A program made the translations under genes and the position numbers. The notes below the pieces were generated by a model, which saw nothing but the letters and a program-made list of their open reading frames with translations, was not told the origin of the DNA and made no database searches. A stretch of 64,000 nt of DNA from Burkholderia lata (GTDB taxonomy: Bacteria > Pseudomonadota > Gammaproteobacteria > Burkholderiales > Burkholderiaceae). Positions within the stretch are counted from its first letter, which is position 1. The number at the start of each line of letters is the position of its first letter. The stretch is from NCBI RefSeq assembly GCF_000012945.1, contig NC_007510.1, positions 1,736,001 through 1,800,000 of the forward strand. The letters are read 5' to 3'. This document shows positions 1 to 64,000 of the stretch, piece after piece.

Positions 1-921
1 ACCGCCGCGCTCGCCGCCGTCGCGGTTGCCGCCGCACCGGCCGTCCACGCGCAATCGGCGGGCAAGCCGAAGGTCGCGCTCGTGATGAAGTCGCTCGCCA
101 ACGAGTTCTTCCTGACGATGGAAACGGGCGCGAAGGAATACCAGAAACACAACGCGGGTCAGTTCGACCTGATCACCAACGGCATCAAGGACGAGACCGA
201 CACCGCGAACCAGATTCGCATCGTCGAGCAGATGATCGTGTCGAAGGTCGACGCGATCGTGCTCGCGCCGGCCGATTCGAAGGCGCTCGTGCCGGTCGTG
301 AAGAAGGCGGTCGACGCGGGCATCATCGTCGTGAACATCGACAACCGGCTCGATCCCGACGTGCTGAAGTCGAAGAACCTGAACGTGCCGTTCGTCGGCC
401 CGGACAACCGCAAGGGCGCGCGCAAGATCGGCGATTACCTCGCGAAGCGGCTGAAGGCGGGCGACCAGGTTGGCATCGTCGAAGGCGTGTCGACGACGAC
501 CAATGCGCAGCAGCGCACGGCCGGCTTCCAGGACGCGATGAAGGCGGGCGGGATGAAGGTCGTGTCGGTGCAGTCCGGCGAATGGGAGATCGACAAGGGC
601 AATGCGGTCGCTGCCGCGATGCTCAACGAATATCCGAACCTGAAGGCGCTGCTGTGCGGCAACGACAACATGGCGATCGGCGCCGTGTCGGCCGTGCGCG
701 CGGCCGGCAAGCAGGGCAAGGTGCTCGTGGTCGGCTACGACAACATCAATGCGATCAAGCCGATGCTGAAGGACGGCCGCGTGCTCGCGACCGCCGATCA
801 GTACGCGGCGAAGCAGGCCGTGTTCGGTATCGACACGGCACTCAAGGCGATCGCCGAGCATCGCAAGCAGGCCGACATGTCGGGCGTGGTCGAGACGCCG
901 GTGGATCTCGTGACGAAGTGA
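1..921 (+). CDS. rbsB: Ribose-type sugar ABC transporter, periplasmic binding protein (5' end missing)
   Basis: The reading frame is open from base 1, so the true start lies upstream of the window. The first 18 or so codons encode the end of a signal peptide (Ala/Val-rich core ending P-A-V-H-A, probable cleavage before Q-S-A), followed by a mature domain beginning KVALVMKSLANEFF, typical of the RbsB / periplasmic-binding-protein-like family (Peripla_BP_4). It should capture a pentose or related sugar in the periplasm and deliver it to the RbsC/RbsA complex encoded just downstream. A ribokinase and a LacI regulator in the same operon favour ribose, but the family also binds xylose, allose and other sugars, so the substrate is inferred. 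The stop at 919-921 is followed by a 145-bp gap before the ATPase start. Confidence 0.9.
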   Translation, partial: TAALAAVAVAAAPAVHAQSAGKPKVALVMKSLANEFFLTMETGAKEYQKHNAGQFDLITNGIKDETDTANQIRIVEQMIVSKVDAIVLAPADSKALVPVVKKAVDAGIIVVNIDNRLDPDVLKSKNLNVPFVGPDNRKGARKIGDYLAKRLKAGDQVGIVEGVSTTTNAQQRTAGFQDAMKAGGMKVVSVQSGEWEIDKGNAVAAAMLNEYPNLKALLCGNDNMAIGAVSAVRAAGKQGKVLVVGYDNINAIKPMLKDGRVLATADQYAAKQAVFGIDTALKAIAEHRKQADMSGVVETPVDLVTK

Positions 922-1066
922 CGCGGCCCCGATGCGGCCGCCGCCCTCAAGAATTGGGCGCGGCGGCCGTTATCCGGGGTGAGCGCGATCACGGCCACTG
1001 CATGCACATGCACTTGTGAGCGTCACACCCGCGCGCCGCGTGCGCGCGGCCGCAACCAGGATCGCG

Positions 1067-2676
<1,610 letters not shown>

Positions 2677-2680
<4 letters not shown>

Positions 2681-3696
2681 CCCAGCCTCCCGTAACCCCG
2701 ACCGACGCAGGCGCGCAGCAGGACGTGACGGGGCGCCGCGCGCGCACGCTGTCCGGCACGCGGCTCGGCCTGTCGAACTACCTCGGGCTCGCCGGCGCGC
2801 TCGCAGCGATGATTGCGCTGTTTTCGGTGCTGAGCTCGCACTTCCTGACCTACGACACGTTCAGCACGATCGCGAACCAGATCCCCGATCTCGTCGTGAT
2901 GTCGGTCGGGATGACCTTCGTGCTGATCATCGCCGGGATCGACCTGTCGGTCGGCTCGGTACTCGCGCTCGCCGCGTCGATGGTCAGCGTCGCCGCGCTG
3001 AAATGGCAGTGGGGGCCGCTGCCGGCCGCGCTGATCGGCATCGCGGTCGCGACCATGACGGGCGCGCTGACGGGCGCGGTCACGGTCGGCTGGCGGATCC
3101 CGTCGTTCATCGTGTCGCTCGGCGTGCTGGAGGCCGCGCGCGGCCTCGCGTACCAGCTGACGAATTCGCGCACGGCCTACATCGGCGACGCGTTCGATTT
3201 CCTGTCGAACCCGATCGCGCTCGGCATCTCGCCGGCATTCCTGATCGCGGTCGCGGTGATGATCGCGGCCCAGTTCGTGCTGACACGGACCGTGTTCGGA
3301 CGCTATCTCGTCGGGATCGGCACGAACGAAGAAGCCGTCCGACTTGCGGGGGTTAACCCGAGGCCGTATAAAATTCTCGTATTCGCATCGATGGGCGCAC
3401 TCGCAGGTCTTGCGTCGCTGTTCCAGATTTCGCGGCTCGAGGCGGCCGACCCGAATGCGGGCGTCGGCCTCGAACTGCAGGTGATCGCCGCCGTCGTGAT
3501 TGGCGGCACGAGCCTGATGGGCGGGCGCGGCTCGGTGATCAGCACGTTCTTCGGCGTGTTGATCATCTCCGTGCTGGCCGCGGGGCTGGCGCAGATCGGC
3601 GCGAACGAGCCGACGAAACGGATCATCACCGGCGCGGTGATCGTGGTGGCGGTCGTGCTCGATACGTATCGCAGCCGGCGCACACGCGTGCGGTAG
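2677..3696 (+). CDS. rbsC: Sugar ABC transporter permease (RbsC type)
   Basis: An inner-membrane permease of 339 residues in the BPD_transp_2 family, the channel partner of the RbsA-type ATPase. A hydrophilic N-terminus of about 30 residues precedes many hydrophobic segments. The family hallmark GIDLSVGSVLAL is at about residues 88-99, and the cytoplasmic coupling region NEEAVRLAGVNPRPYK sits before the last third. It starts inside the rbsA stop codon. The family normally works as a homodimer, so no second permease is needed. The 35-bp gap to the repressor gene suggests one operon. Confidence 0.93.
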
Positions 3697-3731
3697 AAAG
3701 ACAGACAGAACAGACCAGAGAGAAACGGGAA

Positions 3732-4763
3732 ATGGCGACGATCAAGGATGTGGCGGCCATGGCGGGCGTGTCGTTTACGACCGTCTCGCACGTGGTGAAC
3801 AATTCGCGGCCGGTGTCCGCGGATGTGCGTGCGAAGGTCGAGGGCGCAATCCGCGAGCTGAATTACGTGCCGTCGGCCGTGGCGCGCTCGCTGAAGGCGC
3901 GTGCGACGGCGACGATCGGCCTCGTCGTGCCGAACAGCACGAATCCGTACTTCGCGGAGCTTGCGCGCGGCATTGAGGATCAGTGCGCGGCCAATGGCTA
4001 TTGCGTGTTCTTCTGCAACTCGGACGACGATCCCGTCAAGCAGCGCAACTACCTGCGCGTGCTGCAGGAAAAGCGTATCGACGGGCTGATCGTGGCATCG
4101 GCCGGCGAGGATGCGGTGCTCGCGCAGACGCTCGCGGATATCCACGCACCGCTCGTCGTCGTCGACCGCAACATCGAGGGGCTCGCGGCCGACCTCGTGC
4201 AGATCGACCACGAGCGCGGTGCGTACCTGGCGACGCGCCATCTGCTCGAGCTCGGGCATGCGAAGATCGGCTGCATCACGGGGCCGACCGACACGGCGGT
4301 CAGCGCAATGCGCGTGCACGGCTTCATCCGTGCGATGGCCGAGCGCGGGGTCGACATCGTGCCGGGCGCGATCGCGGAAAGCGACTTCTCGTGCCTCGGC
4401 GGTTATCACGCGGCGTCGCGGCTGTTCGAATCGGTGCGGCCGAGCGCGATCTTCGCGGGCAACGACTTGATGGGCGTCGGCGCGTTGCGCGCGGCGGCCG
4501 AGCGCGGCATGCGCGTGCCCGACGACTGTTCGATCATCGGGTTCGACGACATTGAATTCTCCCGCTACACGTATCCGGCGCTGTCGACGGTCGGCCAATC
4601 GGTGCGCGCGCTCGGCGAAATGGCCGCGCAGACGCTGATCGAGCGGATCGGCGGCGGCTCGACCGCCGTGCCGAGCCGCCGTCGCGTCGTGTCGCCGCGC
4701 CTCGTGCTGCGCGAATCGACGGCGATCTACCGCGAGCCGCCGGCATCGGGCGGTCGCGCATGA
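3732..4763 (+). CDS. rbsR: LacI-family transcriptional regulator of the sugar operon
   Basis: A 343-residue LacI/GalR repressor. Its N-terminal helix-turn-helix and hinge helix are intact (MATIKDVAAMAGVS...TTVSHVVN, then PSAVARSLK), followed by a periplasmic-binding-protein-like effector domain (TIGLVVPNSTNPYFAEL onward). A gene of this type inside a ribose uptake operon is normally the ribose-responsive repressor RbsR. Its operator is probably ahead of rbsB, outside the window; I saw no convincing LacI palindrome within it. Its stop overlaps the ribokinase start by 4 bp (ATGA at 4760-4763). Confidence 0.9.
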   Translation: MATIKDVAAMAGVSFTTVSHVVNNSRPVSADVRAKVEGAIRELNYVPSAVARSLKARATATIGLVVPNSTNPYFAELARGIEDQCAANGYCVFFCNSDDDPVKQRNYLRVLQEKRIDGLIVASAGEDAVLAQTLADIHAPLVVVDRNIEGLAADLVQIDHERGAYLATRHLLELGHAKIGCITGPTDTAVSAMRVHGFIRAMAERGVDIVPGAIAESDFSCLGGYHAASRLFESVRPSAIFAGNDLMGVGALRAAAERGMRVPDDCSIIGFDDIEFSRYTYPALSTVGQSVRALGEMAAQTLIERIGGGSTAVPSRRRVVSPRLVLRESTAIYREPPASGGRA

Positions 4764-5689
4764 CGGCGCCCGCAGCACACACCGGCCGCGTGACGGTGGT
4801 CGGCAGCCTCAACATGGATCTGGTCGTGCGCGCGCCGCGTCTGCCGCTGCCGGGCGAAACGCTCGCCGGTCATGCGTTCGCGCAGGCGGCGGGCGGCAAG
4901 GGCGGCAACCAGGCCGTCGCGGCCGCACGGCTCGGCGCGCAGGTCGCGATGATCGGCTGCGTCGGCGCGGATGCACACGGCGCGGCGCTGCGCGCGAGCC
5001 TCGAAGCCGAGGGGATCGACTGCGCGGGGCTCGCGACGAGCGCGTCGGCGTCGACCGGCGTCGCGCTGATCGTCGTCGACGATGCGAGCCAGAACGCGAT
5101 CGTGATCGTCGCGGGCGGCAATGGCGAGGTCACGACCGAGACGGTCGCACGGCACGAAGCCGCACTGGCGTCGGCCGATGTGCTGATCTGCCAGCTCGAG
5201 ACGCCGCCGGAGGCCGTGTTCGCGGCGCTGTCGGCCGGACGTCGGCTCGGCCGCACTGTGGTGCTCAATCCGGCCCCGGCCGTCGCACCACTGCCGGACG
5301 GCTGGCTGCCGCTCGTCGATTACCTGATCCCGAACGAGGTCGAGGCGGCCGCGCTGACCGCGCTGCCGGTACGCGATCCGGCAGAGGCGGAAGCCGCCGC
5401 ACGCGTGCTGCAGGCCGGCGGCGCATGCAATGTGCTGGTGACGCTGGGCGCGCGCGGCGTGCTTGCGCTGACGGCCGATGGCGCGGCACGGCATTATCCG
5501 GCGCCGGCCGTGCAGGCCGTCGACACGACGGCGGCCGGCGATACCTTCATCGGCGGTTTTTCCGCGCGCCTCGCGGCCGGCGCGGATGTCGACACGGCCA
5601 TCCGCTTCGCGCAACGCGCAGCGGCCCTGTCGGTCACGCGCGCGGGCGCGCAGCCGTCAATTCCAACGCTTGCCGAACTGACCGAATAG
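4760..5689 (+). CDS. rbsK: Ribokinase (PfkB family)
   Basis: This cytoplasmic sugar kinase phosphorylates ribose at O5 so that it can enter the pentose phosphate pathway. The 309-residue length matches RbsK. Both PfkB signatures are present: the N-terminal GGKGGNQAVAAARLGA at about residues 46-61, with the sugar-binding start GSLNMDLV, and the C-terminal DTTAAGDTF that carries the catalytic Asp. It overlaps the regulator gene by 4 bp and is the last gene of the operon. No rbsD (ribose pyranase) is present. Other PfkB sugars such as deoxyribose cannot be excluded from motifs alone. Confidence 0.92.
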   Translation: MTAPAAHTGRVTVVGSLNMDLVVRAPRLPLPGETLAGHAFAQAAGGKGGNQAVAAARLGAQVAMIGCVGADAHGAALRASLEAEGIDCAGLATSASASTGVALIVVDDASQNAIVIVAGGNGEVTTETVARHEAALASADVLICQLETPPEAVFAALSAGRRLGRTVVLNPAPAVAPLPDGWLPLVDYLIPNEVEAAALTALPVRDPAEAEAAARVLQAGGACNVLVTLGARGVLALTADGAARHYPAPAVQAVDTTAAGDTFIGGFSARLAAGADVDTAIRFAQRAAALSVTRAGAQPSIPTLAELTE

Positions 5690-5820
5690 GGCTGGATCAC
5701 GCGTCGCGGCTGGTTCGTCGCCAACGACGGCCGGCCGCGTATCTGCGACGCTCGCCGGCAGCGGAGCACCTCCCATCACCTCGCTTCCAGGACACGCTGA
5801 AGCGCGCATTTTTCATTCAG

Positions 5821-5837
5821 CTGTTTGTAATAAACAG
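5821..5837. repeat. Small inverted repeat downstream of rbsK
   Basis: CTGTTT-GTAAT-AAACAG is a 6-bp perfect inverted repeat in an AT-rich patch of the 278-bp gap between rbsK and the chemoreceptor. It could be a weak hairpin ending the ribose operon or a protein-binding site in the chemoreceptor promoter. No T-run follows it, so I do not call it a terminator. Nothing else stands out in this gap. Confidence 0.35.
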
Positions 5838-5967
5838 ACGAATAATTCGAAAAAATAGCGGAAACACCATCAAGTTGTGCGGTGCATGGTCGTAAATGCA
5901 CCGGGTGAAGCAATGCTTCGAAGCGACGGGCCTGTCCCGTCCATCACGACGCAACACAGGAAGGATG

Positions 5968-7734
5968 ATGGTGTTCAAAAACCTGACGATTCGTGCGCGC
6001 ATCGGTTTTACGATGGCGTTTCTGGCGGTGCTCCTGGCTGTGATAGGCGGGCTCGGCGTGTACGGCATGACGCGCGCGAACGATACGACGCGCGATATTT
6101 TCACGAACCAGATGCCGAGCGCGGTCGACGTGTCGGTGGCCGAGATCTACGCCGCACGCGAACGCCTGGCGCTCGACCGTGCGGCGCTCCTGGCCAGCAC
6201 GCCGGACGCGGCAGCCGCCGTCGAGCGAAGCCGCGCGATGCGCGCGCAGTCCGACACCTGGTGGCAGAAGTACCTTGCGTTGCCACGCGGCCCGGAGGAA
6301 GACCGGCTTGCCCAGGACGTCGCCGCGAAGCGGCAGGCGCTGCAGCACGAGTGCGACGCGTTCGCGAGCGTGGTCGGCGCGAATCAGGCCGACCGGATCG
6401 GCGAAGGCGCGAAGCAGCTCCAGGCGCGCTACAACGACCTTGCGACGGCGAGCGAGGCGCTGCGCAACTTTCAGTTCACCGATGCGCAAGCCGGCTTCGA
6501 TCATGCGGAATCGGCATACGACACGCTGCGCGTGCTGGCGATCGTCGCGTTGTTGGCCGGCCTTGGCGCCGCGGTCGTGTCGTGGCTGACGCTGAGCCGC
6601 GCGATCGGCCGCCCGATTGCCGACGCGCTCGCGCATTTCGACGCCATTGCCGCCGGCGACCTGCGCCGGCCGATCGTCGTGGATCGCCATGACGAGATGG
6701 GCCAGCTTCTCGAAGGCCTCGGCAAGATGCAGCGCGGGCTCGTCGACACGGTGCGCACCGTGCGCGGCGGCAGCGAGTCGATCGCGACCGCGGCACGCCA
6801 GATTGCCGCCGGCAACATCGACCTGTCGTCGCGCACCGAGGAACAGGCCGCGGCGCTGCAGGAAACCGCGTCGAGCATGGAGCAGCTGACCGGCACCGTG
6901 AAACAGAACGCGGACAATGCACGCCAGGCGAGTTCGCTGGCCGCGAATGCGTCGGAGATTGCAAACAAGGGCAATACGGTAGTCGGCCAGGTGGTCGGCA
7001 CGATGGGCGAGATCAACGACAGCTCGGCAAAGATCGCGGACATCATTGCGATCATCGAAGGAATCGCATTCCAGACCAACATTCTTGCGCTGAATGCAGC
7101 AGTCGAAGCTGCACGGGCAGGCGAGGAAGGCCGCGGTTTCGCGGTCGTCGCGGGCGAGGTGCGCAGCCTGGCCCAGCGTTCGTCGACCGCGGCCAAGGAG
7201 ATCAAGGTGCTGATCGACGCGTCGGTGGAGCGCATCCGGTCGGGTTCCACGCTGGTCGACGAAGCAGGGCGCACGATGAGCGACGTGATCGGTGCGGTGC
7301 AGCGCGTGACCGACATCATGGGCGAGATCGCGGCGGCGTCCGAGGAGCAGAGCGGCGGGATCGACCAGGTGGCGCGCGCGGTCGCGCAGATGGACGAAGT
7401 CACGCAGCAGAATGCGGCGCTCGTCGAGGAAGCCGCGGCTGCCGCGCAATCGCTCGACGAACAGGCCGGGCGCCTGCGTGAAACGGCAGCGGTATTCCAG
7501 CTCAACGAAGACACGGCCCGCCCGGGTGCCGCGGCTCCGGTTGCGGTGCGTCACGCACCGCGTGCGCCCGCCGCAGCGGTTGCGGTGCCCGTCCAGGCCG
7601 CTGCGCGCGACGAGCGCGATGCACCGCCGAGACGCGTGGCCGCAGCGGCGCCGGTGCGCAAACCCGTCGCTGCTTCCGCTGCACCGGTGCAAACGGCCGC
7701 TACTGCTGACTCGGACGACTGGGAAACCTTCTGA
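5968..7734 (+). CDS. Methyl-accepting chemotaxis protein (Tar-like)
   Basis: An inner-membrane chemoreceptor that signals to CheA/CheW. The order of parts is: TM1 at about residues 12-32, a periplasmic four-helix-bundle-like sensor of about 155 residues, TM2 at about 188-211, HAMP at about 212-264, then a long coiled-coil signalling domain with the conserved hairpin tip ([20 protein letters not shown]). The last five residues are DWETF, close to the NWETF pentapeptide that tethers CheR and CheB in high-abundance receptors. An Ala/Pro/Arg-rich linker of about 70 residues precedes it. The frame opens at 5896, but the Shine-Dalgarno AGGAAGG at 5958-5964 points to the ATG at 5968 or the GTG at 5971. 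The ligand cannot be read from sequence; proximity to the ribose operon is only suggestive. Confidence 0.93.
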
Positions 7735-7772
7735 TCCGCGCGCGCCGCGCATCTATCCCCATTTGGTGACGA

Positions 7773-7806
7773 ACGACGCCCGCGACATGCGGGCGTCGTC
7801 GTTTCT
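7773..7806 (+). terminator. Rho-independent terminator after the chemoreceptor gene
   Basis: An 11-bp perfect stem (ACGACGCCCGC at 7773-7783 and its complement at 7789-7799) with loop GACAT, followed by CGTTTCT. The T-tract is short, so efficiency may be moderate. Confidence 0.7.
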
Positions 7807-8286
7807 GCGTTGGAAAAAATGTGACAGGCGACATGCATGAATGACGATCGCGCATCGTCGCCTGCATCGTGTGACCTGCATCGACGCATGCGCACACAGG
7901 TGCATGTGAAGTTCCCGCATCCGTCGTACGGGTATCTCCGTAAGGGCACTGCGAAAAAAATTTGTAACGGCGCGCGCAACGTGTCGTCGAAAACGACCGC
8001 TCGAACGTATAGGGATGAAGGGGAGAAGTGACGACGTCGGATGTGTCCAACACACAAGACGTTCCGTCGTTCGACGAGACGCGCCGGATGCAGTTTCTGC
8101 GGCTCGGGAGATCGATTGTAAAACGACGAAATGTGTTGTCCAAGCGGTGTTGTCGAGAATGACGAACTTCATACGAAGAGTTCGTGAAAAAAAATAAGAA
8201 AGGGTTTAGGATGAATTCGAACGCGCTTGCTTCTGCGCAGTCGTACGAAGGCAGGCACGTCTTCAGACTCAGGCGAGGGAGGTAGC
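7807..8286. other. Intergenic leader region upstream of prkA
   Basis: About 480 bp without a convincing gene; the two short open frames here lack good start signals and family resemblance. It contains an inverted repeat ACGAACT (8162-8168) / AGTTCGT (8179-8185) followed by a run of nine A residues, then the prkA Shine-Dalgarno (GGGAGGTAG just before 8287). The stretch is AT-richer than its flanks and presumably carries the stress promoter of the prkA operon. I could not find a clear sigma-70 or sigma-54 element. Confidence 0.4.
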
Positions 8287-10209
8287 ATGGATATTTACAG
8301 CAGCTTCGCGAACCGCTTCGAAAAAACGCGAGAGGAAGAGCTCTCGCTGGAGGAGTATCTCGCGCTCTGCAAGAACGATCCATCCGCGTACGCGACGGCT
8401 GGTGAACGCATGCTGGAAGCAATCGGGGAACCTGAACACATCGATACCCGCAACGACCCGCGCCTGTCGCGGATCTTTGCGAACAAGGTCATCAAGGTCT
8501 ATCCCGCATTCCGTGAGTTCTACGGAATGGAGGAGGTGATCGAGCAGGTGGTCGCCTACTTCCGCCACGCTGCGCAAGGGCTCGAAGAGAAGAAGCAGAT
8601 CCTCTATCTGCTTGGCCCGGTGGGCGGCGGCAAGTCGTCGATCGCCGAGCGTCTGAAGCAACTGATGGAGCGCGTGCCGTTCTATTCGCTGAAGGGTTCG
8701 CCCGTCAACGAATCGCCGCTCGGGCTGTTCGACTACGACGAAGACGGCCCGATCCTCGAGGAACAGTACGGCATTCCGCGCCGCTACCTGAAGAACATCC
8801 TGAGTCCGTGGGCCGTCAAGCGGCTGCACGAATACAACGGCGACATCCGCCAGTTCCGCGTGGTGCGCCGCTATCCGTCGATCCTGCGGCAGGTCGGCAT
8901 CGCGAAGACGGAACCGGGTGACGAGAACAACCAGGACATCTCGTCGCTGGTCGGCAAGGTCGATATCCGCAAGCTCGAACAGTATGCGCAGGACGATGCC
9001 GACGCGTACAGCTACTCGGGTGGCCTGTGCCTGGCGAACCAGGGCCTGCTCGAGTTCGTCGAAATGTTCAAGGCGCCGATCAAGGTGTTGCACCCGCTGC
9101 TCACCGCCACGCAGGAAGGCAACTTCAAGGGTACCGAGGGCTTCGGCGCGATTCCGTTCGACGGGATCATCCTCGCGCACTCGAACGAGTCGGAGTGGAA
9201 GGCGTTCCGCAACAACCGCAACAACGAGGCACTGCTCGACCGGATCTTCGTCGTGAAGGTGCCGTACTGCCTGCGCGTGTCGGAAGAGACCAAGATCTAC
9301 GAGAAGCTGATCCGCAACTCGTCGCTGGCCGAGGCCGTCTGCGCGCCGGGCACGCTGAAGATGATGTCGCAGTTCTCGGTGCTGTCGCGCCTGCACGAGC
9401 CGGAGAATTCGAGCCTGTTCTCGAAGATGCAGGTGTATGACGGCGAAAACCTCAAGGACACCGATCCGAAGGCGAAGTCGTACCAGGAGTACCGCGATTA
9501 CGCGGGCGTGGACGAAGGGATGACGGGCGTGTCGACACGCTTCGCGTTCAAGATCCTGTCGCGCGTGTTCAACTTCGATTCGAGCGAGGTGGCGGCCAAC
9601 CCCGTGCACCTGATGTACGTGCTCGAACAGCAGATCGAACGCGAGCAGTTCCCGCCGGAAACCGAGCAGAAGTACCTGTCCTTCGTGAAGGACGTGCTCG
9701 CGTCGCGCTACGCGGAATTCATCGGCAAGGAGATCCAGACGGCCTACCTCGAATCGTATTCGGAGTATGGCCAGAACATCTTCGACCGCTACGTCACGTA
9801 TGCGGACTTCTGGATCCAGGACCAGGAATTCCGCGATCACGATACGGGCGAGAGCTTCGACCGCGCCGCACTGAACGCGGAGCTGGAGAAGATCGAGAAG
9901 CCGGCCGGCATCAGTAATCCGAAGGATTACCGCAACGAGATCGTGAACTTCGTGTTGCGTGCACGGGCGGCGAATGCCGGCAAGAACCCCGTGTGGACGA
10001 GCTACGAGAAGTTGCGCGTCGTGATCGAGAAGAAGATGTTCTCGAACACCGAGGAACTGTTGCCGGTGATTTCGTTCAACGCCAAGGGTTCGGCGGAGGA
10101 GCAGCGCAAGCATGAGGACTTTGTGAACCGGATGGTCGCGAAGGGCTATACGCCGAAGCAGGTGAGGCTGCTTTGCGACTGGTACCTGCGCGTGCGCAAG
10201 TCGTCATGA
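8287..10209 (+). CDS. prkA: PrkA family serine protein kinase
   Basis: A 640-residue protein of the PrkA/YeaG family (usual length about 640): an AAA-like N-terminal domain with Walker A (GPVGGGKSS at about residues 111-119) and a C-terminal PrkA kinase-like domain. Enterobacterial YeaG is linked to nitrogen-starvation and stationary-phase stress; the Bacillus homologue acts in sporulation. The ATG at 8287 is chosen because GGGAGGTAG precedes it and MDIYSSFANRF matches the family start; the frame opens 60 bp further upstream. It is followed after 125 bp by yeaH and then spoVR, the conserved trio whose products are thought to act together. Confidence 0.95.
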   Translation: MDIYSSFANRFEKTREEELSLEEYLALCKNDPSAYATAGERMLEAIGEPEHIDTRNDPRLSRIFANKVIKVYPAFREFYGMEEVIEQVVAYFRHAAQGLEEKKQILYLLGPVGGGKSSIAERLKQLMERVPFYSLKGSPVNESPLGLFDYDEDGPILEEQYGIPRRYLKNILSPWAVKRLHEYNGDIRQFRVVRRYPSILRQVGIAKTEPGDENNQDISSLVGKVDIRKLEQYAQDDADAYSYSGGLCLANQGLLEFVEMFKAPIKVLHPLLTATQEGNFKGTEGFGAIPFDGIILAHSNESEWKAFRNNRNNEALLDRIFVVKVPYCLRVSEETKIYEKLIRNSSLAEAVCAPGTLKMMSQFSVLSRLHEPENSSLFSKMQVYDGENLKDTDPKAKSYQEYRDYAGVDEGMTGVSTRFAFKILSRVFNFDSSEVAANPVHLMYVLEQQIEREQFPPETEQKYLSFVKDVLASRYAEFIGKEIQTAYLESYSEYGQNIFDRYVTYADFWIQDQEFRDHDTGESFDRAALNAELEKIEKPAGISNPKDYRNEIVNFVLRARAANAGKNPVWTSYEKLRVVIEKKMFSNTEELLPVISFNAKGSAEEQRKHEDFVNRMVAKGYTPKQVRLLCDWYLRVRKSS

Positions 10210-10334
10210 CGCGCGCGGTACCGCGCCCGTACGGCGTCGCCGTACGGGTGTTTTCAGAGACGCCGCCCGCATGACGGGAGACGGCATGTGCGGCGAGCGT
10301 CCCGGCATATCGACTTTCGAGCGGGAGACCGGGA

Positions 10335-11603
10335 GTGCTTCATCAAATCATCGACCGCAGGCTGGCCGGCAAGAACAAGAGTATCGCCAACCGCGAACGC
10401 TTTCTGCGTCGCGTCAAGAACTACATTCGTCGTGCCGTGTCCGACGCGGTGCGCGACCGTAGCATCAAGGATATCCAAAGCACGCAAAGCATCACGATCC
10501 CGCGCAAGGACATCGCGGAGCCGAATTTTCGGCACGGCCCTGGCGGACGTCGTGAATACGTGCACCCCGGCAACGAGGACTACGTGCGCGGCGACAAGAT
10601 CCCGCGTCCGCAGGGTGGCTCGGGCGGGGGAGGCAGTCAGGCGAGCAACGAGGGCGAAGGGCAGGACGACTTCGTGTTCGAGTTGTCGCGTGACGAGTTC
10701 ATGCAGTACTTCTTCGACGATCTCGAACTGCCGCGCCTCGTGAAGACGCACCTGCTGACGGTGCCGAGCTGGAAGAACGTGCGCGCGGGCTGGTCGGCGG
10801 AAGGCACGCCGAACAACATCGACGTCGTGCGTTCGCTGCGCAGCGCGCTCGGGCGTCGCATCGCGCTCGGCTCGCCGCTCGTCAACGAGCTGCGCGAACT
10901 CGAGGCGCAGCTCGAGGCGATGAAGAGCGATCCGGAAGACCGGCGCGCGGAGATCGCGGTGCTCGAGGCCGAGATCCATCACCTGAAGGGGCGCATCTGG
11001 CGGATTCCGTTCATCGATCCGTTCGACCTGCGCTACATCAACCGCGTGAAGCAGCCGCAACCGTCGAGCCAGGCCGTGATGTTCTGCCTGATGGACGTGT
11101 CGGGCTCGATGGACGAGCAGCGCAAGGATCTGTCGAAGCGCTTCTTCATCCTGCTGTACCTGTTCCTCAAACGGAACTACGAGCGCATCGAGGTCGTGTT
11201 CATCCGTCACCACACGCGTGCCGAGGAAGTCGACGAAGACACCTTCTTCCATTCGACCGAGAGCGGCGGCACGGTGGTGTCGAGTGCGCTCGAGCTGATG
11301 CGCAAGGTGATGAACGAGCGCTACTCGCCGACCGAATGGAACATCTACGGCGCGCAGGCGTCCGACGGCGACAACTGGACCGACGATTCGCCCAAGTGTC
11401 GCAAAATCCTGGAAGAGGATATCCTCACGAAGACGCGTTACTTCGCGTATATCCAGGTCGCGCCGGAAGAGCAGAACCTGTGGCTGGAATACGCGCAACT
11501 GGCCTTGTCGCAGCCGCATCTCGCGATGAAAAAAGTGGAATCGGCTGCCGACATCTACCCGGTGTTTCGCGAATTGTTCGAAAAGCAGGTGGAAATGTCA
11601 TGA
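10335..11603 (+). CDS. yeaH: YeaH/DUF444 family protein with a von Willebrand A-like domain
   Basis: A 422-residue DUF444 protein. It begins, like E. coli YeaH, with an IDRRLAGKNKS...RFLRR stretch, which supports the GTG start at 10335. A glycine- and serine-rich linker (GGSGGGGS) follows at about residues 95-105. The C-terminal half has a metal-ion-dependent adhesion-site motif (DVSGSMDEQRKD) characteristic of VWA domains. Its biochemical role is not settled; co-occurrence with prkA and spoVR in many proteobacteria implies one stress-related pathway. Its stop overlaps a possible upstream start for spoVR (ATGA at 11600-11603). Confidence 0.92.
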   Translation: MLHQIIDRRLAGKNKSIANRERFLRRVKNYIRRAVSDAVRDRSIKDIQSTQSITIPRKDIAEPNFRHGPGGRREYVHPGNEDYVRGDKIPRPQGGSGGGGSQASNEGEGQDDFVFELSRDEFMQYFFDDLELPRLVKTHLLTVPSWKNVRAGWSAEGTPNNIDVVRSLRSALGRRIALGSPLVNELRELEAQLEAMKSDPEDRRAEIAVLEAEIHHLKGRIWRIPFIDPFDLRYINRVKQPQPSSQAVMFCLMDVSGSMDEQRKDLSKRFFILLYLFLKRNYERIEVVFIRHHTRAEEVDEDTFFHSTESGGTVVSSALELMRKVMNERYSPTEWNIYGAQASDGDNWTDDSPKCRKILEEDILTKTRYFAYIQVAPEEQNLWLEYAQLALSQPHLAMKKVESAADIYPVFRELFEKQVEMS

Positions 11604-11755
11604 CGACCCGCCATCTGCACAACGAGTCGCGCGGCTATGCGCCGCGCCCTTCCGGCGACGACACGGCCGGCCCTGCCGCATCGCAGCAACGCGGGCAGGC
11701 CGAACCACCGCCGCCGGCCGCCGACTTGCCCGGCCGAGGGCAAAAGGAAGCGCGT

Positions 11756-13279
11756 ATGAACGTTGCCGAACGCAAGCCGCTGCCGTGCCCGTCCGACTGG
11801 ACGTTCGAACTGCTCGAGGAATACGACACGCACATCTCGCAGGTCGCCGAACAATACGAGCTCGACATCTACCCGATCCAGCTCGAACTGATCAGCGCCG
11901 AGCAGATGATGGACGCGTACGCGTCGGTCGGGATGCCCGTCAACTACCGTCACTGGTCGTTCGGCAAGCACTTCCTGTCGACCGAGAAGAGCTACCGTCG
12001 CGGCCAGATGGGGCTCGCGTACGAAATCGTCATCAACTCGAACCCCTGCATCGCGTACCTGATGGAAGAGAACACGATGACGATGCAGGCGCTCGTCATC
12101 GCGCACGCGGCGTACGGGCACAACTCGTTCTTCAAGGGCAACTACCTGTTCCGGCTGTGGACCGACGCGCACGCGATCATCGACTATCTCGTGTACGCGA
12201 AGAACTACGTCGCCGAATGCGAGGAGCGCTACGGCCTCGATCGCGTCGAGGAACTGCTCGATTCGTGCCATGCGCTGATGAACTACGGCGTCGACCGCTA
12301 CAAGCGGCCGCAGAAGCCTTCGCTGTCGAAGGAATCCGCGTTGCGGCGCGAGCGCGAGGCGTACCTGCAGTCGCAGGTGAACGAGCTGTGGCGCACGCTG
12401 CCGGGCAAGAAGCCCGAGCTGATGGAAGAGCAGGAAGACCGCTATCCGCCCGAGCCGCAGGAGAACCTGCTGTATTTCGCGGAGAAGAATGCGCCGCTGC
12501 TCGAACCGTGGGAGCGGGAAGTGATCCGCATCGTGCGCAAGATCGGCCAGTATTTCTACCCGCAGCGGCAGACGCAGGTGATGAACGAAGGCTGGGCGAC
12601 GTTCTGGCACTACACGTTGCTGAACACGCTGTACAACCAGGGGAAGCTGGAAGACGGCTTCATGATGGAGTTCCTGCACTCGCACAGCAACGTGGTCTAC
12701 CAGCCGCCCGTCACGAAGCCGTACTACAGCGGGATCAATCCGTATGCGCTCGGCTTCTCGATGATGAGCGACATCCGGCGGATCTGCGAAGCGCCGACGG
12801 AAGAAGACTACAAGTGGTTTCCGGAGATCGCGGGCACCCCGTGGCTGCCGGCGATGCACTACGCGATGCGCAACTTCAAGGACGAGAGCTTCATCGCGCA
12901 GTACCTGTCGCCGAGCCTGATCCGCGACATGCGGCTCTTCTCGGTGCTCGACGACGACATGCGCGATTCGCTGGAGGTATCGGCGATCCACGACGATTCG
13001 GGCTACCAGTACGTGCGGCAGGCGCTGTCGAGGCAGTACGACATCCATCACCGCGAGCCCAACATCCAGGTGTGGGCAGTGAACACGCGCGGCGACCGCA
13101 GTCTCACGCTGCGCCACTTCATGACCGACAACCGCCACCTGTCGAACGACAGCGACGAGGTGCTCAAGCACATGGCGCGGCTCTGGCAGTTCGACGTGTT
13201 CCTGGAAAGCGTCGACGAGGCCGGCACCGTGCGCAAGCGGTACGAGTGCCGCTACGTGCCGCCGGAGGTGAGGATCTGA
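11756..13279 (+). CDS. SpoVR/YcgB family protein
   Basis: The product from ATG 11756 is 507 residues, the usual size for SpoVR/YcgB (PF04293). Hallmarks include YDTHISQVAEQYELDIYP near the start, the HWSFGKHF motif, and the HAAYGHNSFFKGN segment. SpoVR is needed for spore cortex formation in Bacillus; in proteobacteria the function is unknown but tied to prkA and yeaH. AAGGAAG sits just upstream of 11756. The frame is open back to 11600, where an ATG overlaps the yeaH stop codon; starting there would add 52 Pro/Gly/Arg-rich residues, which I consider less likely but possible. Confidence 0.92.
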   Translation: MNVAERKPLPCPSDWTFELLEEYDTHISQVAEQYELDIYPIQLELISAEQMMDAYASVGMPVNYRHWSFGKHFLSTEKSYRRGQMGLAYEIVINSNPCIAYLMEENTMTMQALVIAHAAYGHNSFFKGNYLFRLWTDAHAIIDYLVYAKNYVAECEERYGLDRVEELLDSCHALMNYGVDRYKRPQKPSLSKESALRREREAYLQSQVNELWRTLPGKKPELMEEQEDRYPPEPQENLLYFAEKNAPLLEPWEREVIRIVRKIGQYFYPQRQTQVMNEGWATFWHYTLLNTLYNQGKLEDGFMMEFLHSHSNVVYQPPVTKPYYSGINPYALGFSMMSDIRRICEAPTEEDYKWFPEIAGTPWLPAMHYAMRNFKDESFIAQYLSPSLIRDMRLFSVLDDDMRDSLEVSAIHDDSGYQYVRQALSRQYDIHHREPNIQVWAVNTRGDRSLTLRHFMTDNRHLSNDSDEVLKHMARLWQFDVFLESVDEAGTVRKRYECRYVPPEVRI

Positions 13280-13305
13280 ACATCGCCCGCGGAAAGTTTG
13301 CATCG

Positions 13306-13332
13306 AACGCCAGCCTTGCGGCTGGCGTTTTC
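13306..13332 (+). terminator. Rho-independent terminator of the prkA-yeaH-spoVR operon
   Basis: A 10-bp perfect stem (AACGCCAGCC / GGCTGGCGTT) with loop TTGC, followed by T residues. It lies 27 bp after the spoVR stop codon. Confidence 0.85.
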
Positions 13333-13511
13333 ATATGACGAACGCATGGCGAGAGAAAAATTTTCTACATCCGGACGAACCCGGAGAGCCTGTTACTTTA
13401 CATTTCGCTAAAATCCCGTAGCGCCGTGCGCCGGAACCGGTGCCACGTGTGATCGTACGCGGCGGCCCCCGCCGTCTCGCCCAGAAAGCACTAAAAGGAA
13501 CTGACCAATCC

Positions 13512-14816
13512 ATGGACGTCCAGACCGACCAAGCTGCGCTGTCCGCGCATGACACCCGGCGGCGCGTGTTCGCCATCGTCGGCGCCTCGTCGGGCAACCT
13601 CGTCGAGTGGTTCGACTTCTACATCTACTCGTTCTGCGCGCTGTACTTCGCGCCGGCATTCTTCCCGAGCGGCAACACCACGACGCAGCTGCTGAACACG
13701 GCGGGTGTGTTCGCGGCCGGCTTCCTGATGCGTCCGATCGGCGGCTGGCTGTTCGGCCGCATCGCGGACCGCCACGGCCGCCGCAACGCGATGATGATCT
13801 CCGTGCTGATGATGTGCGGCGGCTCGCTCGTGATCGCGGTGCTGCCGACCTATGCGCAGATCGGCGCGCTCGCACCGGCGCTGCTGCTGGTCGCGCGGCT
13901 GTTCCAGGGGCTGTCGGTGGGCGGCGAATACGGCACGAGCGCGACCTACATGAGCGAGGTGGCGCTGAAGGGCCGCCGCGGCTTCTTCGCGTCGTTCCAG
14001 TACGTGACGCTGATCGGCGGCCAGCTGTGCGCGCTGCTCGTGCTCGTGATCCTGCAGCAGACGCTGTCGGCCGACGAACTGAAGGCGTGGGGCTGGCGCA
14101 TTCCGTTCGTGGTCGGCGCGGCGGCCGCGCTGATCTCGCTGTACCTGCGCAAGTCGCTCGACGAGACGTCGACGACCGCATCGCGCGACAAGAAAGACGC
14201 GGGCACGATCCGCGGCGTGTGGCAGCACAAGGGCGCGTTCTTCACGGTGGTCGGCTTCACGGCCGGCGGCTCGCTGATCTTCTACACGTTCACGACGTAC
14301 ATGCAGAAGTACCTCGTGAACACGGCCGGCATGCATGCGAAGACGGCCAGCAACGTGATGACCGTCGCGCTGCTCGTCTACATGCTGATGCAGCCGGTGT
14401 TCGGCGCGCTGTCCGACCGGATCGGCCGCCGCACGTCGATGATCCTGTTCGGTTCGTTCGCGGTGATCGGCACGGTGCCGCTGATGCATGCACTGAAGGA
14501 CGTGACGAGCCCGGTGGCCGCATTCGTGCTGATTACCGTCGCGCTCGCGATCGTCAGCTTCTACACGTCGATCAGCGGCCTGATCAAGGCCGAGATGTTC
14601 CCGCCGGAAGTGCGCGCGATGGGCGTCGGCCTGTCGTATGCGGTCGCGAACGCGATCTTCGGCGGTTCGGCCGAGTACGTCGCGCTGTGGTTCAAGTCGG
14701 TCGGCAGCGAGGAAACCTTCTACTGGTACGTGACCGTGCTGTGCGCGATCTCGCTGATCGTGTCGTGGCGGATGCGCGATCCGAGCAAGGAAGGGTATCT
14801 GCGTCACGAGCCGTGA
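13512..14816 (+). CDS. MFS transporter, metabolite:H+ symporter (MHS) family
   Basis: A 434-residue major-facilitator protein with about 12 hydrophobic segments. [14 protein letters not shown] in TM1 and the loop 2-3 signature [10 protein letters not shown] place it in the MHS group, which includes alpha-ketoglutarate permease KgtP, the proline/betaine carrier ProP and citrate carriers. KgtP-like dicarboxylate uptake is a reasonable guess, but substrate cannot be assigned by motif. The ATG at 13512 is preceded by AAGGA; the frame opens 72 bp earlier with a poorly conserved stretch. It stands alone between two terminators, so it is probably monocistronic. Confidence 0.85.
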
Positions 14817-14848
14817 TCGGCTGCGCAGTGTGCATTTGAAATACGACG

Positions 14849-14880
14849 AACGTCCCGCCAGCCAGCGGGACGTTTTTTTT
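14849..14880. terminator. Rho-independent terminator between the MHS transporter and the LysR gene
   Basis: A 10-bp perfect stem (AACGTCCCGC / GCGGGACGTT) with a 6-nt loop, followed on the plus strand by eight T residues. It lies between convergent genes and may serve both. Confidence 0.92.
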
Positions 14881-14891
14881 GCGGCGTGCGA

Positions 14892-15821
14892 TTACGCGGG
14901 TGGCGGCGGTGCGTGGTCGGGCGCCGGACCGGATGCGCTCGACAGGCTGCCTTGCTCGACCAGCCATTCGAACATCCGCTCGACGATCGGCGAGCGCGAC
15001 GGGCCTTCCATGCGGGACAACCACCACGTGGTGCCGGGCAGGCGCGGGTAGCCGGCGAGCACGGTCAGGGTGCGCTGGTCGATGCCCGCCTGCGCGACGA
15101 GGCGCGGCAGGCAGGCGATGCCGCGGCCGCGCAGCACGGCGTCCAGCACGAGCCGCTGGTCGTCGTAGATCGCATGCATCCGGAATGCCGACAGCCGCTC
15201 GCGGAACACCGTCGCCAGGCGCTCGTCGGTCAGGCTGGCTTCGAGACAGATGACTCCCGCGTGCTGCGGGTGCTCGTCGCGCGGCACGCGTTCGAGTTGT
15301 TCCGCCAGCGGCGTCGCGCACACCGTCACCCATTCGTCCCGCATGAACGGGATATCCAGCAGGCCGGGCTGCAGCATCGGCCGCGTGCCGATCGTCATGT
15401 CGACGTCGATCTCGTCGACGTAGCGCGCGGTTTCGTCGGTCGACAGCAGCGGGCACAGGTCGGGCAGGACCTGCTGCAACTGTTCGAGACGCGGCTGCAG
15501 CCAACCGTGCAGCAACGGCGCGGGACACACCAGCACGACGAGCCCCGGGTTCAGGTAGGTCGCGATGCGGTCGAGGCCGCCGCGCAACGTGTCCATCGCG
15601 CGCTGCACGCTGCGCTGCAGGACCTCGCCGGCGATGGTCAGTTCGACACCGCGGCCGCGCCGGCGGAACAGCGGCTGCCCGAGCTGCGCTTCGAGCTGCT
15701 GGATCTGATGGCTGATCGCCGATTGCGACAGGTGCAGCTCGTCGGCCGCGCGCGAGAAATTACCCAGCCGGGCCGCGGCTTCGAAGCCGGTCAGCAGTTT
15801 CAGGGACGGAACGCGTTGCAT
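14892..15821 (-). CDS. LysR-family transcriptional regulator
   Basis: A 309-residue LysR regulator transcribed divergently from the agmatine deiminase operon. Its N-terminal winged helix is intact (FEAAARLGNFSRAADELHLSQSAISHQI), followed by a LysR substrate-binding domain. LysR proteins usually control the divergent neighbour, so it is the best candidate regulator of the polyamine genes at 15923-21913, perhaps responding to agmatine or a related amine; this is inference. The ATG at 15821 is chosen because the LysR N-terminus conventionally starts close to the helix-turn-helix; a TTG 33 bp upstream is in frame. It ends just beyond the shared terminator. Confidence 0.88.
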   Translation of the reverse strand: MQRVPSLKLLTGFEAAARLGNFSRAADELHLSQSAISHQIQQLEAQLGQPLFRRRGRGVELTIAGEVLQRSVQRAMDTLRGGLDRIATYLNPGLVVLVCPAPLLHGWLQPRLEQLQQVLPDLCPLLSTDETARYVDEIDVDMTIGTRPMLQPGLLDIPFMRDEWVTVCATPLAEQLERVPRDEHPQHAGVICLEASLTDERLATVFRERLSAFRMHAIYDDQRLVLDAVLRGRGIACLPRLVAQAGIDQRTLTVLAGYPRLPGTTWWLSRMEGPSRSPIVERMFEWLVEQGSLSSASGPAPDHAPPPPA

Positions 15822-15922
15822 CGAGGTATGAGGTGAATTGATTAATTCGGCCAATAAATATCAATATTCATCAAGTTTAACCTGACGCACAATCGGCCAT
15901 CAATCACAACGGAGACGGAACG
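15822..15922. promoter_or_regulatory. Divergent LysR / aguA promoter region
   Basis: This short AT-rich gap separates the LysR gene from aguA. It contains GAATT-GATT-AATTC (15835-15848), a perfect 5-bp inverted repeat, and further alternating A/T sequence to about 15890. Dyads of this kind are typical LysR contact sites, but no experimentally known box can be matched. A Shine-Dalgarno (GGAGACGGAACG) precedes the aguA ATG at 15923. Confidence 0.5.
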
Positions 15923-16960
15923 ATGGGTCGCTTTGATGCTCGCCAGCGCGGTTACCGGATGCCCGCGGAATGGGAATCCATGGATGCCACGTGGCTCGGA
16001 TGGCCGGTTCTCCACGATCGCGAGGATCTGTGGGGGAGCCATTACGCGCAGGTGTGTCGCGAATTCGCGCTGGTCGCGCGGACGATCGCCCGCTACCAGC
16101 GCTGCGTGGTGGCCGCGCACCACAGCCAGGCCGACGCGGCGCGCGAACTGGTGGGCGCGAGCGTCGACGTGGTGCCGGTCGCGGCCGAAGACAACTGGCT
16201 GCGCGACTGCGGGCCGATCTTCCTCGTGAGCGAACAGCACGGGCTGGGCGCGGCCGTGTTCCGCTTCAACTGCTGGGGCGAGAAGTACCAGCCGTACGAC
16301 GGCTGCCAGCAGGCCGGGCAGGACATCGCGCGCGCGGCCGGCGCGGAGATCTTCAATTCGCACATGGTGCTGGAGGGCGGCTCGTTTTACGTCGACGGGC
16401 AGGGCACACTGGTCACCACCGAGAGCTGCCTGCTGCATCCGAATCGCAATCCGCACCTGAGCCGCGCGGAAATCGAGGCGGAGCTGCGCCGCATGCTGGG
16501 CGTCGAGAAGATCATTTGGCTGCCGGGCAATCCCGACGAAGTGGAGACGAACGGGCACGTGGACGGCATCGCGTCGTTCATCGCACCCGGCCGGATGCTG
16601 TGCCAGACCGCGCTGCCGGAGCAGGGCGACTATTTCCACGTGATGCGGGAAAACCGTCGCGCGCTGGAGCTCGCGACCGATGCGGCGGGGCGCCGTTTCG
16701 AGCTGCTCGACCTGCCGTCGCCGATCGTCACCGAACGCTTCGGCTCCGAGCGCTACTGCGATTGCTATGCGAACTACATCCTGGTGAATGGCGCGGTGAT
16801 CGTGTCCGCGTTCGGCGTCGAGCAGGATCAGGCCGCGCGCGAGGCGTTCAGTCGTGCGTTCCCGGGGCGTAACGTGGAGATGCTGCCGATTCCGACGCTG
16901 TCGATCGGCGGCGGCAGCATCCACTGTTCGACGCAGCAACAGCCGTCCGTCGCGAACTGA
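15923..16960 (+). CDS. aguA: Agmatine deiminase, cytoplasmic
   Basis: This enzyme converts agmatine to N-carbamoylputrescine and ammonia, the first step of the AguA-AguB route to putrescine. The 345-residue length and motifs fit the peptidyl-arginine-deiminase-related AguA family: EDNWLRDCGP (a Cys where the two paralogues below have Thr), the LEGGS turn, NGHVDG carrying the catalytic His, and the C-terminal GGGSIHCSTQQQP with the nucleophilic Cys. There is no signal peptide. It is the first gene of a probable five-gene operon; aguB follows after 46 bp. Confidence 0.95.
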   Translation: MGRFDARQRGYRMPAEWESMDATWLGWPVLHDREDLWGSHYAQVCREFALVARTIARYQRCVVAAHHSQADAARELVGASVDVVPVAAEDNWLRDCGPIFLVSEQHGLGAAVFRFNCWGEKYQPYDGCQQAGQDIARAAGAEIFNSHMVLEGGSFYVDGQGTLVTTESCLLHPNRNPHLSRAEIEAELRRMLGVEKIIWLPGNPDEVETNGHVDGIASFIAPGRMLCQTALPEQGDYFHVMRENRRALELATDAAGRRFELLDLPSPIVTERFGSERYCDCYANYILVNGAVIVSAFGVEQDQAAREAFSRAFPGRNVEMLPIPTLSIGGGSIHCSTQQQPSVAN

Positions 16961-17006
16961 GCGACGTTTCGTCAGCGGTTTCCGGTCCTACCGAGGAGCA
17001 ATCGCA

Positions 17007-17921
17007 ATGCCGTCCAAACACATCACCGTCGCCGCCGTCCAGATGGCGTCGGGCAACTGGAATCTCGAAGACAACATGGCCACCGCGGAGCGCCTGATCC
17101 GCGCGGCCGCCGCACAGGGCGCGAATCTCGTGCTGTGCCCGGAGCTGTTCGCGATGCCGTACTTCTGCCTCGACCAGAACGTGCGCCATCTCGAACTTGC
17201 GCAGCCGTTCGAAGGCAATGCGCAGATCGCCCGTTTCGCGGCGCTGGCCGGCGAACTCGGCATCGTGCTGCCGATCGGCTTCTTCGAGCGCGCGGGCAAT
17301 GCCGCGTACAACTCGATCGCCGTCGCGGACGCGGACGGGCGCGTGCTCGGCGTCTATCGCAAGACGCATATCCCGGATGGGCCGGGCTATACGGAGAAGT
17401 TCTATTTCACGCCGGGCGACACCGGCTTCAAGGTGTGGGATACGCGCTTCGGCCGAATCGGCATCGGCATCTGCTGGGACCAGTGGTATCCGGAAACCGC
17501 ACGCAGCCTCGCGCTGATGGGCGCCGAGATCCTGTGCTTTCCGACCATCATCGGCTCGGAGCCGTTCAGCAGTGCGTTCGATTCGTCCGGCCACTGGCAG
17601 CGCACGATGCAGGGCCACGCGGCCGCCAACATGGTGCCGGTGGTGGCCGCGAACCGGATCGGCCGCGAAGTCGGCTTCGGCAACGGCAATCCGGAGCAGC
17701 AGGGGCTCACGGGCGTGTTCTACGGGTCGAGCTTCATCGCGGATCACACCGGCGAGAAGCGGGCCGAGGCGAACCGCACCGACGAAGCCGTGCTCGTGCA
17801 CACGTTCGATCTCGACGCGATCCGCGCCGACCGGCAATCGTGGGGCTTTTTCCGCGATCGCCGCCCGGAGATGTATCGCACGTTGCTGACCAGCGACGGC
17901 GTATCGTCCTGTTATCGATGA
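17007..17921 (+). CDS. aguB: N-carbamoylputrescine amidase
   Basis: A nitrilase-superfamily hydrolase of 304 residues that cleaves N-carbamoylputrescine to putrescine, CO2 and ammonia, completing the pathway begun by AguA. The catalytic triad is visible: Glu in CPELFAMPYF, Lys in YRKTHIPDGPGY and Cys in GICWDQWYPE. The ATG at 17007 is preceded by GAGGAG; the frame is open further upstream but overlaps aguA without conservation. The polyamine-binding protein gene starts 10 bp after its stop. Confidence 0.95.
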   Translation: MPSKHITVAAVQMASGNWNLEDNMATAERLIRAAAAQGANLVLCPELFAMPYFCLDQNVRHLELAQPFEGNAQIARFAALAGELGIVLPIGFFERAGNAAYNSIAVADADGRVLGVYRKTHIPDGPGYTEKFYFTPGDTGFKVWDTRFGRIGIGICWDQWYPETARSLALMGAEILCFPTIIGSEPFSSAFDSSGHWQRTMQGHAAANMVPVVAANRIGREVGFGNGNPEQQGLTGVFYGSSFIADHTGEKRAEANRTDEAVLVHTFDLDAIRADRQSWGFFRDRRPEMYRTLLTSDGVSSCYR

Positions 17922-17931
17922 GGAAGGCCCG

Positions 17932-19044
17932 ATGAAACGGAAAGGATGGTTGCGCTTCGCGGTGCCGGGCCTCGCGCTGTGCATGCTGGCCGGCATGGCC
18001 CGCGCCGATGAAGAGAAGGTGCTGAACCTGTACAACTGGAGCAATTACTTCGCGCCGGATACGATTGCCGGCTTCGAAAAGGAAACCGGCATCAAGGTGC
18101 GCTACGACGCGTACGACAGCGACGAGACGCTGCAGTCGAAGCTGCTGACCGGCAACAGCGGCTACGACCTCGTGTGGCCGACCAACGACTTCATGGCCAA
18201 GCAGATCCAGGCCGGCGTGTTTCGCAAGCTCGACAAGAACCGGCTGCCGAACCTGAAGTATCTCGATGGGTCGCTGCTGAAGCAGATGGCGCAATCCGAT
18301 CCGGGCAACCAGTACGGCGTGCCGTACATGTGGGGCACGGTGGGCGTCGGCTACGACCGCGCGAAGGTGCGTGCGATCCTCGGCAAGGACATGCCGGCCG
18401 ACAGCCTCGACCTGCTGTTCAAGCCGGACATCGCCGCGCGCGTCGCCGCGAAGTGCGGGCTGGGCCTGCAGGATTCCGCGAGCACCGTGCTGCCGCTGGC
18501 GTTGCGCTATATCGGCCGCGATCCGATGCATCCGTCCGCGCAGGACTATGCGGCCGCGCAGGCGATGCTGATGAAGATCCGGCCGTTCATCCGCGAGTTC
18601 GTCAATTCGTCCGATGCCAACGAGCTGATCGACGGCGAGCTGTGCGTGACGATCGGCTTCTCCGGCGCGATCAACCTGGCCGCGCAGAAGGCGAAGGCGC
18701 GCGATCCGAAACGCGACGTCGTGTACGACATTCCGCGGATCGGCACCCTGATGTGGTTCGACGCGATGGTCATTCCGGCCTCCTCGAAACATCCGGACAA
18801 CGCGCATGCGTTCATCAACTACATCCTGCGTCCGGACGTGATCGCGAAGATCTCGAATTCGACGCGCTACGCGAATGCGAACCAGGGCGCGCTGAAGCTG
18901 ATGGATCCGGCGCTGGTGCGCGATCCGGGCATCTATCCGGACGAGGCGACGCGGCGTACGCTGTTCACGCCGATCGCCGAATCGCCGGCCGCGATGCGTA
19001 TTGAAGGCCGGACCTGGCTCGGCTTCAAGACGGCGCGACCTTGA
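17932..19044 (+). CDS. Polyamine ABC transporter periplasmic binding protein (PotF/PotD-like)
   Basis: A secreted binding protein of 370 residues with a signal peptide ending A-R-A before DEEK. The mature start, VLNLYNWSNYFAPDTI, is diagnostic of the putrescine/spermidine-binding family (PotF, PotD, SpuD). Placed directly after aguB, it should capture agmatine, putrescine or a related polyamine. No polyamine permease or ATPase gene lies in this operon, so it must work with a transporter encoded elsewhere or act in sensing. The operon continues 76 bp downstream with an exported agmatine deiminase paralogue. Confidence 0.92.
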   Translation: MKRKGWLRFAVPGLALCMLAGMARADEEKVLNLYNWSNYFAPDTIAGFEKETGIKVRYDAYDSDETLQSKLLTGNSGYDLVWPTNDFMAKQIQAGVFRKLDKNRLPNLKYLDGSLLKQMAQSDPGNQYGVPYMWGTVGVGYDRAKVRAILGKDMPADSLDLLFKPDIAARVAAKCGLGLQDSASTVLPLALRYIGRDPMHPSAQDYAAAQAMLMKIRPFIREFVNSSDANELIDGELCVTIGFSGAINLAAQKAKARDPKRDVVYDIPRIGTLMWFDAMVIPASSKHPDNAHAFINYILRPDVIAKISNSTRYANANQGALKLMDPALVRDPGIYPDEATRRTLFTPIAESPAAMRIEGRTWLGFKTARP

Positions 19045-19120
19045 CCGCGCGTCACGAAGCCACCGAACGATTGAAACGACCGAAGCACACGAAGTAACCG
19101 GCACGAGAAAGAGGAATGCC

Positions 19121-20233
19121 ATGACAACGAGACGTCAACTGTTGAAACGCGGCCTGTCCGTATCTGGGGCGGCGCTGGCCGCCAGCGCGCTGGGCGGGTT
19201 GCTCGGCCGCGCCGCGCACGCGCAGCAGGGCGCAACCTGGCACATGCCGGACGAGGGTGCGCCGCACACGGCGACGTGGATGGCGTTCGGCCCGAGCGAG
19301 GACATCTGGGGTGCGCGGCTGTTGCCCGTCGCGCGCGCGAACCTGGCCGCGATCGCGAAGGCGATCGCCGCGCACGAGCCGCTCAAGATGCTGGTGCGCG
19401 AGCAGGACTACGCAATCGCGTCGCGGCTGTGCGGTTCATCGGTCGAGCTCGTCCAGCATCCGGTCGACGATCTGTGGATGCGCGACACGGGGCCCGTGTT
19501 CGTGAAGAACGCGTCGGGCCAGCTCGGCGGCGTGAGCTTCAATTTCAACGGCTGGGGCAACAAGCAGGAGCACGACCAGGACGCGGAAGTCGCGCCGTTC
19601 GTGGCGGAGCGCGCCGGTGCACGGCTGCTCGACACACGGCTGGTGCTCGAAGGCGGCGGCATCGAGGTGGACGGCGAAGGCACGGCGATCATCACGCGCA
19701 GCTGCGTGCTCAATTCGAACCGCAATCCGGGCGTCGGCCAGGCACAGTGCGAGGCGGAGCTGAGCCGGCTGCTCGGGCTGAAGAAGATCATCTGGCTGCC
19801 GGGCATCGCGGGCAAGGACATCACCGACGGGCATACCGATTTCTATGCACGCTTCACGAGCCCGGGCGTCGTGGTGGCGGGGCTCGATACCGATCCGTCG
19901 TCGTACGATCACGCGGTGACGCGGCAGCATCTGGAGATCCTGCGGAAATCGACCGATGCGAAGGGCCGCCCGTTGAAAGTCGTCGTACTGCCGGGCCCGA
20001 AGTCCGTCCGGCATCAATACGAGAACGAGGAATTCGCGGCAGGTTATATCAACTTCTACGTGTGCAACCGCGCAGTGATCGCCCCGCAATTCGGCGACAG
20101 CCGCGCCGACCGCAATACGCGCGACACGCTCGTCGACCTGTTTCCGGGGCGCGAGGTCATCCAGCTGAACATCGACGGCATCGCCGCGGGCGGCGGCGGC
20201 ATCCACTGCACCACGCAGCAGCAGCCGGCCTGA
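19121..20233 (+). CDS. Agmatine deiminase paralogue with a Tat signal peptide
   Basis: A second AguA-family enzyme (370 residues), with a twin-arginine signal peptide (TTRRQLLKRGLSVSG, hydrophobic core, end A-H-A before QQGA), so it is predicted to be folded in the cytoplasm and exported to the periplasm. Catalytic features are all present: WMRDTGPVF, LEGGGIEVDGEG, DGHTDF and GGGGIHCTTQQQP with the nucleophilic Cys. The start at 19121 is preceded by AAGAGGAA. It should hydrolyse agmatine, or another guanidino compound, outside the cytoplasm. Its place between a polyamine-binding protein and a third paralogue suggests one system. The substrate is inferred. Confidence 0.88.
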   Translation: MTTRRQLLKRGLSVSGAALAASALGGLLGRAAHAQQGATWHMPDEGAPHTATWMAFGPSEDIWGARLLPVARANLAAIAKAIAAHEPLKMLVREQDYAIASRLCGSSVELVQHPVDDLWMRDTGPVFVKNASGQLGGVSFNFNGWGNKQEHDQDAEVAPFVAERAGARLLDTRLVLEGGGIEVDGEGTAIITRSCVLNSNRNPGVGQAQCEAELSRLLGLKKIIWLPGIAGKDITDGHTDFYARFTSPGVVVAGLDTDPSSYDHAVTRQHLEILRKSTDAKGRPLKVVVLPGPKSVRHQYENEEFAAGYINFYVCNRAVIAPQFGDSRADRNTRDTLVDLFPGREVIQLNIDGIAAGGGGIHCTTQQQPA

Positions 20234-20241
20234 ACCCGGCC

Positions 20242-20268
20242 GCGGGCCGGCATGCGTGACCGGCCCGC
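20242..20268 (+). other. Intercistronic hairpin in the polyamine operon
   Basis: A 9-bp perfect GC-rich stem (GCGGGCCGG / CCGGCCCGC) with a 9-nt loop, 8 bp after the fourth gene. No T-run follows, so it is more likely an mRNA 3' stabiliser or partial attenuator than a full terminator. Confidence 0.5.
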
Positions 20269-20383
20269 ACGACCGTAGCAGGCAGCAGTTCATTCCGGAC
20301 TACTGAAAACAATGCGGAATCCGTCTTGCGAGACGGAAGCCGGCGCGCCCGCGCGCGCGCCGACCGCGCAATGGAGTTGAAAC

Positions 20384-21913
20384 ATGACGAAACGACGTAC
20401 CCACGCGCGCGCAGGCAAGCGTGCGCAGCACGCACCGGATACCGGCCGGCGCGGCTTCATTCGATATTCGGCCGCCTTTCTCGGCTTGCCGCTGCTGGGC
20501 AGCCTGGCCGCTTGCGGTGGCGGCGGCAGCGACGGTGCATCCGGCGCGGCTTCCACGTCGCCAGGCACGACACCCGGCACGAAGCCGTCGACGCGGCCGG
20601 TCACGTACCGGCTGCCTGCCGAAGATGCGCCGCACGCGTCGACCTACATGGCCTTCGCGTCCGGTGCGGACGGCATCTGGCTGCCCGTCACGCCGCAAAG
20701 CACGGATGCCGGCATCGACCGCGTGCGGGCCGACCTGATGGACGTCGCGAAGGCGATCGGCGCAACCGAACCGGTCGACATGCTGGTGCTGCCGGCCGAT
20801 CTCGACGCGGCCCGCGCGCTGCTCGCGACCGCGAGCGTCGCGAACCCGGACCTGCATGCGCGCTACGCGGCCCGCGCCGCGGGCGCGGGCGGGATCAACC
20901 TCGTGCCGCTCGCCGACGGCTTCAACGATTTCTGGGTGCGCGACACCGGGTGCCTGTTCGTCAGGGATACGACGAACGACAATGCGCTGAATGCGGTCGG
21001 CTTCAATTTCAACGGCTGGGGCAACGCGAACACCGACGGCGCCGGCATGAGCCCCGGCGCGACGGTCCCGCCGGAAGTCGCGGCCGCGAGCAACCGCTCG
21101 AAGGCGGGCAAGTTCTTCCAGCCGTTCGGGCGCGACAACACGGTGGCGGGCTGGATGGCGCAGCGCAAAGGCGCGAGCCTGATCCGCAGCACGTTGACGC
21201 TCGAAGGCGGCGCGATCGAATTCGACGGCGACGCGACGGCGATCCTCACCGAATCGTCCGTGCTGCACGTGAACCGGAATCCGCAACTGTTCGACATCCC
21301 GAACGGCGTGATCGCGAATGCGACGCTGCTGCCGACGGCGAAAGACACGGTGCTCGCCGAACTGCAGCGCACGCTCGGCGTGCGGAAGATCATCTGGCTG
21401 CCGGGCACGGCGACCTATCCGCGCAGCAGCGGCGTGGGCGGCGCCGGTGGCGCGGCGACGCCGGCCGGCGAGACCGACATCACGAACGGGCACGTCGACT
21501 TCTACGCGCGCTTTCTCGCGCCCGGCGTGGTCGCGTGCTGTTACGACGCGTCGAATTCGACCGGCGAACGCGCGTTGACGGACGCCAACCGGCAACGGCT
21601 CGCGGGCGAGACCGATGCGAACGGCCGGCCGCTGCAGATCGTCGAGCTGGTGCCGCCGGTCAATTTCGGCACGTCGGCCGGCACGAGCCTGAACGACCGG
21701 CAGATGACGAATTTCGCGGCCGGCTACATCAATTTCTACGCGTGCAACGGTGCGATCGTCATGCCGAAGTTCAACGACGCGGCGGCCGACGCGGCCGCCA
21801 TCGCCGCGATCCGGCCGTATGCGGGGAACCGGGCGATCGTGCAGGTCGACATCCTCGGCATCGCATCGGGCGGCGGCGGTATCCACTGCTCGACCCGCGA
21901 AGTGCCGGCGTGA
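20384..21913 (+). CDS. Agmatine deiminase-like Tat lipoprotein
   Basis: The third AguA-family protein in the operon (509 residues, well above the usual 340-370). The N-terminus combines a twin-arginine motif (RRGFIRYSA) with a lipobox (LAAC followed by GGGG), so it is predicted to be a Tat-exported lipoprotein with a Ser/Gly/Pro/Thr-rich linker. The catalytic core is recognisable: FWVRDTGC, LEGGAIEFDGD, NGHVDFYARF and GGGGIHCSTREVP. It differs from the other two: Cys replaces the usual Pro after RDTG, the QQQ after the catalytic Cys is replaced by REV, and there are insertions at about residues 205-255 and 345-370. It may be an active enzyme with a changed substrate or a binding protein; sequence alone cannot decide. 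Confidence 0.82.
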   Translation: MTKRRTHARAGKRAQHAPDTGRRGFIRYSAAFLGLPLLGSLAACGGGGSDGASGAASTSPGTTPGTKPSTRPVTYRLPAEDAPHASTYMAFASGADGIWLPVTPQSTDAGIDRVRADLMDVAKAIGATEPVDMLVLPADLDAARALLATASVANPDLHARYAARAAGAGGINLVPLADGFNDFWVRDTGCLFVRDTTNDNALNAVGFNFNGWGNANTDGAGMSPGATVPPEVAAASNRSKAGKFFQPFGRDNTVAGWMAQRKGASLIRSTLTLEGGAIEFDGDATAILTESSVLHVNRNPQLFDIPNGVIANATLLPTAKDTVLAELQRTLGVRKIIWLPGTATYPRSSGVGGAGGAATPAGETDITNGHVDFYARFLAPGVVACCYDASNSTGERALTDANRQRLAGETDANGRPLQIVELVPPVNFGTSAGTSLNDRQMTNFAAGYINFYACNGAIVMPKFNDAAADAAAIAAIRPYAGNRAIVQVDILGIASGGGGIHCSTREVPA

Positions 21914-22017
21914 GCGTGTCCCGTCATATCGATAGTGAAATCGATTCGTTGTCCATGACGGGCGAATTCCTTAATCTGGGCCTGTAGTTCGTGTGACACC
22001 TCCTTGACTGGGATTCG

Positions 22018-22047
22018 CGCCCGCTGCTTGCAGCGGGCGTCTTTTTT
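22018..22047 (+). terminator. Rho-independent terminator of the polyamine operon
   Basis: A 10-bp perfect stem (CGCCCGCTGC / GCAGCGGGCG, minimal TT between the arms) followed by TC and six T residues. It lies about 105 bp after the last gene of the operon. Confidence 0.88.
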
Positions 22048-22190
22048 GGTGCGCTGCGTCGCACGCCGGCCCCGGCGGGGTTGGTCGCGCGCGGCGGCTC
22101 GCCTATGCTGGTTGCTGCATGTCCGCGCGTCGGTCCGGATCGGCCGGGCCGGTGACGGTTCGATGACATGCCAAGTCAAGGAGAGTCATG

Positions 22191-22883
22191 ATGAGCAAAC
22201 CCACGATCGTGCTCGTGCACGGCTTCTGGGGCGGCGCCGCGCACTGGGCAAAAGTGATCGTCGAACTCGCGCGCAAGGGCCATGCGTCGCTGCATGCGGT
22301 CGAATTGCCGCTGACTTCGCTTGCCGACGACGCCGAACGCACGCGCAGGATGATCGCGCAGCAGGCGGGCCCCGTGCTGCTGGTCGGCCATTCGTACGGC
22401 GGTGCGGTGATCAGCGAGGCCGGCAATTTGCCGAACGTCGCGGGCCTAGTGTTCATTGCCGCATTTGCGCCCGACGCCGGCGAAAGCCCCGGCGGGATCA
22501 CGCAGGAACACCTGCCGGCGGCCGCGCCGAACCTCGCCCCCGACAGCGACGGCTATCTGTGGATCAAGCCCGACAAATTCCACGAGAGCTTCTGCCAGGA
22601 CCTTTCGTCAGATGAAGCGCTCGTGATGGCCGTCACGCAGAAAGCGCCGGTGGCGAGCACCTTCGCGGATACCATCCACGCGCCCGCGTGGCGCGTGAAA
22701 CCGTCGTGGTACCAGATCTCGAGCGAAGACCGGATGATCGCGCCGGAAAACCAGCAGCGGATGTCGGCGCGGATGGACGCGCGCAAGGTCATCACGCTCG
22801 ATGCGAGCCATGCGTCGCTCGCGTCGAAACCGGTGGCGGTCGCCGCGCTGATCGACGAGGCGGCGACCGCGCTCGCCGGGTGA
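22191..22883 (+). CDS. Alpha/beta hydrolase
   Basis: A 230-residue alpha/beta-fold hydrolase (Abhydrolase_6) without a signal peptide. The oxyanion region LVHGFWGG and the nucleophile elbow GHSYGG are clear; a late Asp (SSEDRMI) and His (DASHASL) complete a plausible Ser-Asp-His triad. AAGGAG at 22178-22183 gives best spacing to the ATG at 22191; the adjacent ATG at 22188 is an alternative. Such proteins are often general esterases; no substrate can be assigned. It stands between the polyamine terminator and an amino-acid transporter, apparently as its own unit. Confidence 0.82.
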   Translation: MSKPTIVLVHGFWGGAAHWAKVIVELARKGHASLHAVELPLTSLADDAERTRRMIAQQAGPVLLVGHSYGGAVISEAGNLPNVAGLVFIAAFAPDAGESPGGITQEHLPAAAPNLAPDSDGYLWIKPDKFHESFCQDLSSDEALVMAVTQKAPVASTFADTIHAPAWRVKPSWYQISSEDRMIAPENQQRMSARMDARKVITLDASHASLASKPVAVAALIDEAATALAG

Positions 22884-23108
22884 TGCGCGGGAAGCGGGGC
22901 GCGGCGGGCTGCGCGCGGTGCCATGCCGCGTCCGCGGCCCGCGCGGCTCATCACGAAACCCGCTGAGCAAAGCACCATTTGTTGGTTCGGATTCGCCGCA
23001 CGCGCTGATACGTTAGCGGCTTCGCGACGACACACTCCGCCGCGATGTTCTTCGAACCGGGCCGCCGCGCGATCCGCGGCGGCCTTCATAACAAATCAGG
23101 TCGTGCTC

Positions 23109-23924
23109 ATGAAAATCAACACGCTCGCTACGTGGCTCGTCGGGGCTGCGCTCATTACCGCAGGCACCGTCGCGCACGCGGACCGTCTCGACGACATCAA
23201 GAAGGCCGGTGTGCTGCGCGTCGCGACGTTCGACAGCAACCCGCCGTTCGGCTATGTCGACGGCAAAAGCAATCACATCGTCGGCCTCGACGTCGACTAC
23301 GCCAAGGCACTCGCCGACAAGCTCGGCGTGAAGCTGCAGCTCCAGCCGACCAACCCCGCGAACCGCATTCCGTTCCTGACGTCCGGCAAGGTCGATCTCG
23401 TGCTCGCGAACTTCACGATCACGGACGAGCGCGCGAAGCAGGTCGACTTCAGCATTCCGTATTTCTCGTCGGGCCAGCAGTTTCTCGCGAAGAAGGGCGT
23501 GCTGAAATCGGCCGACCAATTGAGCGCGCTGCGTGTCGGCGCCGACAAGGGGACCACCAACGAGATCACGCTGCGCGAGAAATTCCCGAAGGCGACGATC
23601 GTCGCGTATGACGACACGCCGTTCGCATTCGCCGCGCTGCGTGCCGGCAACGTGCAGGCGATCACGCAGGACGGCCCGAAGCTGATCGGGCTGCTCGCGA
23701 ACGTGCCGGACAAGCAGAACTACGAGATCCCGGCGTTCACGATCTCGAACGACTACATGGGTGTCGGCGTGCCGAAGGGCGAGACGCGCCTGCTCGGTTT
23801 CGTCAACGACACGCTGAAGGGACTCGAGGCGAACGGCCGCGCCGGGCAGATCTACGACGCATGGTTCGGGCCGACGACGAAGACGCCGCTCACACGCATC
23901 TTCCGGATCGGCGACAAGACCTGA
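23109..23924 (+). CDS. Amino-acid ABC transporter, family 3 periplasmic binding protein
   Basis: A 271-residue secreted protein of the SBP_bac_3 family, with a signal peptide ending A-H-A before DRLDDI. The family signature GLDVDYAKALADKLGVK is present. It is probably the substrate receptor of the importer whose two permeases follow. Substrates of this family include polar and basic amino acids; I cannot choose among them. The ATG at 23109 begins a classical signal peptide; the longer open frame upstream has no such start. The permease gene begins 103 bp downstream. Confidence 0.9.
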   Translation: MKINTLATWLVGAALITAGTVAHADRLDDIKKAGVLRVATFDSNPPFGYVDGKSNHIVGLDVDYAKALADKLGVKLQLQPTNPANRIPFLTSGKVDLVLANFTITDERAKQVDFSIPYFSSGQQFLAKKGVLKSADQLSALRVGADKGTTNEITLREKFPKATIVAYDDTPFAFAALRAGNVQAITQDGPKLIGLLANVPDKQNYEIPAFTISNDYMGVGVPKGETRLLGFVNDTLKGLEANGRAGQIYDAWFGPTTKTPLTRIFRIGDKT

Positions 23925-24027
23925 TCCGCATCGCACGCGCGCCGCGATCGGCCAAAGCACCGGCCGCGCGGCGCATTTCGTTTTTTTCGTTTTCCTCCGA
24001 TCGCGCGCTTCGCGCCCGCAACACAGC

Positions 24028-24750
24028 ATGCTCGGGTTGGCTCCCAAATATCTGTCCTGGCTCTGGCAGGGTTTCGTGCTGACGCTCGGCCTCGCGGCCG
24101 CGTCGGCCGTCGTCGCGACCGCCGGCGGGCTGCTGCTCGCGGTCATGCGGCATGCGCGCGGCACGGCGCCGCGCGCGGTGGCGGCCGCGTACGTCGTCGC
24201 GTTCCGCAACACGCCGCTGCTCGTGCAGTTGCTGTTCTGGTATTTCGGCGTTGCGTCGCTGCTGCCCGACACGTGGATCGCGTGGCTGAACGCGCGCCAT
24301 GCGTTGAGCATCGGCCCGTTCACGCTCGCATGGCCGTCGTTCGAATTCGTCGCGGGCTGGGTCGGGCTGAGCGCGTATACGGCCGCATTCGTCGCCGAGG
24401 AGTGCGAAGCGGGCTTGCGCGGCGTGCGGCGCGCGCAGCACGATGCAGCGGCCGCACTCGGCCTCACACCGATGCAGTCGCTGCGTTACGTGGTGCTGCC
24501 GCAGGCGGTGCGCATCGCGTTGCCGCCGTTGTTCGGCCAATACATGAATCTCGTGAAGAACTCTTCGCTCGCGATGGCGATCGGCGTGGCCGAGCTGTCG
24601 TATGCGTCGCGGCAGGTCGAGACCGAGACGTTCAAGACCTTCGCCGCATTCGGCGTGGCAACCGTGCTGTACGTCGCAGCGGTGGCCGCGATCGAAGCGG
24701 GCGCGTATGCCGCCACGCAATGGCGCGACCGGCTGGGAGCGGGGCGCTGA
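24028..24750 (+). CDS. Amino-acid ABC transporter permease 1 (HisM/GltJ type)
   Basis: An inner-membrane permease of 240 residues with several hydrophobic segments. It has the polar-amino-acid permease features FRNTPLLVQLLFWYF and the EAA-type loop with the DAAAALGLTPMQSLRYVVLPQA motif that docks on the ATPase. It should pair with the second permease, which begins 2 bp after its stop codon. The absence of an ATPase gene beside them is unusual. Confidence 0.9.
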   Translation: MLGLAPKYLSWLWQGFVLTLGLAAASAVVATAGGLLLAVMRHARGTAPRAVAAAYVVAFRNTPLLVQLLFWYFGVASLLPDTWIAWLNARHALSIGPFTLAWPSFEFVAGWVGLSAYTAAFVAEECEAGLRGVRRAQHDAAAALGLTPMQSLRYVVLPQAVRIALPPLFGQYMNLVKNSSLAMAIGVAELSYASRQVETETFKTFAAFGVATVLYVAAVAAIEAGAYAATQWRDRLGAGR

Positions 24751-24752
24751 CG

Positions 24753-25478
24753 ATGGATTTCTCGCTGCTGCTCGCCAATCTGCCTTACCTGCTCGTCGGC
24801 GCGTTCCCGGAAGGGCCGCTCGGCGGCGCCGCGCTGTCGCTGTTGCTCGCGATCGCATCGGCCATTGCCTCGGCCGTGCTCGGCATCGCGCTCGGCGTTG
24901 CGATGGCGCTCGCGCGCGGCCCCGTGCGCGTGCTGCTGCTCGCGTTCATCGGTTTCTTCCGTGCGATTCCGGTGCTGATGCTGATTTTCTGGACGTACTT
25001 CCTGATGCCCATGCTGCTGCACATGGACGTGCCGGGGCTCGCGACGGTCGTATGCGCGCTCGCGCTGATCGGTGGCGCGTATCTCGCGCACGCGGTGCAT
25101 GCGGGCATCGTCGCGGCCGGCGACGGGCAATGGCAGGCCGGGCTGTCGCTCGGGCTCACGCGCTGGCAGACGGTGCGCTACGTGCTGCTGCCGCAGGCGA
25201 TCCGGATCATGACGCCGTCGTTCGTCAACCAGTGGGTCGCGCTCGTGAAGGACACGTCGCTTGCCTATATCGTCGGCGTGCCGGAGCTGTCGTTCGTCGC
25301 AACGCAGGTGAACAACCGGCTGATGGTGTATCCGGCGCCGATCTTCCTGTTCGTCGCGCTGATCTATCTGGTGCTGTGCACGTCGCTCGACGGCGCGGCA
25401 CGCTGGCTGCTGTCGCGGCGCCCGCGCGCGGAACGCGCCGCGCATGCGGCGGCCGAGTACACGGAACCCGCGCGGTGA
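24753..25478 (+). CDS. Amino-acid ABC transporter permease 2 (HisQ/GltK type)
   Basis: The second membrane subunit (241 residues), with FFRAIPVLMLIFWTYF and the coupling-loop motif GLSLGLTRWQTVRYVLLPQA. It probably forms a heterodimeric channel with the preceding permease. The ATG at 24753 follows the previous stop codon by 2 bp, indicating translational coupling. The next gene is on the opposite strand, so the operon ends here without an ATP-binding subunit. Between 25479 and 25644 I see no gene and no clear terminator. Confidence 0.9.
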   Translation: MDFSLLLANLPYLLVGAFPEGPLGGAALSLLLAIASAIASAVLGIALGVAMALARGPVRVLLLAFIGFFRAIPVLMLIFWTYFLMPMLLHMDVPGLATVVCALALIGGAYLAHAVHAGIVAAGDGQWQAGLSLGLTRWQTVRYVLLPQAIRIMTPSFVNQWVALVKDTSLAYIVGVPELSFVATQVNNRLMVYPAPIFLFVALIYLVLCTSLDGAARWLLSRRPRAERAAHAAAEYTEPAR

Positions 25479-25644
25479 CGGCATGCTGTTGCCGTTCTGA
25501 ATTGCCGACAAGGCAGTGTCGATGAATGGGTGCAGCGGACAGCGCGCCAGGCAGGTCAGGCCCGGCAGGCAAGGAGAGGGGCAAGGCGTGTAGAGAACCT
25601 GCCACGCGCCGCTGCTCGTCGAGCAACGGCAGGCGGCAGGTGCA

Positions 25645-26916
25645 TCACGACGCCGAGTAATGCGTATTGAAGACGGCGCGCAGCGTCGATGAATCGGTCG
25701 CGAAATCGCCCCACAGCGGCCCGTCGTTCTGCGCGAACGCGAACGGCGCCGTATTGATCGATGCGAGACGGAAGCGCCATTGCGCCGCCTCCTGGCGGAA
25801 GGCGGTGAGCTGCATGTCTGACAGCGCCGTTTGCGCGCTCGCGAGCGTGACGAGCGGATCGACCGGATTGTTCGCGACGCGCACCTCGAAGTGCAGGTGC
25901 GGGCCCGTCGCGGCGCCCGTCATCCCGACCGAGCCGATGCGCTGGCCCTGCTTCACGGTCTCGCCCGTTTTGAGGCCGTGCGCGAACGCGGACAGGTGCG
26001 CGTAGTAGGTCGAGTAACCATCGGCGTGATCGACGATCACGTAGCGGCCGTAGCCGCCCGGATCGGTGCCGACGAACGACACGACGCCGTCGGCTGCTGC
26101 GTCGACGGGCGTACCGCTCGGCGCGGCGAGATCGACGCCCGTGTGGAACGCCATCGCCTGCGACAGCGGATGGATGCGTTCGCCGAAGAACGAGCTGATA
26201 CGCGTCCACTTGACCGGCATCGTGAAGGCGGCGGCTTCGAGCGGCGAGCCGTCGAGTGCGTAGTATGCGCCGTGCTCGGCGCCCGGCGCGCGGAACCAGA
26301 TCGCGCCGAACGTGCGGCCGGCGACGCGCAGTTCGAGCGCGGTGAGGCGCGGCGTGCCGTCGTTCGACTCGAATGCAACGCGGTAGTAGTCGCCGCGCTG
26401 CGCGCTGGCACGCATCGCGACCTTGCCGCTGACGAGATCGCCGAGCTGGATGCGCACCTCGGGCGGCACGTCGAGACGGTTCAGCGTATCGGACAGCGTG
26501 AGCTCGATGTCGCCCGCGCGCATCCCGTGCTGGTTTTCAGGGGCCGCGAACTGGAACAGGTTCGCGTAGCCGAGCATGTCGTTGCGGTGCGCGCTGAGCG
26601 GCGCGAACAGGCCCGGCTGCTGGCTGCGATCGTTGTGTTCGCCGGCATCGTTGCGCTCGCCGATCGTGCGGGCGAGCTCACTCGTCACGAAATGCTGCGC
26701 GGTGGGAAACGGCGTGTCGGACAGCACGCGCTGCGGCAGCGCGGCCGTGCCCGAATCGACGGCGCCCGGCAGTTGCGACACGGCCGGCAACGCGGCGAGG
26801 CCGAGTGCGGCGAGGGCGCCGAGCACGGCGGCCGGCACGAGCGCGCGCGCAATGCGCTGCGCGCGGCCGGGCGCGAAAGCATCAGGAGTAGCGGCAGACT
26901 TGACCAAGGTGTCCAC
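25645..26916 (-). CDS. M23 family metallopeptidase, membrane-anchored
   Basis: A 423-residue cell-envelope protein with a single hydrophobic anchor at about residues 25-47 and a C-terminal LytM/M23 domain. The zinc ligands are visible: His and Asp in FHTGVDLAAP and the HxH of HLHFEV. Family members cleave peptide cross-links in peptidoglycan, as do MepM and related endopeptidases; the N-terminal region resembles the OapA/LysM-less linker of such proteins. It starts at GTG 26916, without a strong Shine-Dalgarno. It is convergent with the amino-acid transporter operon. A terminator for the gene upstream on the same strand separates it from the TetR gene, so it is likely transcribed on its own. 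Confidence 0.88.
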   Translation of the reverse strand: MDTLVKSAATPDAFAPGRAQRIARALVPAAVLGALAALGLAALPAVSQLPGAVDSGTAALPQRVLSDTPFPTAQHFVTSELARTIGERNDAGEHNDRSQQPGLFAPLSAHRNDMLGYANLFQFAAPENQHGMRAGDIELTLSDTLNRLDVPPEVRIQLGDLVSGKVAMRASAQRGDYYRVAFESNDGTPRLTALELRVAGRTFGAIWFRAPGAEHGAYYALDGSPLEAAAFTMPVKWTRISSFFGERIHPLSQAMAFHTGVDLAAPSGTPVDAAADGVVSFVGTDPGGYGRYVIVDHADGYSTYYAHLSAFAHGLKTGETVKQGQRIGSVGMTGAATGPHLHFEVRVANNPVDPLVTLASAQTALSDMQLTAFRQEAAQWRFRLASINTAPFAFAQNDGPLWGDFATDSSTLRAVFNTHYSAS

Positions 26917-27005
26917 ATCCAGGAAAGCGGTTCAAAGGGGTGTGGGCAGGGGCCACCGGCGGCAACATCCGTCGGGCAGCGACGGGGCGGGCGGCGGGCG
27001 TGCAA

Positions 27006-27031
27006 CAAAACAGGCCCCGCCAGGGGCCTGT
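27006..27031 (-). terminator. Rho-independent terminator downstream of the TetR gene
   Basis: A 9-bp perfect stem (ACAGGCCCC / GGGGCCTGT, loop of 4) followed on the minus strand by TTTTG. It is oriented to stop transcripts from the TetR gene before the M23 peptidase gene. The surrounding gap (26917-27246, about 330 bp) otherwise holds no gene that I can see; its part next to the TetR gene is AT-rich. Confidence 0.75.
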
Positions 27032-27246
27032 ATCGTTTCCGTTCGACCCAACATGCGGGGTGGACCCGCTTCGAACGGCGGCGTGCATACCGGGTCGTAC
27101 CCGGTTATCACGAAGACGCTAAAGAAAGATGACAGCGTCAGTCTACCGATGTTCCGCAAAACGTTAAAAATTTTAAAGGGGGTCAGCTCATTCGTTTCAC
27201 AGTGCGGTAAATCGGGTTAAATCAGCATTTATTACGACAAATTCAG

Positions 27247-27894
27247 TCAGCCCGGCAATTTGTGCGCGCGGATGCGCAGCGCGGCGGAGGTGCGCACGGT
27301 GTCGAAGCTGGCGTCGAGCATGGCCTCGGCGTCGTTCCACAGGTTGCCGCGCAGCCGGTTGGTCCAGATCATCGACGCGAACACGCCTTCGAGCAGCGAG
27401 ACGAGATAGACGGCGGCCAGGTGTACATCGAGATCGGCGGCGACTTCGCCGGCCGCGATCGCGCGGCGCAGCAGCGCCTTGGTGATCCGCAGCATCTGCA
27501 ATTCGAGCAGCATGCGGCGCCGCTGCAACTCACCGTTTTCCTCGCTCTGCTCGCACTTCGTATAGAGGATCACGAGCACGCGCTGCATCGGGCCCGGCTC
27601 GCCGCATTCCTGCAGATAGTGCGACGCGGCGCGCCGCAACGTGGCGAGCGGGGGCAGCCCTTCGCCCGCGTCGAAGCCTTCCGACGTGCGCGCGAACGCG
27701 CGGTCGCACATCGCGAGACACACTTCCATCTTGTTGCGGTAATGGCCGTAGACGGCGCCCCGCGACATCCCGGCGGCCTCGGCGAGGTCCGCCATCGCGG
27801 TTTGCGCCACGCCTTTCTCGAGCAGCACGAGCTCGGCGGCGTCGAGGATCCGGTGCTTGATGGCGAGCGATTCTTCGCGGGTCTTGCGGGCCAT
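27247..27894 (-). CDS. amrR: TetR-family repressor of the RND efflux operon
   Basis: A 215-residue TetR/AcrR regulator. The N-terminal helix-turn-helix is typical of pump repressors (RILDAAELVLLEKGVAQTAMADLAEAAGMSRGAVYGHYRNK), followed by a C-terminal drug-binding domain with the PMQRVLVILYTKCE helix common to AcrR/TtgR relatives. It is divergent from the adaptor gene, with a 20-bp palindrome between them that overlaps the pump promoter, so it probably represses the pump and is released by ligand. The symbol is given by analogy with AmrR, the repressor of the Burkholderia AmrAB-OprA pump, and is tentative. Confidence 0.88.
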   Translation of the reverse strand: MARKTREESLAIKHRILDAAELVLLEKGVAQTAMADLAEAAGMSRGAVYGHYRNKMEVCLAMCDRAFARTSEGFDAGEGLPPLATLRRAASHYLQECGEPGPMQRVLVILYTKCEQSEENGELQRRRMLLELQMLRITKALLRRAIAAGEVAADLDVHLAAVYLVSLLEGVFASMIWTNRLRGNLWNDAEAMLDASFDTVRTSAALRIRAHKLPG

Positions 27895-27962
27895 GTCCTG
27901 AAATTCCTTACAGTTCGCTGTCGTTTTATTGAGACAGTGTGACGGTCAGATTGAAGTGCCGT

Positions 27963-27991
27963 GTATTTAATCAGTCGTGACTGATTATAAT
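27963..27991 (+). promoter_or_regulatory. Probable sigma-70 promoter of the RND efflux operon
   Basis: A consensus -10 box TATAAT lies at 27986-27991. The region 17 bp upstream (GTATTT) is a poor -35, so the promoter may be weak or rely on the extended AT-rich context. It is covered by the operator palindrome and lies 53 bp before the adaptor ATG. Confidence 0.55.
27968..27987. promoter_or_regulatory. TetR-type operator palindrome
   Basis: TAATCAGTC-GT-GACTGATTA is a perfect dyad with 9-bp arms in the divergent TetR / efflux intergenic region. Its right arm overlaps the probable -10 element TATAAT at 27986-27991. This is the expected geometry for a TetR repressor blocking the pump promoter. 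Confidence 0.8.
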
Positions 27992-28044
27992 CGGCCACCC
28001 TGAGCCGCCGCATTGTATCGGTGGCGAACGATCCGAGGTCACAC

Positions 28045-29244
28045 ATGAATAACAATCGCTCCCTGTTGCGCCACCGACTGGCGCCGTTCGCGCTGGCGGC
28101 CGTGCTGGCCCTGGCCGGATGTGGAAAGGGCGACAAGGACGCCGCGCCGGAGGCCGCGAAACAGGCAACGGTCGTGACGGTGCGCCCGACGGCGGTGCCG
28201 ATGACCGTCGAATTGCCGGGCCGGCTCGATGCTTACCGGCAGGCGGAAGTCCGCGCGCGGGTCGCGGGCATCGTGACCGCGCGCACCTATGAGGAAGGCC
28301 AGGAAGTGAAGCAGGGCGCGGTGCTGTTCCGCATCGATCCCGCGCCGCTGAAGGCCGCGCGCGACGCCGCGCAGGGCGCGCTTGCGAAGGCGCAGGCCGC
28401 CGCGCTCGCGGCGAGCGACAAGCGCCGCCGCTACGACGATCTCGTGCGCGATCGCGCGGTGAGCGAACGCGACCATACCGAGGCCGTTGCCGGCGACACG
28501 CAGGCTAAGGCCGATGTCGCGTCAGCGAAGGCGGAGCTCGCACGGGCACAGTTGCAGCTCGACTATGCGACCGTCACCGCGCCGATCGCGGGCCGCGCAC
28601 GGCGCGCACTCGTGACCGAAGGCGCGCTGGTCGGGCAGGACCAGGCGACGCCGCTCACGACCGTCGAGCAGCTCGATCCGATCTACGTGAACTTCTCGCA
28701 GCCGGCCGCCGACGTCGATGCGCTGCGCCGCGCGGTGAAGAGCGGACGTGCGACGGGCATCGCGCAGCACGACATCGCGGTGACGCTGCTGCGCGCCGAC
28801 GGCACCGCGTATCCGCTGAAGGGCAAGCTGCTGTTCAGCGATCTCGCGGTCGATCCGACCACCGACACCGTCGCGATGCGCGCGCTGTTCCCGAATCCGG
28901 AGCGCGAATTGCTGCCGGGCGCGTATGTGCGGATCGCGCTCGACACGGCGGTCGACCAGCGGGCGATCCTCGTGCCGCGCGATGCGCTGCTGCGCACGGC
29001 CGACCGCACGTCGGTGCGGGTCGTCGGCACGAACGGCAAGGTCAAGGACGTCGAGGTCGCAGCCGACCAGATGAGCGGCCGTGACTGGCGCATCACGCGC
29101 GGCCTCGCGGGCGGCGAGCGCGTGATCGTCGACAACGCCGCGCAGTTCGCGCCCGATACGGCCGTCAAGCCCGTCGAGCAGGCGCCGCCGTCGAAGGCAG
29201 CGCCGGCAGCGGCCGCTTCGCAGGCGGCTGCCCGTCAAACCTGA
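28045..29244 (+). CDS. amrA: RND efflux periplasmic adaptor lipoprotein
   Basis: A 399-residue membrane-fusion protein linking the RND pump to the outer-membrane channel. The signal peptide ends in a lipobox (LAGC), so the adaptor is lipid-anchored in the inner membrane. The AcrA-type features are a lipoyl-like half-motif (PGRLDAYRQAEVRARVAGIV), a coiled-coil hairpin at about residues 100-165, and a second lipoyl half (YATVTAPIAGRARRALVTEGALV). GAGG precedes the ATG at 28045; a GTG at 28021 is in frame but less likely. I recall an AmrAB-OprA-like (RND-3) pump near the ornibactin locus in B. cenocepacia; the symbols rest on that. Confidence 0.9.
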   Translation: MNNNRSLLRHRLAPFALAAVLALAGCGKGDKDAAPEAAKQATVVTVRPTAVPMTVELPGRLDAYRQAEVRARVAGIVTARTYEEGQEVKQGAVLFRIDPAPLKAARDAAQGALAKAQAAALAASDKRRRYDDLVRDRAVSERDHTEAVAGDTQAKADVASAKAELARAQLQLDYATVTAPIAGRARRALVTEGALVGQDQATPLTTVEQLDPIYVNFSQPAADVDALRRAVKSGRATGIAQHDIAVTLLRADGTAYPLKGKLLFSDLAVDPTTDTVAMRALFPNPERELLPGAYVRIALDTAVDQRAILVPRDALLRTADRTSVRVVGTNGKVKDVEVAADQMSGRDWRITRGLAGGERVIVDNAAQFAPDTAVKPVEQAPPSKAAPAAAASQAAARQT

Positions 29245-29264
29245 CTGGTTAACACCACACCACC

Positions 29265-32200
29265 ATGGCACGTTTCTTCATCGATCGCCCCGTCTTCGCG
29301 TGGGTGATCGCAATCTTCATCATGCTGGGCGGCGCATTCGCGATCCGCGCGCTGCCCGTTGCGCAGTACCCGGACATCGCACCGCCCGTCGTCAGCATCT
29401 ATGCGACGTACCCGGGCGCGTCCGCGCAGGTCGTCGAGGAATCGGTGACCGCGCTGATCGAGCGCGAAATGAACGGTGCGCCGGGGCTGATGTACACGTC
29501 GGCCACCAGCAGCGCCGGGATGGCGTCGCTGTACCTGACGTTCAAGCAGGGCGTGAACGCCGATCTCGCGGCCGTCGAAGTGCAGAACCGGCTGAAGACG
29601 GTCGAGGCGCGGCTGCCCGAACCGGTGCGACGCGACGGCATCCAGGTCGAGAAGGCCGCCGACAACATCCAGCTCGTGGTGTCGCTGACGTCCGACGACG
29701 GGCGGATGACCGCCGTGCAGCTCGGCGAATATGCGTCGGCGAACGTCGTGCAGGCGCTGCGTCGCGTCGAGGGCGTCGGCAAGGTGCAGGTTTGGGGCAC
29801 CGAGTACGCGATGCGGATCTGGCCCGACCCGGTGAAGATGGCCGGCCACGGCCTCACCGCGTCGGATATCGCATCGGCCGTGCGTGCGCACAACGCGCGT
29901 GTGACGATCGGCGACATCGGCCGCACCGCGGTGCCGGCGAACGCGCCGATCGCGGCGACCGTGTTCGCCGATGCGCCGTTGAAGACGCCGGCCGACTTCG
30001 GCGCGATCGCACTGCGCACGCAGGCCGACGGCTCCGCGCTGTACTTGCGCGACGTCGCACGCATCGAGTTCGGCGGCAACGACTACAACTACCCGTCGTA
30101 TGTGAACGGCAAGGTCGCGACCGGGATGGGCATCAAGCTCGCGCCGGGCTCGAACGCGGTTTCCACCGAGAAGCGCGTGCGCGCGACGATGGACGAGCTG
30201 TCCGCGTATTTCCCGTCGGGCGTGAAGTACCAGATCCCGTTCGAGACGTCGTCGTTCGTGCGCGTGTCGATGAACAAGGTCGTCACGACGCTGATCGAAG
30301 CCGGCGTGCTGGTGTTCCTCGTGATGTTCCTGTTCATGCAGAACCTGCGTGCGACGCTGATCCCGACGCTCGTCGTGCCGGTCGCGCTCGCGGGCACGTT
30401 CGGCGTGATGTATGCAGCGGGCTTCTCGATCAACGTGCTGACGATGTTCGGGATGGTGCTCGCGATCGGCATTCTCGTCGACGACGCGATCGTCGTGGTC
30501 GAGAACGTCGAGCGGCTGATGGTCGAGGAGGGGCTCGGGCCTTACGACGCGACCGTCAAGGCGATGAAGCAGATCAGCGGCGCGATCATCGGGATCACCG
30601 TGGTGCTGACGTCGGTGTTCCTGCCGATGGCGTTCTTCGGTGGCGCGGTGGGCAACATCTACCGGCAGTTCGCGCTGTCGCTCGCGGTGTCGATCGGCTT
30701 CTCGGCCTTCCTCGCGCTGTCGCTGACGCCGGCACTGTGCGCGACGCTGCTCAAGCCGGTGTCGGGCGACCATCACGAGAAGCGCGGCTTTTTCGGCTGG
30801 TTCAACCGCTTCGTCGCAAACTCGACGCAGCGCTATGCGACGCGCGTCGGCGCGATGCTGAAGAAGCCGGTGCGCTGGCTCGTCGTGTACGGTGCGCTGA
30901 CCGGCGTAGCGGCGCTGATGCTCACGCAGTTGCCGACCGCGTTCCTGCCTGACGAGGACCAGGGCAACTTCATGGTGATGGTGATCCGCCCGCAAGGCAC
31001 GCCGCTCGCGGAAACGATGCAGAGCGTGCAGGAAGTCGAGTCGATCATCCGCCGCGACGAGCCGACCGCGTTCACGTATGCGCTCGGCGGCTTCAACCTG
31101 TACGGCGAAGGGCCGAACGGCGGAATGATCTTCGTCACGCTGAAGAACTGGAAGGAGCGCAAGAGCGAAGATGCTCACGTGCAGGCGATCGTCGCGCGCA
31201 TCAACGAGCGCTTCGCGGGCACGCCGAACACGACGGTGTTCGCGATGAACTCGCCGGCGCTGCCCGATCTCGGCTCGACGAGCGGCTTCGACTTCCGGCT
31301 GCAGAACCGCGGCGGGCTCGACTACGCGACGTTCAGCGCCGCGCGCGAGCAGTTGCTCGAGACGGGCCGCAAGGATCCGGCGCTGACCGACCTGATGTTC
31401 GCCGGCACGCAGGACGCGCCGCAGCTGAAGCTCGATATCGATCGCGCGAAGGCGTCGGCGCTCGGCGTGTCGATGGACGAGATCAACACGACGCTCGCGG
31501 TGATGTTCGGCTCCGACTATATCGGCGACTTCATGCACGGCACGCAGGTGCGGCGCGTGATCGTGCAGGCCGACGGGCTGCACCGGCTCGATCCGGACGA
31601 CGTGAAGAAGCTGCGCGTGCGCAACACGCACGGCGAGATGGTGCCGCTCGCGGCATTCACGACGCTGCACTGGACGCTCGGGCCGCCGCAGCTCACGCGC
31701 TACAACGGCTTTCCGTCGTTCACGATCAACGGCTCGGCCGCGGCAGGCCACAGCAGCGGCGAGGCGATGACCGCGATCGAGCGGCTCGCCGGGAAACTGC
31801 CGGCCGGCACCGGCTTCTCGTGGTCGGGGCAGTCGTTCGAGGAGCGGCTGTCGGGTGCGCAGGCGCCGATGCTGTTCGCGCTGTCGGTGCTCGTCGTGTT
31901 CCTCGCGCTCGCGGCGCTCTACGAGAGCTGGTCGATTCCGTTCGCGGTGATGCTGGTCGTGCCGCTCGGCGTGATCGGCGCGGTGCTCGGCGTCACGCTG
32001 CGGATGATGCCGAACGACATCTACTTCAAGGTGGGGCTGATCGCGACGATCGGGTTGTCCGCGAAGAACGCGATCCTGATCGTCGAAGTCGCGAAGGACC
32101 TGGTCGCGCAGCGCATGTCGCTCGTCGACGCCGCGCTCGAGGCCGCGCGCCTGCGGCTGCGGCCGATCGTGATGACGTCACTCGCGTTCGGCGTCGGTGT

Positions 32201-32402
32201 GCTGCCGCTCGCATTCGCATCGGGCGCCGCGTCCGGTGCGCAGATGGCGATCGGCACCGGCGTGCTGGGCGGCGTGATCACGGCGACCGTGCTCGCGGTG
32301 TTCCTCGTCCCGCTGTTTTTCGTGATCGTCGGCCGCCTGTTCGACGTCGGCCCGCGCCGGCGCGGCGGGGCACAGCCGGCGACGATGGAGGGTTCTCAAT
32401 AA
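29265..32402 (+). CDS. amrB: RND multidrug efflux pump, inner-membrane transporter
   Basis: A 1045-residue AcrB-type, proton-driven HAE1 transporter. It begins MARFFIDRPVFAWVIAI, the classical HAE1 start, with 12 predicted membrane segments in two repeats and two large periplasmic loops. The TM4 proton-relay pair of Asp residues is present (GILVDDAIVVVENVERLM), as is the second-half region GLSAKNAILIVEFA-like (here GLSAKNAILIVEVAKD). Related Burkholderia pumps export aminoglycosides, macrolides and other drugs; the drug range here is not readable. It starts 20 bp after the adaptor gene, and its stop overlaps the channel gene by one base. Confidence 0.95.
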   Translation: MARFFIDRPVFAWVIAIFIMLGGAFAIRALPVAQYPDIAPPVVSIYATYPGASAQVVEESVTALIEREMNGAPGLMYTSATSSAGMASLYLTFKQGVNADLAAVEVQNRLKTVEARLPEPVRRDGIQVEKAADNIQLVVSLTSDDGRMTAVQLGEYASANVVQALRRVEGVGKVQVWGTEYAMRIWPDPVKMAGHGLTASDIASAVRAHNARVTIGDIGRTAVPANAPIAATVFADAPLKTPADFGAIALRTQADGSALYLRDVARIEFGGNDYNYPSYVNGKVATGMGIKLAPGSNAVSTEKRVRATMDELSAYFPSGVKYQIPFETSSFVRVSMNKVVTTLIEAGVLVFLVMFLFMQNLRATLIPTLVVPVALAGTFGVMYAAGFSINVLTMFGMVLAIGILVDDAIVVVENVERLMVEEGLGPYDATVKAMKQISGAIIGITVVLTSVFLPMAFFGGAVGNIYRQFALSLAVSIGFSAFLALSLTPALCATLLKPVSGDHHEKRGFFGWFNRFVANSTQRYATRVGAMLKKPVRWLVVYGALTGVAALMLTQLPTAFLPDEDQGNFMVMVIRPQGTPLAETMQSVQEVESIIRRDEPTAFTYALGGFNLYGEGPNGGMIFVTLKNWKERKSEDAHVQAIVARINERFAGTPNTTVFAMNSPALPDLGSTSGFDFRLQNRGGLDYATFSAAREQLLETGRKDPALTDLMFAGTQDAPQLKLDIDRAKASALGVSMDEINTTLAVMFGSDYIGDFMHGTQVRRVIVQADGLHRLDPDDVKKLRVRNTHGEMVPLAAFTTLHWTLGPPQLTRYNGFPSFTINGSAAAGHSSGEAMTAIERLAGKLPAGTGFSWSGQSFEERLSGAQAPMLFALSVLVVFLALAALYESWSIPFAVMLVVPLGVIGAVLGVTLRMMPNDIYFKVGLIATIGLSAKNAILIVEVAKDLVAQRMSLVDAALEAARLRLRPIVMTSLAFGVGVLPLAFASGAASGAQMAIGTGVLGGVITATVLAVFLVPLFFVIVGRLFDVGPRRRGGAQPATMEGSQ

Positions 32403-33859
32403 TGTTTGCGCTGAATGCACGCGCTGCGCTGCGGGTCCAGGTTGCGCTCGCCGCCGCGCTCGCGCTGGCCGGCTGCACGCTCGCGCCGCGTTACGAGCGG
32501 CCGGCGGCGCCGGTGCCGGCGACCTATGCGCCGGTCGACGGCAGTGCCGCACCGGCGGCCGAGGTGTCGCCGGCTAACGCTGCGCTGCTCGACGACTGGC
32601 GCACCTACTTTACCGACGCCGCGCTGCAGGCGTGGATCGACGCGGCGCTCGCGAACAACCGCGACCTGCGGGTCGCGGCCGGGCGCCTCGAGGAAGCGCG
32701 CGCGCTGTACGGCGTGCAGCGCGCGGACCTGATGCCGTCGGTCGATGCGAATCTGGGCTATGACCGTGCGCGCCAGTACGACCCGGTCGTACGCGAAAGC
32801 GCGATCAGCGGGCTGTATCGCGCGGGCGTCGGCGTCAGCGCGTACGAGCTCGACCTGTTTGGCCGCGTGCGCAGCCTGTCCGACGCGGCGCTCGCCGAAT
32901 ATTTCGCGACGGCGAACGCGCAACGCACGGTTCGCATCGGCGTGATCGCCGACGTGGCGGGCGCCTATGTATCGGAGCGCTCGCTGCACGAGCAGCTCGC
33001 GCTGGCGCAGCGCACGCTGGATGCTCGCCAACGCATGGCCGCGCTCACGCAGCGCCGCTATGCGGCCGGCACGAGCGACGCGATCGAGCTGCGCTCGGCC
33101 GAGATGCTGGTGGCATCCGCGCGCGCGTCGCAGGCCGCGCTGGAGCGCGAGCATGCGCAGTCCGTGCGGGCGCTGCAGTTGCTCGCGGGCGACTTCGTGC
33201 GCAACGTGCCCGACGACATGACCGCGCTCGACACGCTGTCGATCGCGCCGGTGGCGCCCGGCGCACCGAGTACGCTGCTCGAACGGCGGCCGGACATCCG
33301 GCAGGCGGAGGCACGGCTCAAGGCCGCCAACGCGCAGATCGGCGCCGCGCGCGCGGCGTTCTTCCCGCGCATCACGCTGACGAGCGACTACGGCTCGGTC
33401 AGCGACGCGTTCTCGAGCCTGTTCACCGGCGGCACGAGCGTGTGGACGTTCGCGCCGCGCCTCACGCTGCCGATCTTCGCGGGCGGACGCAATCGCGCGA
33501 ACCTCGACGTCGCGAACGCGCGCAAGCACATCGCGGTTGCCGATTACGAGAAGACGGTGCAGACCGCGTTTCGCGAGGTGGCCGACGCATTCGCCGCGCG
33601 CGACTGGATCGATCGCCAGCTTGCCGCGCAGCAGGACGTGTATGCGGCCGACGGCGCGCGGCTGAAGCTCGCCGAGCGTCGCTACGCGGGCGGTGTCGCG
33701 ACGTATCTCGAACTGCTCGACGCACAGCGCAGCACCTACGAGTCGGGGCAGGAGCTGATCCGGCTCAAGCAGCTCAGGCTCGCGAATGCGATCACGTTGT
33801 ACCGCGCGCTCGGCGGCGGCTGGTCGCCCGCGTCGGCGGAGGCCGCGGCTTCCGCGTAA
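32402..33859 (+). CDS. oprA: RND efflux outer-membrane channel lipoprotein (NodT/OprM family)
   Basis: A 485-residue TolC-like outer-membrane factor with a lipobox (LAGC, then TLAPRYERP). Two OEP repeats follow, with family motifs such as YELDLFGRVRSL in the first half and the ERRPDIRQAEARLKAANAQIGAARAAFFP block in the second. It provides the exit duct for the adaptor-pump complex encoded just upstream. The ATG at 32402 overlaps the last base of the pump stop codon, showing tight coupling. The C-terminal Ala-rich tail is unremarkable. Confidence 0.92.
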   Translation: MFALNARAALRVQVALAAALALAGCTLAPRYERPAAPVPATYAPVDGSAAPAAEVSPANAALLDDWRTYFTDAALQAWIDAALANNRDLRVAAGRLEEARALYGVQRADLMPSVDANLGYDRARQYDPVVRESAISGLYRAGVGVSAYELDLFGRVRSLSDAALAEYFATANAQRTVRIGVIADVAGAYVSERSLHEQLALAQRTLDARQRMAALTQRRYAAGTSDAIELRSAEMLVASARASQAALEREHAQSVRALQLLAGDFVRNVPDDMTALDTLSIAPVAPGAPSTLLERRPDIRQAEARLKAANAQIGAARAAFFPRITLTSDYGSVSDAFSSLFTGGTSVWTFAPRLTLPIFAGGRNRANLDVANARKHIAVADYEKTVQTAFREVADAFAARDWIDRQLAAQQDVYAADGARLKLAERRYAGGVATYLELLDAQRSTYESGQELIRLKQLRLANAITLYRALGGGWSPASAEAAASA

Positions 33860-34695
33860 TGCCCGTCGCCTGACGCGACCACGCGTCGGGCGGCATCACG
33901 GCGGCCGCACGCTTCGACGTGCTGCTGCCGCTTCCTTCGATCTCTACCGCTGTTCCAGCGAATCATTCCCCACTGACAGGCCGGCCAGGACGTTTTTCAT
34001 CCTGCAGCAGCGCGCACGTGCGCGATCCGGAACACCCCTCGTCTTGCGACCGCCCATGTCGCGATTCCGCGCAAACGTGTGCGGGTCATTTTTCCTTCTT
34101 TCTCTCATGCGATGCGGTCCGGAAGTCGGGTTCCGGCGGCCACTCATGCGGGCGATTTAGGATCTGGAATTGACAATCGAATTAACCATATATTGGAAAT
34201 AATGAGGGTGGCAAAGTGTCGCAGCAAAACGTTTGTATTCATGCTGCAATCGTTTGCGAGAAAAAATTGCATTGATTGAATCGATCTTTAATTTCCTGTT
34301 TGTTGAAAATGATTTGATATTGGCGTTGTCGTCCGGCAACGATGGCGGCGTTGGACAATGTTTTGTCCTTTTCGCGGATGATTTTGCCGGAGCCAATACC
34401 AGCAAGGCAGAGCAGGGCGGCCGAGGCTGTCTATCGAAAATGTCTTTAATCTTCAATTGCTTCCACCAAATAGAAAAGGACTGCGGATAAAAATCGCGGG
34501 ATTGAAAATTGGCGGGAAATAGTGCGGGTTTAGAGGGCTAAATCGAACATTGTCAGAAGCATTTGACAATGATTTACAGAAAACTTTCACGATTATCTCG
34601 ATAATGCCGCCTCGTGACGGACGGGAGCCAACCACACGCTGCCGTTTGTGTCCGCCACGTCATCTATTCCATTTGCACTCCTTACGGGAAACGTC
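33860..34695. other. Long AT-rich intergenic region upstream of the fimbrial operon
   Basis: An 836-bp stretch without a convincing gene. From about 34150 to 34610 the composition drops well below that of the rest of the window. It holds TTGACAAT at 34170-34177 and 34563-34570, an inverted pair ATTGTCA (34549-34555) / TGACAAT (34564-34570), and GGACAA-TGTT-TTGTCC (34353-34368). The last TTGACA is about 130 bp before the major pilin gene and may be a -35 element, though no good -10 is spaced correctly. Such AT-rich leaders are commonly bound by H-NS-like silencers ahead of fimbrial genes. Short open frames on both strands have no recognisable features. Confidence 0.6.
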
Positions 34696-35208
34696 ATGAA
34701 AAAATCCCTCCTGACCGCTGTCGCACTCGCGGCCCTGTCGACCTCGGCCTTCGCAGCGGGCACCGGCACGATCACCTTCAAGGGCGAGATCGTCGCGGGC
34801 GCATGCGGCATCGATTCGGGTTCGGTCAACCAGACCGTGCAACTCGGCAAGGTGCCGACCAACGCGTTCACGAAGGCTGGCGACAAGTCCCAGCCGGTTC
34901 CGTTCCAGATCACGCTGACGGATTGCGATACCAGCGTTGCGAAGCAGGCGAAGTTCACGTTCACGGGCACGTCGAACGCAACGCAGCCGAAGCTGCTCGC
35001 GACGATCGGTTCCGCAACCAACGTCGGCATCCGTCTGCAGAGCGCGTCGGGTGAAGACCTCGACAACGGCGTCGAGCAAGCTGCGCCGACGCTGCTGTCG
35101 AATGGCAACAACATCGTGACGTTCGGCGCGCGCTACGAAGCGACGGCTGCCGGCGTGACGCCGGGTACGGCCGACAGCGTCGCGAACTTCACGGTTCGCT
35201 ACGAGTAA
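34696..35208 (+). CDS. Type 1-like fimbrial major subunit
   Basis: A 170-residue pilin with a signal peptide (MKKSLLTAVALAAL, cleavage after A-F-A or the next Ala) and a mature FimA-like domain. Two Cys residues, in GACGID and TDCDTS, would form the conserved pilin disulfide. The C-terminus ends in alternating hydrophobics with a penultimate Tyr (NFTVRYE), the beta-zipper G strand recognised by the chaperone. It is the first gene of a subunit-usher-chaperone-adhesin operon. The ATG at 34696 begins the signal peptide; the frame opens 48 bp earlier. A GC-rich hairpin right after it may raise its expression relative to the usher. Confidence 0.93.
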   Translation: MKKSLLTAVALAALSTSAFAAGTGTITFKGEIVAGACGIDSGSVNQTVQLGKVPTNAFTKAGDKSQPVPFQITLTDCDTSVAKQAKFTFTGTSNATQPKLLATIGSATNVGIRLQSASGEDLDNGVEQAAPTLLSNGNNIVTFGARYEATAAGVTPGTADSVANFTVRYE

Positions 35209-35219
35209 GCGCCTGTATC

Positions 35220-35248
35220 GGAGGAGGGGTGCGTGCATCCCTTCCTCC
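35220..35248 (+). terminator. Hairpin between pilin and usher genes, possible partial terminator
   Basis: An imperfect GC-rich inverted repeat (GGAGGAGGGGTGC against GCATCCCTTCCTCC, one bulge and one G-T pair) 12 bp after the pilin stop, followed by a pyrimidine-rich tract. It is placed where chaperone-usher operons often have an attenuator that makes pilin transcripts outnumber usher transcripts. Confidence 0.5.
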
Positions 35249-35297
35249 CTCTGCTTTCCTTCCTGTTTTCTTCTCCTCGGACTTCCGGTAGCGCCGC

Positions 35298-37784
35298 GTG
35301 CGAATCAGACATTCCTTCCTTTGCGTCTCCGTGCTGGTTGTCGGCAGCCAGAGCCATGCGACGGAATTCAATTCGTCGTTTCTCGACATCGACGGAACGA
35401 GCAACGTCGACCTGTCGCAGTTCTCGCAGGCCGACTTCACGCTGCCGGGCGAGTACATGCTCGACGTGCAGGTCAACGACCTGTTCCTCGGGCTGCAGGC
35501 GATCGAGTTCGTGGCCGTCGACACGTCTGGTGCGGGCAAGCCATGCTTGCGTCCGGAACTCGTCGCGCGGTTCGGCCTGAAGCCGTCGCTCGCGAAGGAC
35601 CTGCCGCGCTTCCAGGGCGGAAGCTGCGTCGACCTGACGGCGATCGAAGGCGCAACCGTGCGTTACCTGAAAAGCGACGGGCGGCTCAAGATCACGATTC
35701 CGCAGGCCGCGCTCGAGTTCACCGATTCGACCTACCTGCCGCCGGAGAACTGGTCCGAAGGGATTCCCGGTGCGATGCTCGACTATCGCGTGATCGCGAA
35801 CACGAACCGCAGTTTCGGTGCGGACGGCGGGCAGAACAATTCGATCCAGGCCTACGGGACGATCGGCGCGAACTGGGATGCGTGGCGCTTTCGCGGCGAC
35901 TACCAGGCGCAATCGAACTCGGGCAACAAGGCATACGCGGACCGCACCTTCCGCTTCAGCCGGCTTTATGCATTTCGCGCGCTGCCGTCGATCCAGTCGA
36001 CGGCGACGTTCGGCGAGGACTACCTGAGCTCGGACATTTTCGACACGTTCGCGCTGACGGGCGCATCGATCCGCAGCGACGACCGCATGCTGCCGCCTTC
36101 GCTGCGCGGCTACGCGCCGCTGATCTCGGGCGTCGCGCGCACCAACGCGACCGTGACCGTGTCGCAGGCGGGCCGCGTGCTGTACGTGACGCGCGTGTCG
36201 CCGGGCGCCTTCGCGCTGCAGAACATCAACACGAGCGTGCAGGGCACGCTCGACGTCGCGGTCGAGGAAGAGGACGGCAGCGTGCAGCGCTTCCAGGTGA
36301 CGACGGCCGCCGTGCCGTTTCTCGCGCGTGCCGGACAATTGCGCTACAAGATGGCGCTCGGCAAGCCGCGCCAGTTCGGCGGCGCCGGCATCACGCCGTT
36401 CTTCGGTTTCGGCGAAGTGGCATACGGCCTGCCGCTGGACTTCACCGTGTACGGCGGTTTCATCGCCGCATCGGGCTATACGTCGATCGCGCTGGGCGTC
36501 GGCCGCGATTTCGGTACGTTCGGCGCGCTGTCGGCCGACGTCACGCATGCGCGGGCGCGCCTGTGGTGGAACGGCGCGACACGCAACGGCAACTCGTACC
36601 GCGTCAACTACTCGAAGCACTTCGACGGTCTCGACGCCGACGTGCGCTTCTTCGGCTACCGTTTTTCGGAGCGCGACTACACGAACTTCGCGCAGTTCAC
36701 GGGCGACCCGACGTCGTATGGTCTTGCCAACAGCAAGCAGCGCTATTCGGCATCGATGTCGAAGCGCTTCGGCGACACGTCGACCTATTTCTCGTACGAC
36801 CAGACGACTTACTGGGCGCGCGAGTCCGAGCAGCGCGTCGGCATCACGCTGACGCGCTCGTTCTCGATCGGTGCGCTGCGCAACCTGAGCGTGAACCTGT
36901 CGGCATTTCGCACGCAGAGCGCGGGCGGGAGCGGCAACCAGTTCTCCATCAACGCGACGCTGCCGATCGGCGTCAAACACACCCTCACGTCGAACGTGAC
37001 GACGGGTAGCGGCAGCACGAGCGTGAATGCCGGCTACATCTACGACGATTCGGACGGCCGCACCTACCAGATCAACACGGGCGCGACCGACGGCCGTGCA
37101 TCGGCGAACGCGAGCTTCCGGCAGCGCTCGTCGACGTACCAGCTCAACGCGCAGGCGTCGACGCTTGCCAATTCGTATGCGGCCGCGTCGCTCGAGGTCG
37201 ACGGCTCGTTCGTCGCGACGCAGTACGGCATCTCCGCGCACGCGAACGGCAACGCGGGCGATACGCGCTTGCTGGTGTCGACCGACGGTGTGCCCGACGT
37301 GCCGCTGTCCGGCTCGCTCACCCATACCGATTCGCGCGGCTATGGGGTGCTCGACGGGATCTCGCCGTACAACGTGTACGACGCGACCGTCAACGTCGAG
37401 AAGCTGCCGCTCGAAGTGCAGGTGACGAACCCGATCCAGCGCATGGTGCTGACCGACGGCGCGATCGGCTTCGTGAAGTTCACCGCCGCGCGCGGCAGCA
37501 ACCTGTACCTGACGCTGACCGACGCGGCCGGCAAGCCGCTGCCGTTCGGTGCGTCGGTGCAGGACGCGGCGAACGGCAAGGAACTCGGCATCGTCGGCGA
37601 GGGTGGCGCGGCGTTCCTGACCCAGGTTCAGCCGAAATCCACGCTCGCGGTGCGGGCGGGCGAACGCACGCTTTGCACGGTCGACACACTGCCGAACCAG
37701 CTCCAACTCGAAGGCACGCCGATCCCGGTGACGTGCCAGACACCCGGCGAGTCGCATGCAGCGGCCGCGCGGGTCGAACGATGA
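35298..37784 (+). CDS. Fimbrial outer-membrane usher protein
   Basis: An 828-residue FimD/PapC-type usher that forms the outer-membrane pore through which chaperone-bound pilins are assembled. Features in order: a signal peptide (cleavage near S-H-A before TEFN), an N-terminal periplasmic domain beginning FNSSFLDIDG and containing PGEYMLDVQVN, a long beta-barrel with plug, and C-terminal plug-like domains. The start is GTG 35298, giving the signal sequence RIRHSFLCVSVLVV. The chaperone gene begins 16 bp after its stop. The family affiliation is clear; the fimbrial type cannot be named. Confidence 0.94.
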   Translation: MRIRHSFLCVSVLVVGSQSHATEFNSSFLDIDGTSNVDLSQFSQADFTLPGEYMLDVQVNDLFLGLQAIEFVAVDTSGAGKPCLRPELVARFGLKPSLAKDLPRFQGGSCVDLTAIEGATVRYLKSDGRLKITIPQAALEFTDSTYLPPENWSEGIPGAMLDYRVIANTNRSFGADGGQNNSIQAYGTIGANWDAWRFRGDYQAQSNSGNKAYADRTFRFSRLYAFRALPSIQSTATFGEDYLSSDIFDTFALTGASIRSDDRMLPPSLRGYAPLISGVARTNATVTVSQAGRVLYVTRVSPGAFALQNINTSVQGTLDVAVEEEDGSVQRFQVTTAAVPFLARAGQLRYKMALGKPRQFGGAGITPFFGFGEVAYGLPLDFTVYGGFIAASGYTSIALGVGRDFGTFGALSADVTHARARLWWNGATRNGNSYRVNYSKHFDGLDADVRFFGYRFSERDYTNFAQFTGDPTSYGLANSKQRYSASMSKRFGDTSTYFSYDQTTYWARESEQRVGITLTRSFSIGALRNLSVNLSAFRTQSAGGSGNQFSINATLPIGVKHTLTSNVTTGSGSTSVNAGYIYDDSDGRTYQINTGATDGRASANASFRQRSSTYQLNAQASTLANSYAAASLEVDGSFVATQYGISAHANGNAGDTRLLVSTDGVPDVPLSGSLTHTDSRGYGVLDGISPYNVYDATVNVEKLPLEVQVTNPIQRMVLTDGAIGFVKFTAARGSNLYLTLTDAAGKPLPFGASVQDAANGKELGIVGEGGAAFLTQVQPKSTLAVRAGERTLCTVDTLPNQLQLEGTPIPVTCQTPGESHAAAARVER

Positions 37785-37800
37785 TTCCACGGATCCTGCG

Positions 37801-38547
37801 ATGAACCATTTCTTCTCCCTTTCCTTTTCGCGGCGCGCATGGGGCGTGTTCGCAACCGCCGGCGCGCTGCTCGCGGGCGCCGCGCACGCGGCGATCGTGC
37901 CGGACCGCACGCGCGTGATCTTCAACGAAGGCGAACGGGCCGCGATCGTCACGATCACCAACAAGAGCACGACCTATCCGTACCTCGTGCAGTCGTGGCT
38001 CGAGGACGCGAAACACAACAAGATCACGTCGCCGCTGATGGTCGTGCCGCCGCTGCAGCGCGTCGAGGCGAACGAGCGCAACGTGCTGCGGATCGCGAAG
38101 CTGCCGGGTGCCGACCTGCCGGCCGATCGCGAAACGGTGTTCTACCTGAACATCCGCGAAGTGCCGCCGAAAAGCGATACGCCGAACTCGCTGCAGATCG
38201 CGCTGCATACGCAGATGAAGCTGTTCTATAGGCCGAAGGGCGTGCAGCCGGTGCGCGACGAGGACTGGACGCTGCCGATGACATTGCGCGTGGACGCGGC
38301 CGCGCACAAGCTGGTGTTCGACAACCCGACGCCGTACCACATCACGATCGTCGACGTGGCGTCGGGCGCACAGAAGACGCCCGTGCCGCTGGACCCGGTG
38401 ATGGTCAGCCCGATGAGCACGGCCGACGTGCCGTTCAAGGCCTCGATGCCGTCGACGCTGTTCGTCACGCATGTGGACGACTACGGCGGCCAGGTGGCGG
38501 TCGAGTATGCGTGCGAGGCCGGTGCCTGCAAGAGCGTGAAGAAATGA
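37801..38547 (+). CDS. Fimbrial periplasmic chaperone
   Basis: A 248-residue PapD/FimC-type chaperone with a signal peptide ending A-H-A before AIVPD. Domain 1 carries DRTRVIFNEGERAAIVTITN and the conserved FYLNIREVPPKS region; domain 2 follows at about residue 150. It donates a beta strand to pilin subunits and delivers them to the usher. The C-terminus has two Cys residues (YACEAGACKSVKK), as in several Burkholderia and enterobacterial chaperones. The ATG of the next gene overlaps its stop codon (ATGA at 38544-38547). Confidence 0.93.
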   Translation: MNHFFSLSFSRRAWGVFATAGALLAGAAHAAIVPDRTRVIFNEGERAAIVTITNKSTTYPYLVQSWLEDAKHNKITSPLMVVPPLQRVEANERNVLRIAKLPGADLPADRETVFYLNIREVPPKSDTPNSLQIALHTQMKLFYRPKGVQPVRDEDWTLPMTLRVDAAAHKLVFDNPTPYHITIVDVASGAQKTPVPLDPVMVSPMSTADVPFKASMPSTLFVTHVDDYGGQVAVEYACEAGACKSVKK

Positions 38548-39569
38548 GCGGGGGCGCAAGACAACGCGTGTCGCCGCTCGCGTCGTGGCTGCGCTGGGTC
38601 GTGCTCGCGATGCTGATCGCGGCGGTGCAGCCGGCATGGGCGCTGCGCTGCCTGAGCGACGGTGGCGCGGATTCGCTTACCGAGCCGATCGGCGGTGTCG
38701 CATCGTATCCGACGGACGCGCAGGACGGGTACGTGATCTGGGTATCGCCGCCGCGCACGACGACGGGGTACTGCTACAAGGACTACGGCGGGAGCGCACT
38801 GGACTTTTCCGAGAAGGTTTACTTCTACGCGAATCCCAGATCGCAGGATCCCGCCGCATGGGGGCTGGAGATCGGCATTCGCTATGGTGGCCAGGACTAT
38901 TTCGGCCTGGGTAGCGGGCCGAGCGCGCGCGTGGAAACCACCACCACCGTGGGTCCGTGCTCGCGCAGTGACTTTCAATGGGGGCGCTGCGAGAAGGTGC
39001 CGCTCAGCATCACGTATCAGGTGGTGATACGCAAGAAGGGCCAATGGATGCAGCCGCCGAACGACATCTATGCGGTCTTCCAGTTCGACGGCAGAGGCGG
39101 CCTCAACGCGGCCCGATCGAGTTTTCAGTACCGGCTGAGCGGGTTGTCGCGCCTGAAGCCGACACCGTGCCTGGTCGACGTGCTGGTGACGCCCGAGCCC
39201 GGCATCGTCAATTTCGGCCAGGTGCAGGCGTCCGGCAATGGCTTCCTGCCGGCCGTGCCGCGCCGACGGTTCTCGTTGTCGCTGACGAAGAAATGCAGCA
39301 TCCCGATTCGCGTCGACGGTTATTTCGAGGCGACCAAGGGCACCGTGCAGAACGGTTTGCTGGTACCGGCGACGAACAGCAACTTCGGGATCGGCCTCGA
39401 GGATAGCCAGGGGAAGGCGATCGAGTTCAACAAGCAGTTCACGCTCACGCAGTTTGCGGCCAACGTCGCGAATCAGACCGTGTTGCTCGATGCAGTGCTC
39501 AAGTCGTTCGGACCACCGAAGATCGGGCCGTTCGATGCGTCCGCCACGATCCGGATTTTCCTGTATTGA
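38544..39569 (+). CDS. Fimbrial tip adhesin / minor subunit
   Basis: A 341-residue exported protein with a signal peptide (WVVLAMLIAAVQPAWA) and a two-part mature region. An N-terminal receptor-binding-like domain carries several Cys (RCLSDG, GYCYKDYG, GPCSRS, GRCEK). The C-terminal part looks like a pilin domain (CLVDVLVTPEPGIVNFGQVQ, then SLTKKC) and ends with alternating hydrophobics (ATIRIFLY). This layout fits a tip adhesin of the FimH kind. It overlaps the chaperone stop codon by 4 bp. The receptor is unknown, and the N-terminal domain is too divergent for me to classify. Confidence 0.82.
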   Translation: MSGGARQRVSPLASWLRWVVLAMLIAAVQPAWALRCLSDGGADSLTEPIGGVASYPTDAQDGYVIWVSPPRTTTGYCYKDYGGSALDFSEKVYFYANPRSQDPAAWGLEIGIRYGGQDYFGLGSGPSARVETTTTVGPCSRSDFQWGRCEKVPLSITYQVVIRKKGQWMQPPNDIYAVFQFDGRGGLNAARSSFQYRLSGLSRLKPTPCLVDVLVTPEPGIVNFGQVQASGNGFLPAVPRRRFSLSLTKKCSIPIRVDGYFEATKGTVQNGLLVPATNSNFGIGLEDSQGKAIEFNKQFTLTQFAANVANQTVLLDAVLKSFGPPKIGPFDASATIRIFLY

Positions 39570-39654
39570 GCGTTGCGCGGTATGAGCGACGTGCATCGCA
39601 AAGAGACGTCGCCTGCACCGGAATTTCATTGACGAACCGACGGAGGAGAAGGGG

Positions 39655-40995
39655 ATGCATCTGAGACGCAGTATCGTTGCGGCCGTGCTGGCCGTGTCGG
39701 CCATGAGTGAAGGTCACGCACAGACGGTATCGGCCGGCGGCTATTCGTTGACCGTGATCGGCGACCTGGGCGGGCCGCGCAATATGCGGTACAACGGCTA
39801 TGCCGTCAGTGCGGACGGCAAGACGATCATCGGCTCCTACTGGAGTGAAGCGCAGCCCGGCAACTCGATGGCCTTTTCGTGGTCGGCTGCGACGGGCTGG
39901 CAGAGGCTGGCCGCGCCGGCAAACGCCTACGACTCGCAGGCGCAGACGGTGTCAGCCGATGGCCAGGTGATCGGCGGTTCGATCAGCGCGCGTCAGGCGG
40001 ACAGCAGCAACCTCGATCGATGGGCGGTGCGATGGCCCGGCGACGGTCGCACGCAGAAACTCGTTCCGGATACGGCCGGCTGGGGCGCATCGGTCGAAGT
40101 TGCGAACCTCGCCGGCACGAGGATGACGGGCAGCTTCACGGCGAAAGGCGGCCGGAACGCACGGTTCATGTGGGACCAGCCGAGGGGTTTCCGCGAACTG
40201 CCGCCGGGCGGCGACTATGCTGTGCAGCTCCGTTCGATGACCTCGTCCGGGAATGCGGCAACCGGGTTCGCCGGCAATGTCGACGGCGTGTATGGCTCGC
40301 GTGCGCTCCTGTGGACAGAGCGATTCGGCGAACGACTGTTGCCGACGATCAGCGCGGGCCTGGCCAGAATGGATATGGCCAATGGCGTGACCGAAGACGA
40401 ACGGACGATCGCCGGCTCGCTCGGTACCCTGGTGGTTACGCCTGATGGGCAACGGGTCGACTCGGAGGCGGTGCTGTGGACGAACGGAGGTGACACCCTC
40501 CAGCGGCTCGGTTTTCTCGACGGCGACCACAGCAGCTATGCGTCGTCGATCAGCACGGACGGGCAGGTCGTGATCGGCGAATCGAGCAACGGGCAGGACG
40601 CTGCGCGGGTCTTCGTCTGGACGCCGCAAAGCGGCATGCGCAGCCTCGTTGCGTTGCTCGAAGCGGCCGGCCTGTCGGTCGGTACGCTGAATCTGACGGG
40701 TGTGATCGGCGTCAGCCCCGACGGGCAGACCATCACGGGGCAGGGCTATCGCGAAGACGACCCAGACGGGAGGCCGCAATTCTGGCAAGTGCACATCGAT
40801 GCAGCCACGCTGCGCGCATTACGGCCGGCGAGCCCGGGTGCGGACGCATTGCCGGTACGGGCATCGCAGCCGAAGGCGATGTTACGCATGCTGGCGGCGA
40901 AGCCGAGCGCAGCGATGCGGCGAGACGTCTGCCGCATGCCGGTCACCCCGGCGCGACTGGCGCAATGCCGGTCGCTGCTGCCGGCCGCACGCTAG
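39655..40995 (+). CDS. Exported HAF-repeat protein
   Basis: A 446-residue protein with a signal peptide ending G-H-A before QTV. The mature part consists of about six degenerate repeats built around an [IV]-S-x-D-G-x-x-[IV]-x-G-x core, for example AVSADGKTIIGSY, TVSADGQVIGGS, SISTDGQVVIGES and GVSPDGQTITGQG. This matches the HAF-type extracellular repeat, predicted to form a beta-propeller-like fold. A Cys pair lies near the C-terminus (DVCRMP, AQCRSL). The start at 39655 has a strong GGAGGAGAAGGGG. It lies 85 bp after the adhesin gene with a terminator behind it, so it may be co-transcribed with the fimbria. Function is unknown. Confidence 0.8.
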   Translation: MHLRRSIVAAVLAVSAMSEGHAQTVSAGGYSLTVIGDLGGPRNMRYNGYAVSADGKTIIGSYWSEAQPGNSMAFSWSAATGWQRLAAPANAYDSQAQTVSADGQVIGGSISARQADSSNLDRWAVRWPGDGRTQKLVPDTAGWGASVEVANLAGTRMTGSFTAKGGRNARFMWDQPRGFRELPPGGDYAVQLRSMTSSGNAATGFAGNVDGVYGSRALLWTERFGERLLPTISAGLARMDMANGVTEDERTIAGSLGTLVVTPDGQRVDSEAVLWTNGGDTLQRLGFLDGDHSSYASSISTDGQVVIGESSNGQDAARVFVWTPQSGMRSLVALLEAAGLSVGTLNLTGVIGVSPDGQTITGQGYREDDPDGRPQFWQVHIDAATLRALRPASPGADALPVRASQPKAMLRMLAAKPSAAMRRDVCRMPVTPARLAQCRSLLPAAR

Positions 40996-41024
40996 CGATC
41001 GTGGCCGCATGCAGATGAAGCGAT

Positions 41025-41058
41025 GAAACAAGGCGCCGGTTCCCCGGCGCCTTGTTTC
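41025..41058. terminator. Bidirectional rho-independent terminator
   Basis: A 15-bp perfect stem (GAAACAAGGCGCCGG and its complement) with loop TTCC, followed by GTTT. A-rich and T-rich flanks on both sides suit convergent use by the HAF-repeat gene (plus) and the small genes on the minus strand. Confidence 0.92.
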
Positions 41059-41060
41059 GT

Positions 41061-41198
41061 TTACCGCACCCAGCGGCACATCTTGTGATGGTGATGATCG
41101 AAGTGACACACGCGGTGCGGATGGGCTTCGGCGATGGCCGGCACGAGCACGGCCGCGGCGAGCGCCGCGACGGTCAGGGTCTTGAGTAGCGTCTTCAT
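41061..41198 (-). CDS. Small exported His-rich peptide (HHHH motif), 45 residues
   Basis: A very short gene easily missed by length cut-offs. It encodes a 45-residue product: a signal peptide (MKTLLKTLTVAALAAAVL, cleavage near A-E-A) and a mature part of about 20 residues, HPHRVCHFDHHHHKMCRWVR, with seven His and two Cys. AGGA lies upstream of the ATG at 41196-41198, and the stop abuts the terminator at 41025-41058. The composition suggests periplasmic binding of a transition metal such as Zn, Cu or Ni; that is inference. Small proteins of this look are, as I recall, common and uncharacterised in Burkholderia. It lies just downstream of a small lipoprotein gene on the same strand, 46 bp away. 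Confidence 0.75.
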   Translation of the reverse strand: MKTLLKTLTVAALAAAVLVPAIAEAHPHRVCHFDHHHHKMCRWVR

Positions 41199-41244
41199 GT
41201 TGAGGTCCTGTCGTTGAATAGCGGATCACGGGAGCGGCGGCGCA

Positions 41245-41484
41245 TTACCACTGCGGCCGCTGATCGTCGCGATGGTCGTCCCGGCGATCGTCGCGGCGGT
41301 CGTCATGCCCGGCGGGATGCTGAGCTTCCCAGTCGCGGCGCTCCCAGTAGCGATTTCCGTCCCAGTAACGATCGCCATGCCAGCCGATCGTGACTTCGGC
41401 CGGGCCAGGATAGGCGACGCATCCGGTAAGCATCACGCTCGACAGCGCACCAATCATGACAGCGGATAACACGATGGATTTCAT
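41245..41484 (-). CDS. Small exported lipoprotein with charged repeat tail
   Basis: A 79-residue lipoprotein: a signal peptide with lipobox LTGC, then an aromatic-rich segment (WHGDRYWDGNRYWERRDW) and a tail of Asp/Arg/His repeats (DDRRDDRRDDHRDD). The Tyr/Trp segment resembles the short YXWGXW-type repeats found in other proteobacterial lipoproteins. AAGGGAG precedes the ATG at 41482-41484; the frame opens much further upstream but without a signal peptide. It is divergent from orbS across a 326-bp gap that carries the Fur box. Its function is unknown; an envelope or metal-associated role is a guess. Confidence 0.75.
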   Translation of the reverse strand: MKSIVLSAVMIGALSSVMLTGCVAYPGPAEVTIGWHGDRYWDGNRYWERRDWEAQHPAGHDDRRDDRRDDHRDDQRPQW

Positions 41485-41750
41485 GTTGTTCTCCCTTGGA
41501 AACGGCACGTCGATCGTACGAGCCCTCAAAATTTCACGTAGTAATAAGTTGCTACCGCACATGACAGGCGCAAGCGTTTCGTCAGAACCGTGAAAGGGCG
41601 TGTCGGTGCAGGCGCCAACCGTGTGCGCCGCACGGACGCGCCAGTGGCCGCGTGCCGTGACCAACGGCTGGTGTCCTATCTGTCAAAGCAACGATTTCGC
41701 CGATTGTTCAGACAAATCCTGACAACTGAAAGGGATATCTCGTAATCGGA

Positions 41751-41778
41751 TTGAGAATGATTTGCGTTTACGTTAAAT
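41751..41778 (+). promoter_or_regulatory. Predicted orbS promoter overlapped by a Fur box
   Basis: A -35-like TTGAGA (41751-41756) and a -10-like TTAAAT (41773-41778) are separated by 16 bp. The 19-bp stretch at 41753-41771 matches the Fur consensus GATAATGATAATCATTATC at 12 positions by my count. Iron-loaded Fur bound here would block orbS transcription, as is established for this locus in B. cenocepacia. The orbS ATG is 33 bp downstream. Confidence 0.65.
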
Positions 41779-41810
41779 TGCGCTATCTCGGAATTTGACG
41801 GAGCAGATCG

Positions 41811-42467
41811 ATGGCAATGGCGGAAGTGCTCGACCGACCGGCGGCGGCAGCGGCGAACCCGTTCCTCGGCAGTTTTTCCGACCGGCCGCCGCGTGCGCGC
41901 CGGACCGCGGAACCTCGTGTGCAGGGCGCGTTGCTCGACGTGCTGATCTCGCACCGCGCGATGCTCGTCAATGTCGCGCGCGGCTTCGTCGGCTGCGCGA
42001 GCCGCGCCGAGGACGTCGTGCACGACGTATTCGTGAAGCTCGTCGAATTCCCGAACCAGGACGCGGTGCGCCAGCCGGTCGCGTACGTGACGCGGATGGT
42101 GCGCAATGCGTCGATCGATGCATGCCGCCGCCAAAGCCTCGAGAACGTCTATCACACGGAAGAGGACGACGGCTTCGACGTGCCGTCGCCCGAGCCGACG
42201 CCGGAAGCCGCGCTGCTGACACGCGATACGCTGCGGCGCGTGTGGGCGGCGCTCGACGACCTGCCGGCGCGTAGCCGCGCGGCCTTCGAGATGGTGCGGC
42301 TGCGCGAGGAGACGCTGCAGACCGCGGCGCGCGCGCTGAACGTATCGCAGACGCTCGTGCATTTCATGGTGCGCGACGCGGAGCGCCACTGCGCGGAATG
42401 CCTCGACGCATGCCATCGCGGTGTCGCGTGCCCGGTGTTCCTGGGCGGCCGCGCACGGCGCCGGTAA
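41811..42467 (+). CDS. orbS: ECF iron-starvation sigma factor OrbS
   Basis: A 218-residue group IV sigma factor of the PvdS type that directs RNA polymerase to ornibactin promoters. Region 2 is seen at [25 protein letters not shown] with [18 protein letters not shown], and region 4 at [34 protein letters not shown]. No FecR-like anti-sigma gene is adjacent, consistent with control by Fur instead. The C-terminus carries four clustered Cys (C194, C197, C201, C207); published work on B. cenocepacia OrbS describes cysteine-dependent iron sensing by the protein itself. GGAG lies upstream of the ATG at 41811, with a second ATG two codons later. Its stop codon is part of the next promoter. Confidence 0.95.
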
Positions 42468-42489
42468 AAAACCGCGCCGGCCAATCGTC
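42465..42489 (+). promoter_or_regulatory. OrbS-dependent promoter of the orbH operon
   Basis: TAAA (42465-42468) and CGTC (42486-42489) are separated by exactly 17 bp, the arrangement recognised by OrbS/PvdS-type sigma factors. The -35 element includes the orbS stop codon (TAA at 42465-42467). The orbH ATG lies 65 bp downstream of CGTC. Confidence 0.85.
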
Positions 42490-42553
42490 TATCAGACAGG
42501 AGCGGCCGAACCCGCCGCTTCGCCACCTTCAACCGCCTCAGCGATTTCCGATC

Positions 42554-42796
42554 ATGACGCAAGCCACGACGCCTTCCGCCGACACCGACGACCTCGTCTA
42601 TACGGTCGTCATCAACGACGAAGAACAGTATTCGATCTGGCCGACGTTCCGGCCCGTGCCGGCCGGCTGGCGCGAGATCGGCGTGAGCGGCCCGAAAGCC
42701 GACTGTCTCGCGCACATCGAGACCGTCTGGACCGACATGCGCCCCGCAAGCCTGCGCCGCGCGATGGACGGCGAGCGCGCATCGCGCGCGTCGTGA
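42554..42796 (+). CDS. orbH: MbtH-like protein
   Basis: An 80-residue MbtH-family protein, the small partner that helps NRPS adenylation domains fold and work. Signature residues are present: [10 protein letters not shown], the following [10 protein letters not shown], and [10 protein letters not shown]. It is the first gene of the tailoring/uptake operon and should assist the adenylation domains of OrbI and OrbJ. The ATG at 42554 is chosen on family length; the frame is open upstream into orbS. Relative to typical MbtH (about 70 residues) the product has a short Thr/Asp-rich N-terminus and an Arg/Ala tail. Confidence 0.95.
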
Positions 42797-42840
42797 CCTG
42801 CTGCGCCGCGACCCGGCGCACCACCTGAAGAGGACGTTGC

Positions 42841-43848
42841 ATGACCCTGCTTTCGTTGCCGACGCTCGACGACCTGCGTATCGAGCCGGGGCTGCCCACC
42901 GTCGTGTCGCCGCGCGGCAGCGACGGAATGTCGATCGACGATGTCGCGCCGCTGGCGCGCGAGATCGCGGCCGACACGCTCGAACGGGCGGGCGGCGTGC
43001 TGTTCACAGGTTTTCACGTGCCGTCGATCGACACGTTCCAGCAGTTCGCGGCGTCGTTCGGCGATCCGCTGATCGGCTATGAATACGCATCGACGCCGCG
43101 CAGCCAGGTCGAAGGCGCGGTCTACACGTCGACCGAATACCCGCCGCACCGCGCGATACCGCTGCACAACGAGCAGTCGTACACGCGCGAATGGCCGCTG
43201 CGGATCTGGTTCCACTGCGCGCTCGCGGCGCCGAAGGGCGGTGCGACGCCGATCGCGGACAGCCGCGCCGTCTACCGCGCGCTCGATCCGGCGCTGATTG
43301 CGCGCTTCGAGAAGCGCGAACTGCTGTACGTGCGCAATTTCGGGCAGGGGCTCGATCTGCCGTGGCAGCAGTCGTTCGGTACCGACGAGCCGGCCGAAGT
43401 CGAACGGATGTGCGCGGTGCGCGGCATCGAATGCGCGTGGCGCACCGACGACGACGGCGAGCTGCTGCTGCGCACCCGCGAACGTTGCCAGGCCGTCGCG
43501 CGCCATCCGCGCACCGGCGACCGCGTGTGGTTCAACCAGGCGAACCTGTTTCACCTGTCGGCGCTCGACGACGACATGCAGGAAGCGCTCGTCGACGCGG
43601 TCGGGCTCGAGAACGTGCCGCGCAACGTGTATTACGGCGACGGCGAACCGCTCGAAGCCGACGCGCTCGCGGAGATCCGCGGCGTGCTCGACCAGCAGCG
43701 CATCGTGTTCCCGTGGCGCACGGGCGACGTGCTGATGCTCGACAACATGCTGACCGCGCATGCGCGCGACCCGTTCGAGGGGCCGCGCAAGGTCGTCGTC
43801 GCGATGGCGCAGAGTTATACGGTCCCGCGCGACCGAACGGAGGATTGA
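42841..43848 (+). CDS. orbG: TauD/TfdA-family dioxygenase, probable Asp beta-hydroxylase of ornibactin
   Basis: A 335-residue Fe(II)/2-oxoglutarate-dependent oxygenase. The metal-binding HxE of LHNEQSY and the distal His of MLTAHARDPFEG, followed by an Arg for 2-oxoglutarate, are visible. Ornibactin contains D-threo-beta-hydroxy-aspartate, and this enzyme is the only candidate hydroxylase for it in the sequenced part of the locus. Related enzymes act on the carrier-bound residue. AGAGG precedes the ATG at 42841. Its stop overlaps the orbC start (TGATG at 43846-43850). Confidence 0.92.
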   Translation: MTLLSLPTLDDLRIEPGLPTVVSPRGSDGMSIDDVAPLAREIAADTLERAGGVLFTGFHVPSIDTFQQFAASFGDPLIGYEYASTPRSQVEGAVYTSTEYPPHRAIPLHNEQSYTREWPLRIWFHCALAAPKGGATPIADSRAVYRALDPALIARFEKRELLYVRNFGQGLDLPWQQSFGTDEPAEVERMCAVRGIECAWRTDDDGELLLRTRERCQAVARHPRTGDRVWFNQANLFHLSALDDDMQEALVDAVGLENVPRNVYYGDGEPLEADALAEIRGVLDQQRIVFPWRTGDVLMLDNMLTAHARDPFEGPRKVVVAMAQSYTVPRDRTED

Positions 43849-44696
43849 TGACGCGTAGTACCGCCGCGCTTGCCGCGCGCGGGCTGTCGGTAGGGTATCG
43901 CGACCATGTCGTGATCGACGGGCTGGACCTGTCGATCGCGGCCGGCCGCGTAACCGCGCTGTGCGGACCGAACGGTTGCGGCAAGAGCACGCTGCTGCGC
44001 ACGCTCGCGGGCCTGCAGCCCGCGCGTGCCGGCCATGTCGAAGTCAACGGCCAGCCGCTCGCGTCGTTTCGCCGTCGCGCGCTCGCGCGCGAGCTGACGA
44101 TGCTCGCGCAGTTCAACCAGATTCCGTCGGGGCTCACCGTGCGCGAGCTCGTCGCGTACGGGCGCTATGCGTACGGCGGCTTCCTGCGCGGGCTGTCGCG
44201 CGCCGATCACCTGGCGATCGACGAGGCGCTTGAGACGAGCGGCCTCGCCGACGACGCGAACCGTGACGTCGGTGCGCTGTCGGGCGGCGAGCGTCAGCGC
44301 GCGTGGATCGCGATGGCGCTCGCGCAGCAGGCGCCGATCGTGCTGCTCGACGAACCGACGACCTATCTCGACATCCATCACCAGCTCGACATCCTCGATG
44401 CGCTGCGTACGCTGAACCGCACGCGCGGCCTGACGATCGTGTGGGTGCTGCACGACCTGAACCAGGCGGCCGCGTACAGCGACGAGATCGTGCTGATGCG
44501 TGCGGGCCGCCTCGTCGCGCAGGGTACGCCAGACGCGATGCTCGATCCGGCGCGGCTGCGCGCGGCGTTCGGCGTCGAGATGTTGAAGCTTTCGCACCCG
44601 CAGACGGGCGCACCGATGTGCGTGCCGGCCTACGGGCCGACGACCGACGGCGCGCCGCAGGCGGCCGGCGTCTTCGACCGGGATCTCGCCGTATGA
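43848..44696 (+). CDS. orbC: Ferric-ornibactin ABC transporter ATP-binding protein
   Basis: A 282-residue FepC/FhuC-type ATPase powering inner-membrane import of the siderophore. Walker A is GPNGCGKST, the signature LSGGERQRA, Walker B IVLLDEPTTYLD, and the switch His is in HDLNQAAAYSD. It is placed between the hydroxylase and the fused permease, overlapping both (1 bp and 4 bp). It should work as a homodimer with OrbD. Confidence 0.95.
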   Translation: MTRSTAALAARGLSVGYRDHVVIDGLDLSIAAGRVTALCGPNGCGKSTLLRTLAGLQPARAGHVEVNGQPLASFRRRALARELTMLAQFNQIPSGLTVRELVAYGRYAYGGFLRGLSRADHLAIDEALETSGLADDANRDVGALSGGERQRAWIAMALAQQAPIVLLDEPTTYLDIHHQLDILDALRTLNRTRGLTIVWVLHDLNQAAAYSDEIVLMRAGRLVAQGTPDAMLDPARLRAAFGVEMLKLSHPQTGAPMCVPAYGPTTDGAPQAAGVFDRDLAV

Positions 44697-46783
44697 CGAC
44701 GCTCGCGATGCGCAAGCGCCTCGCGGCGGCGGGGAAGGGCACGGCGTCGGGCCGGGCCGGCGCGATCGCGCTCGGCCTCGTCACGTTGATCGCGCTACTC
44801 GCGGTGCTGCGCGTCGCCCCCGATCTGCGCGTGTGGTGGGACGCCGTGCCCGGCAGCGATGCCGCTGCGCTCGCGCACGTGTTCCTGTTCGACCTCAACC
44901 TGCCGCGCGTCGCGGCCGCGCTCGTCGCGGGCGGCTGCCTCGGCATCGCGGGCGCGCTGTTCCAGTCGCTCACGCGCAATCCGCTCGCGTCGCCCGACCT
45001 GCTCGGCGTGACCGGCGGCGCCCAGCTCGGCCTGCTCGCGGCGATGCTCGTGCCGGCGCTGGCCGGCGTCGCGTCGGTGCCGCTGTTGTTCGTCTGCGGG
45101 CTGGCCGCGGCTGCCTGTGCGATCGTCGCGGCCGGCGGCTGGCGGGCGACGCCGTTGCGCCTCGTGCTCGCGGGCAGCGTGTGCATGCTGCTGTTCGCGG
45201 CGCTGTCGACGCTCGTGCTCGCCTTCTTCGAGCAGAACATCGCGGGCGCCGCGCTGTGGACCAACGGCAGTCTCTACCAGCCGGGCGCGACGGGCCTCGC
45301 GCTTGCCGCGCGCTGGCTCGTCGTGCCGCTGATCGCGTTGCCGTTCGTGATCCGGCCGCTGAATCCGCTTACGCTCGGCGACGATGCGGCGGCTGCGGCC
45401 GGCGTGCGCGTCGATGCGACTCGGCTCGCCGCGACAATCGTTGCGGTCGCGTTCACGAGCGTGGCGGTCAGTATCGCGGGCCCGCTGTCGTATGTCGGCC
45501 TCGTCGCACCGAACCTGCTGCGCCAGGTGCGCGGCGCGCGTGCGGCGCGGCTCGGCGTGCTGGTGCCGCTGTCGGCGCTCGCGGGCGGTGCGCTCGTGCT
45601 CGTCACCGACAGTGCGGTGCTCGCGTCGGGTCTCGACGCCACGCTGTCGACCGGCGTCGCGATCGCGCTGGTCGGCACGCCGTTGATGCTGGCGATGATC
45701 CGGCGCGGTGCCGCGTGGTCGGGCGTGCTGCACGCGGATGCCGAACGTGCGGCGGGCAGCGGCTCGACGCGGCTCGTCGGCTGGCTCGAACGGCTCGGCT
45801 GGCCGCTGCGCACCGCGCTGTTCGTCGTGGCAGGCGTGCTGATCGTGTTCGTCGGCGTGTCGGCCGGCCCCGAGTGGCTGTCGATCGCGCGCTGGTCCGA
45901 TGCGCTGTCCGGTCACGATGCGCTCGCGCGGATGCTGATCGACCTGCGGATGCCGCGCCTGCTATGTGCGCTGCTTGCCGGCGCGTTGCTGGCGGTCAGC
46001 GGCGTCGCGATGCAAAGCGTCGTGCGCAATCCGCTCGCGGGCCCCGAAGTGCTCGGCGTCACGCAGGGTGCGGGGCTCGTCACGCTGTTCGCGCTGTCGA
46101 CGTGGCCGCTGATGGGCCACGTGACGCTCGCGGCCGCCGCGCTGATCGGCGGTGGCCTGTCGCTCGCGATCACGCTCGCGCTGAATCACCGGCATCGCTA
46201 CGCGCCGCTCGCGGTGGCGTTGACGGGCATCGTGATCGGCGCGCTGTGGACCACGCTCGCGCAATGGTTGATCACGCAGGAAAGCGTGCAGCCCGCACGC
46301 TTCGTCGTGTGGCTCGTCGGCGGTACGTATGGCCGGAGCTGGGGCGAAGTGTCGATGCTGCTGCCGTGGTGCGTGCTCGCGGTGCCCGTGTTCACGTGGC
46401 TCGCGAAACCGCTCGACATGCTCGCGCTCGGCGACGACCAGGCGGCTGCGCTCGGCTTGCCGGTGGCCGCGCTGCGGCCGCTCGCGCTGACGATCGCGAC
46501 GCTCGCCGCGTGCGCGGCCGTCGCGGCGGTCGGGCCGGTCGGCTTCATCGGGTTGATGGCGCCGCACGTCGCGACGATGCTCGGCGCGCGCCGGCATCGT
46601 ACACGGCTGTGGCTCGCGGCCGCGTGCGGCGCGCTGATCCTCGGCGTGGCGGATCTCGCGGCGCGTACGGTCGTCGCGCCGCGCGAAGTGCCGGCCGGCG
46701 TGCTGACCGCGCTGATCGGTGCACCGTACCTGCTCGGGCTGTTGATCCTCGAGGGGCGCCGCGCCCGGCGCGCGGGGCGATGA
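44693..46783 (+). CDS. orbD: Ferric-ornibactin ABC transporter permease, fused double FecCD protein
   Basis: A 696-residue inner-membrane permease with two complete FecCD-type halves in one chain, as in FhuB. Each half has the ETLRLPR-like start (LNLPRVAAALVAGGCLGIAGALFQ in the first, LRMPRLLCALLAGALLAVSGVAMQ in the second), the NPLA-P-LLGV turn, and a GP[LV]-x-[FY]-[IV]-GL-x-[AV]-PH/N segment near the end. Fusion removes the need for a second permease gene. It overlaps orbC by 4 bp and orbF by 4 bp (ATGA). Confidence 0.94.
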   Translation: MTTLAMRKRLAAAGKGTASGRAGAIALGLVTLIALLAVLRVAPDLRVWWDAVPGSDAAALAHVFLFDLNLPRVAAALVAGGCLGIAGALFQSLTRNPLASPDLLGVTGGAQLGLLAAMLVPALAGVASVPLLFVCGLAAAACAIVAAGGWRATPLRLVLAGSVCMLLFAALSTLVLAFFEQNIAGAALWTNGSLYQPGATGLALAARWLVVPLIALPFVIRPLNPLTLGDDAAAAAGVRVDATRLAATIVAVAFTSVAVSIAGPLSYVGLVAPNLLRQVRGARAARLGVLVPLSALAGGALVLVTDSAVLASGLDATLSTGVAIALVGTPLMLAMIRRGAAWSGVLHADAERAAGSGSTRLVGWLERLGWPLRTALFVVAGVLIVFVGVSAGPEWLSIARWSDALSGHDALARMLIDLRMPRLLCALLAGALLAVSGVAMQSVVRNPLAGPEVLGVTQGAGLVTLFALSTWPLMGHVTLAAAALIGGGLSLAITLALNHRHRYAPLAVALTGIVIGALWTTLAQWLITQESVQPARFVVWLVGGTYGRSWGEVSMLLPWCVLAVPVFTWLAKPLDMLALGDDQAAALGLPVAALRPLALTIATLAACAAVAAVGPVGFIGLMAPHVATMLGARRHRTRLWLAAACGALILGVADLAARTVVAPREVPAGVLTALIGAPYLLGLLILEGRRARRAGR

Positions 46784-47583
46784 CGCCCGCGCTCGATGGC
46801 GCGCGCGCCACGCGCTTCTCGACGTTCGGGCCCGAACCGTTCGCCGACCACCTCGACGTCGTGTGGCTCGGCATGCCGGACGACGCGCACGATGCGCCGG
46901 GCCGGATCGTCGTACCCGTCAGCACGCTGCCCGATCACCGCAGCGCGATCCTCGACGCGATGGTCGGCCATTACGGCGGCGATCCGGCGCAGCATGCGCG
47001 CGCGCTGATGTCGCAATGGAGCAAATACTATTTCGGCCGCGCGGCGCCGGCCGGTGTCGTCGCCGCGCTGACACTGGGCCGGCCGCTCGACATGTCGCCC
47101 GAGCGCACGTTCGTCGCGCTCGACGACGGGATGCCCGCCGCGCTGTATTTCCCGCACGATGCGCTCGGCGCACCGTGTGACGACCCGGCACCACGCTATG
47201 CGGGACTCATCGCGCATCTCGGCGCGGTGATCGACCTGCTCGCGGCGATGGGCCGCGTCACGCCGCGCGTGCTGTGGAGCAACGCGGGCAACCTGCTCGA
47301 CTATCTGCTCGATACGTATCGTTCGCTGCCATGCGCCGCCGATCCCGTCCGCGATGCGGACTGGCTGTTCGGTTCGAGCTGCGTGCACGGCGAGCCGAAT
47401 CCGCTGCGCGTGCCCGTGCGCGATGCCGTGCCGCGCTCGGCGCTGCTGCCGACGCCGTTTCGTGCGCGCCGCGTGTGCTGCCTGCGCTATGAAATTCCTG
47501 GAGAAACGCAACTGTGTGGAAGCTGCCCCCTGCTACTGACGATGGACGACGCGGCGCTGGCCGGGCAGGACGCGATCCGGTGA
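46780..47583 (+). CDS. orbF: FhuF-like ferric-siderophore reductase
   Basis: A 267-residue protein of the FhuF type, thought to reduce Fe(III) bound to the siderophore after uptake and so release it. The C-terminal [2Fe-2S] cysteine pattern is intact: [18 protein letters not shown], i.e. CC-x11-CxxC. There is no signal peptide; a cytoplasmic or inner-membrane-associated location is expected. The ATG at 46780 overlaps the orbD stop, and the stop overlaps the GTG start of orbB. Assignment as OrbF follows the published ornibactin locus as I recall it. Confidence 0.9.
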
Positions 47584-48617
47584 CGGATGCCGGCCGCCGG
47601 CATGCGCTCGGCGCACTCGCGGCGCTCGGTGCCGCGTGCTGCGGTGCGCTTTCCCTGTCGTCCCGCGCCGTTGCCGCGACGCTCGATGCCCATCGCGCGC
47701 AGGGCGTGCGTGCGCCGGGTGCGGTGTCGCTGGCCGGTAATCCCGTCGTGTCGCAGGCGAGCGCGACGATGCCGGTGCGGCCGCAGCGCGTGGTCGCACT
47801 CGACTTCATGTTCGCGGAAAGCGTGATCGCGCTCGACATCGTGCCGGTCGGGATGGCCGATACCGCGTTCTATCCGGGCTGGCTCGGCTATCAAAGCGAG
47901 CGGCTCGCGAACGTGACCGATATCGGTTCGCGCCAGGAGCCTGGCCTCGAAGCGATCGCAGCGGTCAAGCCCGACCTGATCATCGGCGTCGGCTTCCGGC
48001 ATGCGCCGATTTTCGATGCGCTCGACCGGATCGCGCCGACGATCCTGTTCCAGTTCAGCCCGAACGTGTCTGATGGCGGCGTGCCGGTCACGCAGCTCGA
48101 CTGGATGCGGCAGATCTTCCGGACGATCGGTGCGGTGACGGGGCGCGACGCGCGTGCGCAGGCGGTCGATGCGCAGCTCGATGCGGGCATCGCGCGCAAT
48201 GCGGCGCGGCTCGCGGCTGCGGGCAGAAAAGGCGAGCGCGTCGCGCTGCTGCAGGATCTCGGCTTGCCCGACCGCTACTGGGCCTATACGGGCAACAGCA
48301 CGTCGGCGGGTCTCGCGCGGGCGCTCGGGCTCGATCCGTGGCCGAAGAAGCCGACGCGGGAAGGCACGCTCTACGTGACGTCGGCCGACCTGCTCAAGCA
48401 GCGTGAACTGGCCGTGCTGTTCGTGACCGCATCGGGCATGGACGTACCGCTGTCCGCGAAACTCGATTCGCCGGTGTGGCGCTACGTGCCCGCGATGAAG
48501 GACCACCGGATCGCGCTCATCGAACGCAATATCTGGGGGTTCGGCGGGCCGATGTCGGCGCTGAAACTGGCCGACGTGATGACCGATACGATGCTGAAGC
48601 TGCCGGCCGTGCGCTGA
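47580..48617 (+). CDS. orbB: Ferric-ornibactin periplasmic binding protein
   Basis: A 345-residue FhuD/FepB-like binding protein (Peripla_BP_2). I chose the GTG at 47580, which overlaps the orbF stop (GTGA), because it gives an N-terminus with a basic pair ([17 protein letters not shown]) and a hydrophobic core. The Arg-Arg may reflect Tat export but lacks the full motif. The mature domain begins around [18 protein letters not shown], with the family feature VKPDLIIGV near residue 140. It receives ferric ornibactin from the outer-membrane receptor (not in the window) and passes it to OrbD/OrbC. It is the last gene of the orbH operon. Confidence 0.92.
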
Positions 48618-48863
48618 GTGCGCGGCGGTCGGTCGGCGGGTGACGCCGCTTCGACTTCAACTTCGACGGGTAGGGCGTCGCGGTCGGCCGGTGCGCCACG
48701 CGGCGATCCGGCTCGGTCCGGCCCGGCCGCGCTCGATGTGCTGCGCGCGAGCGGCGTGCTCGCCGACGGCGACCGCTGCATGCGCGAGGGACTCGCGGTA
48801 AATCACCCGAGCCGTTCCGCGATCGCGCTACGCGCCCGAAACATTTCCTCCTGAAACGAACAA

Positions 48864-48904
48864 CGCCGACGCACTGCCATTGCAGCGCGTCGGCGATTTC
48901 TTTC
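48864..48904. terminator. Terminator between convergent orbB and orbE
   Basis: A long hairpin of 9 bp (CGCCGACGC / GCGTCGGCG) plus, after one mismatch, 4 bp (CTGC / GCAG) around loop CATT, followed by ATTTCTTT. It sits between two convergent genes and can serve both. The preceding 48618-48863 holds no gene that I can support. Confidence 0.85.
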
Positions 48905-48916
48905 ATCGACTGTCGC

Positions 48917-50662
48917 TTACGCGCTCAGCGCGTCGACACCATCCTGCGCGCGCGTCCTGGCCGGCGTCGTGTCGCTGACGATTTTCCCGTTGTCGAGCTT
49001 CAGCAAGCGGTCGGCGAGATCGAAGTAGCGGTCGTCGTGCGTGATCACGATAACGGCCTTGCCGCGCGCACGCAGCTCGGGCAGCAACTGCTCGTAGAAC
49101 ACGGCCTTGAACGACGGGTCCTGGTCGGCCGCCCATTCGTCGAACAGGTAGAACGGCCGGTCCTCCAGGTACGCGACGACGAGCGCGAGCCGCTTGCGCT
49201 GCCCGGTCGACAGTGCGCGGGTCGAGAACGCGCCGTCCACTACCTTCACCTTGTGATCGAGCGCGAGCTTCGCGATCAGCGCGTTCGCGCGCGCATCGGC
49301 CTGCGCGCGGGACGGATCGTCGGGATCGACGATGCCGAGCAGCGCATCGAACAGGTGGAAATCGTTGAACACCGCGCTGAAACGCTGCCGGTATGCGGCG
49401 CGCTCGCGCCAGCCGATCGTGCGGCCATCGACCTCGATCGTGCCTTCTTCCGGCTCGTAGAGCCCCGTCAGCACCTTCGCGAGCGTCGTCTTGCCGCTGC
49501 CGTTGCCGCCGACGATGAACAGGAGCTCGCCCGGCTGGATCGTCAGGTTGATCGGCCCGATGCTGAACATCCGTTCGTCGCGTTCATGGAAGTACGCATG
49601 CGTGACGCCGCGCAGCGTGACGGCGCCGGCCGGCGGCACGTCGGGCGCGTCGGACGCCGGCGGTACCGTGCGCAGCGCGCCGAATTCGGCCATCACGCCT
49701 TCGATCCGCGTGAGCGACACGCGGGCCGCGTTGACGGTCGGCAGGTTGTTCAGCAGCCCGTCGAGCGGCACGAGCATGAACAGGAACACGACGACGTAGC
49801 CGGCGGCCGCGGCCGGATCGGCATGCACGCCGAGCTGCGGCCAGAACGACGCGATGCCGAGGAACACGTAGAACAGGAAGATGATCCAGCCGACCCCGAC
49901 CGCGTACGCGCTGAACGCGCGGCGGCGGTGGTCGCGCACTTCGCCGATCGCGGCGCCGAGCTGGCCGTCGACGAACTGGCGCGCGCGCTCGTCATGCAAC
50001 TTCAGTTCCTTCGCGCCGGAAAACAGCGAGCCGAGATAGCCGAACAGGCGGTCCTGCGCCTGGCCGGCCGCTTCGAGCGATGCGATCGCGCGGCGGTCGC
50101 CGGTGTGATAGCCGAGCGAGCCGGCGATGATCGCGGCCAGTGCCAGCAGGCACACCGGCCACGACAGCCACGCGAGGTAGCCGAGGCAGCCGAACACGAT
50201 CGAGCCGTGCATGACCAGGTTCGGCAGCGCGAAGAACAGCATCGATACGTTGGTGGCGTCGTCGGTCAGTACCGACTGTACGGGCGCCGCGCCGATCCGC
50301 TCGATGTCGCGCAGTTCGGCCGAGCCGACGCGCCGCGCGAGATGCACGCGCAGTCGCGCCATCGTGTCCTGCGACAGGCGCGCGAACAGCGTGCCCGACA
50401 CGATCCGCGTGACGAGTGCGATCACCGCGCACAGCGCGAAGCGCCACGCGAGCGACGCATCGGCCGCGCCGGGCTGCGAGAGTGCACGGTTCAGCGTCGC
50501 GACGAGCAGCACGCTCGCGACGCCGTTCAATACGCACGCGGTGAGCGCCAGCACGAGTGACGCGCGGCTTTCGCGCAACAGCGCAAGGATCAGGCGCGCC
50601 GCGGGGCGGCCGGGGGAAGCGTCGAGGGACGGCGGGGAAGAAGGCTCGTGGGCGGCTGTCAT
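48917..50662 (-). CDS. orbE: Siderophore ABC exporter, PvdE/SyrD type
   Basis: A 581-residue half-size exporter with an N-terminal membrane domain of about six helices (residues 25-310) and a C-terminal ABC domain. Walker A is GGNGSGKTT, the signature LSTGQRKRL, and Walker B FYLFDEWAADQD. The cyclic-peptide exporter family (PvdE, SyrD) moves siderophore precursors across the inner membrane. It is divergent from orbI, with OrbS-type promoters for both in the 270-bp gap. A TTG two codons upstream is in frame, but the ATG at 50662 is the likelier start; no strong Shine-Dalgarno is seen. Confidence 0.92.
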   Translation of the reverse strand: MTAAHEPSSPPSLDASPGRPAARLILALLRESRASLVLALTACVLNGVASVLLVATLNRALSQPGAADASLAWRFALCAVIALVTRIVSGTLFARLSQDTMARLRVHLARRVGSAELRDIERIGAAPVQSVLTDDATNVSMLFFALPNLVMHGSIVFGCLGYLAWLSWPVCLLALAAIIAGSLGYHTGDRRAIASLEAAGQAQDRLFGYLGSLFSGAKELKLHDERARQFVDGQLGAAIGEVRDHRRRAFSAYAVGVGWIIFLFYVFLGIASFWPQLGVHADPAAAAGYVVVFLFMLVPLDGLLNNLPTVNAARVSLTRIEGVMAEFGALRTVPPASDAPDVPPAGAVTLRGVTHAYFHERDERMFSIGPINLTIQPGELLFIVGGNGSGKTTLAKVLTGLYEPEEGTIEVDGRTIGWRERAAYRQRFSAVFNDFHLFDALLGIVDPDDPSRAQADARANALIAKLALDHKVKVVDGAFSTRALSTGQRKRLALVVAYLEDRPFYLFDEWAADQDPSFKAVFYEQLLPELRARGKAVIVITHDDRYFDLADRLLKLDNGKIVSDTTPARTRAQDGVDALSA

Positions 50663-50766
50663 CGGCAACGTCGGTAAAGGGAAGGCAAGCGAAAACGCGG
50701 AAACGGCAAAACTGACGTGAAAGCGGCGGGCGAGGCGGGGCCCCGTTCCGGCTTTCCTTCCTGATA

Positions 50767-50791
50767 GACGAACGGGCCGCGCAAATATTTA
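50767..50791 (-). promoter_or_regulatory. OrbS-dependent promoter of orbE
   Basis: On the minus strand TAAA (complement of 50788-50791) is followed after exactly 17 bp by CGTC (complement of 50767-50770). The element lies 105 bp upstream of the orbE ATG. Confidence 0.85.
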
Positions 50792-50839
50792 GCGGCGCGT
50801 TCAAAAAAAGCGTTCGCACGGGCTTTGAGCACAAAACGG

Positions 50840-50864
50840 TAAAAAATCGGCCGCGCCGTTCGTC
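50840..50864 (+). promoter_or_regulatory. OrbS-dependent promoter of orbI-orbJ
   Basis: TAAA (50840-50843) and CGTC (50861-50864) are separated by exactly 17 bp; three further As follow the -35. The orbI ATG is 71 bp downstream. Its core is 49 bp from the oppositely oriented orbE promoter. Confidence 0.85.
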
Positions 50865-50934
50865 ACACCAGTGAAGCCGCCCCAAGCGGCCCCGAGACTT
50901 GGCCGAAGCGGCCGGACCGAAGGACTTCACGCAC

Positions 50935-53900
50935 ATGACGAGTTTCCCGACTGCGCTGCATCACCGAATCCGCGAACTGGCGCGCCTCGCGCCCGACGCA
51001 CCCGCGATCGCGGTCCCTTTCCAGAATGACCTGCGCCTGTCGCGCGGCGCGCTCGACGCGCGGGCGTCGCGGCTGGCCCGGCAACTGCGCGCGGCCGGCG
51101 TCGGCGCGGAGGTGCGGGTGGGCGTGTGCGTCGAGCGCTCGGGCGAACTGTTCGTCGCGCTGCTGGCCGTGCTGAAGGCGGGCGGCGTGTTCGTGCCGCT
51201 CGATCCGCGTCACCCGGCCGCGCGCCTCGACTGGATCGTCCAGGATGCGCAGTTGCGGCACGGGATCGTCGATGCGGCCGGCCGTGCGGCGCTCGGCGAG
51301 CCGTTCGAACACGCGTTTGATGCGACCGTCGACGCGGCGGACGGGCAGGAGATCGTTGCGGATGACGAAGAAGTGCTCGTTCATCCGCGGTCGGCCGCCT
51401 ACATGATCTATACGTCGGGTTCGACCGGCACGCCGAAGGCCGTCGTCGTCGAACACGGGCCGCTCGCCGCGCACTGCGACGCGCTCGCGGCCGCGCTACC
51501 GATCGAGGCCGGCGACCGCCTGCTGCATTTCGCGTCGGTCAATTTCGACGCCGCGCATGAATGCTGGCTCGCGCCGCTCGCGACTGGTGCCAGCATCGTC
51601 GTGGCGCCGCCGCAACCGTTCGCGCCGGATGCCGCGCATGCGCTGCTGGTGAGTGAATCGGTCAACGTGGCCGCGTTCCCGCCCGCGTACCTGCGCGAAT
51701 TCGCGGCGGTGGCCGCGCGCGACGGCGTGCCGCCGGCACTGCGCGTGCTCGCGTTCGGCGGTGAAGCGCTGCCGCAGCAGGCGTTCGAATTCGTGCGCGG
51801 CACGTTCCCGTCGGTACGCCTGATCAACGGCTATGGGCCGACCGAAGCCGTCATTTCGCCGATGCTGTGGCCGGTCGAGCCGGGCGAGACGCCCGTGCTG
51901 GCCGCCGACGATGCGTATGCATCGTTGCCGATCGGCCGCGTGATCGGGCCGCGCGTCGCGCGTATCGACGGCGGCGAGGTCGATGGCGTGGGTGAACTGC
52001 TGCTGGGTGGCGTTTGCGTCGCGCGCGGCTATCACGGCCGTCCGGCGCTCACGGCCGAACGCTTCATTCCCGATGCCGACGGCGAACCCGGTGCGCGCGT
52101 GTACCGCACGGGCGACCTCGCACGGCTGCGCGACGACGGCGCATTCGACTACCTCGGCCGCCTCGACGATCAGGTCCAGGTGCGCGGCGTGCGTGTGGAG
52201 CCGGCTGAGATCGCCGCGTGCCTGCGTTCGCATCCGGCCGTGGCCGATGCGGCCGTGGTTGCCGAAACCGGCAACGGGCCGACGCGGCTGATCGCGTGTG
52301 TCGCGCTGCGCGCCGCAGCCGACGATGCGGCGCTGAAAGCACACGTGGCCGCGCAACTGCCGGCTGCCTGGCAGCCGCACCGGTTCGTGCGGTGCGATGC
52401 GCTGCCGTACACGCTGAACGGCAAGATCGACCGTGCCGCGCTGCGCGAGAAGATCGCCGCCACGCGCGACACCGCGCAAGGCAGCGGCGACGCCCCGCGC
52501 ACGCCGACCGAACAGCAGCTCGCCGGCCTCTGGCAGGCGCTGCTCGGCCTCGACGCCACGCCGTCGCGTGACGACCGTTTCTTCGTGCTCGGCGCCGATT
52601 CGCTCGCCGCGATGCAGTTGCAGGCCGCGATTCGTGCGGCAGTCCGGGTGAACCTGCGGCTCGATATGCTGTTCGCCGATCCGGCGCTCTTCGAGCTGGC
52701 CGAAGCGGTCGATCGTGCGGAACGTGAAACCGGCGAGCCGCTGGCCATGATTTCCGCGCGCCGCGTGCCGGCCGAAGCGGGTGGATCGGCCGCGCCGCAC
52801 GTCGATCGTGCCGCATCGCTCGCGCAGCAACGTTTCTGGGTGCTCGCGCAAACGCGCGATGCAAGCGCCGCGTATCACATCGCCGCGCACTGGACGATCG
52901 ACGGCACGCTCGATCGCGCGGCGTTGCAGCGCGCGCTCGATCACGTGATCGGTCGCCACGAAGCGTGGCGCACGACGCTCGTCGACAATGACGACGGCGT
53001 CGTGATGCAGCGAATTCATGCGCATCTGCCGGTGTCGATCGTCGACATCGACCTGCGCGACCAGTCGCCCGCCGCCCGCGACGCGCAAGCCGCGCGTCTC
53101 GCCGAGCGCGATGCGGCCGAACCGTTCGACCTCGCACGCGGCCCGCTGCTGCGCGCGACGCTGGTCGCGCTCGCCGACGACCGACACCGCCTGCTGCTGA
53201 CCGCCCATCACGCGATCACCGACGGCTGGAGCTCGCGCTGCGCGTTCGATGAACTGTCGGCCGCCTATCGCGCGTATGCGGAAGGCCGCGAACCGTCGCT
53301 GCACGAATTGCCGATCCAGTACGCCGACTATGCGGACTGGCAACGCGACATGCTGGCCGGCGGCGAGGGGGAACGTCAGCTCGACTACTGGCGCGGCGCG
53401 TTGCGCGACGTGCCGGGCCCGCTCGCGCTGCCGATCGATCGTCAGCCGGGCGCCACACGCACGCTGCAAGGCGCGCGCGTGTCGGTGCGGCTGCCCGACG
53501 CGGTCGCGGCCGACGTACGGCAACTCGCACGCGACGCGCAGGCAACCCCTTTCACGGTGCTGCTGGCCGCGCTCGACGCGTGGCTGTCGCGCCTGACCGG
53601 CGCAACGGATGTCGTCGTTGCGGTGCCGGTCGCGCATCGCCAGCGCCCGGAAACGCGTGCGCTGCTGGGCCTGTTCCTGAATACGGTCGCGCTGCGTGTG
53701 CAAGTGGCGCCGACGCTGCCGTTCCGCGCGCTCGTCGATGCGGCGCGCACGGCGGCGCTCGACGCGGTCGCGCACCAGGACGTGCCGTTCGAGCGCGTCG
53801 TCGACGCGGTGAAGCCGCCGGTCAAGCGCGGCGACGAATGGCTGCGCGTGAAGTTCGCGCAGCAGTTCGACGCGCGGCACGACAGCGTGCTGCCGGGCGC

Positions 53901-56900
53901 AACGGCCGTTGCGACGCCGGGGCCTGACCTTGCCGCACGCTTCGATTTCGCCGTGGATTTCACCGACGATGCGAACGGCATCGAACTGGTCGCGGCCTAT
54001 GCGACCGACTGCATCGACACCGACACCGCGCGCGCATGGCTCGACAGCTACGCGGCGCTCGTTGGCGCGGCCGCGCGCGATCCGCACCAGACGACGGCAG
54101 GTCTGCCGTGCGACGCGTCGGCCGCTTCGCGCCAGCCGCGCGACGGCCGTGCGCTGCGCGTCGAACACGCCGACATCGTCGCCGCGTTTGCGCGGCAGGC
54201 GGCCGCGTATCCGCATCGCGTCGCGCTCGCCGATGCGTCGGCGTCGCTGACGTTCGCCGAACTCGACGACGCATCGAACCGCATCGCCCGTGCGCTGACC
54301 CAGCGCGGCGTGGCCGCGGAAGCGTCCGTCATCGTCTGCATCGAACGCTCGGCGCGCTTCGTCGTCGGTCTGCTCGGCGCGCTGAAGGCCGGCGCGCTCG
54401 CCGTGCTGCTCGATCCCGCCCAGCCGGCTGCACGGCTGGCCGCGGCAGCAGCCGACTGTGGCGCGCGCTGGGCGCTCGTCGCGGAGCCGGCCGCCTGGCC
54501 GACCGGCATCGATGCACAGCCGCTCGACGTCGACACGCTCGCGCAGGACGCAACCCTCGCGCACGCAGCCGGCGTGCGTATCGCACCGCATCCGGAACAG
54601 GGCGCGTACCTGATCTATACGTCCGGCTCGACCGGCACGCCGAAGGGCGTCGTCGTGTCGCACGGCGCGCTGGCCGACTACGTGCAGGGGATGCTCGACG
54701 AACTCGCGTTCGCACCGGACGCGTCGTTCGCGATGGTGTCGACCGTTGCGGCCGACCTCGGCCACACGACGCTGTTCGGCGCGCTGTGCGCAGGCCGTAC
54801 GCTGCACCTGCTGCCGGCCGCATGCGCGTTCGATCCCGACCTGTTCGCGGACGAAATGCGCCGCCGCGACGTCGGTGTGCTGAAGATCGTGCCGAGCCAC
54901 CTGCAGGCGCTGCTCGACGCACGTGTGCCGGCAGATGTGCTGCCGCGCCACGCGCTCGTGACCGGCGGCGAAACGCTGACGTGGGCGCTCGTCGCGCGCC
55001 TGGCCGCGCTTGCGCCGGCCTGCCGCGTGATCAACCACTACGGGCCGACCGAAGCGACGGTCGGCGCGATTGCCTGCGACACGGCGTCGATCGCCGCCGA
55101 TGCGCGCGATCCCGCGAGCGGCGTGCCGCTCGGCCAGCCGCTGCCGAATGCGCGCGCACTGGTGCTCGACGCGTTCGGCGCGTGCGTGCCGGCCGGCGCG
55201 ACGGGCGAACTGTATCTGGGCGGGCCGGGTGTCGCGCGCGGCTACCTGGGCCGCCCGGCGCAAACCGCCGAGCGCTTCGTGCCCGATCCGTTCACGCCCG
55301 GCGCGCGGCTGTATCGCACGGGTGACCGCGTGCGGTTGCGCGTGGATGGCCGACTCGCGTTCCTTGGCCGTATCGACGACCAGGTGAAGATTCGCGGCTA
55401 CCGTGTCGAACCGGGCGAGGTGAGTGCGGCAGTGCGTGCGGCCGGCCCGATTGCACAGGCTGAAACGCTCGCGATCGAACACGATGGCCGCCTGCGGCTC
55501 GCGACGTTTGTCGTGATGCGCGACGGTGCGAATTTCGACGAGGCTGCGGTGCGCGCCGCGCTTGCCGCGAAACTGCCGGACTACATGGTGCCCGCGCAGT
55601 TCGTCGCGCTCGCGCGCCTGCCGGTCACCGCAAACGGCAAGATCGATCGCGCCGCGTTGCGCGAACTGGCCGCTGCGCCGGTCGCGACTGCATCCGGCGA
55701 TGGCCCGCAGGGCGCGGTCGAAACGGTGCTCGCTGAAGTCTGGCAGGCCGTGCTGAAGGCGCCGAAGGTCGGTCGCAACGACAACTTCTTCGAGCTCGGC
55801 GGCGATTCGATTCTCGTGCTGCAGGTGATCGCCCGGGCGCGCAAGCGCGGCGTGCGCTTCACGCCGAAGCAACTGTTCGACGGCCCGACGGTCGCGGAAC
55901 TTGCCCGCATCGCGAAGACGGAGGACGTGGCCGCGGCTGCCGCCGTTCAACCTGCGGTCGCAGCCAGCGCGCCGGTTACAGCAAAAGTCCTGACGCCCGC
56001 GCAGCAGCGCTTCTTCGCGCTCGATATCCCGCATCCGGGCCACTGGAACCAGTCGGTCGCGTTCGACGTGCGCGGCCCGTTCGACGCCGATGCGTTCGCC
56101 CGTGCCTTCGAATCGTTGCTGACGCATCACGACGCGTTCCGCCAGCGTTTCGCGCGTGGCGCAGAAGGTACGTGGCAGGCCAGCGATGCGGCGAAGCCGT
56201 ACGACGCGCTGCCGTTCGTGGAAGTCTCCGCCCGCGACGAAGCCGACGCGCTTGCGCGCTTCGACGCGTTGCAGCGCCGCCTCGACCTCGGCCGCGGGCC
56301 GCTTGCCTGCGCCTGCGCGGCACGCTTGCCGGATGGCTCGACGCAGCTCTATCTCGCGATTCACCATGCGATCGTCGATGGCGTGTCGTGGCGCATCCTG
56401 CTCGACGACCTCGACACGGCGTACCGCGCCGCATGCGAACGCACGCCGGTCAGGCTGTCGCCGCCGGGCCTGCGCGCGGATGCGTGGGCCGCACGGCTCG
56501 CCCGTGCGGCGACGGAACCGGCATCGCCGTTCGCGGACGAAGCCGCTTACTGGGCCGGCATGGTGCAGGGTGACGATGTCGTGCTCGATCATCCGGACGC
56601 AACGGCGACGAACGCCGATGCAGTGGTGGTGGTGCAGACGATCGACGCGGCATTGACGCGCGCGGCGTTGACCGATGCGCATGCGGCCTATCGCACGCAG
56701 ACGATCGAACTGCTGGGCGCGGCGCTCGCACTGGCGCTGGCCGGCGCGAGCGGTGCCGCATCGTGCCGCGTCGAACTGGAAGGGCATGGCCGCGAGGCGC
56801 TGTTCGACGACGCGGATGCGAGCCGCACGATCGGCTGGCTGACGAGCCATTACCCGGTGACACTGCCGGTCGCGGCCACGCCGCGCGACACGCTGTGCGC

Positions 56901-59900
56901 GGTCAAGGACGTGCTGCGCGCGGTGCCGCACAAGGGGCTCGGCTTCGGCGTGCTCACGCATTACGGCGATGCGGCGACACGTGCGGCGCTGGCCGCCGTG
57001 CCGCGTCCGCGCGTCACGTTCAACTATCTCGGTCAGTTCGACGCGCCGCGCGATGCCACGCTCGTGCCGCGCTTCGGCGGTACCGGCGTCGAGCGCGATC
57101 CACGGGGGCCGCTCGGCAATGCGCTCGCGATCCACGCGTACCTCGACACGGATCGTGACGGCGCACGTACGCTGAAAGTGCACTGGGTCTACGGCGCACC
57201 GCAATTCGAGCGCGCGACGATCGACGCATTCGCCGAACGCTTCGCGGTGGCGCTGCGCGAACTCGTCGACGCGTGCGCGTCGCACGTGGCGCATCGCGGC
57301 GGTGGTGCGACGCCAGGCGATTTCCCGCTCGCGCAGGCCGCCGGTCTCACGCAGGCCGCGATCGAGCGCACGCCGCTCGACTGGCGCACGATCGACGACG
57401 TGTATCCGCTGTCGCCGATGCAGCAGGGCATCCTGTTCCATGCGCTGTTCGCGCCCGGTCACGCCAGCTACGTGAACCAGCTCGTCGCGACGGCGACCGC
57501 GCTTGACGCCGACCGGCTCGCCGCCGCATTCGAAGCGTCGATCGCGCGCCACGACATCCTGCGCACGAGCGTGATGCCGGACGAAGCCGCGCCGCTGCAG
57601 TGCGTGCATCGTCACGCACGCATGCCGGTCGAACAGCTCGACTGGCGCACGCGCGGCGACACGCTCGAGGCCGATTTCGACGCCTGGCTCGCGGCCGATC
57701 GCGCACGCGGCTTCGACTGGCGCGAGCCGCCGCTGATGCGGCTCACGTTGATTCGCGTGACCGACGACGCATGGCGTGTCGTGTGGACGCGTCACCACGT
57801 GCTGCTCGACGGCTGGAGCACCGCGCGCCTGCTCGCCGACGTGCTGCGCGACTATCGCGACCCGGACGCCGTGTCGCCGTTCGCGAGCCGCCCGGCGCTG
57901 CGTTATCGCGACTTCATCGCATGGCTCGGCACGCGCGACCGCGACGCCGACGAACGCTTCTGGACCGAACGCCTCGCGCGACTCGACGCACCGACGCTGA
58001 TCGCGGAACGCACGGCCGATCGAGCGGATGCCGAAATGGTCACGTGGCGCGCCACGCTCGATGCCGACACGATGACGCGTGTCGCGCAGACCGCACGCGC
58101 CTTGAAGCTGACCGTCAACACGCTGGTGCAGGGCGCCTGGGCGCTCGCACTGCAGCGGATGACGCACCAGCCGGCCGTCGCGTTCGGCGCGACCGTCGCG
58201 GGCCGTCCCGACGCACTCGCGGACGTCGACTCGGTGCTCGGCCTTTTCATCAACACGCTGCCGGTCATTACCGCGCCCGCGCCGCAGCAACGTGCGGCCG
58301 ACTGGCTGCAAACGCTGCAACGCGAGAACGCGGCTGCCGCCGAGCACGCGCACACGCCGCTCGCCGACATCCAGCGCTGGGCGCGCGGCGCGGGCGGTGC
58401 ACTGTTCGACACGCTGGTCGTGTTCGAGAACTACCCGGTCGACGACACGGCGCGCGACGCCGATCCGCGTGCACTCGCATTGAGCGGCGTGCGCAACATC
58501 GAAGCGACCGATTTCGCGCTGACGCTCGTGATCGAGAGCGGCGCCGAGCTGACGATCGACTACGGCTACGACACGGCGCGCGTCGATGCACGGCAGGTTG
58601 AAACCTGGCACCGCGCGTTCGCGTATGCGCTCGATGCACTGGCCCGCACGCCGGATGCGCTGCTCGGCACGCTGTCGATCGCCGACGAAGCCACGCGCGA
58701 CGCGCTGGTACGTGCGCAGGACACCGCGCACACCTGGCCGGACGAACAACGTCAGCCGCTGCATCTGCAGTTCGCCGACGCGGCACGGGCGACGCCCGAC
58801 GCAATCGCGCTCGAATACGCCGACATTCACGGCGGTGTGCATCGCGCAACCTATCGCGAACTCGATGTCAGCACGTCATGCATCGCGGCCGCACTGTGCC
58901 GACGCGGCGTGCAGCCCGACACACCGGTTGCGCTGTGCGTCGAGCGTTCGTTCGACATGGTGATGGCGCTGGTTGGCGTGCTGAAGGCCGGTGCGGCCTA
59001 CCTGCCGGTCGATCCCGACTATCCGGCCGAGCGCATTGCCTACATGTTGCGCGACGCGCGGCCGGCCGTCGCGATCACGCAGGCTCATCTGCGCGAACAG
59101 GTCGAGGCCGCGCTCGGCGACGATGCAACCACGCAGTTGCTGACGGTTGCCGATCTGCTCGCCGATGAAACCGAAGGCGATGCCGCCGGCGCGACCACTA
59201 CGATCGACGACGCCCAACTCGCGTACCTGATCTACACGTCCGGTTCGACCGGCAAGCCGAAGGGCGCCGGCAACACGCATGGCGCGCTCGCGAACCGGAT
59301 CGCGTGGATGCAGCACGCATACCGGCTCACGCGCGACGACGTCGTGCTGCACAAGACGCCGTTCGGCTTCGACGTGTCGGTGTGGGAATTCGTGTGGCCG
59401 CTGGCGATCGGCGCGAAGCTCGCGATCGCCGCGCCCGGCGACCACCGCGACCCGGCGCGTCTCGCGGCCGCGATCCATGCGCACGGCGTGACGGTGCTGC
59501 ACTTCGTGCCGTCGATGCTCGCCGCGTTCGCCGCGTATCTCGACGATTTCTCGGCCGCCGCACAGTGCGACAGCGTGCGCCTGATCGTCGCGAGCGGCGA
59601 GGCACTCGCGCCCGAACTCGTCGCGAAAATGGCGCGGCTGCTGCCGAACGCGACGCTCGTGAACCTGTACGGGCCGACCGAAGCCGCGATCGACGTGTCG
59701 CACTGGACCTGCGGCCCCGACGACGCAAATGCGGTCGCGGTGCCGATCGGCCATCCGATCGCGAACCTGCAACTGCACGTGCTCGATGCCTCCTGGCAGC
59801 CGGTGCCGGCCGGCGCGACCGGCGAACTGTATCTCGCGGGCGCGGGCCTCGCGCGCGGCTATCTCGGCCGTCCGGCGCTGACCGCCGAGCGCTTCGTGCC

Positions 59901-60594
59901 CGATCCGTTCGTGCCGGGCGCGCGCATGTACCGCACCGGCGACCTCGCGCGCCGGCGCGCCGACGGTGCGCTCGACTACCTCGGCCGCGTCGATACGCAG
60001 GTCAAGCTGCGCGGCCAGCGCATCGAGCCGGGCGAGATCGAGGCGCTGCTGCGCGCGGCCCCTGGCGTGAACGATGCGGTCGTGATCGTGCGCGACGAGC
60101 AACTGATCGGCTATGTCGCACGCGGCGACGCGGGCCCGCTCGACCGTACGGCACTGCTCGACGCGCTGCGCGCACAACTGCCGGCCTACATGGTGCCGTC
60201 GCAACTGATCGAACTCGACGCGTTGCCGGTCACGCCGAACGGCAAGTGCGACCGCCATGCGCTGCCCGCGCCGGTGCGCGAAGCGGCAGCCGAAGTCGAA
60301 CTCGCGACCGACACGGAGCGTGCGCTTGCCGAGATCTGGCAACGCGTGCTGCACGTGGACGCGATCGGCCGCGACGGCGATTTCTTCCTGCTCGGCGGCC
60401 ATTCGCTGCTCGCGACGCAGGCTCACGCGCAGGCGAACCTGCACTGGGGGCTCGCGTTGCCGCTGCGCACGCTGTTCGATACGCGCACGCTGGCGCGCTG
60501 CGCGGAGGCGATCGACGCGGCCTGTGCGGCGCGCGGCGAAACCGACGCGGCGAGCGCGATCGATGCGCTGCTCGGCGAACTGGAAACCCAATAA
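50935..60594 (+). CDS. orbI: Ornibactin nonribosomal peptide synthetase OrbI (three modules)
   Basis: A 3219-residue synthetase with order A-T / C-A-T-E / C-A-T. Landmarks: A1 core YTSGSTG near residue 159; T1 Ser 556 (LGADS); C HHAITDG near 758; A2 core near 1228; T2 Ser 1625 (LGGDS); epimerase HHAIVDGVSW near 1810 with NYLGQFD; second C HHVLLDG near 2287; A3 core near 2767; T3 Ser 3157 (LGGHS). Pocket residues at GrsA positions 235/236/239/278 read DLTK in A2 (Asp code) and DVWH in A3 (Ser code); A1 reads DAEA. With the epimerase this predicts hydroxyornithine, D-Asp, Ser, the first three residues of ornibactin. There is no starter C domain, so acylation of residue 1 must be done by other enzymes. 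AAGGA precedes ATG 50935. Confidence 0.95.
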   Translation: MTSFPTALHHRIRELARLAPDAPAIAVPFQNDLRLSRGALDARASRLARQLRAAGVGAEVRVGVCVERSGELFVALLAVLKAGGVFVPLDPRHPAARLDWIVQDAQLRHGIVDAAGRAALGEPFEHAFDATVDAADGQEIVADDEEVLVHPRSAAYMIYTSGSTGTPKAVVVEHGPLAAHCDALAAALPIEAGDRLLHFASVNFDAAHECWLAPLATGASIVVAPPQPFAPDAAHALLVSESVNVAAFPPAYLREFAAVAARDGVPPALRVLAFGGEALPQQAFEFVRGTFPSVRLINGYGPTEAVISPMLWPVEPGETPVLAADDAYASLPIGRVIGPRVARIDGGEVDGVGELLLGGVCVARGYHGRPALTAERFIPDADGEPGARVYRTGDLARLRDDGAFDYLGRLDDQVQVRGVRVEPAEIAACLRSHPAVADAAVVAETGNGPTRLIACVALRAAADDAALKAHVAAQLPAAWQPHRFVRCDALPYTLNGKIDRAALREKIAATRDTAQGSGDAPRTPTEQQLAGLWQALLGLDATPSRDDRFFVLGADSLAAMQLQAAIRAAVRVNLRLDMLFADPALFELAEAVDRAERETGEPLAMISARRVPAEAGGSAAPHVDRAASLAQQRFWVLAQTRDASAAYHIAAHWTIDGTLDRAALQRALDHVIGRHEAWRTTLVDNDDGVVMQRIHAHLPVSIVDIDLRDQSPAARDAQAARLAERDAAEPFDLARGPLLRATLVALADDRHRLLLTAHHAITDGWSSRCAFDELSAAYRAYAEGREPSLHELPIQYADYADWQRDMLAGGEGERQLDYWRGALRDVPGPLALPIDRQPGATRTLQGARVSVRLPDAVAADVRQLARDAQATPFTVLLAALDAWLSRLTGATDVVVAVPVAHRQRPETRALLGLFLNTVALRVQVAPTLPFRALVDAARTAALDAVAHQDVPFERVVDAVKPPVKRGDEWLRVKFAQQFDARHDSVLPGATAVATPGPDLAARFDFAVDFTDDANGIELVAAYATDCIDTDTARAWLDSYAALVGAAARDPHQTTAGLPCDASAASRQPRDGRALRVEHADIVAAFARQAAAYPHRVALADASASLTFAELDDASNRIARALTQRGVAAEASVIVCIERSARFVVGLLGALKAGALAVLLDPAQPAARLAAAAADCGARWALVAEPAAWPTGIDAQPLDVDTLAQDATLAHAAGVRIAPHPEQGAYLIYTSGSTGTPKGVVVSHGALADYVQGMLDELAFAPDASFAMVSTVAADLGHTTLFGALCAGRTLHLLPAACAFDPDLFADEMRRRDVGVLKIVPSHLQALLDARVPADVLPRHALVTGGETLTWALVARLAALAPACRVINHYGPTEATVGAIACDTASIAADARDPASGVPLGQPLPNARALVLDAFGACVPAGATGELYLGGPGVARGYLGRPAQTAERFVPDPFTPGARLYRTGDRVRLRVDGRLAFLGRIDDQVKIRGYRVEPGEVSAAVRAAGPIAQAETLAIEHDGRLRLATFVVMRDGANFDEAAVRAALAAKLPDYMVPAQFVALARLPVTANGKIDRAALRELAAAPVATASGDGPQGAVETVLAEVWQAVLKAPKVGRNDNFFELGGDSILVLQVIARARKRGVRFTPKQLFDGPTVAELARIAKTEDVAAAAAVQPAVAASAPVTAKVLTPAQQRFFALDIPHPGHWNQSVAFDVRGPFDADAFARAFESLLTHHDAFRQRFARGAEGTWQASDAAKPYDALPFVEVSARDEADALARFDALQRRLDLGRGPLACACAARLPDGSTQLYLAIHHAIVDGVSWRILLDDLDTAYRAACERTPVRLSPPGLRADAWAARLARAATEPASPFADEAAYWAGMVQGDDVVLDHPDATATNADAVVVVQTIDAALTRAALTDAHAAYRTQTIELLGAALALALAGASGAASCRVELEGHGREALFDDADASRTIGWLTSHYPVTLPVAATPRDTLCAVKDVLRAVPHKGLGFGVLTHYGDAATRAALAAVPRPRVTFNYLGQFDAPRDATLVPRFGGTGVERDPRGPLGNALAIHAYLDTDRDGARTLKVHWVYGAPQFERATIDAFAERFAVALRELVDACASHVAHRGGGATPGDFPLAQAAGLTQAAIERTPLDWRTIDDVYPLSPMQQGILFHALFAPGHASYVNQLVATATALDADRLAAAFEASIARHDILRTSVMPDEAAPLQCVHRHARMPVEQLDWRTRGDTLEADFDAWLAADRARGFDWREPPLMRLTLIRVTDDAWRVVWTRHHVLLDGWSTARLLADVLRDYRDPDAVSPFASRPALRYRDFIAWLGTRDRDADERFWTERLARLDAPTLIAERTADRADAEMVTWRATLDADTMTRVAQTARALKLTVNTLVQGAWALALQRMTHQPAVAFGATVAGRPDALADVDSVLGLFINTLPVITAPAPQQRAADWLQTLQRENAAAAEHAHTPLADIQRWARGAGGALFDTLVVFENYPVDDTARDADPRALALSGVRNIEATDFALTLVIESGAELTIDYGYDTARVDARQVETWHRAFAYALDALARTPDALLGTLSIADEATRDALVRAQDTAHTWPDEQRQPLHLQFADAARATPDAIALEYADIHGGVHRATYRELDVSTSCIAAALCRRGVQPDTPVALCVERSFDMVMALVGVLKAGAAYLPVDPDYPAERIAYMLRDARPAVAITQAHLREQVEAALGDDATTQLLTVADLLADETEGDAAGATTTIDDAQLAYLIYTSGSTGKPKGAGNTHGALANRIAWMQHAYRLTRDDVVLHKTPFGFDVSVWEFVWPLAIGAKLAIAAPGDHRDPARLAAAIHAHGVTVLHFVPSMLAAFAAYLDDFSAAAQCDSVRLIVASGEALAPELVAKMARLLPNATLVNLYGPTEAAIDVSHWTCGPDDANAVAVPIGHPIANLQLHVLDASWQPVPAGATGELYLAGAGLARGYLGRPALTAERFVPDPFVPGARMYRTGDLARRRADGALDYLGRVDTQVKLRGQRIEPGEIEALLRAAPGVNDAVVIVRDEQLIGYVARGDAGPLDRTALLDALRAQLPAYMVPSQLIELDALPVTPNGKCDRHALPAPVREAAAEVELATDTERALAEIWQRVLHVDAIGRDGDFFLLGGHSLLATQAHAQANLHWGLALPLRTLFDTRTLARCAEAIDAACAARGETDAASAIDALLGELETQ

Positions 60595-60603
60595 GGACGA
60601 CGG

Positions 60604-63600
60604 ATGACGAAGGTTCAACCCGACTGGCTCGCGCTCGCGACGCGCTTCGCGCAACTGCCCGACGCGCAGCGAGCCGTCTTCATCGACAAGCTCGGCGCGG
60701 CCGGCATCGACTTCCGCGTGCTGCCGATTCCGCCACGCACGCCACGCAGCGACCGCGTGCCGGCGTCGTTCGCGCAGACTCGGCTGTGGCTGCACGCGCG
60801 GCTGATCGACGCGCCCGACGCGTATCACATCACCGAGCGCCTGGCGCTGACGGGCCCGCTCGACGCGCATGCGCTGCGTCTTGCGTGCGACGCGCTGATC
60901 GCGCGCCACGAGGCGCTGCGCACGACCTTCGACGAAGCGCAGGACGGTGTCGCGCAAACGATCCACGCGCCGTTGCGCTGCCCGTGGCGCGAAACCGATC
61001 TCGAAGCAGTGCCGGATGCACAACGCGCGGCGCGCGCGGAGGCCGTCGCGACGGCCGATGAAGCCGAGCCGTTCGATCTCGGTGCGGCGCCGCTGGTCCG
61101 CGCGCACCTCGTGCGCTTCGATGCGACGCATCACTGGCTCGCGCTGACCGTGCATCACATCGTGTCGGACGGCTGGTCGTCGGGCGTGATGCTCGAGGAA
61201 CTCGCGGCGTTCTATCGTGCGTATGCGTCCGACCGGCCGGTGCCGCTCGCGCCGCTGCCGATCCAGTACGCCGACTACGCGCTGTGGCAGCGCCGCTGGC
61301 TCGACGCCGGCGAGCGTGACCGCCAGCTCGCGTTCTGGCGCGAACGGCTCGATCCGCAACGCGGCGTGCTGGCGCTGCCGGGCGCGGCTGCTCGACCCGC
61401 ACGCCGCAGTGCGCGCGGCGCACGTCATGTGTTTTCGCTCGACGCGCGCATCGGCGTGCAACTGCGCGCCTTCGCGGCTGCCTCGGGCGCCACGCCGTTC
61501 GCGGTGCTGCTCGCCGCGCTCGATGCGCTGCTGGCGCGCGCGACCGGCGACGCGCGCATCTGCGTCGGCGTGCCGGCCGCGAACCGCGAACGCGCGGAAG
61601 TCGCCGGCCTGATCGGCTTCTTCGTCAACACGCTTGCGATCGACGTCGAGGTGCCCGCGCACGGCGATTTCTCGTCGCTGGTCGCGCGCACGCAGCGTGC
61701 GCTCGTCGACGCGCAGATGCACCAGGACGTGCCGTTCGAGCAGGTGGTCGACGCGCTCGGCGTGCCGCGCAGCGCGAGCCACCATCCGCTGTTCCAGGTG
61801 ATGGCCGCGTACGGCGAGCGCCGCGCGCTGCCGGCGCTCGGCACGGCAGCGGCCGCGTTGCTGCCGTCGGGCACGCCATCCGCGAAATTCGACCTGACGC
61901 TCTCGGTCGAAGCGACGCCGGACGGCACGTTCGACGCCGTATTCATCTACGCGCTCGACCTGTTCGAAGCGGACGCGATTTCACGGCTGGCCGCGCGCTT
62001 CGTCACGCTGCTGGCCGATGCGCTCGCGCGCCCGGACATGCCGGTCGGCGATCTCGACTGGCTGCCTGCCGCCGAGCGCGAGCAGCTCTTCGCATGGAAC
62101 GCGCCGGCAGGCGCCACCGAATCCGAACCGTTCGTGCCCGTTCATGCCCGCATCGCCGCGCATGCTCAGGCACGGCCCGATGCACGCGGCGTCGCCGACA
62201 TCGAGCGTGCGCTGACGCGCCGTGAAGTCGATGCACGCGCGGCACGGCTGGCGCGCCATCTCGTGGCGGCCGGCGTACGACCGGAAATGCGCGTCGGCGT
62301 CGCGCTGCAGCGCTCGGTCGACCTGCTCGTCGCGCTGATCGCGGTGCTGAAGTCGGGCGCCGCGTTCGTGCCGCTCGATCCTGCGCATCCGCGCGAACGG
62401 CTCGCACAGATCGTCGGCGATGCGAACATCGCGCACGTGCTGACCGATGGCGCGAGCGCCGCGTCGCTGCCCGAGCTGCCGGATCTGCGTGTGTGGCGCG
62501 CCGATGAAGTCGATGCACTCGACGAAGCCGCGCACGTCGTGCTACCGGACGTGCTGCCGGGCCACGCGGCCTATGCGATCTACACGTCGGGCTCGACCGG
62601 CAAGCCGAAGGGCGTGATCGTCGACCATGCGTCGTTCGCGCTGCATTGCGCGGCGATCGCCGAGCGCTACGGCGCGGGCGAGAGCGACGTGTTCCTGCTG
62701 TTCCAGTCGGTCAACTTCGACGGCGCGCACGAAGGCTGGTTTTCGCAATACATGTCGGGCGCCGCCGTGTCGGTGACGGCCGACGTGCTGTGGCCGCCCG
62801 CGCAGACCTGCGCGATGATGGTCCGCGACGGCGTGACGATGACCTACGTGCCGCCTGGTTGTGCCGCACAGCTCGCCGAATGGGCGCTCGCGCATGGCGC
62901 ACCGCCGACGCTGCGTTCGCTGACCGTCGGTGGCGAGGCGACGTCGCGCGAAGCGTTCGCGATGCTGCGCCGCGCACTGCCGAACGTGCGCGTGGTCAAC
63001 GGCTACGGGCCGACCGAGACGGTCATCACGCCGACGCTGTGGATGTTCCGCCCCGGCGACGATCTCGCGAAGCTCGGCGACGCCGCGTACCTGCCGATCG
63101 GCACGCTGGTCGGCGCACGCACCGCGCACGTGCTCGACGAACGCCTGCATCCGCTGCCGGTCGGCGTGATCGGCGAACTGTACCTGGGCGGCGAAGGGAT
63201 CGGCGTCGCGCGCGGCTATCTCGACCGCCCGGCGCTGACGGCCGAGCGCTTCGTGCCCGATCCGTACGGTGCGCCGGGCGCGCGGCTGTACCGCACGGGC
63301 GACCTCGTGCGGCGTCGCGCGGACGGCGTGTTCGACTTCATCGGCCGCGTCGACCACCAGGTGAAGCTGCGCGGGCTGCGCATCGAACTCGGCGAGATCG
63401 AGGCCCAGCTTGCCGCGCACGAGGCAGTGCGCGAAGCATGCGCGGTCGTGCACGGGCAGGGCGCACTCGCGCAGCTCGTCGCGTATGTCGAGCTGACCGC
63501 CGACGCACAGGCGGCCGCGCAGCCGGTCGAAGCCGCTACGCTCGACGCGCATCTGCGCCGCACGCTGCCCGATTACATGGTGCCCGCGCAGCTGATCGTG

Positions 63601-64000
63601 CTCGACGCGCTGCCGCGCAACGCGAACAGCAAGGTCGACCGAGCACGGTTGCCGGCGCCGGTGCGGGTCGAACGCGCGTACGAAGCGCCGCACGACGGCG
63701 ACGAAGCCGCGCTCGCAGCGATCTGGTGCGACGTGCTGAATCTCGAACGCGTGGGCCGTGGCGATCACTTCTTCGATCTCGGCGGCCATTCGCTCGCCGC
63801 CGTGCGCGTCGCGACGCGCGTGGCCGAGCGGCTCGGCCGCGACGTGCCGGTGCGCGCGCTGTTCGAAGCGCCGGTGCTTGCGCAGTATGCGTTGCAGGTG
63901 GCCGATGCGCCGCGCGCCGCGCACGCCGGTGCGGCTGCGCCGGGCGTTGCCGTCGCCAAACCGGACGCACACGGCGTGTGGCCGCTGTCACCGGCGCAGC
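60604..64000 (+). CDS. orbJ: Ornibactin nonribosomal peptide synthetase OrbJ (3' end missing)
   Basis: An open frame from ATG 60604 (AAGGACGACGG upstream, 9 bp after the orbI stop) to the window edge, 1132 codons so far. Domain order: condensation (HHIVSDG near residue 184), adenylation (YTSGSTG near 660), carrier (LGGHS, Ser about 1063), then WPLSPAQ at the very end, which is the first motif of another condensation domain. The A domain resembles that of OrbI module 1 around the pocket (NFDGAHEGW versus NFDAAHECW; both VNGYGPTE), fitting the second hydroxyornithine of ornibactin. The trailing C domain would be placed to release the chain onto putrescine, the known C-terminal amine. The N-terminal 50 residues are a docking-like extension. 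Confidence 0.93.
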   Translation, partial: MTKVQPDWLALATRFAQLPDAQRAVFIDKLGAAGIDFRVLPIPPRTPRSDRVPASFAQTRLWLHARLIDAPDAYHITERLALTGPLDAHALRLACDALIARHEALRTTFDEAQDGVAQTIHAPLRCPWRETDLEAVPDAQRAARAEAVATADEAEPFDLGAAPLVRAHLVRFDATHHWLALTVHHIVSDGWSSGVMLEELAAFYRAYASDRPVPLAPLPIQYADYALWQRRWLDAGERDRQLAFWRERLDPQRGVLALPGAAARPARRSARGARHVFSLDARIGVQLRAFAAASGATPFAVLLAALDALLARATGDARICVGVPAANRERAEVAGLIGFFVNTLAIDVEVPAHGDFSSLVARTQRALVDAQMHQDVPFEQVVDALGVPRSASHHPLFQVMAAYGERRALPALGTAAAALLPSGTPSAKFDLTLSVEATPDGTFDAVFIYALDLFEADAISRLAARFVTLLADALARPDMPVGDLDWLPAAEREQLFAWNAPAGATESEPFVPVHARIAAHAQARPDARGVADIERALTRREVDARAARLARHLVAAGVRPEMRVGVALQRSVDLLVALIAVLKSGAAFVPLDPAHPRERLAQIVGDANIAHVLTDGASAASLPELPDLRVWRADEVDALDEAAHVVLPDVLPGHAAYAIYTSGSTGKPKGVIVDHASFALHCAAIAERYGAGESDVFLLFQSVNFDGAHEGWFSQYMSGAAVSVTADVLWPPAQTCAMMVRDGVTMTYVPPGCAAQLAEWALAHGAPPTLRSLTVGGEATSREAFAMLRRALPNVRVVNGYGPTETVITPTLWMFRPGDDLAKLGDAAYLPIGTLVGARTAHVLDERLHPLPVGVIGELYLGGEGIGVARGYLDRPALTAERFVPDPYGAPGARLYRTGDLVRRRADGVFDFIGRVDHQVKLRGLRIELGEIEAQLAAHEAVREACAVVHGQGALAQLVAYVELTADAQAAAQPVEAATLDAHLRRTLPDYMVPAQLIVLDALPRNANSKVDRARLPAPVRVERAYEAPHDGDEAALAAIWCDVLNLERVGRGDHFFDLGGHSLAAVRVATRVAERLGRDVPVRALFEAPVLAQYALQVADAPRAAHAGAAAPGVAVAKPDAHGVWPLSPAQ

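Follow-up and report, generated by a model that had tools for sequence, protein, structure and literature searches.

Plants, animals and bacteria all produce agmatine, which is reported to alter biofilm growth of Pseudomonas aeruginosa; the agu2ABCA' operon of this species is reported to be induced by agmatine and to affect biofilm. The agu2 paper of Williams et al. (2010) reportedly contains a periplasmic fractionation result, and PMC6085387 cites it for Tat export. In the available text of its descriptions, the operon of strain PA14 has its genes in the order A, B, C, A' (PMC6085387, PMC4287709, PMC4211729), and Agu2A' is an experimentally identified Tat substrate (PMC6085387).

The window analyzed here is a 64,000-nucleotide stretch of the Burkholderia lata genome. 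A preliminary description had recognized in it a five-gene polyamine operon with three deiminase paralogues, two of which have export signals and intact catalytic motifs, adjacent to a polyamine-type binding protein. All of these elements are present: five intact open reading frames follow one another on the same strand, bounded by a divergent LysR gene and a terminator-like hairpin, and correspond to aguA, aguB, a PotF/SpuE-like solute-binding protein (SBP) gene lying between aguB and A', the deiminase A' with a Tat signal, and the deiminase A'' with a Tat-lipoprotein signal, both signals being recognized by sequence. The same description took the layout to be without precedent, which it is not; a divergent LysR gene followed by A, B, SBP and a Tat-exported A' is common to the window and agu2ABCA' of PA14, as given in the available text (PMC6085387, PMC4287709, PMC4211729), and only A'' is extra. 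Locus L128 has this LysR/A-B-C-A' layout too, and its A', to which that of the window is 52% identical, bears the published Agu2A' Tat signal.

The regulator gene (14892..15854, minus strand) encodes a 320-aa LysR-type protein with HTH_1 and LysR_substrate domains, and orthologues with 89–98% identity occupy the same position in nine Burkholderia loci. Between it and aguA is a 68-bp divergent promoter region (15855..15922) with a conserved block at about 15856–15883 (core ATATCAATATTCATC), which is kept across 13 aligned loci, the window among them, and includes a 9-nt palindrome at 15860–15871; no sigma-70-like site was found 5' of aguA in a sequence scan. The intergenic gaps from aguA to A'' are 46, 10, 76 and 150 bp. 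The rho-independent terminator-like hairpin (22017..22040, plus strand) has a 10-pair stem and T6. The scan recovered 6 terminator-like sites, compared with 4.8 (sd 1.9) in shuffled sequences, and none between the five genes. One weak terminator-like site is present inside A'' (20986). PF04371 matches genes 1, 4 and 5, CN_hydrolase gene 2, and SBP families gene 3; these three PF04371 genes are the only ones found in the genome (four matches, two of them the halves of A''). PF02784 has a single match in the genome, a 474-aa frame taken, from its size, for a diaminopimelate decarboxylase. The dN/dS values across 10 Burkholderia loci are 0.11 (aguA), 0.08 (aguB), 0.17 (SBP), 0.08 (A'), 0.181 (LysR) and 0.183 (A'', the highest of the six), and the genes are under purifying selection.

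AguA (15923..16960, plus strand; 345 aa; PF04371, 336.9 bits) is a cytosolic, Agu2A-like deiminase that keeps a Glu at the amine-binding position (VETNGHVD), where P. aeruginosa Agu2A has a Met; its position in the tree has weak support. AguB (17007..17921, plus strand; 304 aa) is an N-carbamoylputrescine amidase that clears the TIGR03381 equivalog cut-off (467.3 versus 410.25 bits). Each of the three deiminases is below the 381.8-bit cut-off of the agmatine deiminase model TIGR03380, with AguA scoring 287.1, A' 269.7 and A'' 156.7; P. aeruginosa Agu2A (302.8) and A' (245.6) are also below it, and Azospirillum AguA (384.9) passes.

A' (19121..20233, plus strand; 370 aa; PF04371, 363.4 bits) is the Agu2A' orthologue. 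Its Tat signal peptide (19121..19222, plus strand; MTTRRQLLKRG..., with predicted cleavage between AHA and QQ) has M1, R4 and R5 invariant in 25/25 sequences, and its AF2 model has a pTM of 0.80 with low pLDDT over residues 1–36. A'' (20384..21913, plus strand; 509 aa) is a PF04371 protein with insertions. Its Tat signal peptide up to the lipobox (20384..20512, plus strand; LAA preceding C44) reads GRRGFIRYSAAFLGLPLLGSLAA before C44, and an RR motif (GRRGFI), a hydrophobic stretch and the lipobox Cys are all present by inspection. The twin arginines R22/R23 are found in at least 90% of 27 rows and the lipobox Cys in 20 of the 27, so that not every member of the A'' family would be lipidated. 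The residue at +2 after this Cys is Gly, which by the Lol rule would presumably place A'' in the outer membrane. Export signals were judged by inspection and by our own scripted rule, which overlooked several (e.g. those of L102, L110 and L119). Export of A' is near certain and that of A'' likely. The catalytic residues Cys366, His224 and Asp226 (MtAIH numbers) are intact in AguA, A' and A'', and those of A'' are invariant in all 27 aligned rows, down to 52% identity; guanidino chemistry is likely for both A' and A''.

A' and A'' fall into one clade of a 72-row tree (UFBoot 100, SH-aLRT 99), with support of 99 once the signature residues described below are masked. Most of the named loci come from one scan with A''-derived patterns, as the best 80 of 492 matches at 79 loci; from the 129 rows, L116, L064_7622, L190, L096_12732, L109, L092 and L123 were excluded from the 72-row trees by name and the remainder of those dropped by random draw, and L156 was retained despite its long branches. 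Thirty-seven of the 40 clade rows were called exported, and some members (L085, the first copy of L067, L108 and L114) look truly cytosolic; outside the clade the export rule picked one of 32 rows, L122, owing to an over-extended ORF, and this row was reset to non-exported. The tree thus presents A' and A'' as members of a mostly exported deiminase clade and not as recent copies of AguA. A'' forms its own clade, and the stem leading to it is long, at 0.89 changes per site.

Asp220 of MtAIH, which binds the amine of agmatine in the plant enzyme according to the available text (PMC6447857), is replaced by Ile in 93 of 95 clade rows, including A' and A''. All 95 have a Glu at E182/E279, versus 1/27 cytosolic rows, and an Arg or Lys at R244/R376, versus Arg in 2/27. 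The adjacent acid, D233/D365, is retained in A'/A''. The stretch holding the Ile (A' 233–235, A'' 343–366) has a pLDDT below 50, and the models cannot place the residue. Export is tied to a non-acid residue in 127 of 128 rows, the sole exception being the over-extended ORF of L122, an association that is only descriptive because the loci derive mostly from A''-derived patterns favouring the exported clade.

The SBP (17932..19044, plus strand; 370 aa) is a PotF/SpuE-like orthologue of Agu2C, homologous to PotF, SpuD and SpuE over almost its whole length, and scores 365.1 with the PotF equivalog PRK10682, under the cut-off of 636. Interpreted against PMC8666671, its pocket retains W37, Y40, D278 and Y314, whereas D247, D39 and E185 are replaced by A, N and T, leaving D278 as the only one of the four carboxylates (the E185 column is approximate). 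The amine-binding Asp is lost in 14 of 14 Burkholderia operon SBPs and retained in the three other polyamine SBPs examined from the window's genome; its loss would allow a neutral-ended ligand such as N-carbamoylputrescine. The altered pocket is not general, since D39, E185, D247 and D278 all persist in the P. aeruginosa agu2 SBPs, as do D39 and D247 in SBPs encoded next to stand-alone A'' genes (L034–L036, L132).

A'' is present in 19 of 65 Burkholderia genomes, and one genome (G008) has the operon form without it. A, A' and A'' are linked in 15 of the 65. Of 37 genomes with an exported copy, 10 lack AguB, which was counted as absent where no match reached an E value of 1e-100, and 7 of these 10 have no other PF04371 gene. 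Conversion outside the cytoplasm with product capture is therefore not obligatory, as A' and A'' each occur as sole deiminase in AguB-less genomes. In some genomes A'' stands by itself or next to genes for a binding protein and a porin-like protein; it is the sole deiminase in G052 and is accompanied by SBP and DUF3138 in four loci. Exported-clade genes also sit beside unrelated genes. Nine neighbours of solo A' genes gave no amidase match, and one of them matched nothing. The reading that the product goes unused where AguB is missing was softened, as AguY amidases are an alternative to AguB in the available text of PMC12283126 and may substitute for it. Phyllobacterium was considered as a case of exported A' with AguB and no cytosolic AguA, which would be strong support for product import, and was dropped, as a cytosolic deiminase lies just past its LysR gene. 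Ensifer has a similar ABC operon with an apparently cytosolic deiminase.

The best explanation, to which we give about an even chance, is an extended agu2 operon in which exported A' and A'' convert a guanidino-amine, the SBP captures the product and AguB yields putrescine. LysR would probably drive the operon. An external guanidino-amine, agmatine by default, would reach the periplasm, where soluble A' and lipid-anchored A'', the latter probably at the outer membrane, would convert the guanidine to a ureido group with release of ammonia. A share of the carbamoylated product, which in the case of agmatine would be N-carbamoylputrescine, would be bound by the adjacent SBP and handed to an ABC permease encoded elsewhere; cytosolic AguB would hydrolyse N-carbamoylputrescine to putrescine, and AguA would process agmatine entering intact. 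The AguB equivalog score and the lost Asp of the operon SBP argue for conversion outside and capture. Against this explanation are the scores of all three deiminases, as of Agu2A and A' of P. aeruginosa, below the agmatine deiminase cut-off, the Ile of the exported clade and the low pLDDT of its stretch in both models, the genomes lacking AguB or any other PF04371 gene, the limited spread of the SBP pocket change, and the lack of a permease gene in the operon; moreover, cepacia isolates, which may or may not carry the operon, were agmatine-neutral in the available text of PMC4211729.

A competitor, somewhat short of an even chance, is that A' and A'' deiminate, outside the cytoplasm, some guanidino compound other than agmatine, for instance an arginine derivative (peptidyl or free) or a guanidino-amine of larger size, the exported lineage having changed specificity on leaving the cytosol and agu2 being one of several recruitments. 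The single well-supported clade, its Ile, Glu and Arg/Lys, its unrelated neighbours, and its occurrence as sole deiminase without AguB are consistent with this, but the D233/D365 acid is kept, the amine-binding acid is missing too from Agu2A, whose presumed substrate is agmatine, the closest fold matches of the exported enzymes are agmatine deiminases, they co-occur with AguB and polyamine binding proteins, and the Ile lies in the low-confidence stretch. Bolder, and in our view rather doubtful, is the proposal that the members of the exported PF04371 clade make up an old enzyme family of their own with a distinct substrate, retaining the chemistry of deimination, lacking the amine clamp and having the constant Glu and Arg/Lys in its stead, which would be extracytoplasmic in Proteobacteria and Actinomycetota, with the Burkholderia pair (one in the outer membrane) and the retuned SBP forming a pathway of extracytoplasmic deimination and salvage. 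Exported deiminases without the amine-binding acid of the cytosolic enzymes are widespread and commonly labelled agmatine deiminase, a name that may be incorrect.

It is unlikely that the exported enzymes act to clear agmatine outside the cell, where it would be a signal or a toxin, with the product left unsalvaged. The solo A' genes of AguB-less genomes would fit clearance, but the Burkholderia genes are in one run with SBP and AguB, the SBP pocket change suits the product, and AguY may replace AguB elsewhere (PMC12283126, available text). That A'' duplicates A' and is redundant or in decay is very improbable, for despite its large insertions and top dN/dS this value is far under 1, its catalytic residues are invariant, and it has its own long-stem clade, a genome in which it is the sole deiminase, and four loci with SBP and DUF3138. 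With two exported enzymes, an SBP of altered pocket and AguB, the operon is a small, testable system in which to ask what the substrate is and whether the product is taken up again.

Compared with known systems, A' and A'' share the PF04371 pentein fold, and the catalytic Cys/His/Asp and Trp residues with the enzymes of Enterococcus faecalis (2JER) and Medicago truncatula (6NIB), and differ from cytosolic AguA/AIH in their export signals, the Ile in place of the acid, and the unusual Glu and Arg/Lys. PPAD, the secreted Porphyromonas peptidylarginine deiminase, is 19% identical, with a Z lower than those of agmatine deiminases. A C-terminal extension past the catalytic domain defines PPAD; this part has no counterpart in A', the alignment stopping at PPAD 357 and A' 369/370. 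Actinomycete, Janthinobacterium, Massilia and Comamonas loci have multiple PF04371 copies, some Tat and some Tat-lipoprotein, but these lie outside the A'' branch, and BLAST with proteobacterial references found no adjoining SBP or AguB, apart from one weak AguB match (L065). In the open-access literature of one library, agu2 was the only case found of an exported deiminase from this clade, and the available text of a Frankia agmatine deiminase paper gives no secreted localisation for its protein (PMC9956245). The closest system is agu2 of P. aeruginosa, whose A, B, SBP and A' are 45, 61, 45 and 52% identical to those of the window (A' over its whole length); the LysR proteins, however, are just 32% identical, the agu2 SBP keeps the polyamine carboxylates, and agu2 lacks A''. 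We thus regard the window operon as the Burkholderia version of agu2ABCA', with the fifth gene, A'', as its sole addition.

The genes aguA, aguB, SBP (for a PotF-like binding protein), A' (Tat-exported deiminase, 19121-20233) and A'' (Tat-lipoprotein deiminase, 20384-21913) lie in this order on the plus strand, with a divergent LysR gene on one side and a terminator-like hairpin on the other. The five-gene arrangement is as the preliminary description proposed, and the operon is real and intact. A profile search of the source genome (8.68 Mb in three contigs, with the window in contig 2; probably close to B. lata/contaminans, judging from protein hits) found three PF04371 genes, all in this operon. 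Across 10 Burkholderia loci dN/dS is 0.111 for aguA, 0.081 for aguB, 0.173 for SBP, 0.077 for A', 0.183 for A'' and 0.181 for LysR; all six are under purifying selection. An alignment of 13 loci shows conservation of the gap before aguA. Upstream, at 13464-14816, is an MFS transporter gene (above the PRK10406 and TIGR00883 cut-offs; metabolite/H+ symporter), which adjoins the operon or an A'-A'' pair in many Burkholderia loci.

Both exported enzymes have signals that are recognizable by inspection. A' begins MTTRRQLLKRG, with Arg4 and Arg5 unchanged in 25 of 25 relatives, and has a predicted cleavage site between AHA and QQ. The A'' N-terminus has GRRGFI, a hydrophobic stretch and a putative lipobox, LAAC, ending at Cys44, followed by a linker rich in Gly, Ser, Thr and Pro that is modeled at low pLDDT; of 27 aligned A'' rows, 20 keep the lipobox Cys. 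In PMC6085387, PA14_48450 (Agu2A'), the relative of A' in P. aeruginosa, is described as a Tat substrate identified by experiment, and the A' N-terminus of the Pseudomonas locus L128 matches the Agu2A' signal given in that paper save for one extra Met in L128.

In a tree of 72 deiminases, all 40 with a non-acid, non-Met, DIT-type motif form one clade (UFBoot 100, SH-aLRT 99), and masking the motif together with the residues behind EGG leaves SH-aLRT at 99. Thirty-seven of the 40 were called exported; among the 32 rows outside, only L122 was, and this is an over-extended ORF, reassigned as not exported. The A'' branch within the clade has seven rows (support 100/100) and, in a separate tree, a long stem (0.89). 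Because the exported copies form a separate clade, with window AguA and Pseudomonas Agu2A outside it, A' and A'' are not recent duplicates of AguA. We gathered 206 unique family members with scan patterns derived from A'', so that the counts are descriptive: at the position that precedes the catalytic His by four residues, 127 of 128 called exported lack an acid (the sole exception being L122), and the 78 others have acid (42), Met (17), Ile (17) or Gly (2) there.

A variety of other arrangements are observed. In six actinomycete loci (L099, L111, L117, L118, L119, L126) a single stretch holds a signal-less aguA-like gene alongside several PF04371 copies of Tat or Tat-lipoprotein type, and two others (L104, L110) have several copies with no aguA-like call. 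Janthinobacterium, Comamonas and Massilia loci (L060, L067, L075) have LysR and a tandem pair of exported-clade deiminases; the leading copy has a lipobox in L060 and L075 and is signal-less in L067, and the second is split in two pieces in L075. One run in a Burkholderiales MAG (L085) contains aguB, a signal-less exported-clade deiminase, SBP, an aminotransferase, a full ABC transporter and a distant DUF3138 match. Sinorhizobium sp. RAC02 (L156) has LysR, cytosolic and Tat-exported deiminases and SBP, with no aguB match within the 17-kb stretch.

Among 65 Burkholderia genomes (survey output read by hand, then tallied), PF04371 is present in 23, A' in 20 and A'' in 19. The co-occurrence of the three paralogues, a check the preliminary description suggested, holds as linkage in 15 of the 65, and A'' also occurs alone or elsewhere. 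G008 carries A and A' but lacks A''. A'' is a separable module, since it is paired with A' away from aguA (G021, G048), lies on the opposite strand facing the operon (Paraburkholderia acidicola, L054), comes after a DUF3138 gene and another SBP gene (L034, L035, L036, L132), or is the sole PF04371 gene (G052, which lacks AguB). In a Paraburkholderia symbiont MAG (L059) the five-gene set is mostly in broken pieces, as if decayed.

With a TIGR03381 match at E 1e-100 or better taken as AguB, 27 of the 37 genomes that carry an exported copy have it. Of the 42 Burkholderia genomes without PF04371, 12 were tested and two have AguB. Among the ten exported-copy genomes that lack it, seven have the exported enzyme as their sole PF04371 gene: G519, G639, G792 and G824 (in one alphaproteobacterial family, apparently Rhizobiaceae, seven of 394 genomes have A', and these are four of the seven), G354, and Burkholderia G014 (A') and G052 (A''). 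AguY, as described in PMC12283126, could substitute for AguB; the neighbors of solo A' genes are unrelated genes.

According to PMC8666671, PotF holds one amine with S38, D39 and D247, E185 and D278 lie at the opposite end, and conservation is 96% or more for D39, D247, D278 and E185. Across 14 SBPs, comprising that of the window and 13 relatives from Burkholderia/Paraburkholderia, D278 is retained, the D247 position is Ala in all 14, the D39 position is Asn in 10 (otherwise His, Glu, Asp or a gap), and the E185 position, an approximate column, is Thr in 12 and Leu in two. Six regions fetched from the source genome yielded three other polyamine SBPs, and D247 is retained in all of these, in the tabled Pseudomonas agu2 SBPs, and in the SBPs beside stand-alone A'' (L034-L036, L132). 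Judged from these residues, the window SBP would suit a ligand that carries an amine at one end and is neutral at the other, such as N-carbamoylputrescine. The operon contains no permease gene; the source genome encodes five or more polyamine-type ABC ATPases (44-48% identity to a Phyllobacterium ATPase).

DUF3138 genes were located in the source genome (contig 2, 3513227-3514807; contig 1, 1325377-1326945) and in L035 (4286-5830); those near A'' in L034, L035, L036 and L132 also match a beta-barrel porin model. At two of three places in the source genome, polyamine-type ABC ATPase genes lie no more than about 4 kb from DUF3138, and in four other loci DUF3138 adjoins SBP and A''; it is perhaps a polyamine-related outer membrane porin. 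Our working model is that a guanidino-amine, the putative substrate, would be deiminated extracytoplasmically, with salvage of the product as an optional step.

The preliminary description knew of no pathway with such a layout, which does not stand: LysR and the order A, B, SBP, A' are common to the window and L128 (P. aeruginosa plasmid NZ_CP131792; identities of 45% for aguA, 61% for aguB, 45% for SBP and 52% for A'), as in the PA14 operon agu2ABCA'. That operon is reported in PMC4287709 and PMC4211729 to be present by PCR in about 20% of isolates, to affect agmatine levels slightly and to have a role in the agmatine-dependent biofilm response. Among the best 80 of 492 matches, 14 are Pseudomonas loci and 12 of these have all four genes, including L078, in which SBP is split in two pieces; L077 has no call for B and SBP, and the L093 contig ends at A'. 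The core of the window operon is thus the described agu2ABCA' system; the new part is the fifth gene, A'', together with the exported lineage behind it.
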